Position numbers and translations under genes: made by a program | The notes under the pieces: generated by a model | What the model saw: only the letters and a program-made list of their open reading frames with translations | Database searches by the model: none | Told to the model about the DNA's origin: nothing | Shown: positions 1-64,000 of the stretch, piece after piece | How the letters are laid out: the number at the start of each line of letters is the position of its first letter | Position numbering within the stretch: position 1 is the stretch's first letter | Assembly (NCBI GenBank): GCA_030272155.1 | Contig: CP126200.1 | Span: forward strand, 372,001 to 436,000 | DNA: 64,000 bases | Origin: Tetradesmus obliquus | Lineage: Eukaryota; Chlorophyta; Chlorophyceae; Sphaeropleales; Scenedesmaceae | Direction: 5' to 3'

Positions 1-56
1 TGTCATGGGACCTGCTGCTGCCCTTCTGCATGCCTGCCATACGCGGTGCTTCGCAC

Positions 57-269
57 CTCGAGAGCATCTGCCATGAAGTCTGCGCACGTCTCCCCCTGCA
101 TCTCCTTGATCTCCTGCAGGATAGACACAGGACACAGCCAAGCAACTCAGCTTCCTATGGCGAAGTGTCCTTGCTGGCCCACCAGCACAGCTGCTGCCCA
201 ACTAACCTGCATAATGCGCTTCACTGCCGGATTCCGCAGGTTGAACTTGGCCGGGTTTGCTGCTGCCAT
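57..269 (-). CDS. UBC32: Ubiquitin-conjugating enzyme E2, UBC32/UBE2J type (5' end only)
   Basis: Two N-terminal exons are visible on the minus strand: 207-269 (ATG at 269-267) and 57-113, joined in phase 0. The rest lies beyond base 1. The 40 residues read MAAANPAKFNLRNPAVKRI then MQ, and EIKEMQGETCADFMADALE. This matches the start of plant UBC32 and animal UBE2J1, where an N-P-A-V-K-R-I/L motif is followed by an (E)-(I/V)-K-E-M-Q helix. Family knowledge: UBC32 is a tail-anchored ER E2 of ER-associated degradation. Splice signals are CAG/GTTAGT and CTGCAG. The catalytic Cys and the tail anchor are outside the window, so activity cannot be judged. The call rests on a short but distinctive match. 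Confidence 0.75.
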
Positions 270-967
270 TTTTCAAAGCCAGTGAGTGAATCACGGGTTA
301 GTCCCACTTCCGCGATACGGACGTTCTAAACAGACACGATCAATCCGATCAACGACTCCGCTAGGCCTTGGAATGCTGGCGAGTATACACGGCTCGGAAA
401 GTGTTGGGCCTGTCACTGACCTCAGCCCTGACTTCTGGTAAGCCTTCTGTCAAGTGTTGTGTCTAGTTGTGATGTTGTTTGTTCAGCATGCTTGTTTAGA
501 TACACCGCTGTCTGCTTGTACGCAGCCTCGGCTATGCAAATGCCGTCGAGGGCCAACCACCGAGACGAGCGGCAAAGCCAGCACCCCAGCGGACAGTACC
601 TCACTAAAATGGGTATTATGAATACTAGCGATAGGTATATCTATTGAATATTATCTGCCTGAGCTTCGGACATCAAATCCACCAGACCAATGTTCTGACC
701 TCCTCACCAAATGCCTGCATCAATGTGCTGCCAAAACTAAGGCACACGATGGACTGGACATGCAGGAACCTTGATAGTGTTCATCTGGAGCTTGATTAGC
801 CTGCCGCTGGCCACTGGCGGCAATGCATGCTTGCTTGCATGCTTGCCAGGCTGCCAGGCTGAGCAGCTGCTGCTTGGAGAGCTTCGCAACTTCCAGCCTT
901 GCAGGCACAGCCCAATCCACCACACGCACACCACGGCTTCACGCAGCGCCAACTGGCGTCCAGCCCT
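270..967. other. Intergenic, no gene seen
   Basis: This stretch lies upstream of the UBC32-like gene and beyond the 3' end of the next minus-strand gene. Only short chance frames occur. It must hold the UBC32-like promoter, but no clear TATA box or repeated motif could be identified. Confidence 0.5.
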
Positions 968-3505
968 TCACTTCTGCTTCTTTTTGACAGCAGCCTGCGC
1001 CTTCGCCCCCTTCTTTGCGGCGCCCTTTGTCTTCAGCTTCTTCTTCTTGCCGGGCTTGACCTTTGCTGCGCCGCTGCCTGCAGCACCTGGCCGTGGCAGC
1101 CGCGCCATGCAGCTGATGTAAGGCTGGTCGGGCAGCGGCAGCAGCGCGCGCTGCACATCCACGCTGATACCCAGCCTGCTCACGTGCTCCGCGACCTCTG
1201 CGCACTCGCGCTGCGACTCCTGCAGGCAGCGCGCATGCAGGACAGCAGCAGTGACATGGGCAGCAGGGAGCTCGGCAACAATGTGCTTGGATCTGCGGCA
1301 CACAGGCAACGACCAGAGGCAATGACCCCACAGACGTCTCAAGCCTATGCAGCCAGCTGCTCTCAATAGCATGCAGTGTCCTTGCACGCTACACTTAGTG
1401 TCACGACTGGCAGCAGCAATTGGATCTGTGTAGTCTGAGCATTGCGTGCCAATGCTGGGCAAACATTCCGCTCCACTCAGCACACTCTGCAACCTGTGTT
1501 GGATGCCCTGCAACTGTGCGACGCAGCATCCCACGGACTAGACACCTGGCAGCGCTGCCCGCACAGTGCCATGCTCACAGACAGGCGCAGCCTGACCCCA
1601 GGCACCTGTTGCAACAGATGCTGCAACTCCAACGCGCAGCACGCACCTGCAGCAGCTGCTGCTTGGCCTCCTTCACCTTGTCCACAGGAGCCAGCCGCTG
1701 CGCTGAGCTGGCGCCGCCAGCCAGCCCCGTGTAGGCAGTAGCCACCTGGCTGGGCTGGTGCTGAGAGTCAACATGCAGCAGCACACGCGCGCCAGCCCCC
1801 TGACCACCCTGCAGCTGCTGCCGGCCCAACCCTGCACTGCCGCAGCTTGCAGGAAAGTCCTGCAAGTGCTGCTGCTGCTGCTGCTGCTGCTGCGCGGCCG
1901 CCAGCTGTGCGCCCACCTCCTGCTTGCGGTTTATCTCTTCTTCGAGCCGCGCGCGGTGCCGAGCGTAGCTGCGCATGTGCGCAGCCACCGCGCCCTCCAC
2001 CTGCTGCTGCTGCGCCGCCACCAGCCGCCACTGCTCGCGCGCGCCCACATAGCTGGCATCGTCCGCGCTGCCTCCGCTGCCGCCCTTGCTGCTGCTGGTG
2101 CTGCTGCCTAACCCAAACCTGCCGCTTGGCAGGCTCCCAAGAGGGATGAGGCCATCTGGTGAGGGCAGCCCAGCTGCTGCTGCATTTGCTGCTGCTGCTG
2201 CTGCTGTGCCGCCGCCCAACCTGCCTGCTGCCGACACTGACCCCACCTGCTGCCTTGTCGTTGCACATATGGCAGGCACCTGCCTCATGGACGGCTGCTC
2301 AGGCAGCACCTCTGCAACAACAGCCCTGCCGCCTCCCCCAGCTGGGGCAGCTGCTGCGCTACGTATTTGGTGGGCACTGCAGCAGCAGGCCGCCAAAGCA
2401 GCCCCACACTGACTGCAGCAGCTGCTGCTGCCTGGTGCTGCTGCAGCACGTAGCTGGCCGGGGCCTGGACAGTCCAGCTCGTGCAGGCGCGGCTGGCGCT
2501 CCTGCCACCTGAAACAAACAAGTGCCATGCCAGCGTGGTTGAGCTGTGAGCAGAAGTGAGCAGCGAGCAGTTAGCGGAAGGCAGTGCATGTAGTGTGTGG
2601 CACATATGGTGGCTAGGCTGAGGCCCTGACATAGTTGCTTCAGGCTGTTGAGCAGCCGCTGTGCTACAGCTGATGCGAGGGGGAGAGGTGTTGCCCTGCG
2701 GCCGGTGCTGCAGTCCCTGCTGATGCCCTGCTGGCAGCAAGGTGGCTGGCCCTGAACAAACAACCCCAACAACCAAATGCACACTGATGTTTCTGTGAAG
2801 TTTGGCCTCCTGCCACCCAACAGAGGCACATGCATCAGCCTGAGTTGCTGAGGCTCACCGGGATGACCTGCTGCTGCACACCTGCCGCGCCCCTGCTGCG
2901 GCTGCGCCGTCTGGGGCTTGACAGGCGCTGTGCCCTGCAGTGCACGGCAGCTGCTGCCCCACTCCCAGCACACAGAACGGTTGCTGCTGCTGCTGCTTCC
3001 TCCTGCTGTCGGTATTGCTCGCACTGCCGCTGCCTGCGGCACCGCCGGCAGTGCCGCTGCTTGCAGGAGTCTGCCGCTGCTCTGCTGCCACTACTGCTGC
3101 CTCTGTTGGCCCTTGAACCGACAGAGACGCTGCCATTGCAGCAGCCATGCTCATGTCTGCAGGCCTGGGGCGCGGCTTGTGCTTCACATACCACTGGTGC
3201 GCAGCCAGCAGCCGTGTGTGCCTACTGGCTTCTGTCTTTTCTTCTAGCACTTGTCCCAGCACCGATCGTAGCGCTGCATAAAAGGCTTTGTGCCTCGGGG
3301 CTGGGCCTCTTGCAGAGCCTGCTGCTGCTTCCTCATCATAGCTGCACAGGGCTTGGCGCATCTCCCTGTACATGGCTGCATCTGCGGCATCATGCGGGCC
3401 AGGTTGCGGCTGCTGCAGCTGCTGCTGTTGCTGCTGCGGCTGCAGCTGCTGCAATGGCTTGTGGTTGATGGCTGCAGCTACTGCTGCTGGTGAGCTGGCT
3501 GGCAT
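968..3505 (-). CDS. Unrecognised Ala/Gln/Ser-rich protein with coiled coil and Lys-rich tail
   Basis: Three exons fit in phase: 2859-3505, 1647-2508 and 968-1285, giving 608 aa from ATG 3505. Exon 1 has a poly-Gln stretch, then a non-repetitive segment (YREMRQALCSYDEEAAAG, later HQWYVKHKPRPRP). Exon 2 holds Ala and Gly/Ser runs and a charged helical segment (ARHRARLEEEINRKQEVG) that looks like a coiled coil, followed by poly-Gln. Exon 3 has VAELPAAHVTAAVLHARC and ends in a basic tail (KPGKKKKLKTKG and more Lys/Ala). The last acceptor is uncertain: the frame needs AAG at 1286-1288, four bases inside a more usual GCAG. I do not recognise the family. The basic tail suggests RNA, chromatin or microtubule contact, which is inference only. 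Upstream exons cannot be excluded. Confidence 0.5.
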
Positions 3506-4180
3506 GGTGGGTGGCTGGATGCTGCCCTACCTGCTGCTGCCTCAGGCCTGGCAGAGGCAACACAAGACGCCCAGGAGCGCATGAGTTTCTGATGTACAAC
3601 CCTCAATATGATGCCGGGTCAACCAGTGCAGCTCATACAGCAGCCAATACTTGGTAACATAAAGGTATGCGAGCCAGCCTGGTGATGCTACACCTCACCT
3701 GGTGTTCGCTACCTACGGCACCTGTGCACCCACATCTTCAGTAGAAGCCACTGCAGCATGCTGCTCCAAGTTGCTGCTATCTGCTGGGTACTATAAAGCT
3801 GTGACGATGGGCCAGCAATGTCCTTTTCTGCAATGTAATTCTGCATGTACTGCTGCTTGAGGACTTGCAAGTTTGCTGCAGTGCTGTATGTACAGTCTGT
3901 ACCTTGACAGTGACAAACGATGTATCAGAAGTATTAAGACAACTTGGAAACATTCTCTTTCCGACAATTCAAAGGCCGACGCACCTGTCGAAAGAACCCT
4001 ATCCATTTCGAAAGTGACACGCCTGTTTCGCGTTATGGTGGTGCCATATTCGTAGCGCAGGTGCTCGATGCAGGCTCGAAGACAATTTCACCCGTAGGCT
4101 GTGCGTATCAGGTGCTTGAAGCGAGCCGCTGTACAAAAGCTACATCAGCAACTGCTCAGCAGTGCTGCTGTCAATCTGTA
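3506..4180. other. Divergent intergenic region, no gene seen
   Basis: This is the head-to-head spacer between the minus-strand gene at 968-3505 and SMG9 on the plus strand. It would contain both promoters. No repeats or convincing motifs are visible. Confidence 0.45.
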
Positions 4181-5964
4181 ATGTACCTGATCGCCCCCTC
4201 ATTCGGGCCACTGGACATCAGCCAGGCCCAGCAGGTAGGATCTTGTCATGCAGACAGCAGAAATGCCTTGCATGCAGACAGCAGAGCTTTCTTGCATGCC
4301 CAGCATCCCTTCATCAACGGCTCACCTGGCGCCGTATTCCGCTGCCGCTGGCAATTGTCGCAGGTTCTATCAGACAGCAATGGCGACTTTGCTGTCATAG
4401 GCATCTGCAGTGCTGATGCTGCAAGCAGCAGCTTGGTGACTGCCCTGGGCTCACTGCTGAGCGGGCAGCAGCAGCAGCAGCCTGCAGCAGCAACAGCAGC
4501 ACCTCCTGGCAGCCTGCAGGGGCTGCGGATGCACGTGAGCACCCCCCTCAACACTTTTGAACAGCAGCACACCTAGCCCTGCACCTTGCTGCACCCATAC
4601 AGCAGAACCTTTGGTGTTATATGTTGCGGCAGCAATGCAGGTGTCAGCAACAACAAGCAGCAGTTGTGTGTGAGACAGCCAGCATCCGTGGATGCGTGCA
4701 CTCCTGCACATGATGGACGGACAGTTACAAAACTACCTAACATAATACAGAAACCTGTTGCCCTGCCGTCGCTGCCGCAGGTGCACCCGCGAGACCGCCT
4801 GATAGTACTAGATGCGAGCCACATCCTGTCACCGGACATGCTGGCAGCCCTGCTGGCGCCAGAGCGGCCGCAGCCTGCCGTGGGCGCGGCAGCAGCAGCA
4901 GCAGTGCGCGCAGCAGCAGCTCGAGCAGGCAGCTGCGGAGCCATTCCTGTGGAGGGTGTGACTGCGCTGCTGGGGCTGCAGATGCTGAGCTTCCTGCTGG
5001 CTGTGTGCAACGTGGTGAGCCGCTACAGCTGCGTTAAACTCGATACTGACAACATCATCCGCGTGCGCACGCTCCAATGTTGCAGCAGCTCTGCAGCAGG
5101 GATGGCAGCTCTACATGCAGGCTCCTGGCCTAGCAACGGCTCGCCTCAGCGCTGCTTGTGCAGCACGGGATGTGCTTGCCATGTTGCATGTTCACGTCAT
5201 CGCCAGCGCTTCGTGCCTTTTGTTCTCTCAGCTCTGTCCCGATACAGCTGAGCAACTGACGCCCTGACATGGGTGCTGGGTTTAGGTCCAACCCACCACA
5301 TGCTTTGCTGCAATGCTGGCTGTCTTTTCAGGTAGTGGTGGGCAGCAGCAACTTTGACCTACAGCTACTGCAGCAGCTGGAGGCCTGCTGCCACATCAGC
5401 AGCAGCATACCAGACCTCACCTTACCGCCAGCACAGCAGCAGCAGCAGCAGCAGCAGCCGGGTGTCAGGGGCCGCAGCAGCCGTGCTGCCAAGGAGGAGG
5501 CACATGAGGCAAGCAGGACGCGTGCTGCAGCCGCTGCAGCGGTACGACGTGGCAGGGACCACCACCACCACCAGCAGCAGCAGCAGCAGCGTTTGGGTGC
5601 TCTGAGCTCCAGCAGCAGTGCCGCCAAAAGGCAGCGGCAGCAGCAAGTGCAAGCCGTGCTGCCACACCATGTAGCGGATCTCGTTCTGTTGCAGAGCTGT
5701 AGCAGCCAGCAGCAGCTGGCGCCAAACATGCTGCAGCAGCTGCAGCAGTTTGTTGATGCTGCGCTAGCAGGCACTGAGTGGACCAGCAGGCAGCGGCAGC
5801 TGGCGTGTGTGGCAGCTGACAGCCAGCAGCAGCATCACAGGCAGCAGGATGCCATGCAGGCTGCCAACAGCAGCAGCAGTTCAGGGACCAACATGTGGGT
5901 GGTCCCTCCAAACAACGGCATCACTAGCAGCAAGGTGCTTGCAAGCCCAGCAAACGACGCACCT

Positions 5965-6031
<67 letters not shown>

Positions 6032-6264
6032 TGCCACCCCAGCTGCCGCCGCAGCTGCAGCAGCTGACCAGCAAGCTGCTCGCATGGCCACGCAGCAGCA
6101 GCAGCAGCAGTGGCTGCTTTTCTCGTCCGCTGTCCGAGCGTGAGTGGCTCAAGGCAGCAGAGCGGGTGTGGGAGGCTGTGCAGGGCAGCCGGGAGCTGCT
6201 GCAGTACTACACGGCAGCAGCAGAGCCACGCTACATAGCTGCTGGGGGCTGGCGGCAGCGGTAG
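4181..6264 (+). CDS. SMG9: SMG9-like nonsense-mediated decay factor
   Basis: Four phase-0 exons: 4181-4234, 4364-4534, 4781-5014 and 5332-6264 (463 aa). The start has SFGPLDISQAQQ followed by DFAVIGICS. Next comes RLIVLDASHILSP, matching the SMG9 LLDTQPILSP motif. Then LQMLSFLLAVCNVV continues across the splice into VVGSSNFDLQLL, as in the human LQIAAFLFTVCHVVIVV. The end, SEREWLKAAERVWEAV, matches the SMG9 C-terminus (LTEKNWFHYAAKIWDGV). Family role: with SMG8 it binds and restrains the SMG1 kinase that phosphorylates UPF1. Oddities: the G-domain P-loop (ICSADAASSSLV) lacks GK(S/T), so nucleotide binding is doubtful, and the C-terminal half is stretched by poly-Gln, about 20 residues at 5967-6030. 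The exact first exon is inferred. Human SMG9 is somewhat longer. Confidence 0.88.
5967..6030 (+). repeat. (CAG)n tract encoding poly-Gln in SMG9
   Basis: About 21 uninterrupted CAG units run in frame within the last SMG9 exon, between the nucleotide-fold region and the conserved C-terminus. Tract length probably varies between strains. Confidence 0.9.
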
Positions 6265-6344
6265 CATAGACAGCAGCAGGATGGGATGCAGCATCAAATT
6301 ACCGTCGTGTAGCAGTCAGAGTGACACTGACTGTGATGTAGTGA

Positions 6345-6349
6345 TGTAA
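6345..6349 (+). terminator. Candidate polyadenylation signal (TGTAA) of SMG9
   Basis: TGTAA lies about 80 bases after the SMG9 stop codon, as expected for the chlorophyte poly(A) signal. The rest of 6265-6740 shows no gene. Confidence 0.5.
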
Positions 6350-6740
6350 GCAAGGCTTGCTGCCGAGTTGTACTTCCTTCTTGATTTGGTACTGCCAGCC
6401 TGCAAGCTGACCTGCCGTTTGGTTGTCTCGTGTTGTGTTACAAATTGGAGACTGTTGCTTGCCGGGTGAGTGATGCGTATCGACTTCCGTTTGCACAGGG
6501 CAAGCAGGTTCGCGGCAGTCCTGCGAGGTATGCCGTCACCTGAAAAGTTCCAAGGATGCTGTTCACGGCGCTCGTATCCTAGGACATGCTTTCGCAGATA
6601 GTAAAATGCCTGAGCTGTGTCGATCTCAAGCTTCTTGTTCCTGATTATCAGTAACCTGCTTTATTTTCGCTTCATCAGCTCGTGACAGCGAGTGAAGTCG
6701 ACAGCCAGATCACGAAGCTCCACATCACACCAGCAGCAAG

Positions 6741-7767
6741 ATGTCCCTGATGCAGAAGACACGCGCATCTGCTGCCTTTGCGCCTTCAGCAAGCAGTAGG
6801 CCAGTCTGCATCAGGCCTCTGGCCAGCAGCAGGTCATCCCTGCAGGTGGTGGCATTCCGAGAGGGTGAGTTGCCTGGCTGCAGCACAGCTGCTGCTTTCC
6901 AGCAGGATACAGTATAAACACCACCAGCTGCCACACTTGATTGCAGCAGCTGTGACTCAGGACAATGGTGTCAGCAGTAGGCTTGCCGCTGTGCCAGCAC
7001 CAGCCTGGCAGGTTCTGATGGATGCGCAGCAGCGGCAATACTGCCTGAAGCAGCTTGAGTGAACTGGCGCCTTGTTTGGCTTGCCTTTCTGCTGCCGTGA
7101 TGCCAGCTCAGCACCACCAGATGGACCTGCTGCTCTGACAGCACACCTCAGGTTCCTTAAACCTTGTATGCTTGGCCAGCAAACACACGCTAGGCTATAA
7201 GCAAGCAAGCAAGCAAGCAACGGCAAGCTGCACTTCAGTTTCTGACGCTGCTGCAGTGAAAATGCACAGCTTGACTGCTCCAGTCAGTGCTGAAACCATT
7301 CGCAAAAACCTGTCTGCCACTGTTCCCAACCCTGTTCCATTGCTCTTCTGCCTCTGCCTGCACCTACCATTGCTTCCCCAGGTGACAGCAAGCGCGGCGC
7401 CACCGGAGTGTCCAAGAAGAAGGCAGCCAACATGCAGCGCGCTGCCCGCCCCGGCACCGGCAGCAGCAGCAGCGCCAAGGGCGGGAAGCAGCGCTTCATC
7501 ACGGCCCCCAATGCGCCACGCACCAAGAAAGAGGAGAGTGAGAGTGTGGTGGCATTTGTGGCTGTGGCCACCCTGTTCCTGACAGGGGTGCTGTTCACCT
7601 TCCCTGCCCTGCTGGGGGGCTCCCCAGCCACCACCAAGCCATTGCAGGCAGGTATCAACAAGACGTTTGGAATTGAGGACAGGAGTGCTGATCAGAGCGT
7701 GCGTGGCAAGCCGTACGCGGAGGGCCCGGGGCCTGCTGCTGCTCCAGGCACTGCCGCCACACGCTGA
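6741..7767 (+). CDS. Small membrane protein, probably plastid-targeted
   Basis: Two exons, 6741-6864 and 7382-7767, joined in phase 1 (169 aa). The first about 40 residues (MSLMQKTRASAAFAPSASSR and on) are rich in Ser, Ala and Arg with almost no acidic residues, like a chloroplast transit peptide. The middle is basic and Gly/Ser-rich. Residues about 97-117 (SVVAFVAVATLFLTGVLFTF) form one hydrophobic helix. A polar tail (GINKTFGIEDRSADQSVRGK) follows, and the last residues before the stop are Ala/Pro-rich. A single-pass thylakoid or envelope protein is inferred. I do not recognise a named family. The stop-codon region is partly copied again at 7884. Confidence 0.7.
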
Positions 7768-7883
7768 GCTGGTCAAGTGTCAGCTTGTACAGCTGTTGGC
7801 AAAGAGATTGCAATTTGATTGTCAGCTGTGACGGAGGTGGGCCAGTTGCTGCTGTTGTTGACCGTGTGATGCCGAATGTGTGG

Positions 7884-7910
7884 CAGGCACTGCCGCCACA
7901 CACTGAGCTG
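7884..7910 (+). repeat. Copy of the preceding gene's 3' coding end
   Basis: A 27-base stretch nearly repeats 7745-7771, the last codons and stop of the gene at 6741-7767, 139 bases further on. It belongs to the set of short tandem duplications over exon ends seen across the window. Confidence 0.75.
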
Positions 7911-8645
7911 AGCAACTGTAAGCTGTGAGTGAGATGTGCGCTTCCTGTGTTGCTGCTTGTTGCAGTTGACAGTGTGTGGCTGGGGTGGACAGATAGACGG
8001 CAGCCACGTGGCTGCCATCTGTTGTGGATGGCTGGTTATCACGGCAGGTGTGCAAAGGGATTGTTGGCGCAAGTTGGCATGAGGTTGATGTTATGTTGGT
8101 TATCGACGAGAGGGCACGGCAGCTGCCTGCCAGCTGTGTTCGGTGCTCAACGCACATGAGCGTGCAGCAATTTTGGGCCGGTGGAGTTTTGACGGAGCTT
8201 TGCTAAAGTGCCAGCGCTCCAAGCATGAGTCGTGGTTGATGCGGCTGCAATTTTGTAACATATAACGCATGGCACATCCGACTTGAAAGTCCAGCACACT
8301 GCATCTCCTTGCGCTTGCGGCTGCGCAGGCTCAGCAGCGGTTGGTTGTGGTGAAGTCTCACAGCTGCTCTTGACCACTGTACACGCTGCCTCACAGCGCC
8401 TAATCAGTGCCTAGTCATGCGCTGCCTTCCAGGCCTACGGCAGGCTAGGGGCTAGCTCTGTAGGGCTGCGCCATGCAGCTGAGATCAGGCCGGCAAGCAG
8501 GCATAGGAAGATGCACAGTTACATAGCGCCTTGCCAGTTAGAACTGCATTTTAAGCAAACCAGTCAGAAAGTGGCAAGATACATGCCCGTGCAGCATCTA
8601 GTGCTCATCAACCCATCAACCAATGTGCTGTTTCACTGCACCGAC
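7911..8645. other. Intergenic, no gene seen
   Basis: Only short chance frames are present. A TGTAA at about 8254 is a possible poly(A) signal for the gene ending at 7767. Confidence 0.45.
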
Positions 8646-8753
8646 GGGTGACTTCGCAAACCCGTCGCAAAAAGATTCGCGAAAACGTTCACAAAATATA
8701 CTTTGTGAACGTTTTTGCGAACCCTTTTGTGAATGGTTTTGTGGCGTCACTCG
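8646..8753. repeat. Foldback inverted repeat (hairpin about 108 bp)
   Basis: The inner arms are 8678-8695 (CGCGAAAACGTTCACAAA) and 8702-8719 (TTTGTGAACGTTTTTGCG), matching at 17 of 18 positions around a 6-base loop. Pairing continues imperfectly outward to GTGAC at the left and GTCAC at the right, so each arm is about 50 bases. It is followed to about 8815 by degenerate TTTTGTGAA repeats. It may be a small foldback MITE. No target-site duplication was identified. Confidence 0.7.
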
Positions 8754-8815
8754 GATTTTTTGTGAACAGCGTGTGAACTTCGTGTGAACACTTTTTGTGA
8801 ATGTTGCTGTGAACA

Positions 8816-9605
8816 GTGTTGCATTTATGTTATAAAGACCACAGACCATGCCGTATTATAGTGTAGGATATAAGTATTATCACAACAAAGGTGCATGCAC
8901 ATTGCTTGCTGTCCCAGTAGCCCATAGTAGTGGTCCTTGGCTGTGCATGCACAGCCATAGGTGCGCACCTACTGCAGAACATGGTCTGCTGCAGGTGCAC
9001 ACATACAGCTGCATAGCCAAGTCAGTACATCTGCTGTCCAACACTACAAACCCAGATAAGGTCATCCACTCACAACCATGCACATGCAATGGCTGTATCA
9101 TACCTTCGCGCAAGCATTTGAGCAGTTGCAGTTGCTGTGCAACTTAGAACTGCTGGCTGCTGAGCTGCAGCTGCTGTGCAATATGTTGCAACATAGCACT
9201 GGAACACACATCGGTGTGTGTCAGCCTGTACTGCTCAGTGCATACCGTGCAATTGCAACTGCACATTCAAGTACCAGTTGAAGCAAAACTTATGGATCAC
9301 AAGTACCTGTATCATGCATGATATGATAAGCATGAAATTTCATGCATCATAGCGGGTCCGGCATGACACAGCTGGCAGTGTCAAGTGACTGGCGCCATGG
9401 CCAACCACGTCAGCACCGCAAACCTTGCTGCCTTTACACTGGTCTGCGATGTACGCAATGCAAACCGTGCCAATGGTCAATGTTGCAGGCTGCTTAGAAG
9501 GCCACCCACAACCAACACCGGTCCAAATGCCGGCAGCACTACCAGTGCCCAAAACGATGGATTGTGGGATGCACTGCACGATTAGAAAGCCCCCTTGCTG
9601 CATCA
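8816..9605. other. Intergenic, no gene seen
   Basis: No convincing coding frame. Short palindromes such as GTGCATGCAC near 8942 occur by themselves and show no larger structure. Confidence 0.4.
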
Positions 9606-9609
9606 TTAA

Positions 9610-10980
9610 GGTCATGCATACGTAATTACGGGGGGGGGGGGGGTGTTTACGATGGCATTTTTCACTCTATCTAGCCACCGGGCGCCGCTTTAGCGGATTT
9701 TAGGGTACTATATACAAACACTATGACCACTTCCCATCGAGCAAGGAGCCCTGTGCGGTGTGTTGACAGTGCACAAGGGGTCGTTTTAAAAGTCATGAGG
9801 CGGTGATGTGACCTTGCCAGACACGCGTTCTTGCCCTACGCTGCAACGAGTTACACAGTCCAGGCCCTCATTAAAACTTGTTTAAGCCAAGCAAGCGTAC
9901 CAGCACCGATTTATGTGGCCCTGCACTCACGACAAGCCCGCTCACATCCGAGCTCACGCCAGAGAGCAAGGCAGTGTCATAATTCCGCTTAAACAATATT
10001 TTCAGCTCAATAATAATTGTTAAGGGACGGATCGGGCTTCATGGCTTCATGGCAGCATGGAGGTTTCATGTTGCTGTACACGGTTGCAACGCCGTGTACA
10101 TGCACAAACATGTTTTACCGTTATATTGCGTTGCGATGATAATATACACTTGTTTGAGTTTGCTGGTGTTGCCAGCGGGATTAGCCCACAGTGACTCGCT
10201 GCATTTGTCGGGCCTGGTCATATAGCCCCATGTATATGTTTGAAGTTGCTTTGGAATTTGTATTGATACGTTGCTGTTGGAAGATGTACATGCCAACATG
10301 TCACTACCACCGAGCCCTTTGCAAACGAGGGGCAGGTCCGCGCCCTACGTCACGATGAGTATTAGTGCAAGCAGTGCTGTTGGAAGATAGTTGGTGCCAT
10401 ACACACCATTGGGCCGCATGCCCACTGCCAGGTGCTGCTGCACCCACCCAGCTGGGCTTCCACTCAATGTGGCCTGCCAGGCATGAGCAGCAGTCAACCT
10501 GCCATATCAAAACTCATTAAACTCAGAATTTAGCCAATCAGTTGGCCCTCAAAGTTTGACCAGCCCTAGAATCTCACAACCTGGTGTGGACCATGCAGCG
10601 GCAGGTCAATCGCACGTGATTTGGAGCTGCAGGTGGGCCCCAACTGAAAAAGTCAACAAAACAGCAAATTTAAGATTTGACCAAGCATAGGCAACAGCTG
10701 CAATGTGGAAATCCGGTTTTGACCAGCCAGGCCATGTCAGACTCCGTGAGTACAGTTGCTGTCAATTTTTTCCATAATTCTATTGTGGGGATCCTGACAT
10801 CTTAGCACCCCATGGGTCCAACTAGCCGCCCCCAGGGTTTAACACAGCAACCTCCCTAAACCCTAAGGCCCGCTGTACGGCCGTGTTTTGGCTTGGCGTT
10901 TCCATCCCAGCTCCTGTCCACCCAAATTGGGTCGCAGGTGTGCCCAAACCATACCCCCCAATAATTACGTATGCATGACC
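9610..10980. mobile_element. Non-autonomous DNA element with 19-bp TIRs and TTAA flanks
   Basis: The left end at 9610-9628 reads GGTCATGCATACGTAATTA. The right end at 10962-10980 is its exact reverse complement. Each end is flanked directly by TTAA (9606-9609 and 10981-10984), so the target duplication is TTAA, as known for piggyBac-type transposition. Just inside both TIRs the sequence is a G run (14 G's at the left, GGGGGG when the right end is read inward). The 1,371-bp interior has no transposase-sized frame, so the element depends on a transposase elsewhere. The motif TTTGACCAGCC or a near copy recurs near 10555 and 10733. Perfect TIRs suggest a fairly young insertion. The piggyBac assignment rests on TTAA alone. 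Confidence 0.8.
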
Positions 10981-10984
10981 TTAA

Positions 10985-11314
10985 GATCCAAAAGGTTGAG
11001 CGTCGGTCAAACCACTTCACAGCGCTGTATCAGCCTGCTACCAGCTGCTGGATCTAGACACCAGATCTGGTTGGGCAAGCGCACAACCACGAGCCGCTGT
11101 GCACCGCACTGGCCTGCTCGACATCAACAACACTGCAGCACATCTGTAGCACACAGCTCGTGTATACTGTCAGTTACAGAGACGGACAACCTCGCCTCAC
11201 ATCAGCTGGTGCGTTGCACGAGTCAATCAATTGGCAGCCTGACAGGGTGCTTGGTGCACCTGAGTCAGCTGCACTGCTGTGAGCGTCTGCGTCCTGCTTT
11301 GCCCACCCATCAGC
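10985..11314. other. 3' flank of the first PMP3-like gene
   Basis: No gene is seen. On the minus strand TGTAA (plus-strand TTACA at 11174-11178) lies about 140 bases past the stop of the PMP3-like gene and is its likely poly(A) signal. Confidence 0.45.
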
Positions 11315-11371
11315 TCAGTGCTTGACGATGATGTAGATGGCATGGATGATGCCTGCAGCAGTGCATGAGGC

Positions 11372-11406
<35 letters not shown>

Positions 11407-12347
11407 CATGATGTGACAGACGATTCCGGCTGGGCGGGTCGCTTGCCGCAGGAGGCTTGATGCTTGCAGCACCCGAAAGAGCATGTAGCATCGCCAGCGA
11501 CAGAGCACCTGCTCACTGCAGGTTACAGAATCTGCAGTGGTGTCATGTATGGTGAGGTCAGGACATGTCGTCAATGCACAGCCTGTCAACCACATACACC
11601 CCTTGCCACACAAACACGACACCTGAGACCAAACAAGACAAAACTGCACAGCGCTGGCCCAAGACTGCAGCATGCAATGGCACTGCAGCCTGCTGAGCAC
11701 GGACATGCAATACTATGCTACTGTTGCGCATCATGCTGCGCCACCCCGTGGGCCCACCTGGGATGTAGCCCAGCAGCGTGAGCAGGATGTTGATTAGGAA
11801 GTCCTGCAGCCGGCACCACGCAGGACAGCGCAGCACGCACACAAATTGTTGTGAGCAGGTTGCTCAGTGCAGTTTGTGACCCATGTCCACCTTGCCAAAC
11901 TCTGCTGCCAGCACACTCCAATCTGCCAACAACGCAGGTCTTGCTGCATCTGCGGTTCCTCGTCTCCTGCTGCTCAGCAGTGCTGGCTTGACACAGCTTG
12001 CTTGCTGCTGGGTTGCTGCCTGTATGTGCAGTGGCGCGGCTCACCTTGTCGCATGTTTCTTTCTCCAGGAATACTCCAAGCGGGGGCAGAATAACTGCAC
12101 AATAAAGCACATGTCATGAGCGATGTGAGAATGACTGCAACAACACTGGTTTGCAGGAGAGCGTGGACAGTTGGCAGTTGCCACACACATGTCGCTGTGG
12201 CCAGCTGACACTGCCTATGCAGGGGATGTCAAGTAAACATGCAGTGCTCTGTCAGAACCAGCACTTGTCGTTTTCATCTGTGTAACCAGCCCAAGGAGAC
12301 TCACTTGCTGCAATAAACTTGAAGATGTCTGAGCAGGTGATTGCCAT
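11315..12347 (-). CDS. PMP3: PMP3/RCI2-type plasma-membrane proteolipid, copy A
   Basis: Four tiny exons: 12305-12347, 12045-12094, 11758-11803 and 11315-11352. The phases close exactly to 58 aa. The protein reads MAITCSDIFKFIAA, IILPPLGVFLEKETCDK, DFLINILLTLLGYIPG, IIHAIYIIVKH. This is the UPF0057 pattern: a first hydrophobic helix with LPPLGVF, a short charged loop, then a second helix ending GYIPG-I-I-A-Y. Family knowledge: yeast Pmp3 and plant RCI2 are small two-helix plasma-membrane proteins that affect membrane potential and salt or cold tolerance. Intron 3 carries a CTG run next to the acceptor. A paralogue with the same intron positions lies at 13398-14465 in the same orientation. Confidence 0.9.
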
Positions 12348-13397
12348 TGCTGCTGCTGTCTTCGCTGCTTTTGGCTGAAGTGGTGTGCTGTGTACGCTTG
12401 AAGCGGCAGCGTAGTACTCGGGAATACACTGATAACGTTTCAGGAACGGGGGAGCTCTTGGATCGCATTGTAGGCTACACATCGACAGCTTCCGTCATGC
12501 GTGTTACCTCGGACGCGCGACAGTGCTGACGTATGCTGTAACGGCTCGCCAGCAATAAACCATCGACGCATACCCTCTTGACCTGAAAACAAAGTTAACG
12601 ACGGCGCCGCCTGAACCTGCAGCCGATCAATGTCATGCATGTACAGTTGCATGCCATTGTCATGTGCTGCACACTGCACACTCAGCGGCATCTGGCCGTA
12701 TTTTTGTACGGATGCAAGCCTTGCCTTATAAATGCTTCCTTTGTCCCAACTAGTCTCAAAGATAGGTTGATAAATCATGTGATCAACAGGTGTCAAGTTG
12801 GGACAACAGTCACAAAGCCGACTCACAGCTTGACACTGAAAATTTAGCAGTTGGCAGCGGTGTTGGAAGTGGCGGCCCAGACAAGCGCAGGCACCCCCAA
12901 TTTAACTTGGCAGTATGCTGCAGACCTGCAGCACTGTATTGCCACTGCAAAGCATGCCATTTGTGTCACTGAAATCATGTCACGCAGACTGAGAACCTTC
13001 TAAGCGCAACACCTGAACAGCAGAACCGGCAACACCCGTTACCACCAGACATATCAACCAGAAGCTGCACAACGACAAGCAGCATTGTCGCCCCTTCAGC
13101 ACAACAGCAAGCCGGCACGCAGCTTGCTTCGACTTGATGTAAAGATCTGCATGCATGCATTTGGTGCATGTGTTGTGTGAGAATATGCGTCAGTTTGCTG
13201 GCACTGTAGGCCACCGTGATACTGCTCACTCCCCTCCATCTATCTATCTTGATACTGCTAAAGCTGAGCATGACGCGTCAATGCAGTGCAGTTTCTGCCA
13301 ACAGGTGCTTCCGTGCTGCTGCCAGCAGTGCTGTTGCTGTCGGCTCAGCCGCTGCTGCAGGTCTTGGCACAGCTGCTGCTTCAGCCCTCGTGCCAGC
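12348..13397. other. Spacer between the two PMP3-like genes
   Basis: This is the promoter region of copy A and the 3' flank of copy B. No further coding exon was found. Confidence 0.45.
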
Positions 13398-13440
13398 TCA
13401 ATGCTTGATGATGATGTAGAATGCGTGGATGATGCCTGGC

Positions 13441-13535
<95 letters not shown>

Positions 13536-14465
13536 TACTACATCGTTGCAATATGCAGCCACACCATCATCATCAGCAGCCATGTCATGGCAAGCAGGTG
13601 CGCTCAGACATGCATGTAAGTGCAAACCTGAACAACGCATCATCACAGCACAAAGGCAGCACAGAGGGAGGCAATCCTGCTACTGGTCGGGCAGCCCATG
13701 ACATACAAACTGCCTTCAAAAAGCAGTTGATGCTACAAGTGTGGAGTTCCTTGAGCTGCACAGTACCTGGAATCCATATGAGCAGTGTCAGCAGGATATT
13801 GATGGCCAGGTCCTGCAGCGGAGGCAGCAGCAGCAGGCGGGCAGGAATAGCAGGTCAACATCACTAACAACAGCAACAGTGTGCATGCGCTGGGCATGAA
13901 GCACTCGCTGCCTTTTCCTTGCACGCTCGCCACCTGAAGCGCAACGTTGTGTCATCTTGCCGGACTACAGCTGCTGTCAAACGTGCAAGTCTGATTTCCT
14001 GCAAGCCGCTTCACTCATGCACTCAACCTGCCATACGCCCAGTCAGCAGCACCATGTGTGTGTGGCGCTGTCTGTGGTGCGCCAGCTCACCTTGCCGCAG
14101 CCGGTCTCCAGCCACACGCCCAGTGGTGGCAGGAACACTGCAGGGCGACAGCAGCATTGCATAACGTTGGCTATGCCAAACCGAAGATGTCGTTGTTATG
14201 AGATCCATACAGTAGCAGCCTCGTCTGCGCAGCACTGTCACCAGTGTGCCTGCGGTAGTCTGAGAATTTGCGCCGCGTAGGTTCTGCCACTGAGTGGTAG
14301 CTGCCTGCACGCTGTGAGCAGCTGCGGTGCCGCACGCTTGCATGTGACCAAGACATGTTTATGTTAGAAGTTAAATAACATTTGCACCAGTTCTGAACAG
14401 CAGCTTTAGAATGGCTGCTCACCAGCTGCGATGAACTTGCAGATATCTGAGCAGGTCAGCGCCAT
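13398..14465 (-). CDS. PMP3: PMP3/RCI2-type plasma-membrane proteolipid, copy B
   Basis: Four exons: 14423-14465, 14091-14137, 13767-13812 and 13398-13435, closing to 57 aa. The sequence reads MALTCSDICKFIAA, VFLPPLGVWLETGCGK, DLAINILLTLLIWIPG, IIHAFYIIIKH. Intron positions and phases are identical to copy A, so the pair arose by tandem duplication of the whole gene. The loop differs (ETGCGK against EKETCDK), and copy B keeps the more typical T-G-C-G loop of fungal and plant members. Intron 3 contains a very long (AGC)n tract that ends about four bases from the acceptor of exon 4. Confidence 0.9.
13439..13534. repeat. (AGC)n microsatellite, about 32 units
   Basis: This is an uninterrupted trinucleotide run within intron 3 of PMP3 copy B. 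On the transcribed strand it is a CTG run that serves as a long pyrimidine-containing tract just before the exon 4 acceptor. It is the longest trinucleotide tract in the window. Confidence 0.95.
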
Positions 14466-16982
14466 GGTGCCTGGATGCTTTTTGGGTGGACCGGCTGCTG
14501 CATACACAAAGAGAGACACGAGGAACGGTTGAAAGAGTCAAAGTACGGTTGTAGCGGGGGTATGTGGAATGTGCAGCGGTGACATGCCAGGGTAGCAAGC
14601 AGGCCAGCAGGCATGTGCAATGCAACTGCAGGCAAGTGCCTTGGGACTGCTTCTGCTGGACTTGAACTCGTTTGAGAACGCCCAAAAATATCGTGCTGGA
14701 CACATATGAAGCATATTTTTGGATGCGCAATTGCTGCACGGATCGAGCCAGCTTGCATGAACAGCGTTGTTATGCTCGGACGTTGAGATGCAGGTGCGCC
14801 TACAAATGCTGCGGTGCGGCAGTCAAGCTCAACGTTGTAGCGGAATCAACCAGCTAGAATCCAGTTCACTGCAAGTTATTCGGCCTAATGCGCCAACCCA
14901 CCGAAGGTATCAAGACTCCACCACTTCGAAAGGTTCCGAGCCAGAGGAAGCTAGTTGACAGGATTTAAGTATGTGAAATTGGGAGCAACGCAAGGTGCTA
15001 ACTGCAAACGATCATCTGGGATTAGCGACGCACATACCAAGTGACCGCTAGATCAACCGTCACACTTCCGAACACAGTGGAGCATAGGCTTGAACGCAAG
15101 GCGGGCTTGATCACAGCCGCCATCGGCTGTCTTTGATGTGGGCCGAAAATGGAAGCTGCGCTCTCATCGTTGCGTTCACTACTGGTTGTCACTGCTGAGT
15201 CAGCTGCAGGCACAAGTCACCACTGGCAGCAGTGTGGCAGCTGCCTGTCATGCCGGGCCTGCTGACCTTCCCAGTTATTAACGAATCTGTACCACACTTC
15301 GCAACTTATGATTTCTTTTCGTACAGATGTTACATACACTGCTGACAAGGCAGCATCACAGGATTGCCGCACCGCCATCAACCGTGCACGGCTGCGCAGG
15401 CAGCACTTGCCTGGTGACGCCACAGGCTGTGATCCACCAAAAACTGCTGCAAACCAGCACATCACTGCAGCATCCGCAACAGCACACGCCTGGCCACTGC
15501 CACTCCCCCGGTACAATGGTACTCAGAAAAAGCAGGAGGTTTCACCATCACCTCTGCTGCTGGTTGAACGCTGTTGCATCATATGGACACACTCTCACAG
15601 GCGCACACAAACGCAACCTGATCACATCACTGTGCAGCGATTCAAACACACACAGCGGCTTAGAGTTTCTTCACATCTTCCTGCAGTGGCGATCATTGAA
15701 TGTTGTGCACACGCACTGTCATTGCACAGCAACACACACACATGCATCTCAAGCATCTCAGCCACCTGCAACCCACACTCGCTCATCCATACACATCGCT
15801 CCTGCTGCTGTCAAATCCTAAGCGGCCACCACAAACGCCGCTTTCTGCCAACCCGCACTGCGGCACAGCCTCCCCAACCCCAAATGCAGACCAGGCCAGC
15901 CTTACTGCTATCACCGTCATTCGAACCAGCACCAGCACTACTCGCAACACGTGTTACGTAACAACACTAGCAATTGAGCTCCTGAGCCCCCTGGCAAAGT
16001 AGTGCCTGCTGCTGGCCTTCACAACACACGTCTGGGTGTGCAACCAGCCCCTGCCACAGCAACGGCTGGCAGATGCATGGCATCAACCCCATTCTATGCG
16101 TGCATGTGTGCTGCTGGCATGCCGAGCCACTGTCAGCAGCACCAGGCAGCACACACATGCATCCAACACCGCTATTCCAAAACCCTCGCAGCAGAGCGAC
16201 CCCCCACACAGGCACCACACAGCGCAGCAGCACATCAGCAGGCACAAGACACACAGCCGTTGCAAACCACGACAACTGCGGGCCAGTGCGCCAATTGTGC
16301 TGCATGCAAGACAGTGGCGCGCCTTTTGTGTCAGTCACACAGGCTCAGTACTATCAAAGCTACCCCTGCGCTGACAGCTGGCAGGGCAACAGTGCGGGCC
16401 TGACTGCTCGACTGACACAAATGTTGTCATAACAGTGTTATAACACAACTTTGAAGACAGCAGCCAGGCACCACGCTGCAGCAGCAACACGAGTGGCTAC
16501 TGCAGTCATGTTGTTCCACCCCGCACTGTGCCCCGCCGCAGGTGCTGCGCGCCCCGAAAAACAAGCCGCAAAGATTAAACAGCAACCCCGGCAAGCAAAA
16601 ACAAAAGCACAAACCCACAGTGGCGTTCAGAATATTCCCATGAATGTAAAAGCAGGCACCTGCGATTCACCTCACACCATCCTGCACCTGCCGTCATCAA
16701 AAACAGCAGTGCAGGGGAGACGAGTGCTGCAGAATACCCTTGTAAATCTCCGCAGCCAAAAAACCGCCGAAATCGTAGTGGCACTGCGCAAGCTTCACCA
16801 CGGCCACGCCACCAAACCCAACATTCACCAAGCTGGCTGCAGCATAACTGATGGGTGTTTGGCATGACCACACTGCTGCTGCAGCCAGACAACCGCACCA
16901 TCTCCTGCTGCTCTTGCCAAGTACCGTATCATCTGCACATCACGGCACACCACGCAGCGCCTCACCCCAGCTCCTCGCTCGC
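14466..16982. other. Long gene-poor region
   Basis: About 2.5 kb separates PMP3 copy B and the 3' end of SAMDC. A plus-strand open frame at 15308-15961 (217 codons) has a His/Thr/Cys-rich composition driven by CAC/ACA-rich DNA and no recognisable domain, so it is not called. No RNA gene was recognised. Confidence 0.45.
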
Positions 16983-18917
16983 TCACAGCACTGCAGCAGC
17001 AGCAGCAGCAGCCACAGGCGCCGCCACGCCGCTTCCCTTGCAGGCAGCACATGCACCAGCCGCACCAACATCGCCCTGCTCAGATGCCGCGCCAATGCTG
17101 CTCTTTGGGCTGAGGCTGCCGGAACGGCTGCGGGACCTGCCCAGCTGCCGCAGCGCAGCAGCCAGGCGGCTCCCCACTTCATTCTCATCGCCGCTGCTGG
17201 TGGAAGCAACATCATAGTCGCTGTCAGATGGCAGGCTGCTGAAGCTGGGCATGTGGCGCAGCGTGCTGCGCAGAACAGTAGCGGGACTCGCAGGGCGCAG
17301 CGGGGCATCTGCCTCCCCGCCCTTTGCAGGAGCAGCAGTCATGGGGGCCCCTTCCTTGGTGCCGGCGGCAAAGGAGACAGCAGCGGGTGAGAAGGTGTAG
17401 TAGGCGACGCGGCCGCCTGTGGCAAGCTCTTGGCAGGTGGCTGACTGGCAGCCGTAGCCGTGCGGGCGGGCAGCGAGGGTGCCCCAAGAGTACTCGCCGC
17501 TGCTGCTGGCCACGTCCACAGACAGGCTGACAGACACCTGCAGGGATGATGAGGTGGAGGGTGTCATGCAGCACACGAAAGGGTCAGCAGCTGCCTTGCT
17601 TGTGCTGCAAAAGGAGACTATTGCGTGTGACAGTGGACTGAACCTCAACGCCGGAACGCGCTGTGTGATACTAGTACAACACACCACCAGCTGCTACTGC
17701 ATCAGATCAGTGGGTCCCGCTCCCAGCTGATGAGGACAAAGACCTACTGATCTGATGCGATAGCAGCTAGTGGTGTCTACACTGAGCAGAAGTGTGTGTG
17801 CTCGTAGACAGCAGTTGATGGTGTCTACACTGGGCATAAGTGTGCGCGCTCAAAGACAGCAGCTAGAGGTGTCTAGATTGAGCAAAAGTGTGTGCGCTCT
17901 GCGGCGTGTCAGATGATGGTGTGCAGCGTGCAGTAGTTGTGGTCCTGCATCGCACGATGTGATTGTGTGCATATGTACCTGCGGCGTGGCTGCGGGCCAG
18001 AGCGTGCAATCACGGCTGAACATCGACTGTATGCCGTGCAACAGGGGCTAGTGCCAGGCCCATGTGGATGGGGTGGCGTAGTATTCTTGAACGAGGACAC
18101 AGGTGCAGTCCTGCAAGCCAGTCTGACATGACAGATACCCCAGCAGCCAGCCACACATCCCCAGCAGCACGCATCCAAAGCAAAAGCAGCAGCAGCAACG
18201 CACCTTGCCAGGCTTGAAGATGCCCAGGATGCGCGACACCATGTCAGCAGGGTCATACGCAGCGGGATCAAACCCTGACACCTCCACGCTGGCGTATGAG
18301 AAGCCGTCCTCTGGCGTGATGTGGATGGTGATGAAGCCGCCGCCTGCGATGCCGTTCATGCTGTAGCCGCAGGGCTCAAACACGTAGTCGTCGATGTCGG
18401 CGGAGGGCACCAGGCCGCGGATGCCCGTCTCAGTGGTGACCTGCAGATATGACAAGATAGGGGTCTGGCTCAACATACACAAGTGCACATGCAGCTGGTA
18501 ACAGTAGCATCGGAAGATGGCAAGTACCATAGCAGGACCATGCCCTGTGCTGTGTCCTCAGCAGCAACCCAACACACCCGGCTCAGCCACATGTGCACAC
18601 GTAATCATCGCAGCCAACCGACCAAACAACTCACCTGTGCTGCGCTCTTGGCGGGGTCCCTGAAGAAGGGCGCTGCAGCAGACTTGGCCAGATCAGTCAT
18701 GCACACCTCCAGCTTGTGGGTGGGCTTTGCCATGGGGTGCAGCTCATCAGCATACACCGCACCCTGCGCATCAGCCACGTACACGTGCCACTGCAGGCCG
18801 TTGAACATGTCGCCCAGCACGTATGCGGAGCCGCCGTTGCCCAGGTGGCCAAAGTGCTGCCGCAGGAAGAAGGCCTCGTGCTCAAAGCTGGTGTGGGGGA
18901 AGGGCTGCGCATTGAAC

Positions 18918-18957
<40 letters not shown>

Positions 18958-19793
18958 CAGGGTGAGAAAGCAATATGAAGAGCAACACTTCAGCTCACAG
19001 ACAGGTGCACTGCAATGAGTTGGGCAGGCGGTGTCAAGCCCGCTAACATTACAGGGCTGCCAAACCATGCCCCCTGCTGCAACATCCCCATGGCTTGCCT
19101 GCTGCAACACGTCAAACATGCACAGTTGATACACACAGCAGGCAAAGGCTTCAGTTTCTCACCTACTGCTCGGGGAAGAGGAAGCTGGCGCGGTTGACCT
19201 TGAAAGTGGCACAGCATGTCATGCAACCCCAGCTGATTACCAACAACCCCAGCTAATCACCAACATATCCAGCCTTTCCTGCGCACCTGCTGCTCGGGGA
19301 AGAGGAAGCTGGCGCGGCTGTACTTGCAGCAGCACAATCATACATACACAGCTGATACACAGCCAGATACAACCCCTCTTTTCATCATCATCATTCTCTC
19401 ACCTGCTGCTCGGGGAAGAGGAAGCTGGCGCGGCTGTACTTGCAGCGGCGCGGCGCCATGCTGAGCTCTGCGGCCATCTCCAGCAGGCGCGGCACTGCGC
19501 GCAGCAGCTTGGTGGTGCCGCATGTCTTGAGCACCCACTTGGTGGGGTACACAAACAGGCTGGACTCAGACAGCACGTAGGCATCGAGCTCTGCATGAGA
19601 ACAGGGGGCATGCGGCAAGCAGGGGTGACACAGGCATGAAGGAGGCTGGAATAATGTGCAGCAGTGAGTAGCTCTCTCAGCCAGCGGCCACTGCTGCTTC
19701 ACTGCTCAGCCAGTGTGATTACTGCAGGCAGAGATAGCTGCTGCTGCTTCAGCCGCAGTGCACACTCACAGCAGCAGCAGCCTTGCTGCATCA

Positions 19794-19831
<38 letters not shown>

Positions 19832-20819
19832 GCTGCGCCACCCGACGTTCAGCTCGCCAGTTGCGGCACTGCACAGCTTGCCCACTAACACGGCAGCTTT
19901 GAGCTGTCACAGCTCCTGCAGCCGCCAAACGTCAGCCATCCAGCAGTGCATCAGCCGCCAGAAATCACTGCTGCTGCTGCTGCTGCTGCTGGGTTCAGCT
20001 GCCGGCTGCCACCCCAGCTGTTGCTGCCCCTGCTAGTGACGCACAGCCGCAGCGTCTGCGAACGCACCTGCGTTGCTGCGGCTGGACACGATGGTGCACA
20101 CTACTGCCTGCTGCCTTTGCTAATAAAACACTCACAGCCGCAGCTAATAACGCCCAGCGGCAGCGTCTGCTTCATTACTGCCACGAACCTGCGTTGGTGC
20201 GGCTGGACACGATGGTGCATGCCGCCAGGCTCATGAGCTCGTCCAGCTGGCCGCGGGACAGCGCGCGCAGGCCATTGGCGGGGCTGGCTGCGGAGAAGTT
20301 GAAGTCAATCTCGACGCGCTTTTCAGAGCCCTCGAAGACTGTATGATTGTGTGTGGCAGCAGCAGCAACAGCAGCAGCTAAGAGTCAGGAGCTGGGCTGC
20401 AGGAAGTTGCAGAAGAGGGGTGGGCAGCTGTTGCCAGGCTGGAACGGCTGACGATTGCTGCTGCTACGCATAGCCTCTTCAATTGCTGTGCCGTAGAGGA
20501 CATTGATGAAGAATACGTGGAGACAACTGCATGAGTCTGCTATCTTGCCCTGGCTGCTGCTGGTGTGGCTGCTGCTGATTGACCCGGCTGCGCCTAGCCA
20601 GAGACGTGTGCACCAGCACGGTCTGATGTTCCAGCTAGATTGTGACCAGTTGAACCATCTACTAGTTGTCTGACAAGCCACTGCTTCTGCTCCTCCTGCA
20701 AATGCTGCGGCTGTTGGCAGCTGGGAGAGTACTGCTAGTAAAAAATGGTGGCTGCAGCTGGCTGGCAGTGCTCCGCACTCACCAGGGTTGGGAAGCACGG
20801 GAGTAGTGTCTAGAGTCAT
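16983..20819 (-). CDS. SAMDC: S-adenosylmethionine decarboxylase proenzyme
   Basis: Six exons: 20783-20819, 20189-20338, 19403-19590, 18635-18904, 18204-18440 and 16983-17537. Phases close to 478 aa. It decarboxylates S-adenosylmethionine to supply aminopropyl groups for spermidine and spermine. Landmarks: FEGSEKRVEIDF at the start; YVLSESSLFVYP, where cleavage between Glu71 and Ser72 makes the pyruvoyl group; the catalytic Cys in KTCGTTKLL (residue 86); and the eukaryotic signature IDDYVFEPCGYSMNGI with ITPEDGFSYAS. Plant enzymes are about 350-370 aa. Here the last exon adds roughly 120 residues rich in Ser, Ala and Arg with an Asp/Ser-acidic patch, probably disordered. Introns contain decayed duplicate exon ends and a 48-bp repeat. 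It is divergent from the PAK1IP1 gene. Confidence 0.95.
17762..17905. repeat. 48-bp minisatellite, three copies, in SAMDC last intron
   Basis: The segment GGTGTCTACACTG recurs at 17772, 17820 and, with changes, 17868, with matching sequence between (GACAGCAG..., AAGTGTG.G.GCTC). The period is exactly 48. It lies in the intron before the last SAMDC exon. Confidence 0.8.
18921..18952. repeat. (CAG)n tract in SAMDC intron next to acceptor
   Basis: About ten CAG units lie immediately upstream, on the minus strand, of the acceptor for the exon at 18635-18904. The recurring placement of CTG runs before acceptors suggests they act as the pyrimidine-rich tract. Confidence 0.8.
19161..19330 (-). repeat. 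Two decayed copies of the 3' end of SAMDC exon 3
   Basis: The donor and last codons of exon 3 (encoding YSRASFLFPEQQ, true site beginning at 19401) recur at 19285 and again, more diverged, at 19161, with adjoining intron sequence. Spacing is 116 and 124 bases. All three keep a GT donor. Confidence 0.85.
20067..20100 (-). repeat. Decayed copy of the 3' end of SAMDC exon 2
   Basis: The end of exon 2 (encoding CTIVSSRTNA, donor at 20188) is repeated 121 bases downstream in the intron, again with a donor-like GT and flanking intron sequence (GCAGCGTCTGC). Confidence 0.85.
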
Positions 20820-21633
20820 CGTGACAAAGAATAATTCACAAGAAAACTAGCGGGGTGTCGCAGGGGCTGTCTAAGTAGTGCTGGTGCTAGGCTGGTCCAC
20901 ACTCTGACGGATCGGGTTAGGCCTGTCGCGTCCTGTTAGCTTGGCTTCTTCAGGCACTGCGGTAGCACGAACAAACGTATCATAAGCAAAACAAGCTGCA
21001 ATTGGCTGCGGCGTCTGGCTAACAGCCGAAGTTCAGAGCTCGCCGACATACAGATTGTGGCCAGGGCACACCGGCCGCGCTGCATTGCTGTCCTGCTGGC
21101 ACTAGGCATAACGGCGGAGAGCAATTGAACATACAAATCCCTTATGCAGCGCAAGCAGGAAGCGCTAGGCCCTCGAACGTTCTACTCACGTCAGAGAAAC
21201 CAGCAAAAGCGCATGAAGAGCCTCCTGGGCGGATGTCTCCTACGATCTCTACTGTCGGTGGGTAAACAATGGGCATATTGCTCTTACAAACTTGAGAAAG
21301 TCACGCTGAAGAGCGTGGATTTTGCCATTCAAGTGTGGGTCGGTGGCTGCTGTGCTGTGTCTCACTCACAGAGCGGAGATGCACTGGTTCGCTGAGCAGG
21401 TGTGAATTGAGGCTTGCTGCTCGTCAGCGTAAACAAAGGGGGCCCTCCAACCCACCAAAACCGCAGCTATGGCCCACCGGGCGATAACAACAAGACGGCA
21501 CTTGTCCAGAATCACTGTCAACGTTCATTTCTGGACAAACTAGGAAATTGCAGCATTTGCCGAGCAAGCTGTTACTTGCAGGCACCAGTGCACCATAGCA
21601 GTTTCGGAGGAGGCGCCCACCCGGTTACCCAGC
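20820..21633. promoter_or_regulatory. Divergent promoter region of SAMDC and PAK1IP1
   Basis: About 0.8 kb separates the two start codons, pointing away from each other, with no coding exon recognised. 5' UTRs and upstream ORFs would lie here. The plant SAMDC genes have a conserved upstream ORF, and I did not see a match to it. Confidence 0.5.
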
Positions 21634-24600
21634 ATGCATCTGGTTGTTGGGACCTATGAAAGATTCCTGTTAGGCTACAGCCTGCCTGCGGAGCTGCAGG
21701 TGATCTGCTGCTGCTATGTCACATCTCACTCTTGAGCTGCTGCCGCTGCTACTGCCTGGCAGCAGCAGTGGTACTGCACCACAACACTGCCTGCAAACGC
21801 TTAACCTGCAAATTCAACATGTGTTGATTGCCCTTGCAGGAGGGTTGCCAGCTACAGAGGTCTTTCACACATGCAGCACACCAGGTATGTGTGCAGGCCT
21901 GCCGACGTTTCCCTCTGCAGCCATGGCATCAGCTGCAGCAATGCTCGTCTTCGACAACACACACTTAACCCATGCACTGCTGTTATGGGGCGGTAATCAA
22001 ATACACCTGACAGCAGTCGCAGCAAGCAGCAGTGTCCTCGTTCTATAACCGCCCCCGCGCGGTCAACTCAGCTGTGCATATCCAGTACTGTGCACAGCAG
22101 TACCTACTGCAAGCCACACCGCAATGCCTGGGCTACACTGCCCATGAACGCTACTCCATTGCTGCAAGCATTGTCTCACCGCTGCTGCTGCTGCTGCTGC
22201 TGCTGCGTGCGCAGGGCCCTGTGCGCTGCTTGGATGCTGCGGGGCCGTGGGTGGTGTCGGGTGGCCAAGATGATCAGCTGCACATCTACGATGCAAAGGT
22301 GAGACACGCACAGCCATGTGTTTGGCTGCTGCAGGGAGCCGAGTCAGGCTTTGAGAGGCACGGTAAGGCTGCAGAATGTGTTTCAGTAGATGACAGCTGC
22401 ACATTTACGATGCACAGGTGGGCGGGCAGCAGGCTGGGAGACGCAATGCAAAGACACAGCCGTGTGTATGGCTATGCCAGAAAGATGGTCATGGCTTTGA
22501 GAGGGAGCAGTGTAGGCTGTAACAGAGTGTGTGAGCAGATGGTGGGGGTGCCAGAAGACAGAAGACAGGCTCCCTTGCGTTGACGGAAGCAGCTGGTGTG
22601 TTTGGGGGTCACAATAGGCGGGAGGTGCAGTGGCACGCGTTGCATCAAATATTACGCTGGTGGTCTGCGGCCGGCTTACAGGCGCGTTGTTGTGAATCTG
22701 GCGCAGTGCTTGATCAGCTTGGTGCCACCAGCAAGCCACCACGTTGGCCACACCTCGCACGCCAGAATGCAACAGTCGCTGCGTTTCCACATACAATGCT
22801 GACTGGCTATGCTGACGCGCCCTGACCTGCTGCCACCTTCTCACCTGCCCCACCTGCCCTCCACAGCACAACAAGGACCTAGGATTCATGATGAACCCCG
22901 GCGACGGCGCTATACCCTGCCTGCAGTTCTACACCCCGCCCGGCGCCCAAAACCCCAGTCACCTCTTCAGCGGCTCCGATGACGGCAGCATTGCCATCTG
23001 GAAAGCTGGTGGCGGCTGGGAGCATTTGAAACTTATGCGCGGCCACAAGGGCCCTGTGCGGAGCCTCAGTGTGCACCCCAGCGGGCGGCTGGCGCTGAGT
23101 GTGGGGCACGACAGGGGCTTGAGGATGTGGAACCTGGCCAAGGGACGGTGCAGCTACACAGCACGGCTGGAGGCGGAGGCAGACCTGGTGGCGTTTAACG
23201 CTAGTGGAGATGTGAGTGCTGTTGAAATCTGCTACAGCAACGCGCTCTTCAACTGGATGAACTGTGGCTGAGTGCGTGTAGAGTGATTCATTTGGAAGCA
23301 TGCGAGCAGGTTTGGAAGCATGCGAGCAGGCAAGCAACACGTGTGTAGGGGTACTTGTATGTGTGTGTGAGGCATTCCAACGGAGACCAGCGGAAGGGTG
23401 AGTGCGGCTGTGACGAGGCTTTTGTTGCACACAGCAGCCCATGTTTGCATTTTCACACAGCCTCTGTTGTTGTCATAACCAAAGGAAGTCAAGTCATTGC
23501 TGCTGACATCAGCTGCTGCTGCCCCGCCGTGTCCTGCTTGCATTCACCGTTTCCCTGTGCAGGCCTATGCGCTGCTGTGTGACAAGCTGGTGACGCTGCA
23601 CTCAGCCGCTCAAGAAGGCGCAGTCACAGCGCGCCTGCAGCACAGCCGGCGCGTAGTGTCTCTGCTGCAGCAGCAAGATGGCGCAGCGCTGCTGGCAGGC
23701 ACTGATGATGGCAGCCTTGCACTGTGGGACCTGCGGGCAGCAGCGCAGCAGCCGGTGTTTGAGCTGGCGAAGGCACACAGCAGCCGCATCCGCGCCATTG
23801 TGGCAGTGACGCCAGGTGCGCAACTGAATCTCCTGCGGGGGGTTCCATGGGTGTTTGCGTGCGTCATGATGGGGGAATTGGGGCGGCAGCCAAGGCTGTG
23901 AAAGCTGCTGTTGGAACGCCTGCCTATGGTTAGGGGCCTTTAATTTGTAGCGGAGGAACTTGAGCTGAGTATACTTGGACATAGTGGCCACAGCGTCTCA
24001 CATGCTGTGCCCCTTGCTGCTGCCGTGCCTGCCTGTCTCGTGCCCTGTCCTGCACCACCACTGCATGCAGCTGCTGGTGGCGAGGGCCCGCCGCTGCATC
24101 TTGCCACAGCCTCAAGTGATGGTGTAGTCAAGCTCTGGGATAGCAGAGCACTCAGCAGCAGCAGCAGCAGCAGCTTGCAGGAGCTGGCGCAGGTGCCGAC
24201 CAGTGGCCGCATCACTGGTATGGTGCTGTCGGCACCGGAGCGGAAAGCGGCGGCAGCAGCAGCAATAGGTGCTGGAGGGGCAGCAGCAGCAGCAGCCAAT
24301 GGCCAGCAAGCGCAGGTGAGTGTGGCGAGTGCTGCTCAGTTGAGGTTGCAGAGACGTGTAAGACGTCTTGCTGATTGGTCCTAGCGCTGTCAAGTGTGAT
24401 TTGCGATGCCGCTCTGCGAGTCTTTGATGGCATGGGTATCAGCTGCCTGGACAGCTTGCTCAGCAAAGCCATGGATCCATTTGCGCACCAGCAGTGCTTG
24501 CTGGTGAGCAGGTAGTGAACCCATAAGTGGCTGCAGGCGGCGAGCAGCATTCGCCTGCGCGACAGTGCGTTGCATGGTGCTGCGCCTGTTACACTGGGCG

Positions 24601-25073
24601 TCGGTTGTCTCTCGACTGCCTGGCTGACTGAAGCTTGTCACCATGTTGCCGTGTTGCTGCAGAAAAAGAAGAAACAGAAGAAGCCTCAGCAAAAGCAGCA
24701 GCAGCAGCAGCAGCAGTTGGATGCCGTTGCAGATGGTGAGCAGCCGCAACAGCAGCAGCAGCAGCCACTACAGCAGCAACAGCAGGTGCAGCAGCCGGCC
24801 AAGCAGCAACAGCAGGTGCAGCAGCGCAGCAAGCTGCAGCAGCAGCCGGCAAAGAAGCAGAAGCAGAAGCACAGCAAGGCTGCAGCAGCAGTAGCAGATG
24901 CAGACACAGCTCTTGTACCTCGGGTGCAGACAAAGATCATCAAGAAGAAAAAGAAGAGCAGGGAGGAGATGCAGCGAGCAGTGGATGCTGCCATTGGTGC
25001 AGCAAAGCCAAAAGGCGAAAAGCAGCAGCAGCGCCCAGGCAAGAAGGCAATGAAGCAGCAGAAGAGTTCGTGA
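21634..25073 (+). CDS. PAK1IP1: PAK1IP1/MAK11-type WD40 ribosome-biogenesis protein
   Basis: Seven exons: 21634-21699, 21840-21884, 22215-22298, 22867-23211, 23563-23815, 24071-24315 and 24663-25073. Phases close to 482 aa. MHLVVGTYERFLLGY matches the human start MELVAGCYEQVLFGF. WD repeats follow: WVVSGGQDDQLHIYD, LFSGSDDGSIAIW, then GHKGPVRSLSVHPSG with LALSVGHDRGLRMWNLAKGR, nearly the human sequence. Later come LLAGTDDGSLALWDL and ATASSDGVVKLWD. The tail is Lys/Gln-rich (KKKKQKKPQQK) and ends in basic blocks like other nucleolar proteins. Family role: MAK11 acts in 60S subunit assembly, and the animal protein also binds PAK1. The human protein is about 390 aa. The excess here is poly-Gln/Ala. 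Confidence 0.93.
22389..22420 (+). repeat. Decayed copy of the 3' end of PAK1IP1 exon 3
   Basis: CAGCTGCACAT(C/T)TACGATGCA with the following donor occurs in the exon at 22275 and again at 22393, with downstream intron sequence also shared. Spacing is 118 bases. The copy keeps AGGTG at the donor position. Confidence 0.85.
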
Positions 25074-25198
25074 CCTTGAATGGGTTGGTGTGGTGCTGGT
25101 TGCGTGCCTGGCACCTTGTGCTGAGCTGAAAATCTGCCAGCCTGGCAGCGAGTGGTGTCACACACACACGCAGAGTGTGGAAGTGAAAGAGGCAGATG

Positions 25199-25203
25199 TG
25201 TAA
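25199..25203 (+). terminator. Candidate poly(A) signal (TGTAA) of PAK1IP1
   Basis: TGTAA lies about 125 bases after the stop codon. The remaining spacer to the next start at 25370 shows no gene. Confidence 0.45.
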
Positions 25204-25369
25204 CAATCCAAATCCGTAAGCAGAGCATTCCCAGCTGATGCGTGTGTTGGCTGGTCAGCGAGTATCACGCAATCGGCCTGTACATGTGAAAGTACACCCG
25301 CTGACGCAGATCCCTCGGACAGCGTAACCAACAACCTACGCACCACTGTCGAGCGGTTGCGAGAGCATC

Positions 25370-27286
25370 ATGGTTGAGTGGGCCACCGAGGTCATCACAT
25401 GGGATCAAATACGCGAGATAGTTAAGATAGGGACGGTTGAGAGCCTCGGCAAGCTTAGGCGAAGCGAGCAGCAGCTGAAAACATACCGGGCTTTCATGGA
25501 CAAGGTATGCACAGCACTGTGGCATCTTGTGGCGACGCAGCATCTCTTCGGATCCTGCAATTATTGGAAAGAAGGATACACACTCATATAAGCAGCATAT
25601 AACCCTCTCTGCATGCCTGTACTGCGTGCACACACAGCGGCAGCAGCAGCACAGCAGCGGCAACCCCAGAAGCAGCAACTGTTGATGCCATGTGTGCAGA
25701 AAGTGACAGATAGACCCCAACGGCATGAGCCTTGCCACGTGTGTGTGCAGGTACGGCAGGACTACGCTAGTGTAGCCGACTTTATCAAGATCAGTGTGCT
25801 GGACAGCGCAAGCAAATTGAACTCAGGTGCGCTGCGGTCCAGTGGACAGCTATGCACTCAAGCATGCATGCACAGCGCGCGGGGTGCCCTGCTATCACGT
25901 GACATTATGCAAGGTCACAAACTATACAGCAAAGGAACACTGAGCGCATGTCGCAGTGCAGCGTGTACCGGAGCAGGTTGCACCACAGTAAGGCAGTTGC
26001 CTGAAGTGGTTAGTGGTTGCTAGCTGCTGCCAACGCGCCACTTGTACTAGTTGATGTACAGCATAATTAAACTGCATTGCTGTTGATTGGCTTCCTGTGT
26101 ACTCTGTTTGCTGCCCTGCTTGCTGCTGCATCACACCTGCTGCTGTGCAATACTTCTGCCCTGCTGCAGAGGGCAAGAAAGAGGCGGTGGACTCGGAGCA
26201 TGGCGGTCAGCAGATAGTGTGGCACCTCAATGTGAGCAGAACTGCAACACAGCCATGCAATACAGCAGCAGCAGCAGCAGCAGTAGCAGCAGCAGTCATA
26301 CACGGCATAGTCATGGGCGAGTGTGATGCAACGCTGTGCAAGTCTGGCGCTAACGCAATCGTCAGCAAGCAGCAACAGCAGCTCTGCCACTGCGCGCTGC
26401 AGCGCTCACCAGCAACGCTGGCAATTGTTTTAACATGCGGTGCAGCAGCACGCTGCCTTTCTGCATCAACAGCATGCTTGCACGCTGTTTGTTTGGCTTC
26501 ATTTGTGGTCAAAACAGATGGGCAACACTATAGTCCTGCTGCATACGCCCTTGCAGGACTTCCCGTACTATTTTGAAGACAATGTGCAGCACTGGCTGCT
26601 GTGGAGCAGCGACAGGCCGCTGGAGCAGCAGCTCATCGCGCAGCAGATAGCAGCCAAGTTCCCGGAGCAGCAGTGGGAGCACATCATGTTTGTCAACCCA
26701 GCCGCGCTGCAATCTGTGCTGGCGGTGAGTGCTGTTTGCGTTTGTCACTGGCTCTGATTGGGGTCCTGGTTTAGGTGCAGATGTGGCAATGTCGCGTACA
26801 CTAGCTTCAAGTAACTGTAACGGTTTGTGGCAGCGCTTTACAAGAACGTAGATTGGCAAGCCCTGTTTGCAAGCATGGCGGAGTGCGGGCAGCTGGAAGG
26901 ATTGGCTGCATGACACAACGGCTGATGACTTGCTGCATCACTGGCTTGCCTGCTTGCTTGCGTGCATCGTTGGTCCTCAACATTCTTGCGTGCAGTGATG
27001 CTCACTCAGCAGCAGAAATTGCTTGCAGGACAGCAGACACTGCTTGCAGGAGTCAGGTCACTGATGTACTGCACAGTGGTTGTGTCTGTTGGGCTGATCA
27101 AGCCGTCAAGCCGTGCATGCAAAACAGGACCTAACCGTACTGCTGCCAGGTGCAAGCACTGCAATGATGAACTGCCATGTCTGGCTTGTGTCTCGTTCAG
27201 TGGCTAAGCTTGTATCACTGCTTTCTGCTGCATGTCGCCTGCAGATCTGGCACTGCCACGTGCTTGTGCGGCCCAAGCAGCATTGA
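25370..27286 (+). CDS. DUF3605 family protein (N-acetylglucosamine-induced protein 1-like)
   Basis: Five exons: 25370-25504, 25751-25826, 26170-26231, 26557-26724 and 27245-27286. Phases close to 160 aa. It begins MVEWATEVITWDQIREIV and has RQDYASVADFIKISVL. The family core is FPYYFEDNVQHWLLWSS (proline-tyrosine-tyrosine-phenylalanine then HWLLW), and it ends IWHCHVLVRP. I recall this arrangement from fungal and algal DUF3605 proteins, some labelled N-acetylglucosamine-induced protein 1. No biochemical activity is established. The length is compact and complete. Introns are large relative to the exons, and one carries a short AGC run. Confidence 0.82.
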
Positions 27287-28209
27287 TGACCAGTCGGCCC
27301 TTTTGCTGCAGGCTGTTGCTGTCAAAGTCTGCACAAAGCCATGTGTTTTGGGCGTCGTACTGGCGCAGCAGCAGCAGCAGCATGATGTTGCTCCTGTGCA
27401 ATGCGGGCATCTCCCGCGCGTCTCCTGTGAGCCTTGCTTTGGCATTTGATGCCTGCTGGCTGGCTTGTTTCACCGTTTGCGTCACCTTGAGTGCTGCTTG
27501 GCAAATTACATCAGCAAACTTTGGCATGAATCATTCTACAGGCTGATGTCGCATAAAACATGATGAAGTGTTTGCCATAATGTTGCATGTTGATGCATCG
27601 CCAGGCCACCAACTGGTGTGCCTGTAGGCATTGACACTGGCAGTCTGGTGCAGTGTGGTGCAATGCGTGAGCAATGCTGCAGGTGCTGGGTTTGGTTGCT
27701 GCAACCACCTTGGTGCCGCTGTCTTGCACATTGAGCAGGCGTCACCACAACGGACATGGTACGTACCGTATGTATACATGCACTGCTACATGTACTGGTA
27801 CATGCAGCAAGCGGCTGGGCATCAGCAGCGTATCCTGGAGTCTGTGCTGTGATGTGGTCTGTGCTTCTTTCATTAGCCTGCAGCATCGTGCGTTTTCCTC
27901 GATTTTGATTCTAGCAACATGTTTCGTTCCACAGCAATGTCTATGTTTGAGCTGCAGAAGCTGGCATCCTGTGTGAGGGTAAGCAGCAGAGTCGGTACCA
28001 TGCTGGATGTGCACTGCACAAGTGTAAATGGCACTAAATTCTGCACAATTCTGCTTTCTTGAGCCTTGCAGTTGCTACGGTGTCCTTTGTCGCTCACTCT
28101 GGGGTGCATGAGCTAATGGGCCCATTAGCAAACCGGATTACAGCACACTGACAGGGTACAGGGTTTGCAAGCGCCGCTAGCTGCAGCTCCGACTTGACAC
28201 TACTAATGC
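27287..28209. other. 3' flank of the DUF3605 gene, no firm gene
   Basis: A possible short exon (MSMFELQKLASCVR followed by GTAAGC, about 27937-27978) could belong to the weak gene model at 28697. It is too short to call alone. Confidence 0.3.
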
Positions 28210-28617
28210 ATGACTTTCATTACCAACATGCACCACATACACGCTGAAGCTCGTAACAAAAACTCACATCAACACTTCCGCGTGTGTTTCGCGCCTTCGT
28301 CTTCAACCAGTTTCTTCAACAAGCCAGCGGGCGCCAACATTCACGCAACCAGGGTGTATTTACGCAAGGAAAACTCTGTTGAGCCTTGCACCCTGAACGC
28401 CTCCCTGCTGCGGCCCTGTGCGGGCCAAGCAGTGAGCCAGCAGCAGCTGCACGCGTGGCTGCTGCTGGGTGGATGCAGCCACTTTCATCGTGACCTCGTT
28501 GTGCACCTCGGGTGCAGCTGCATGACACTGCGCCTGCCCGAGTGCTGGGTTCCAGCTGATGCCAGGGAGCTGCTGCTGGCACTGAGCCATGCAGATCGAG
28601 CCCAGCAGCAGGCCTGA
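28210..28617 (+). CDS. Hypothetical 135-codon open frame
   Basis: This open frame has ordinary-looking composition rather than repeat-driven runs. The second half (RVYLRKENSVEPCTLNASLL, then LLLGGCSHFHRDLVVHL, and ending ELLLALSHADRAQQQA) is not low complexity. No domain is recognised. It sits in what would be an intron of the weak model at 28697-30549, so both cannot easily be right on one transcript. It may be a chance frame. Confidence 0.22.
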   Translation: MTFITNMHHIHAEARNKNSHQHFRVCFAPSSSTSFFNKPAGANIHATRVYLRKENSVEPCTLNASLLRPCAGQAVSQQQLHAWLLLGGCSHFHRDLVVHLGCSCMTLRLPECWVPADARELLLALSHADRAQQQA

Positions 28618-28696
28618 GCACGAGGTTAAGCTGGGTTGCTGCGTGCAGTTCATATGTGATGAAAGGCTACGAGGATTTTTTTAACTGCAGTGTTCA

Positions 28697-30549
28697 ATGG
28701 CAAAGCAGCAGGCCCAACAGCAGCACTACAGGACGGTGAGTATGTTGGAAGGTGAGAGCGAAAGACGAAAAGTAGGCTTGTTTGTGCTGGCCAGTGTGGC
28801 TGCTGGGCAAGGCAGCAGCTAGGATGGTTTGCTGTGCAGGTGTGGAGGCCTAGATATCCAAGGGCTGGAGCGCCAGCAGCTGATGAATCGCAGCATCCAG
28901 TCGAAGGACAGGGTCAGCAGCAAGGTGAGCATAGCATTGCGTGCTTCCTTTGTGGCCAGCAGCGTGTCGTGCTACAAGTGTGCTCTCAGTGGCTGTAGAT
29001 GTCTGTGGAGGTATGCTGCTGGCCATTCCTTGCATCAACAGGTGCTAAGGTTACTCCCCAGCATGTACTAAAGCAGACAGTCACCCAATTGCTGCGCAGC
29101 ACAACAGCGCAGCTGTGTTGTTGTGTGAGCATATGTGTAGTGGTGCCGTCTGTGGAGGCATGTTGCTGGCCATTCCTTACATCATCAGGTGTCAAGGGGC
29201 AATCCTCAGCACGTACTGAAGCAGACAGTGACTCAACAACTGGCCAAAACAGCAGTGCAGCAGGGCTTTTGTGTGGGCATGTGAGTGGTGTTGCCGTCTG
29301 TGGAGGTATGCTGCTGGCCATTCCTTACATCATCATGTGCCAAGGTTACTCCCCAGCAGGCACTGAAGCAGACAGTCACCCAATTGCTTCGCAGCACAGC
29401 AGCGCAGCTGTGCTGTTGTGTGAGCATGTGTGTGGTGTTGCCGTCTGTGGAGGTATGCTGCTGGCCATTCCTTACATCACCAGGTGTCAAGGGGCAAACC
29501 TCAGCACGTACTAAGCAGGCGGTCACTGCACGGTTGCGCGCAACAGCACAGCAAGACAATAGTGCAGCAGGTTGTTTTGAGCATATGAGTGGTGGTGCTG
29601 TCTGTGGAGGTATGCTGCTGGCCATTCCTTACATCATCATGTGCCAAGGTTACTCCCCAGCAGGTACTGAAGCAGACAGTCACCCAATTGCTTCGCAGCA
29701 CAGCAGCGCAGCTGTGTTGTTGTGTGAGCAAGTGTGTGGTGTTGCCGTCTGTGGAGGTATGCTGCTGGCCATTCCTTACATCACCAGGTGTCAAGGGGCA
29801 AACCTCAGCACGTACTAAGCAGGCGGTCACTGCACGGTTGCGCGCAACAGCACAGCAAGACAACAGTGCAGCAGGTTGTTTTGAGCATATGAGTGGTGGT
29901 GCTGTCTGTGGAGGTATGCTGCTGGCCATTCCTTGCATCATCAGGTGCTGAGGTTATCCCCCAGCAGGTACTGAAGCAGACAGTGGCTCAACAGCTGCAC
30001 GGAACAGCTGAGTTGCTTCGTGAGCATTCAAGCATGGCAGGAGTAGACATGAACTATGTCGAGAGATCTTGTTGGTAGCCTGTTGTACACTGTTAACAGC
30101 GAACGTCACACCATGCGCGCAATGCTTGCAACGATTACATTGTGATGTCCCTGCTGCTCTCCTGCTGCTGCAGCGATGTCACCAAGCATCCGTGCCAGTG
30201 CGCGGCTCAATGGTGGCATGGCAGCCGCCAGGCGGCAGCTCTCCAGCATTAACCATAAGTGAGGGGCCCTCAGGCATATGCGGCTCTGAGATATGCCACA
30301 GTGCTTGGGACTGCAGGAGCATGCAGGGCATTTGCAATGTCAGCCAGTCACTGGCTCAGGCAAACACTGCAGCCGCTTGTTGCTTTGCGGTGCACTGAGT
30401 GCGTCAGGTGTCTGCCAGGTGGCATTGTGCATTCTTGCAAGTGTCAGCCTTCAGATTAACCGCGAGCTGCGTCCATTCATTCCTTGCTGTGACTGATTTC
30501 TGCCTTCTGCTGCAGTGTCACCACAAGCAACAACAAGCGGCTGCAGTGA
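28697..30549 (+). CDS. Weak model of a small four-exon gene
   Basis: Four short stretches with good splice signals join in consistent phase: 28697-28735, 28840-28924, 30174-30258 and 30516-30549, giving 80 aa (MAKQQAQQQHYRT, then VWRPRYPRAGAP, then SIRASARLNGGMAAARRQ and a stop after NNKRLQ). No family is recognised, and upstream exons are possible. The second intron would contain the whole 147/157-bp minisatellite. The support is only phase consistency and splice sites, so this could be spurious. Confidence 0.25.
29002..30051. repeat. 147/157-bp minisatellite, seven units
   Basis: The block TCTGTGGAGG(T/C)ATG starts at 29002, 29149, 29297, 29444, 29601, 29748 and 29905. The intervals are 147, 148, 147, 157, 147 and 157. 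The last four units form a higher-order pair: 29444-29747 is nearly repeated at 29748-30051 (304 bp). Since 147 is a multiple of three, long open frames run through the repeats on both strands (for example 28999-29514 and 29285-29818 plus, 29501-29941 minus). Those are best read as repeat artefacts. Confidence 0.93.
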
Positions 30550-31292
30550 TTGCCTGAGCCTGCTGATGGCCCGCGCGCCGTTGTGTACCATCAAACTGTG
30601 GATGCCGCACAGTGGCAATGTGGACGGCTTGCGATACGTGTAGGTGTTAGGGATGCTTGCAAGAGCAGTAAGCCGGATCTGGGGTGCTTGAAACAGCAGT
30701 TGCCAGTGCGCTCAAGTTATCGGCTGTCTCCTGTTGGTGATGGAGGAGATGCAGGTGCCCATTGAACCTGTCATTGGATGGCGGCAAGACTTGCCTTCAA
30801 GTTCGGGACGTCCCGGTTGTGTAACTAACCTGTATGCCTTGGTGCTGTGATAAGCTGTCCTTGATTGATGGAGTGCCTAAACGTTGGTGCGAGGGAAAGG
30901 AGAAAACTGGCACTGCAAGCAGCGCAGTTGTGCCGTGCATAGTGACTGTCATCTTTCTTCAAACTTGTCCAGTACAACCCTACATGACAGCACATGGCTG
31001 AAGTGAAGCCACTTCCTAGCAGAGCAAAGAGCCACAACAATACAACAATGTCAACGTTTGGGATACATTAGCTCGCTGGTTTAACCACTGCAGAAGCTGA
31101 TATCGTCACCTGCTTTCGCTCAGGCACGGTACAGCGTGTAGCCGGTGCGATCCAACCTCTACAGGCGTTGAATATATACACAGAGCATACGTTGTCGTAC
31201 CAAGCACACCCTAGCGGTGCTTCCTGGGGCCAGTTCAGCCTCGCCAGGGACATGGGCACTACCTAGCAGCAGAGGCACCAGCAGGTGCCACG
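30550..31292. other. Upstream region of the SIK1 gene, no gene seen
   Basis: No coding exon was recognised between the minisatellite region and the kinase start. The SIK1 promoter would lie here. Confidence 0.4.
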
Positions 31293-37621
<6,329 letters not shown>

Positions 37622-37693
37622 TTAGGGTGATGCACAGTCCTGTTGTGCCAGTTTTCTTGGTATCTACCGTTCAGCCTGTGATGTCTTGCTGAG

Positions 37694-38125
37694 ATGCTGG
37701 GGGTGCTGAGGAGCTGGTGGGCGTGCTGCAGGACATGACTGCAGCGCTGCAGACGCTGCTGAGCCTGTGATTACGAATATGCACAGTCCTGTTGTGCCAA
37801 TTTTCTGATATCTGCCGTTCAGCCTGTGATGTCTGGCTCAGATGCTGCTGGTGCTGAGGAGCTGGTGGGCGTGCTGCATGACATGACTGCAGCGCTGCAG
37901 ACAATGCTGAGCCTGTGATGCCTTTGTTGATATGTGAACTAGCTTGAGCAGCAGGTGCTGATGTGTTGCACATCTGTCCCGCTGGCTTGCAAGTGGGCTG
38001 CATGGCCTGTGTCGCTGAGCTTCATGTAGATGTGGAAGCGTTCAGATAACCAGATCTGGGCGCCGCTGCAGTGCTGGTGGGTGTGCTGCAGGACACGGCC
38101 GCAGCGCTGCAGACGCTGCTGAGCC
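37694..38125 (+). repeat. Three degraded copies of the SIK1 3' coding end
   Basis: The stretch encoding GAEELVGVLQDMAAALQTLLSL plus stop and some 3' UTR (true copy GGTGCTGA at 37553) recurs at 37702 and 37850. A shorter copy starts near 38071. Spacings are 149, 148 and about 212 bases. Each copy retains the Leu-rich helix frame locally, so all look like tandem 3'-end duplications rather than separate genes. Confidence 0.9.
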
Positions 38126-39278
38126 TTTGGCATAGTTGCAGTGGCCTTGTGCTGGAGACACAGCATATGTTCGGCACATATCCGCGCCATCTGTCTGTGT
38201 GGCATGTGCGGGAGTCTGCATTGCTGCGCTTTTTTTGCATGTGGTGGCGTCTGGGCGCCGCTGATAGACGCAGCTCCACTGGCCGCTGCCGTGCATTGGC
38301 GTGCGTTTGCACAAGTGCATCATGGTCGTGATCACACCGCATGCTCATGAGGGCTGCGTCGGGCCTGCTGCACACATGGTGGCAGCACATGCTATTGCGC
38401 ACTGTGAACAGTGGCCGGTATGGAGCAGGTGCTTGTGTAGCATGCTACTGCATGTGCATGCGCTGATGCGTGTCAAAATCAGTTGCCAATGGCCATGGGC
38501 ACAGCCTCTTGAGTTAATGCTGTAACATCTGTGGTGAATTTGCTGTTTGTCACGACACGGTGTCGTCATCATGCATGGCAGTGCCTGAGGTTGGTGCTTG
38601 CAGGCTGCTGCAAAGGCGGCGACGCAGGTCAACCAACTCGCCTACAGGCGCGTAGCTGCAGCCTGCAGCCTGCAGCAACAAGTTGTTTTGGACGACTGGC
38701 TCTGCACACCGGGAAACTTTTGTTGACGGGCCACTTTTGAAGTGTCTAAGGAAGTGTACACACTACGTAGTTCCGGCAGGCATACTGTGACTAGTGATTG
38801 ACTGCAGCTGCATATGTGCTTAGCAGAAACACTTGACATCGCGTCGTGCTAGGCGTCCTGCTAGCACAGCGCTGTGCCGACACCCCACTGCATGTATCAA
38901 GAGTTACACCATGCATGTAGGAAGATGCAAAATGTCAAAAGCAGGCACTCGAGAGTCACGCACCGCTGGTGCAGCATGTTCAGTTGCACCAGCATTTCAG
39001 ATTGGCAACAGCCATCTGTTACAAGCCGCTGCGCTCTCAGCTGAGTCAGCATTTTAATGGATGCTCAGCCAGGCTGGCAGGCATGCACATGGTAAGGACG
39101 AGCTTAGAAGCCCACCTTCCCGCAGTCTGCCTACCCAAGTGGTGCAGCCCCAAGTTGCTTCTGTGGCATCATTACGATCATGTCATCATCAAACACCAAA
39201 TCCTGGCTGCAGTCAACTATCAAACATTGCTCAAACCATGAACAACCAAGTAATGGGCTGCAATTGTGACGCCGCCGG
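38126..39278. other. Convergent intergenic region, no gene seen
   Basis: The 3' ends of SIK1 (plus) and the HAD-like gene (minus) face each other. TGTAA at about 38520 (plus) and TTACA at 39019-39023 (minus-strand TGTAA, about 255 bases past the HAD stop) are candidate poly(A) signals. Confidence 0.4.
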
Positions 39279-41361
39279 TCACCCCCGCCAGGCAATGCAG
39301 TCCATCACAGCATCGCTGTTGCCCACGCCTAGCATGTCTGCAAGCCCCACCTCAGACAGCAGCCCCAGCTGCGGGCAGGCCAGCGCCTTAGCACGCAAGC
39401 TGGGGGCGCCACACGCCCACTCACCAACCTGCAGCACCTGCTGCTGCTGCTGCAGAGCTTGGCTGCCTGCTGCTTGCTGCGAAGGGCCTTGTTGCTGCGC
39501 TAGCTGCTGCTGTACCAGCCGAGCTTTACTAGGGCTACTGAGGATGAACGCTAGCGCAGGAGGCTCTTCATCTTGCCGCTGCTGTTGCTGCTGCTGCTGC
39601 TGCTCCAGCAGCTGCTGCGCACACTGCGCTAGCGACAAGCCCTGCACTATGCTCACAGCACCAGGCGCCGCCTTGCTGCTGCGCAGGCCAGCTGCAGCGA
39701 GTGCAGCTTGCGTCACAGGCAGCGGGTAAGGGGATGCCACCACTGCCTGGTGCTGGCTGCTGAGGATTGCCTGCACCACTGAGGTGTAGGGCTGCACCAC
39801 AAGACAGCCCTCGCTGTCAGGCATGCTTGCTGCTGCTGCAGCTGTTGCAGCTGCTGGGGCTACAGCTGTTGCAGCTGCTGTGCCGCTGCTGCTGGGAGCC
39901 TGGCGGCTTGTGCCGCCCCCGCTGCTGCTGCTTGAGGTGCTGCTGCTGCTGCTGCTAGGTGCTGGTGCTTTCGGTGAGCTGGTGGCCCTGCTGCTGCCGT
40001 GGCATACACCTGCTTGATCTAGTACCTGCCAGTCCAGTGCTGACAGCACCTGCAGACAGCACACCGAACTCGAATGCTCAGGGATTGCAGCAGAGCTGGA
40101 CTCGTGCGCTGCACATTCTGCAAAGGCCGAATTCCCGAGCACACCAGCCATTGCTGGTGAGCCCTGGTTGCATGTGACTTGGTGCTCCAAAGCACTTGGT
40201 GTAGGCTACAAAACGACGACATTTTGCATGCGCTCGCAACATGATTAGCTCAGCCGGATATATGGGACACTTACTTCTGGACAGTTTCACGCACACCAAA
40301 CTCCAGTACCAAATGTGCTGCACTGCGCACATTCCAGTGACAAAACATACCACCAACAGCTGGCAGTCTTTGAGAAACTGCAGCTGCTGGCTCCTTGCCG
40401 CACCTGCTGGTAGGCCTGCTGCAGCTGCTGCTGCAGCTCCTCAGGCGTCAGCCCGGCCTGCCTGCTCCAGCGCAGCAGGCAGGTGGGCTGGATCTCACTG
40501 CCCCAGTGCTCTCGGATCTCCTGCACCAGCAGGGGCCTGCTGCCGCTGTGCCGCACAGGGCGACCCACAACAGGCCCGGCACGGCCTGATGCGCTGCGGC
40601 TGCCTGCGGGGCCAGCGGTGGCGGCAGGAACAAGAGCATGTCAGTGAGATGCACTGACATTGCAGGCGAGACCGTTCTTACGCGGCCTGACGCGCTGCGG
40701 CTGCCTGCAGGCCCAGTGGTGCCCCGGCCAGATGGAGAGGATGTACTGTTTGAGTACACCGGCTTTGCAAAGCATTGCACTGTGTCAGGTGCCTAGTGGG
40801 CAGTGCCCACAACATGCAGCTTGATGCCAGCTTGTCAGCCCGAGCAATTGCATGCTGTACAGCCATTCATTTAGCAATAAGTAAATGTTGAGTTTGCTGC
40901 TGTCCAGCAGATCTCAACAAACATGCCACATCTCGGACTGCCCTGGCAGGGCAAGGAAGGTCCACTGCAACCTGACCTGGCGCCAGAATTCCCCGCTCAC
41001 CTACGACGCCCTCCTCAGCAAGCAGCCTCATCAGCAGCGCTGCTTCATACGCAGGGTGCTGCACCACTGGCAGCAGCTGCGCCATGATTTTGGTGTACAA
41101 TGTATGCGAGCCTGGCACCAGGCACTCCTGTCCTGCAGCTGCGCAGGCAGCAGGCACATGCTGCCAGCACTCCTGCCCCACACGGCAATACAGCGGCTCT
41201 AATCCTGATAGTATCGTGTCGATGTCGAAGCAAAACACCTGTTTTCTGGCTGAGGCTGTAACAGTGGCTGCACGGGTTGAGCACAGTACAGATGGCCTGC
41301 TGGTACCAAGATGTGAGGTGTGCCTGGCCGTAGAAAGCTTGGATTGCTGTAAATTAAGCAT
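39279..41361 (-). CDS. HAD-like hydrolase superfamily protein, probably organellar
   Basis: Three exons: 41001-41361, 40404-40603 and 39279-40049. Phases close to 443 aa. The first about 40 residues (MLNLQQSKLSTARHTSHLGT and on) are Ser/Thr/Arg-rich without acidic residues, like a transit peptide. VFCFDIDTILSG follows, with Asp46 and Asp48 in the place of the HAD DxD motif. Then LLPVVQHPAYEAALLMRLL resembles a plant HAD-like family where RPVVETGYENLLLVRLL stands at that place, and PYTSVVQAILSSQHQAVV matches its PGV-x-x-AL-(I/V)-VTT segment. Ser, Ala and Gln runs interrupt the C-terminal half, so catalytic competence is uncertain. The substrate is unknown. Confidence 0.68.
40684..40724 (-). 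repeat. Copy of the 5' end of exon 2 of the HAD-like gene
   Basis: GGCCTGA(T/C)GCGCTGCGG and the next 25 bases, which include the acceptor of the exon ending at 40603, occur at 40583 and again at 40684 in the intron. Spacing is 101 bases. Confidence 0.85.
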
Positions 41362-41865
41362 TGTGCGTGTGAATCTTGATGCTCAGGCAGAGTCACCAGC
41401 GTGTCACTTGGACGAGACTTTCGACGTGTTCGCACGCGCCTGCTACGTTTCTTGATAAGTTGTACTACCACTAAGGCTTCGGCATTGTCACGACAATGTG
41501 ACACGTGTCTGATTCAACCTGAACAGAGCAGCAAGCACAACCCTGATATGTCACTGTCTCTGCAGCTGCCTCGCCATTAGGCACTAAAGCAGTTGCTCGT
41601 ATTGTGACCAGTTGATTTTAAACTTACTATCCACACGCCCACATCAACTGACGACACTGTACTGCAGTATGCCACTGCCTGTGCTGCTGAGGTCCCCAAC
41701 CAACAGGTGGCAACCACAGCAATAACACAACTTTAGGATGGCATTTTATTTGCAATAACAGATCCAGTTTAACTCTTGCGTGCAGGCAGCTGCTCAACAC
41801 TGCCTTAGACCCTGCCACTGCCACAGCAGCAGAACTCAAGGTGATGACAGCAACAGCAGTCGCAG

Positions 41866-41921
<56 letters not shown>

Positions 41922-42120
41922 TGGTAACAACATGACAGTGTATCATTTAGGCAATGGCTGCCACTAGTCATTCTTATGTATTCGCCTGGCAGCAGACACA
42001 CTGTGCCTGAGGCTGTGGCAGCTTTGAAGTCAGTGTGCACGTGCCTTTCCTGGCTGCGCTAGCATACATAATCAGCAAACAAGAGCGCAAATGACATGTG
42101 TGCAACTTTCTCCTTTGCAG
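41362..42120. promoter_or_regulatory. Divergent intergenic region with (CAG)n tract
   Basis: This is the spacer between the HAD-like gene (minus) and the next plus-strand gene. At about 41869-41921 there is an AGC/CAG run of roughly 17 units. First exons of the plus-strand gene may be hidden here. Confidence 0.45.
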
Positions 42121-43406
42121 GCAGAGGTCGCTCAGCTGCAAGGTCTGCCTGCCTCCTGTGTGACCCAGGTGCGTGCGCAGCAGCAACTTCTACAGCAGCA
42201 CGCTGCTGCCTAGACTGCTGCAGCAATGCAGCCGCTCTCTGTTGCGCTGAAGTATGCTGCAGCAGCGATGCTGCATGTGATGCAGACCTGCCGGGCACGT
42301 CACACTTGGTGTGCGCTGGCCACCTGTGCAGTGCGCGCCGCAGCGTCACAAGGACAAGGACGCTAATGGGCACTGCCATGTCGCGCTGGCGTCCTCTTGC
42401 AGTGCTCCACACATGTTCAAAGGAAGCTGCCATGTAGGCATACAGCTGATGCTGAAACTCTTCTTCTTCTGCTGCTGCTGCTGCTGCTGCTGCCAGGTGT
42501 CCTGGCAGGGTGAGGAGCTGCAGGGCAGGCAGACGCTGCGGGAGGCGGGCCTCAGCAGCAGCAGCAGCAGCAGCAGTGCCTGCGTGCAGGTGAGTGAAAT
42601 GGGTGGCGTGCGCCAACAGTCCGGTTGGCGTGCGCCAACGGTACAATACCCCTCATGTGGAAGTGCACGAGCAGATGTGGACCGATGCAGATGTGCTGGT
42701 AGCAAGCGGGATCACCAGCATACACGTGCATCAAGCAGGGCGTCTGTCCTGCAAACTGAGCAGGCGCGGCATGGCTTCTGCGCGACTGCTGAGCTGCACA
42801 TAAAGTTGAGGTTGTGCCTGGTAGCACCTTTTGGTTGCTGTGACAGTGGTGCTCTTACAGGTTGCGCCGTTCTCACCAGCTGAGCAGTTCATGTCACTCA
42901 CCTAACAGCATGCACTGTTACCTTGTGCTGCTTTGTGCTGCAGGCTGCGGGCTGCCAGCTGTTCCCCAACAACTGGTTCCAGTCATCACCAGCAAAGACT
43001 TACACCAAGGTAGGTGCAGGGCAACACACACGCAAGTGCACGCAGCTGTCTTCTACCCAAGCTGCTGCTGCACCTGAATGCTGCTGCAACACAACTGGAA
43101 ACCGCTGTGTGCTGCTGTCTTTGCCGTGCCCGGCAATTCACAGCTGCTGTGCCCCTCAGCACCTCACATGCCCTTGCCCTGGCCACATATTCTGCACATT
43201 TCCAGCACCGTACATACCTCTCTCTGCCTCTGACCTGCAATCCCTTCCTGCCGTTGTCCTGCAACTTTTCCTGGAACACCTGCCTGTAATAGGTGCTGGA
43301 CATCACGTGGCCGCCGCTGCGCCAGGCAGACTACGCACTGAGCATCGCCTGGCTGGCAGCAGCACTGGCAGCGCTGGCAGCAGCCAACACGTTGCTCAGC
43401 AGCTAG
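42121..43406 (+). CDS. Unrecognised protein with ubiquitin-like stretch and C-terminal hydrophobic helix (3' part)
   Basis: Four phase-0 exons with good splice sites: 42121-42168, 42497-42589, 42944-43009 and 43293-43406. They read AEVAQLQGLPASCVTQ, then VSWQGEELQGRQTLREAG with a Ser run, then LFPNNWFQSSPAKTYTK, then VLDITWPPLRQADYALSI followed by an Ala/Leu helix and a stop. The first two resemble the middle of a ubiquitin-like fold (helix, then x-x-W-x-G-x-x-L with TL..AG). The last about 20 residues could be a tail anchor. The N-terminus was not found. The stop lies only 55 bases before the next start codon on the same strand. Confidence 0.45.
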
Positions 43407-43461
43407 GCAGCAGCAGCAACATCAACAGCAAGCAGCCGCCACTGGGTAGCCAGTCGCACAC

Positions 43462-45000
43462 ATGATTGCGCTTGCGGCTGCAGCTGCTGCTGCTCAGCGT
43501 GCAACAGCTGCATGTAGAGCGCCGCACTGCGCCGCATTCTCAGCAGCGGTGCTGCTCAGAGGTACTGCAGCCAGCACGCATTGCCTGGTTGACGCAGCTG
43601 CAGGTGCAGCAGCAGGCTTCAGCAGCGGCCGCAGCAGTACTGCTGCTGCTGCTGCTCAGCCACATGCAGACAAGCCTGGCCAGGCCTTTCTGGCAAGCCT
43701 CATTGACTATGAGAAGCTGGGAGTGCCAAAGGCAGCTGGCGTGGACAGCAGCAGCAGTCGAAGTAACAGCAGCAGCAGCAGCAGCAGTCCAAAGTTTGAT
43801 CTGCGTGTCATGCGGCAGCTGCTGGCAGAGCTGGGGGACCCTCAGCAGCAGCTGAAGGTGGTGCATGTGGCAGGAACTAAGGGCAAGGGTAGTGTGGTGG
43901 TGCTGCTGAGTGCCATACTCAGGGCAGCTGGCCTCCAAGTTGGCACGTATACTAGCCCTCACCTGTTTGATATCAGGGAGCGGGTTATGGTTGGGGGCGG
44001 CGGCGCTGCAGCAGGTGCTGCAGCTGCAGCTGATGCAGCAGCAGTGAGTGAGGGTAACTGGGAGTCTCTGGCAGTGCAGGCGCAGGCTGCGGTACAATCC
44101 ATGCAGCAGCAGCAGCAGCAGCAGCAGGGTACGGCAGACGATCGTAGCACCACTGGCAGCAGCAGCAATGGCAAGCCGAGCCATTTTGAGGTCGTAACTG
44201 CCATGGCTCTGAAGCACTTTGCGCAGCAGCAGGTCGATATAGCAGTGGTAGAGACGGGGCTAGGCGGTGCCACCGATGCCACCAATGTGTTTGGCCCTGA
44301 GCAGCTGCAGCTGGCTGTGCTGACAGCAATAGGGTTGGACCATGTTGAGGCGCTTGGAGGCAGCTTGCGCAGCATCGCAGCAGCAAAGGCGGGCATCATG
44401 AAGCCAGGGGTGCCTGTGGTGGTGGGGCCGCAAGGTGGCCCTGGCAGCAACACTACAGCAGCAGCAGCAGCAGCAGGAGATGCAGCAGGTGGTGGCAGCA
44501 GTGCTGAGGTGTGGGAGGTGCTTCGTGCTGCTGCTGGTCAGCCTGGCATGCAGTGCCCCATAGTGGCTGCTGAGCAGGCAGTACAGGTGAGTGGCGTGGC
44601 ATGCATTGCAGCATCAAATTTGACGGGGTGAATAGGTTGTTGATGGCCGGGTGGATGTTGCATCAAGCCTGCAGCTGCAAGCAATGCTTGTGTCAGTCAT
44701 CTTGACCATGGAGCTTGCCGGCCAACTGCTAGCGGTCACAGGGGAACGCTGTGCTTGTTTCTGGCTCTTTCATGTGCTGATCTTTCTTGCGGCATGTGCA
44801 GTGCCTACAGTGCCCAGCAGGCTGGCTGCACCAGCATCACACCCGCTTGAATGCTGCTGTCATGTTCCTGATGTTTTGCAGGTCACACCAGCAGAGGGCA
44901 CCAACAGCAGCAGCATCACCGTGCTTGACGGCACAGCACCTAACCTTGCGCGTCAAAGCATCAGCATCACAGCAGCCATGAGCCCTTTGCAGGACAACGG

Positions 45001-45037
<37 letters not shown>

Positions 45038-46821
45038 CAGCTCTCCCTTCCAAATGTGCAGTTGCAGCTTGTGGGCGGCCACCAGGCCGGCAATGTGCAG
45101 ACTGCTGTCGCTGCTGCGCTGCTGCTGCGGCAGCGGGGCTGGGTGAGCATCAGTGCTGAGGCGATTGCTGCGGGCCTGCAGCAGGCATGGCTGCCTGGCA
45201 GGTTCCAGGTGAGCAGTGAGCAGCCACACCAACCTTGCGCTTTGAGCGACGCTGTCTCTATTATGTTAGTTGCATGTGCATGCTCACATGCGTAAATGCT
45301 TGCGCGCACTCCCACAGGCGCATGCGCGTGCCCATGCACCTGCTCACGTAAGCTCACATGTATACACGCATGTACAAGCAGAGCACGCACACACATGTGC
45401 ATGCACACACGCCCATGCGCGCATGCACGAATGCTTGCACAGGCGCGCACGCGCGCGCACGCGCACGTGCAGGCGCACACACAGAATGCACACGCACGCG
45501 CGCGCATGTAAAACACACAGGAAACGCGCACGCACGGACACAATGGGTACACGCGCATATCTGGCAAGGGTGCCAGCACACACGCATGTCAAACATGTAG
45601 GTAGGAACGCGCGCATGTCAAACATGTTGGTAAGCACGCACGCATGTCAAAAATGTGGTTGCGCGCGCGCGCATGACAAACATGTAAGATTGCACGTACG
45701 CGCGCCTGTCAAACATGTCAGCACACGCGCGCGCGTGCATGTCGAACATGTAAGATTGCATGTATGCGCGCCTGCCGAACATGTGAGCACACGCAAGGGC
45801 ATGTCAACCATGTAAGATTGCACGTATGCTCGCCTGCCAAAATGTGAGCACACCTGCACGCGCGCATGTCAAACATGTATGATTGCACGTATGCACACAT
45901 GGCAAACACGTATGCACGCCCGCACGCGCGCATGGCATGCAATTAAGCCCACACGCGCGCAGGTCAAACATGTGAGCCAACACATGCGCGTGCGCGCATG
46001 TCAAAACTTGTAAGCACGCACACACGCGTGCACGCCAAACATGTATGCACACATGTGCTACACACGCATGCGCACAGCTGCGTACACGCGCAGACGCGCA
46101 CACATACATGTATGCAGCACACACCCTCACACACATGCACACACAAACACGCATGCATGAATGCATGCATGCATGCTGCATGCACACATGCGCTCACATT
46201 CGCATGCAGAGCACACCCACGCATGTTAACATCCGTCCACTGCTGCTGTGCATGCCCCATGTGTGCCACAGGTCGCGGAGATGCCAGGCAGTGCGGCCTG
46301 TCACGTCGTCTTTGACGCCGCACACACAGCAGACTCGGCTGCTGCGCTGGCATCCACGCTGCGAGCTGCCCTCCCTGACCAGCCTGTAGCGCTGGTGCTG
46401 GCCATGGCAGGAGATAAGGAGCACAGGTGCGTGATAAGATGTCGGTGCAGCTGTGCTTGGTGGGAGCTGCATGTCATGCTGTGTTGCCCTAATGTCATGC
46501 AATGCGGGTGTGGTCATGGTGTGGTCATTGCTGCAAGGCTTGAGCATCAATTGATTGCAATGGCTGCAGCAGTTAAGTGTCGACGGGGACGTCCCCCGCA
46601 CCCACAGACGGTGTTGGGCTGTTGTTCCGGTGCGTTCTGCAACATCTCACGAATCACGCATTGCTTGTTTCATCCTCTGCAACACGCTGACACTGAGCGT
46701 CTGTGCTCTGCAGGGAGGTGTGTGGGGCGCTGCAGGCCTGCAAGCCATCTGTGGTGGTGTTCACTACTGTGCCAATTGCTGGCAGCCACCATAGGGCAGC
46801 TCCGCCAGGTGAGCTGCTTGC

Positions 46822-46866
<45 letters not shown>

Positions 46867-47313
46867 CAGCGTAGGACTTGCCAACTGCTAATTAGTTATA
46901 ACCAACATCAAGCATCTGTCTCAGCTGGTTTACCTACAGAACAAGCTGTGTGCAAGTTATGCAGGCCAGCGCTCAGGTGATTGTAGCACGAGCTGCCCGT
47001 TTTAGTGTGCTGTGCCACCAAGCTTCTGCACTGCTTGCTGTGGTGTTCATATCTCTGTCTGGTGGGGCTTTTGCTGTGCGCTGCAGGCACGCTGGCGGCT
47101 CAGTGGCAGGCTGCCAGCATGCTGGGGCCCGGCAGGCCGCTGCGCTGCAGGCAGCTGATCCAGGCCAACCTTGGCGCTGCGCTGGAGAAGGCGCGCCACG
47201 AGCTGACAGCGCATGGCAGCAGGGCTGGCGTGGTGGTGGTGACTGGCTCGCTGCACGCGGTGGCTGCCGCAATGAAGCAGCTGGGGCTTGCGCCAGTCGG
47301 TCCAGCAGCGTAA
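43462..47313 (+). CDS. DHFS: Dihydrofolate synthetase (FolC/DHFS type)
   Basis: Five exons: 43462-44586, 44882-45208, 46272-46426, 46714-46808 and 47087-47313. Phases close to 642 aa. It adds glutamate to dihydropteroate in folate synthesis. Landmarks: an Ala-rich start like an organellar presequence; LIDYEKLGVPKAAGVD, close to the plant DHFS NYEKTGVPKDAGTD; the ATP loop AGTKGKGS at 137-144; TYTSPHLFDIRERV; SHFEVVTAMALKHF; and VETGLGGATDATNV. Later come LVGGHQAGNVQTAVAAAL, VFDAAHTADSA, LAMAGDKEH and the final VVVVTGSLHAVAA. The plant enzyme is mitochondrial and shorter. The extra length is Ser, Gln and Ala runs. Intron 2 (45209-46271) holds a 1-kb purine-pyrimidine tract. TGTAA stands 33 bases after the stop. 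Confidence 0.94.
45240..46230. repeat. About 1 kb alternating purine-pyrimidine DNA with CATGTCAAACATGT repeats
   Basis: It is dominated by CA, CG, TG and TA dinucleotide steps (long CACGCGCGCATG-like runs), wholly inside DHFS intron 2. From about 45585 to 46050 a degenerate repeat with the core CATGTCAAACATGT recurs at least a dozen times, often with TAAGATTGCACGTATGCGCG between. Such DNA readily adopts the Z form. Confidence 0.92.
46825..46864. repeat. (CAG)n tract in DHFS intron 4
   Basis: About 13 CAG/AGC units begin shortly after the donor of the exon at 46714-46808. They do not affect the reading frame. Confidence 0.85.
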
Positions 47314-47345
47314 GTGACTTTGTTCGTTGCTATGCCACATGTTGC

Positions 47346-47350
47346 TGTAA
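47346..47350 (+). terminator. Candidate poly(A) signal (TGTAA) of DHFS
   Basis: TGTAA lies 33 bases after the DHFS stop codon. It precedes the partial copy of the exon end at 47371 and the start of the tandem array at 47618. Confidence 0.5.
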
Positions 47351-47370
47351 GCATGCACTTTGCGTGCGCA

Positions 47371-47422
47371 GTGGCTACAGCAATGACGCAGCTGGGACTG
47401 GCGCCCGCTGGGTCAACAGCAG
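47371..47422 (+). repeat. Copy of the DHFS 3' coding end
   Basis: GTGGCT(G/A)C(C/A)GCAATGA then GCAGCTGGG and following bases (true copy from 47260, encoding VAAAMKQLGLAPVG) recur 111 bases later, after the stop codon. Confidence 0.85.
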
Positions 47423-47617
47423 TCACGTGCACCATATCACTAGTTGCTGCTGAGATCATGCCATGTGGCATTTTACGAGTGCAGCGCGGCAGGCCGATTT
47501 CGACGGCTTTGAGAGGATGTAGATTGTCTGTTTGTGAGACCGTGGTCGGACCAGCCAGCATTGCTATGGTTGATGCACTGCCGGTTCCTGGTGGTGAGGT
47601 GCACACAACGTTTGGTT

Positions 47618-49413
47618 TTCACTAGGCACTGGTACGAAAGTAGCGCAAAGGCAGCATACTCATTAAATGCAACTTTCAACAACGAATCTAAATCAAATTG
47701 AGCCACTATATGGGGTGCTGTGTAACTTGAGTAAAGTGCTTGCAAACCACCTGCTGCGCCCCGACTCTTTGAATTTTCGCGGGTCTGTTATCTGCTGCTT
47801 TCTGCTGCTATAGGGCGCTGCTGCCTGCACATATGTATTTATGTAACCGTTTCTACTTCTGGGCAGCACCTGCTGGCTGATCGGGCTCTGCAGCTGTGGT
47901 GTGCCAAGTGCCCTGCCGCTGTTGTTGCGGTCTGCTGTCTGGCCCTGTACGTTGTGCGCTGCGCTGCTGCTGCTAATCTTGTTGCTTATCACCGATCAAC
48001 GTTTCAGCATTACAGGCAGCTGCTGCGCGTGTGCAGCTAGGGTGGTTGAGCACAGTTGGTTGAGTGCTGCCAGTCCACACACTCTCCTGCAGACATTCAT
48101 CTTGTGTGATCACGCTGAATTCTGGAGCTGAAAAAAACTAGCAGTTTGGAGCGGGCGCTGCAAGCAGGTGAGGTGCCTGCAGGACAGCTGACATGCAAGC
48201 AAACCAAGGCAGCAGGTTCAGCAGCTGTGCCTTGCTGTACCTACCACAAGCAGCAGGTTGCTGTGCCAGCATGGCTTTCTGTTTGTGTGCTATGTGGCTT
48301 TGTCTCATATCTGGGATGCTAGGTTCGTACCCTACCCCACTGAAGGCAAAAATGCACATCTTCCTTTGCTGCAGCAGTTCTCAGCCTGCATTGCAATCCT
48401 GCTGCTGCTGTTTCTGGGCAAAGTTGATGAAATGCCTGCCCACCTTTTTATGTTATAGCAGGCCTGCTGCAACTGCTGCTGGTGGTGCAGCTGTCCCAAA
48501 TCCTGCATTACTGTTGTTTGCAATTGCTGGGACCTGCCTGGCCAGCAGCACATTCAGCAGCAGACAGCAGAGTGCAGCTCAGAGGAGGGTGCTGTCACCT
48601 GCTGTAGCCTCTGTTTTTCGAATGCACACTTTGCCAGGCAAGACAGCAGCAGCAGCAGCCTGGTGGTCATGCAGTGCTGCTGCTAAATTCACAAAAGCAC
48701 ATTCAGAGCACAGCCTTGTCTTGAAAGACGTTTTAAAAGCAATCCGAATTGTCTGCTGTTGCTGCCGCAGCACGATCGAGCTGGCATAGCCTGCACAGGT
48801 GTCTTGGACTCACTGGCTCCGTGACCAGGCTGGCTGCCCGGCGTCCCACCGGAGAAAATTCTCGGCCCAGTAAGATGTAAGAATCAGCTGTTATGTATGA
48901 GGATAAGTTTGCAGCGTGACAGCTGTCTGCATCGAGAGTGGCTGATTCGGCAGCACTTCCCCGTCACGGATTACCTGACTCAAACACAGCTTTCTCCTGC
49001 CGTGCGTCAGCTCAATTAAATACTTGAATAGATGTTATTACAATGCCAAGAGTGCAGCAACATCAAAGCATCCTGCTTGGTAGGGCAACCGTTGAGACAA
49101 GTAACGTGTGGTTCAGTAGCTGGAGCTGCATGAAGCACATGTTAGCACGTACAATAATTAATTTTAGCCGTAACAAGTACAATCATTCACGCACATTGGC
49201 TCAACTCGCCTGCATGTGAACTGCCCATCAACAGCACTGCTGCCCTGGCAGAACTGCCTTGCCACGCGCGCGCGCTTTTCACTCTGGGCCAGTCTATGCA
49301 CCAATACACCATCTGACAATTATTATCAGATAACAATCTATCAACTTATCATGCCTGTGGCTGTCCATGCTGGCATACAGTTGAAAACAGAGACATAACC
49401 ACCCAGCTACAGC
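47618..49413. other. Gene-poor 1.8 kb of the array unit
   Basis: This part recurs in each unit. A 198-codon plus-strand frame (48193-48789) is open in all copies, but the copies are nearly identical, so that is no evidence of coding, and its Cys/Ala/Leu-rich composition follows from TGC/CTG repeats. GAGAAAATTCTC at about 48852 and GACAGCTGTC at about 48918 are small palindromes. Transcription start sites for the nuclease gene are expected here. Confidence 0.4.
49311..49331. promoter_or_regulatory. 21-bp near-palindrome in the unit
   Basis: ATCTGACAATTATTATCAGAT pairs at 18 of 21 positions with its own reverse complement. It sits about 80 bases before the nuclease start codon and past the transposase 3' end, and repeats in every unit (53618, 57925, 62232). 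It may be a protein-binding site or hairpin. Confidence 0.5.
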
Positions 49414-50921
49414 ATGGCACCAGCACATTGCCGGCGCCGTGCGGTGCGCACACACAGGAGCCCAACCAGCAGAGGAGCTGTCAGAAAGGTGAGCTTGCAG
49501 GGAGTGTCAATCAACGACCTGCTGACAGCTGCTAGCTGTCTAGAGTGCAGCCAGCAGCCATATACATTCTAAGCCCTGCAGCAGCAGCAGCAGCAGCGTG
49601 CTCAGCGCTGATCATCCCTAGGCCAGTTGCCAGCCGTACCCGTGCGCTGCTTGTTGTCACGGCATACAAACACCCTGTCCAGCCTGCTGCGCACCACATC
49701 CCACAAATCTGGCAGCCTCAGTGCATCGGCCATGACAGAGGCAGGTGTGATGTTCATGAATATGTCACGCAGCGTCCGCTGCAGATCACGCGGTGATACA
49801 TCTGCACCAGTCAGCTGGTAGGTGTTGTACAGATGGTTGCGGAAGCTAGCCTTGAGGCTGCCGAATGCATGCTCAATGGGCTGGTTGAAGTCTGGGGAGT
49901 AGGGTGCAATTTGCAGCACCTGCTCTGGGCTGATGCCAACTGCAGCTAGGAGCTCTGCGGCATCCTGCCCGACATGAACACTGGGGTTGTCGAAGATGTA
50001 CAGCGGCGTAGTGCCGCGCGCGCGCTGCTGTTGGTTAGCCTTCTCTGCAAGCTCCTTCATGCAGTGGACAAACTCCAGCTGTGTCATGCTCTTGGCCTTC
50101 ACGTTCTTCTTCTTCTTCTGCCTCTTCAACTGCAGGTGCAGGTTTTGCCGGGTTGGCAGCGGAAAGCCTTGTTAGCAGCAGCGCAGCTGAATGTGCAAGT
50201 GGATGAAAAGGGACGCCCATTCATCAGGCTTGAGGCAGATGGTAAAAGCAGGCCCAGGATCATCAGCTTGGGGATACGCAAGCGGCCACTGTACTGGGCC
50301 ATGACGGGCTGCCTGCCAGGTGTGCAGCACTTCAAGTTCTGCGAGCCGCGCGCTGCCGCAACTGAAGCAGCTCTGGAGTGCAAGCAGTGTGCATGTTTGA
50401 TGCCTAAAGTGGGTGGCACAGGCGCACGCAACATGCCTGCAAGTGAGGAGCAGCTGATGCGCAAGCTGTACAGGTTGGGAATATGTGACAGCATGTGCGC
50501 GCAAGTGGCAGTAGGGTGGTGGCGAGGCCGGGTCGATTTCTTGCATGCGCAGCGCAGCGTGCTGATTCAAGCAGATGGGACATGCCATGACACTGGTATG
50601 TATGACAACAGCACAGAGAAGCTGTTGCAGCGCGACGTTGCCTTCTGTGCTGCTGCGTATGCCAAGTTCCTGCCAGCAGGCGGCAGTGTGCTGCGGGTGC
50701 GCACATGTGAAAGTGACTGGCAGGATTCCCTGGAGACTGGTTTCCAGCTTGCTGCTGGGGGTGGTGTCATTGTGCTGTCACCAAGCTACTCTGCTGTTAT
50801 GGTCAGCGCAGGCCGCGGTGTGCAGCGCGCCTTCCCTGAGGCACTGCGAGATGCACTGCCACGTTGTGTGTACACAGAACGCAACAGCTGGCATGTCTTT
50901 CAATGGCGCGCATCTAAGTAA
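49414..50921 (+). CDS. Nuclease-like protein of the array, unit 1 (VSR/DUF559-type signature)
   Basis: Exon 1 is 49414-49488 (25 basic residues, MAPAHCRRRAVRTHRSPTSR and on) and exon 2 is 50136-50921, joined in phase 0 to give 286 aa. Exon 2 is read from GTGCAG after the acceptor CTGCAG. Key segment: E-E-Q at 129-131, RVDFLHAQRSVLIQADGTCH (Asp159, Gln170, Asp172, His176), then KLLQRDVAF and SVLRVRTCESDW. The order E, D, hydrophobic strand, (E/Q)-x-D-G-x-x-H, Q-R-D and V-L-R-V is the layout of VSR/DUF559 PD-(D/E)XK nucleases. RAP-type domains are a looser alternative. Cys107, 110 and 112 could bind metal. Exon 1 is less certain than exon 2. Exon 2 lies wholly inside the transposase intron on the other strand. 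Confidence 0.65.
49524..49540. terminator. Perfect 7-bp hairpin beyond the transposase stop
   Basis: GACAGCT, three loop bases, AGCTGTC. It lies 60-80 bases past the transposase stop codon (minus strand) and inside the nuclease-gene intron. Repeated in each unit. Confidence 0.4.
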
Positions 50922-51817
50922 TAGCAGCACACACTCACATAGTATGGTGTGCTGGGGTTGCCAACGTGGTCAATGTTGTCTGTTGTGCCGGTGGTGAACT
51001 TGCAGTAGACAGCGCCGTGCACCGCGTTGACGGCGCACACAAAGTGTAGCTTGACTGGTTTGTTGTCCTGGCCCTTGCGCATCCACTTGCATGGTAGCAC
51101 AGCATGTACGTTTGCATCATGTGCATCGCAATACACCTTGATGGCGCCGCCTGCTAGGTTGGACATCCAGAGTTTGCACTCATCAACAAAATAAATTCTG
51201 CTCAGCAAGTCTGGCTCATCCTGGAACATCTTGTAGAGCCTCTCTGCTGCAGCCTTTCTCCTGTCTTTCTGCTTGTCTGTCAGGTCCATCTTCACATCTA
51301 TTCTTCTGCGCACCAGGTTGGGGTCAACAGCTTTCATGCGCTTCAGCAGTTGCTTGGGCCTGATGTTGTACTTCCTGCATAGGCCACCCAGGTACTCATT
51401 TTCCTGACAAGCAAGTTTGATTGATGTCCACCATACATGCACGTCGACTTTCTTCTTTGCTTCTGCACTTGGGTAGGCCTTGACTACCTTGCCAGCTTTG
51501 AATGTTTCACTGGCCTTTAATGCCACGTCATGTGGGACTTTTGGGGGTCTGCCCTTGTGCTTGGGAGTTGCCACCGTGCCATACTGCTTGAAGTTCTTGT
51601 AGTGGGTCATGCAGAAGGAATTCAGGTCCTGTTTGATTTGAGCAGCATGCTTAGGAAAGTGTACTCTGTAATAGCCTGCCGCACCCTTTGGACTGCCGGC
51701 GATGGCTAGCATCGTGAGCACCGCCACCACCGCCGCCACCCGCGCGCCCGTTGACTTGCGGTTGCTCTCCCATCCCAAAGGGTGCTTGCGCACCATGGAC
51801 AGCCACCCTGCAGCCAT
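49602..51817 (-). CDS. Tc1/mariner-IS630-type DDE transposase, unit 1
   Basis: Exon 1 is 50939-51817 (donor TAT/GTGAGT) and exon 2 is 49602-50129 (acceptor CTGCAG), joined in phase 0 to give 468 aa. An N-terminal DNA-binding part includes KHKGRPPKVP and YNIRPKQLLKRMK. The catalytic core has IYFVDECKLWMSN (Asp212), YIFDNPSVH (Asp340) and APYSPDFNQPIEHAFGSLK (Glu379). That is the D-D-E layout of IS630/Tc1/mariner with 38 residues between the second Asp and the Glu. The first Asp is in exon 1 and the other two residues in exon 2, so only the spliced product has the whole triad. Without splicing the frame ends soon after YVSVCCYYLDARH. The coding sequence lacks the poly-Gln runs of the host genes. 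Confidence 0.85.
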
Positions 51818-53720
51818 GGATTCAAAACATATGCAGGAGTCAGCTGTGCTTCTGCTAGCAGTGCAAACAGAAATAACATGTCAGGTCAACCTAATGTTTG
51901 CAGCAACCTGGAGTTTGACCAGCCTTCACTAGGCACTGGTACGAAAGTAGCGCAAAGGCAGCATACTCATTAAATGCAACTTTCAACAACGAATCTAAAT
52001 CAAATTGAGCCACTATATGGGGTGCTGTGTAACTTGAGTAAAGTGCTTGCAAACCACCTGCTGCGCCCCGACTCTTTGAATTTTCGCGGGTCTGTTATCT
52101 GCTGCTTTCTGCTGCTATAGGGCGCTGCTGCCTGCACATATGTATTTATGTAACCGTTTCTACTTCTGGGCAGCACCTGCTGGCTGATCGGGCTCTGCAG
52201 CTGTGGTGTGCCAAGTGCCCTGCCGCTGTTGTTGCGGTCTGCTGTCTGGCCCTGTACGTTGTGCGCTGCGCTGCTGCTGCTAATCTTGTTGCTTATCACC
52301 GATCAACGTTTCAGCATTACAGGCAGCTGCTGCGCGTGTGCAGCTAGGGTGGTTGAGCACAGTTGGTTGAGTGCTGCCAGTCCACACACTCTCCTGCAGA
52401 CATTCATCTTGTGTGATCACGCTGAATTCTGGAGCTGAAAAAAACTAGCAGTTTGGAGCGGGCGCTGCAAGCAGGTGAGGTGCCTGCAGGACAGCTGACA
52501 TGCAAGCAAACCAAGGCAGCAGGTTCAGCAGCTGTGCCTTGCTGTACCTACCACAAGCAGCAGGTTGCTGTGCCAGCATGGCTTTCTGTTTGTGTGCTAT
52601 GTGGCTTTGTCTCATATCTGGGATGCTAGGTTCGTACCCTACCCCACTGAAGGCAAAAATGCACATCTTCCTTTGCTGCAGCAGTTCTCAGCCTGCATTG
52701 CAATCCTGCTGCTGCTGTTTCTGGGCAAAGTTGATGAAATGCCTGCCCACCTTTTTATGTTATAGCAGGCCTGCTGCAACTGCTGCTGGTGGTGCAGCTG
52801 TCCCAAATCCTGCATTACTGTTGTTTGCAATTGCTGGGACCTGCCTGGCCAGCAGCACATTCAGCAGCAGACAGCAGAGTGCAGCTCAGAGGAGGGTGCT
52901 GTCACCTGCTGTAGCCTCTGTTTTTCGAATGCACACTTTGCCAGGCAAGACAGCAGCAGCAGCAGCCTGGTGGTCATGCAGTGCTGCTGCTAAATTCACA
53001 AAAGCACATTCAGAGCACAGCCTTGTCTTGAAAGACGTTTTAAAAGCAATCCGAATTGTCTGCTGTTGCTGCCGCAGCACGATCGAGCTGGCATAGCCTG
53101 CACAGGTGTCTTGGACTCACTGGCTCCGTGACCAGGCTGGCTGCCCGGCGTCCCACCGGAGAAAATTCTCGGCCCAGTAAGATGTAAGAATCAGCTGTTA
53201 TGTATGAGGATAAGTTTGCAGCGTGACAGCTGTCTGCATCGAGAGTGGCTGATTCGGCAGCACTTCCCCGTCACGGATTACCTGACTCAAACACAGCTTT
53301 CTCCTGCCGTGCGTCAGCTCAATTAAATACTTGAATAGATGTTATTACAATGCCAAGAGTGCAGCAACATCAAAGCATCCTGCTTGGTAGGGCAACCGTT
53401 GAGACAAGTAACGTGTGGTTCAGTAGCTGGAGCTGCATGAAGCACATGTTAGCACGTACAATAATTAATTTTAGCCGTAACAAGTACAATCATTCACGCA
53501 CATTGGCTCAACTCGCCTGCATGTGAACTGCCCATCAACAGCACTGCTGCCCTGGCAGAACTGCCTTGCCACGCGCGCGCGCTTTTCACTCTGGGCCAGT
53601 CTATGCACCAATACACCATCTGACAATTATTATCAGATAACAATCTATCAACTTATCATGCCTGTGGCTGTCCATGCTGGCATACAGTTGAAAACAGAGA
53701 CATAACCACCCAGCTACAGC

Positions 53721-55228
53721 ATGGCACCAGCACATTGCCGGCGCCGTGCGGTGCGCACACACAGGAGCCCAACCAGCAGAGGAGCTGTCAGAAAGGTGAG
53801 CTTGCAGGGAGTGTCAATCAACGACCTGCTGACAGCTGCTAGCTGTCTAGAGTGCAGCCAGCAGCCATATACATTCTAAGCCCTGCAGCAGCAGCAGCAG
53901 CAGCGTGCTCAGCGCTGATCATCCCTAGGCCAGTTGCCAGCCGTACCCGTGCGCTGCTTGTTGTCACGGCATACAAACACCCTGTCCAGCCTGCTGCGCA
54001 CCACATCCCACAAATCTGGCAGCCTCAGTGCATCGGCCATGACAGAGGCAGGTGTGATGTTCATGAATATGTCACGCAGCGTCCGCTGCAGATCACGCGG
54101 TGATACATCTGCACCAGTCAGCTGGTAGGTGTTGTACAGATGGTTGCGGAAGCTAGCCTTGAGGCTGCCGAATGCATGCTCAATGGGCTGGTTGAAGTCT
54201 GGGGAGTAGGGTGCAATTTGCAGCACCTGCTCTGGGCTGATGCCAACTGCAGCTAGGAGCTCTGCGGCATCCTGCCCGACATGAACACTGGGGTTGTCGA
54301 AGATGTACAGCGGCGTAGTGCCGCGCGCGCGCTGCTGTTGGTTAGCCTTCTCTGCAAGCTCCTTCATGCAGTGGACAAACTCCAGCTGTGTCATGCTCTT
54401 GGCCTTCACGTTCTTCTTCTTCTTCTGCCTCTTCAACTGCAGGTGCAGGTTTTGCCGGGTTGGCAGCGGAAAGCCTTGTTAGCAGCAGCGCAGCTGAATG
54501 TGCAAGTGGATGAAAAGGGACGCCCATTCATCAGGCTTGAGGCAGATGGTAAAAGCAGGCCCAGGATCATCAGCTTGGGGATACGCAAGCGGCCACTGTA
54601 CTGGGCCATGACGGGCTGCCTGCCAGGTGTGCAGCACTTCAAGTTCTGCGAGCCGCGCGCTGCCGCAACTGAAGCAGCTCTGGAGTGCAAGCAGTGTGCA
54701 TGTTTGATGCCTAAAGTGGGTGGCACAGGCGCACGCAACATGCCTGCAAGTGAGGAGCAGCTGATGCGCAAGCTGTACAGGTTGGGAATATGTGACAGCA
54801 TGTGCGCGCAAGTGGCAGTAGGGTGGTGGCGAGGCCGGGTCGATTTCTTGCATGCGCAGCGCAGCGTGCTGATTCAAGCAGATGGGACATGCCATGACAC
54901 TGGTATGTATGACAACAGCACAGAGAAGCTGTTGCAGCGCGACGTTGCCTTCTGTGCTGCTGCGTATGCCAAGTTCCTGCCAGCAGGCGGCAGTGTGCTG
55001 CGGGTGCGCACATGTGAAAGTGACTGGCAGGATTCCCTGGAGACTGGTTTCCAGCTTGCTGCTGGGGGTGGTGTCATTGTGCTGTCACCAAGCTACTCTG
55101 CTGTTATGGTCAGCGCAGGCCGCGGTGTGCAGCGCGCCTTCCCTGAGGCACTGCGAGATGCACTGCCACGTTGTGTGTACACAGAACGCAACAGCTGGCA
55201 TGTCTTTCAATGGCGCGCATCTAAGTAA
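53721..55228 (+). CDS. Nuclease-like protein of the array, unit 2
   Basis: Exons 53721-53795 and 54443-55228. The translation is the same 286 residues as in unit 1, with the D-(x)10-Q-A-D-G-x-x-H segment intact. It is antisense to, and interleaved with, the transposase of this unit. Confidence 0.65.
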
Positions 55229-56124
55229 TAGCAGCACACACTCACATAGTATGGTGTGCTGGGGTTGCCAACGTGGTCAATGTTGTCTGTTGTGCCGGTG
55301 GTGAACTTGCAGTAGACAGCGCCGTGCACCGCGTTGACGGCGCACACAAAGTGTAGCTTGACTGGTTTGTTGTCCTGGCCCTTGCGCATCCACTTGCATG
55401 GTAGCACAGCATGTACGTTTGCATCATGTGCATCGCAATACACCTTGATGGCGCCGCCTGCTAGGTTGGACATCCAGAGTTTGCACTCATCAACAAAATA
55501 AATTCTGCTCAGCAAGTCTGGCTCATCCTGGAACATCTTGTAGAGCCTCTCTGCTGCAGCCTTTCTCCTGTCTTTCTGCTTGTCTGTCAGGTCCATCTTC
55601 ACATCTATTCTTCTGCGCACCAGGTTGGGGTCAACAGCTTTCATGCGCTTCAGCAGTTGCTTGGGCCTGATGTTGTACTTCCTGCATAGGCCACCCAGGT
55701 ACTCATTTTCCTGACAAGCAAGTTTGATTGATGTCCACCATACATGCACGTCGACTTTCTTCTTTGCTTCTGCACTTGGGTAGGCCTTGACTACCTTGCC
55801 AGCTTTGAATGTTTCACTGGCCTTTAATGCCACGTCATCTGGGACTTTTGGGGGTCTGCCCTTGTGCTTGGGAGTTGCCACCGTGCCATACTGCTTGAAG
55901 TTCTTGTAGTGGGTCATGCAGAAGGAATTCAGGTCCTGTTTGATTTGAGCAGCATGCTTAGGAAAGTGTACTCTGTAATAGCCTGCCGCACCCTTTGGAC
56001 TGCCGGCGATGGCTAGCATCGTGAGCACCGCCACCACCGCCGCCACCCGCGCGCCCGTTGACTTGCGGTTGCTCTCCCATCCCAAAGGGTGCTTGCGCAC
56101 CATGGACAGCCACCCTGCAGCCAT
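53909..56124 (-). CDS. DDE transposase of the array, unit 2
   Basis: Exons 55246-56124 and 53909-54436, 468 aa with the D-D-E triad intact. It differs from unit 1 by Asp in place of His after KGRPPKVP (residue 96), the residue shared with unit 3. Confidence 0.85.
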
Positions 56125-58027
56125 GGATTCAAAACATATGCAGGAGTCAGCTGTGCTTCTGCTAGCAGTGCAAACAGAAATAACATGTCAGGTCAACCTA
56201 ATGTTTGCAGCAACCTGGAGTTTGACCAGCCTTCACTAGGCACTGGTACGAAAGTAGCGCAAAGGCAGCATACTCATTAAATGCAACTTTCAACAACGAA
56301 TCTAAATCAAATTGAGCCACTATATGGGGTGCTGTGTAACTTGAGTAAAGTGCTTGCAAACCACCTGCTGCGCCCCGACTCTTTGAATTTTCGCGGGTCT
56401 GTTATCTGCTGCTTTCTGCTGCTATAGGGCGCTGCTGCCTGCACATATGTATTTATGTAACCGTTTCTACTTCTGGGCAGCACCTGCTGGCTGATCGGGC
56501 TCTGCAGCTGTGGTGTGCCAAGTGCCCTGCCGCTGTTGTTGCGGTCTGCTGTCTGGCCCTGTACGTTGTGCGCTGCGCTGCTGCTGCTAATCTTGTTGCT
56601 TATCACCGATCAACGTTTCAGCATTACAGGCAGCTGCTGCGCGTGTGCAGCTAGGGTGGTTGAGCACAGTTGGTTGAGTGCTGCCAGTCCACACACTCTC
56701 CTGCAGACATTCATCTTGTGTGATCACGCTGAATTCTGGAGCTGAAAAAAACTAGCAGTTTGGAGCGGGCGCTGCAAGCAGGTGAGGTGCCTGCAGGACA
56801 GCTGACATGCAAGCAAACCAAGGCAGCAGGTTCAGCAGCTGTGCCTTGCTGTACCTACCACAAGCAGCAGGTTGCTGTGCCAGCATGGCTTTCTGTTTGT
56901 GTGCTATGTGGCTTTGTCTCATATCTGGGATGCTAGGTTCGTACCCTACCCCACTGAAGGCAAAAATGCACATCTTCCTTTGCTGCAGCAGTTCTCAGCC
57001 TGCATTGCAATCCTGCTGCTGCTGTTTCTGGGCAAAGTTGATGAAATGCCTGCCCACCTTTTTATGTTATAGCAGGCCTGCTGCAACTGCTGCTGGTGGT
57101 GCAGCTGTCCCAAATCCTGCATTACTGTTGTTTGCAATTGCTGGGACCTGCCTGGCCAGCAGCACATTCAGCAGCAGACAGCAGAGTGCAGCTCAGAGGA
57201 GGGTGCTGTCACCTGCTGTAGCCTCTGTTTTTCGAATGCACACTTTGCCAGGCAAGACAGCAGCAGCAGCAGCCTGGTGGTCATGCAGTGCTGCTGCTAA
57301 ATTCACAAAAGCACATTCAGAGCACAGCCTTGTCTTGAAAGACGTTTTAAAAGCAATCCGAATTGTCTGCTGTTGCTGCCGCAGCACGATCGAGCTGGCA
57401 TAGCCTGCACAGGTGTCTTGGACTCACTGGCTCCGTGACCAGGCTGGCTGCCCGGCGTCCCACCGGAGAAAATTCTCGGCCCAGTAAGATGTAAGAATCA
57501 GCTGTTATGTATGAGGATAAGTTTGCAGCGTGACAGCTGTCTGCATCGAGAGTGGCTGATTCGGCAGCACTTCCCCGTCACGGATTACCTGACTCAAACA
57601 CAGCTTTCTCCTGCCGTGCGTCAGCTCAATTAAATACTTGAATAGATGTTATTACAATGCCAAGAGTGCAGCAACATCAAAGCATCCTGCTTGGTAGGGC
57701 AACCGTTGAGACAAGTAACGTGTGGTTCAGTAGCTGGAGCTGCATGAAGCACATGTTAGCACGTACAATAATTAATTTTAGCCGTAACAAGTACAATCAT
57801 TCACGCACATTGGCTCAACTCGCCTGCATGTGAACTGCCCATCAACAGCACTGCTGCCCTGGCAGAACTGCCTTGCCACGCGCGCGCGCTTTTCACTCTG
57901 GGCCAGTCTATGCACCAATACACCATCTGACAATTATTATCAGATAACAATCTATCAACTTATCATGCCTGTGGCTGTCCATGCTGGCATACAGTTGAAA
58001 ACAGAGACATAACCACCCAGCTACAGC

Positions 58028-59535
58028 ATGGCACCAGCACATTGCCGGCGCCGTGCGGTGCGCACACACAGGAGCCCAACCAGCAGAGGAGCTGTCAGAA
58101 AGGTGAGCTTGCAGGGAGTGTCAATCAACGACCTGCTGACAGCTGCTAGCTGTCTAGAGTGCAGCCAGCAGCCATATACATTCTAAGCCCTGCAGCAGCA
58201 GCAGCAGCAGCGTGCTCAGCGCTGATCATCCCTAGGCCAGTTGCCAGCCGTACCCGTGCGCTGCTTGTTGTCACGGCATACAAACACCCTGTCCAGCCTG
58301 CTGCGCACCACATCCCACAAATCTGGCAGCCTCAGTGCATCAGCCATGACAGAGGCAGGTGTGATGTTCATGAATATGTCACGCAGCGTCCGCTGCAGAT
58401 CACGCGGTGATACATCTGCACCAGTCAGCTGGTAGGTGTTGTACAGATGGTTGCGGAAGCTAGCCTTGAGGCTGCCGAATGCATGCTCAATGGGCTGGTT
58501 GAAGTCTGGGGAGTAGGGTGCAATTTGCAGCACCTGCTCTGGGCTGATGCCAACTGCAGCTAGGAGCTCTGCGGCATCCTGCCCGACATGAACACTGGGG
58601 TTGTCGAAGATGTACAGCGGCGTAGTGCCGCGCGCGCGCTGCTGTTGGTTAGCCTTCTCTGCAAGCTCCTTCATGCAGTGGACAAACTCCAGCTGTGTCA
58701 TGCTCTTGGCCTTCACGTTCTTCTTCTTCTTCTGCCTCTTCAACTGCAGGTGCAGGTTTTGCCGGGTTGGCAGCGGAAAGCCTTGTTAGCAGCAGCGCAG
58801 CTGAATGTGCAAGTGGATGAAAAGGGACGCCCATTCATCAGGCTTGAGGCAGATGGTAAAAGCAGGCCCAGGATCATCAGCTTGGGGATACGCAAGCGGC
58901 CACTGTACTGGGCCATGACGGGCTGCCTGCCAGGTGTGCAGCACTTCAAGTTCTGCGAGCCGCGCGCTGCCGCAACTGAAGCAGCTCTGGAGTGCAAGCA
59001 GTGTGCATGTTTGATGCCTAAAGTGGGTGGCACAGGCGCACGCAACATGCCTGCAAGTGAGGAGCAGCTGATGCGCAAGCTGTACAGGTTGGGAATATGT
59101 GACAGCATGTGCGCGCAAGTGGCAGTAGGGTGGTGGCGAGGCCGGGTCGATTTCTTGCATGCGCAGCGCAGCGTGCTGATTCAAGCAGATGGGACATGCC
59201 ATGACACTGGTATGTATGACAACAGCACAGAGAAGCTGTTGCAGCGCGACGTTGCCTTCTGTGCTGCTGCGTATGCCAAGTTCCTGCCAGCAGGCGGCAG
59301 TGTGCTGCGGGTGCGCACATGTGAAAGTGACTGGCAGGATTCCCTGGAGACTGGTTTCCAGCTTGCTGCTGGGGGTGGTGTCATTGTGCTGTCACCAAGC
59401 TACTCTGCTGTTATGGTCAGCGCAGGCCGCGGTGTGCAGCGCGCCTTCCCTGAGGCACTGCGAGATGCACTGCCACGTTGTGTGTACACAGAACGCAACA
59501 GCTGGCATGTCTTTCAATGGCGCGCATCTAAGTAA
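58028..59535 (+). CDS. Nuclease-like protein of the array, unit 3
   Basis: Exons 58028-58102 and 58750-59535, same 286-residue product and the same interleaving with the transposase as in the other units. Confidence 0.65.
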
Positions 59536-60431
59536 TAGCAGCACACACTCACATAGTATGGTGTGTTGGGGTTGCCAACGTGGTCAATGTTGTCTGTTGT
59601 GCCGGTGGTGAACTTGCAGTAGACAGCGCCGTGCACCGCGTTGACGGCGCACACAAAGTGTAGCTTGACTGGTTTGTTGTCCTGGCCCTTGCGCATCCAC
59701 TTGCATGGTAGCACAGCATGTACGTTTGCATCATGTGCATCGCAATACACCTTGATGGCGCCGCCTGCTAGGTTGGACATCCAGAGTTTGCACTCATCAA
59801 CAAAATAAATTCTGCTCAGCAAGTCTGGCTCATCCTGGAACATCTTGTAGAGCCTCTCTGCTGCAGCCTTTCTCCTGTCTTTCTGCTTGTCTGTCAGGTC
59901 CATCTTCACATCTATTCTTCTGCGCACCAGGTTGGGGTCAACAGCTTTCATGCGCTTCAGCAGTTGCTTGGGCCTGATGTTGTACTTCCTGCATAGGCCA
60001 CCCAGGTACTCATTTTCCTGACAAGCAAGTTTGATTGATGTCCACCATACATGCACGTCGACTTTCTTCTTTGCTTCTGCACTTGGGTAGGCCTTGACTA
60101 CCTTGCCAGCTTTGAATGTTTCACTGGCCTTTAATGCCACGTCATCTGGGACTTTTGGGGGTCTGCCCTTGTGCTTGGGAGTTGCCACCGTGCCATACTG
60201 CTTGAAGTTCTTGTAGTGGGTCATGCAGAAGGAATTCAGGTCCTGTTTGATTTGAGCAGCATGCTTAGGAAAGTGTACTCTGTAATAGCCTGCCGCACCC
60301 TTTGGACTGCCGGCGATGGCTAGCATCGTGAGCACCGCCACCACCGCCGCCACCCGCGCGCCCGTTGACTTGCGGTTGCTCTCCCATCCCAAAGGGTGCT
60401 TGCGCACCATGGACAGCCACCCTGCAGCCAT
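58216..60431 (-). CDS. DDE transposase of the array, unit 3
   Basis: Exons 59553-60431 and 58216-58743, triad intact. It differs from unit 2 by Asn for Ser three residues from the exon 1 end (GNPNTPYY). The change at 58342 is silent for the protein. Confidence 0.85.
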
Positions 60432-62334
60432 GGATTCAAAACATATGCAGGAGTCAGCTGTGCTTCTGCTAGCAGTGCAAACAGAAATAACATGTCAGGT
60501 CAACCTAATGTTTGCAGCAACCTGGAGTTTGACCAGCCTTCACTAGGCACTGGTACGAAAGTAGCGCAAAGGCAGCATACTCATTAAATGCAACTTTCAA
60601 CAACGAATCTAAATCAAATTGAGCCACTATATGGGGTGCTGTGTAACTTGAGTAAAGTGCTTGCAAACCACCTGCTGCGCCCCGACTCTTTGAATTTTCG
60701 CGGGTCTGTTATCTGCTGCTTTCTGCTGCTATAGGGCGCTGCTGCCTGCACATATGTATTTATGTAACCGTTTCTACTTCTGGGCAGCACCTGCTGGCTG
60801 ATCGGGCTCTGCAGCTGTGGTGTGCCAAGTGCCCTGCCGCTGTTGTTGCGGTCTGCTGTCTGGCCCTGTACGTTGTGCGCTGCGCTGCTGCTGCTAATCT
60901 TGTTGCTTATCACCGATCAACGTTTCAGCATTACAGGCAGCTGCTGCGCGTGTGCAGCTAGGGTGGTTGAGCACAGTTGGTTGAGTGCTGCCAGTCCACA
61001 CACTCTCCTGCAGACATTCATCTTGTGTGATCACGCTGAATTCTGGAGCTGAAAAAAACTAGCAGTTTGGAGCGGGCGCTGCAAGCAGGTGAGGTGCCTG
61101 CAGGACAGCTGACATGCAAGCAAACCAAGGCAGCAGGTTCAGCAGCTGTGCCTTGCTGTACCTACCACAAGCAGCAGGTTGCTGTGCCAGCATGGCTTTC
61201 TGTTTGTGTGCTATGTGGCTTTGTCTCATATCTGGGATGCTAGGTTCGTACCCTACCCCACTGAAGGCAAAAATGCACATCTTCCTTTGCTGCAGCAGTT
61301 CTCAGCCTGCATTGCAATCCTGCTGCTGCTGTTTCTGGGCAAAGTTGATGAAATGCCTGCCCACCTTTTTATGTTATAGCAGGCCTGCTGCAACTGCTGC
61401 TGGTGGTGCAGCTGTCCCAAATCCTGCATTACTGTTGTTTGCAATTGCTGGGACCTGCCTGGCCAGCAGCACATTCAGCAGCAGACAGCAGAGTGCAGCT
61501 CAGAGGAGGGTGCTGTCACCTGCTGTAGCCTCTGTTTTTCGAATGCACACTTTGCCAGGCAAGACAGCAGCAGCAGCAGCCTGGTGGTCATGCAGTGCTG
61601 CTGCTAAATTCACAAAAGCACATTCAGAGCACAGCCTTGTCTTGAAAGACGTTTTAAAAGCAATCCGAATTGTCTGCTGTTGCTGCCGCAGCACGATCGA
61701 GCTGGCATAGCCTGCACAGGTGTCTTGGACTCACTGGCTCCGTGACCAGGCTGGCTGCCCGGCGTCCCACCGGAGAAAATTCTCGGCCCAGTAAGATGTA
61801 AGAATCAGCTGTTATGTATGAGGATAAGTTTGCAGCGTGACAGCTGTCTGCATCGAGAGTGGCTGATTCGGCAGCACTTCCCCGTCACGGATTACCTGAC
61901 TCAAACACAGCTTTCTCCTGCCGTGCGTCAGCTCAATTAAATACTTGAATAGATGTTATTACAATGCCAAGAGTGCAGCAACATCAAAGCATCCTGCTTG
62001 GTAGGGCAACCGTTGAGACAAGTAACGTGTGGTTCAGTAGCTGGAGCTGCATGAAGCACATGTTAGCACGTACAATAATTAATTTTAGCCGTAACAAGTA
62101 CAATCATTCACGCACATTGGCTCAACTCGCCTGCATGTGAACTGCCCATCAACAGCACTGCTGCCCTGGCAGAACTGCCTTGCCACGCGCGCGCGCTTTT
62201 CACTCTGGGCCAGTCTATGCACCAATACACCATCTGACAATTATTATCAGATAACAATCTATCAACTTATCATGCCTGTGGCTGTCCATGCTGGCATACA
62301 GTTGAAAACAGAGACATAACCACCCAGCTACAGC

Positions 62335-63842
62335 ATGGCACCAGCACATTGCCGGCGCCGTGCGGTGCGCACACACAGGAGCCCAACCAGCAGAGGAGCT
62401 GTCAGAAAGGTGAGCTTGCAGGGAGTGTCAATCAACGACCTGCTGACAGCTGCTAGCTGTCTAGAGTGCAGCCAGCAGCCATATACATTCTAAGCCCTGC
62501 AGCAGCAGCAGCAGCAGCGTGCTCAGCGCTGATCATCCCTAGGCCAGTTGCCAGCCGTACCCGTGCGCTGCTTGTTGTCACGGCATACAAACACCCTGTC
62601 CAGCCTGCTGCGCACCACATCCCACAAATCTGGCAGCCTCAGTGCATCAGCCATGACAGAGGCAGGTGTGATGTTCATGAATATGTCACGCAGCGTCCGC
62701 TGCAGATCACGCGGTGATACATCTGCACCAGTCAGCTGGTAGGTGTTGTACAGATGGTTGCGGAAGCTAGCCTTGAGGCTGCCGAATGCATGCTCAATGG
62801 GCTGGTTGAAGTCTGGGGAGTAGGGTGCAATTTGCAGCACCTGCTCTGGGCTGATGCCAACTGCAGCTAGGAGCTCTGCGGCATCCTGCCCGACATGAAC
62901 ACTGGGGTTGTCGAAGATGTACAGCGGCGTAGTGCCGCGCGCGCGCTGCTGTTGGTTAGCCTTCTCTGCAAGCTCCTTCATGCAGTGGACAAACTCCAGC
63001 TGTGTCATGCTCTTGGCCTTCACGTTCTTCTTCTTCTTCTGCCTCTTCAACTGCAGGTGCAGGTTTTGCCGGGTTGGCAGCGGAAAGCCTTGTTAGCAGC
63101 AGCGCAGCTGAATGTGCAAGTGGATGAAAAGGGACGCCCATTCATCAGGCTTGAGGCAGATGGTAAAAGCAGGCCCAGGATCATCAGCTTGGGGATACGC
63201 AAGCGGCCACTGTACTGGGCCATGACGGGCTGCCTGCCAGGTGTGCAGCACTTCAAGTTCTGCGAGCCGCGCGCTGCCGCAACTGAAGCAGCTCTGGAGT
63301 GCAAGCAGTGTGCATGTTTGATGCCTAAAGTGGGTGGCACAGGCGCACGCAACATGCCTGCAAGTGAGGAGCAGCTGATGCGCAAGCTGTACAGGTTGGG
63401 AATATGTGACAGCATGTGCGCGCAAGTGGCAGTAGGGTGGTGGCGAGGCCGGGTCGATTTCTTGCATGCGCAGCGCAGCGTGCTGATTCAAGCAGATGGG
63501 ACATGCCATGACACTGGTATGTATGACAACAGCACAGAGAAGCTGTTGCAGCGCGACGTTGCCTTCTGTGCTGCTGCGTATGCCAAGTTCCTGCCAGCAG
63601 GCGGCAGTGTGCTGCGGGTGCGCACATGTGAAAGTGACTGGCAGGATTCCCTGGAGACTGGTTTCCAGCTTGCTGCTGGGGGTGGTGTCATTGTGCTGTC
63701 ACCAAGCTACTCTGCTGTTATGGTCAGCGCAGGCCGCGGTGTGCAGCGCGCCTTCCCTGAGGCACTGCGAGATGCACTGCCACGTTGTGTGTACACAGAA
63801 CGCAACAGCTGGCATGTCTTTCAATGGCGCGCATCTAAGTAA
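62335..63842 (+). CDS. Nuclease-like protein of the array, unit 4
   Basis: Exons 62335-62409 and 63057-63842. Complete within the window and the same product as the other units. Confidence 0.65.
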
Positions 63843-64000
63843 TAGCAGCACACACTCACATAGTATGGTGTGTTGGGGTTGCCAACGTGGTCAATGTTGT
63901 CTGTTGTGCCGGTGGTGAACTTGCAGTAGACAGCGCCGTGCACCGCGTTGACGGCGCACACAAAGTGTAGCTTGACTGGTTTGTTGTCCTGGCCCTTGCG
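62523..64000 (-). CDS. DDE transposase of the array, unit 4 (5' part outside window)
   Basis: Exon 2 is complete at 62523-63050. Exon 1 begins beyond base 64000 and only its last 141 bases (63860-64000) are seen, including the Asn variant shared with unit 3. Confidence 0.85.

Follow-up and report, generated by a model that had tools for sequence, protein, structure and literature searches.

The window analyzed here is a stretch of 64,000 nucleotides from Tetradesmus obliquus (C10:372001-436000 of a 104.66-Mb genome in 17 contigs). At its positions 49414-51817 it carries two genes on opposite strands, one for a transposase (T) and one for a nuclease-like protein (N), which appear to be interlocked through their introns. 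Along the DNA the order is N exon 1 (plus strand), T exon 2 (minus), N exon 2 (plus) and T exon 1 (minus). An earlier note on this DNA had described the same order, with an exon of one gene inside the intron of the other and reading frames that close after splicing, and our analysis confirmed both features. N exon 1 (49414-49488, 25 codons) is followed by a predicted phase 0 intron of 647 nt (49489-50135, GTGAGC..CTGCAG), which contains T exon 2, and by N exon 2 (50136-50921, 261 codons plus stop), the relatives of which are weakly DUF559/Vsr-like. On the minus strand, T exon 1 (50939-51817, 293 codons) holds the first catalytic D at residue 212, a predicted phase 0 intron of 809 nt (50130-50938, GTGAGT..CTGCAG) contains N exon 2, and T exon 2 (49602-50129, with the stop codon) supplies the second D (340) and the E (379) in DD38E spacing, within a match to Pfam DDE_3. 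Removal of the introns closes both frames, giving proteins of 286 aa for N and 468 aa for T.

The palindrome CTGCAG at 50130-50135, read on both strands, is the putative 3' splice site of N as well as of T. Because both acceptors use this one hexamer, just 6 bases separate N exon 2 from T exon 2; the gap between the N stop codon and T exon 1 is 17 bp. Each pre-mRNA would splice away the exon of the opposite gene, and the interlocking would at the least save space. Provided that both introns exist, complementarity between the pre-mRNAs would extend over about 2.4 kb, and mutual antisense control of N and T, or the small-RNA control suggested in the earlier note, is possible. Processed transcripts had been expected to be free of exon overlap, and this holds for the coding exons, which are separate. 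However, the mature mRNAs may overlap in their UTRs, since the nearest TGTAA, the algal poly(A) motif, lies within or beyond an exon of the other gene, namely at 51667 within T exon 1 for the plus strand after the N stop, and at 49042 beyond N exon 1 for the minus strand past the T stop.

The earlier note had reported the gene pair at 49414-51817 without the repeats and the array around it. This stretch makes up just the interior of a larger element and one unit of a tandem array. The element begins with a 723-bp end module, S (47620-48342, plus strand), a long terminal direct repeat with imperfect terminal inverted repeats (TIRs) of its own, starting with CACTAGGCACTGGTACGAA and finishing with TTCGTACCCTACCCCACTG. 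It is followed by the internal part, G (48343-51926; 3,584 bp), which carries both genes and ends in AAGGC...GCCTT, and by a second S (51927-52649, plus strand) that is shared with the next unit. The ends of S are CA..TG. A diverged subfamily, D, was found in the same genome with 67-75% DNA identity to the window type in aligned pieces; its array on C1 and its single element L061 have a perfect CAGCTGGGCATGGTACAAA end pair, while its C4 array departs from it by two mismatches at the right end. T starts 109 bp from S, and S therefore probably supplies the T promoter. Between the subfamilies, identity in S reaches 78-79% per 100 bp and falls to 50% in one block, and the non-coding left part of G, at 47-65%, lies below parts of S; the sharply conserved S blocks could be promoter or binding sites. 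A 720-bp length difference was considered as a deletion, a reading that was dropped because S has its own ends and target duplications. A DNA search with S gave matches in the C10 and C13 stretches only, among the best 40 of 291 candidates.

The array in the window, (S-G)n-S, starts at 47620 on the plus strand, has a period of 4307 and leaves the window at 64000, reaching C10:459105. The window thus holds part of a nine-unit array, (S-G)9-S, with nine N copies (among the best 146 of 274 candidates) and ten S left ends. The array as a whole is flanked by a TTT target duplication, with the left copy at 47617-47619 and the right copy after the S at C10:459105 (L003). A stretch on C13 contains 51 detected N copies (again among the best 146 of 274 candidates) over more than 200 kb, with inverted blocks. 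At window-type loci the array units are 98-100% alike. Apart from arrays, single S-G-S elements and solo S copies are present. Duplications were read for the single elements L053 (5,037 bp, GTA) and L061 (5,004 bp, TTG), for the solo S copies L054 (GGT), L056 (AGA) and L059 (TGC), and for the arrays on C10 (TTT), C1 (ACA) and C4 (AGC). All eight insertions with both ends readable therefore have a 3-bp target duplication, none of them TA. This count leaves out L041 (C12, read at its left end), L055 (right end not found), L052 (rearranged), L057 and L058 (left flank consisting of G), the TTC inside the C13 stretch (L046/L047), for which an inversion has to be assumed, and the long C13 array, the window-type C14 and C4 arrays and the D-type C14 array, whose outer ends lie beyond the sequence covered.

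Several joints depart from the regular layout. Where S is lacking, the joint of the window subfamily is GCCTT-CTG-AAGGC, and that of subfamily D is GGTCT-CTG-AGAC. Inside the C13 array, an S-G-S has been turned round precisely at the place of an S (L045), and in another block (L046 and L047) S ends meet a G that is interrupted at the same 3 bp, TTC. This second arrangement resembles the insertion of an array piece combined with an inversion. At L060 (C4:222880-223740), two S copies abut (CCCCACTG|CACTAGG) with neither G nor spacer between them, resembling the product of joined ends. On C1, a D-type N exon (C1:10840825) follows a window-type S left end (C1:10837257) at a distance of about 3.6 kb, possibly a chimeric or neighboring insertion of both subfamilies. 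The window also contains other tandem repeats, at 29001-29984 and 45575-45983, with units of 147-304 bp and 29-66 bp.

On the evidence of its sequence, T is an IS630/Tc1-related DDE transposase, which agrees with the earlier description of the gene as a transposase. The window T scored 28.9 bits against Pfam DDE_3 (cut-off 28.6), and the D-type T scored 24.4 bits, below that cut-off; the D-type T also matched the IS630 model NF033545 with 24.9 bits (E 1.3e-5), below the equivalog cut-off of 100. The catalytic residues are D212, D340 and E379, with 38 residues between the last two, and 11 T-related proteins were retrieved in a database search. The element had also been called Tc1/mariner-type. 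For the catalytic domain this is apt, given the DDE_3 and IS630 matches, the DNPS..APYSPDFNxPIEH motif and the DD38E spacing shared with the IS630-Tc1-mariner group. However, the non-TA duplications of 3 bp, the CA..TG ends on S modules and the second, opposite-strand gene are unlike that group, and a standard Tc1/mariner element is out, because a TA duplication was seen in none of the eight insertions. The 3-base remnant at the G-G joints recalls mariner footprints. Among other groups, Zator elements make 3-bp duplications, and a duplication of this length would fit EnSpm/CACTA as well. The latter was rejected, since CACTA-like ends occur in one subfamily only and the transposase differs: subfamily D ends in CAGCTGG rather than CACTA, and DDE_3 is the sole Pfam match of T at E<=1.

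The identity of N is less clear-cut, and its description as nuclease-like is plausible but weak. A database search gave 21 N-related proteins, seven of which were named very-short-patch-repair endonuclease at their source, and a search with the N alignment added six further pieces, all partial (27 hits). DUF559 was matched at E<=0.1 by six of 30 N members (best E 0.0018), but the best score, 18.6 bits for P0019, compares with a curated cut-off of 20.6, the others range from 11.8 to 16.6, with 14.1 bits for the copies of this genome, and none of the N scores obtained against DUF559/Vsr profiles lies above the curated cut-off. The conserved stretch GRVDF...LIQADGSCHD is similar to DUF559/Vsr cores. 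Pfam gave no hit for the window or the D-type N, NCBIfam returned nothing for five N relatives, and neither PHROGs (nothing useful), Rfam (nothing) nor sequence searches of solved structures (nothing usable) added to this; the Pfam families that the N alignments matched at E<=0.1 included no His-Me family. Of the structure models of N, the full-length one was poor (pLDDT 49.4) and the AlphaFold model of the core middling (pLDDT 67.7), and Foldseek gave no match at E<=0.001 for either of them. A weakly DUF559/Vsr-like, nuclease-like protein is thus plausible from the sequence, if faintly marked.

N might instead be a conserved accessory protein that is not a nuclease, for instance a DNA-binding partner of the transposase, with the arrays arising through ordinary unequal crossover between S copies. 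We lean against this reading, yet regard it as a realistic one. It accords with the empty Pfam result for both N types and with a middling core model that has no confident structural match, and unequal crossover could run on the long direct S repeats alone. The DUF559 matches, the endonuclease names of a third of the database relatives and the likeness of the conserved stretch to DUF559/Vsr cores speak against it.

Relatives beyond this genome were also sought. Scans of viral contigs with N and T and of genome contigs with T found no relatives. For five of the 21 N matches the longest underlying contigs measured 4,322-4,470 bp, and for one of the 11 T matches (P0023) 4,421 bp; such lengths correspond to about one unit plus overlap, and they give hints, though only hints, of arrays elsewhere.

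Taken together, we consider it likely that 49414-51817 forms the interior of an autonomous S-G-S DNA transposon of composite-like build, with an interlocked transposase and nuclease-like gene. In such an element the transposase would cut at any pair of S ends; if T recognizes S ends, then S, S-G-S and whole arrays would all be substrates. An internal S could be lost from an array with its last three bases (CTG) staying behind, which would leave a G-G joint. Recombination between S copies would lengthen or shorten arrays and leave solo S, and cuts made by N might perhaps stimulate this recombination, in the manner proposed for the nuclease of KolobokP elements.

The arrays could also have been built without recombination, through circles made by the transposase or through targeted insertion beside an existing S. 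The exact abutment of two S copies at L060 and the inversion of an S-G-S exactly at an S position at L045 are in its favor, as transposase-mediated joining could yield both. Nevertheless, the three whole arrays each have one intact outer duplication, which fits growth within one insertion. Circle insertion into an existing S stays compatible with single outer duplications, and on balance we find this route possible but doubtful.

Whether both frames are real genes was addressed by comparing the window type with subfamily D, to which the proteins are 59% (N) and 69% (T) identical and from which dS is about 0.6. The start codons and donors of both genes, the 75-nt N exon 1 and the shared acceptor palindrome are all present in subfamily D as well. 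Over seven copies from three lineages, the exon 1 length of 75, the ATG, the GTGAGC donor and the palindrome are kept in all seven, and the T donor is kept in six; in the seventh (C4b) the sequence piece ends before it. The two introns proposed in the earlier note are thus supported by conservation between subfamilies rather than by transcripts. By the Nei-Gojobori method, N exons 1 and 2 had dN/dS values of 0.655 and 0.505 between the window type and D, and T exons 1 and 2 had values of 0.343 and 0.374. When the same base changes were placed at random 1000 times and pN/pS was compared with the observed value, none of the 1000 shuffles was as low for N exon 2, T exon 1 or T exon 2; N exon 1 alone, with its 25 codons, shows no significant purifying selection (284 of 1000 shuffles reach the observed pN/pS). 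Judged from these substitution patterns, every exon but N exon 1 is under purifying selection, and chance open frames are ruled out by the shuffles, with three of the four exons at 0/1000. Selection on the plus-strand frame in diverged relatives, on which the earlier note had made its proposal depend, was accordingly found for N exon 2. In genome searches, 145 of 146 scored N matches (best 146 of 274 candidates) and all 134 scored T exon 1 matches (best 134 of 469 candidates) were free of stops, counts that consist mostly of near-identical array copies; intactness within one array says little, because its units are so alike. A third lineage, L052 (C6:5537500-5543000), is 83% identical over G and has an inverted S at its left end, with an intact N (289 aa by model) and a T that lacks its 5' part.

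It could be argued that T alone is spliced and that N exon 1 is spurious, N having another start or being a decaying remnant. N exon 1 is short and shows no significant conservation when taken alone, the proposed N intron of the window type contains an in-frame ATG (49974), and N of one S-G-S copy carries a frameshift. Against this, N exon 2 is under purifying selection, and exon length, start codon and donor are kept in all seven copies. Furthermore, the metagenome protein P0018 includes N exon 1 and continues into the intron as V-S, with 11, 10 and 15 of 25 residues identical to N exon 1 of the three genome lineages, and thus adds support for this exon. In the D-type copies read, the open stretch upstream of N exon 2 has no ATG, so that unspliced N is not a conserved alternative. 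For T, V-S or V-G directly follows the exon end in 11 of 11 relatives, down to 32-35% identity, which matches what an unspliced GT donor would encode. A spurious N exon 1 or a decayed N therefore seems improbable to us. A plain satellite that descends from a dead transposon and is maintained by array homogenization would suit the likeness of units at window-type loci but is very improbable, and in its simple form was rejected, since both frames are kept between the subfamilies at a dS of about 0.6 and since arrays, single S-G-S and solo S each have 3-bp duplications, at different sites.

Returning to the composite-like transposon, its closest counterpart in our comparison is KolobokP. In these elements an internal part (INT) lies between long terminal direct repeats (LTDRs) with their own short TIRs, and solo repeats, monomers, (LTDR-INT)n-LTDR multimers with target duplications and INT-INT joints with a loss of 3-4 bp are reported from seven animal phyla (Kojima and Bao, 2022; PMC9587614). 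KolobokP elements encode a DDE transposase and, downstream of it on the complementary strand, a His-Me finger nuclease; the authors propose unequal crossover induced by the nuclease, consider circle insertion into an existing repeat as well, and set KolobokP apart from every other DNA transposon by its LTDRs (PMC9587614). The LTDR-INT-LTDR layout recurs here, along with solo repeats and multimers; the direct repeats again bear TIRs of their own, some joints lack the repeat, and a nuclease-like gene on the opposite strand accompanies the DDE transposase. In contrast, the transposase there is a Kolobok transposase and here IS630/Tc1-like, the nuclease is of the His-Me type there and the protein here, so far as one can judge, weakly DUF559/Vsr-like, and the genes follow one another there and are interdigitated by introns here. 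Moreover, the INT-INT joints there lose 3-4 bp while the G-G joints here keep three S bases, and the hosts are animals there and a green alga here, with the 51 N copies detected on C13. The Kolobok motif [C/D]xxH between the second D and the E, as given in that source, is absent in the window T and the D-type T, and the S ends are CA..TG instead of the 5'-RR..YY-3' ends of Kolobok. Membership in KolobokP is therefore ruled out, since transposase and ends differ. Bacterial composite transposons (IS-cargo-IS, as outlined in PMC9587614) are alike in that two self-contained, self-mobile end modules flank a cargo, but the transposase here sits in the cargo and not in an end module. Among the open-access matches listed, no further paper used the term KolobokP.

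We read the element in the window as a probable case of convergence on KolobokP, namely a composite transposon with an IS630/Tc1-type transposase and a new, interlocked arrangement of its genes. Eukaryotic host genes may also be nested or interleaved on opposite strands, with exons of one inside the introns of the other; unlike those, the two genes here make up the coding content of a mobile element, and a single palindrome would provide both acceptors. A comparable interlocked element was absent from the open-access literature matches listed, which makes this absence a weak one. More speculatively, a lineage of the IS630/Tc1 type may have gained end modules and an opposite-strand nuclease and thereby become a second, independent nuclease-armed composite transposon, in which the nuclease would cut S or joined S ends and so generate arrays, and the two-way 3' splice site would balance jumping (T) against amplification in place (N). 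We offer this fuller scenario tentatively and regard it as unlikely in its entirety.

That the KolobokP set of traits recurs together with another transposase points to a functional link between nuclease and direct repeats. The interdigitated pair, with one palindromic acceptor that would serve both strands, is a compact system for the expression of convergent, mutually antisense and mutually intronic genes. Finally, as seen on C13, S-G-S shows a DNA transposon filling stretches of more than 200 kb.
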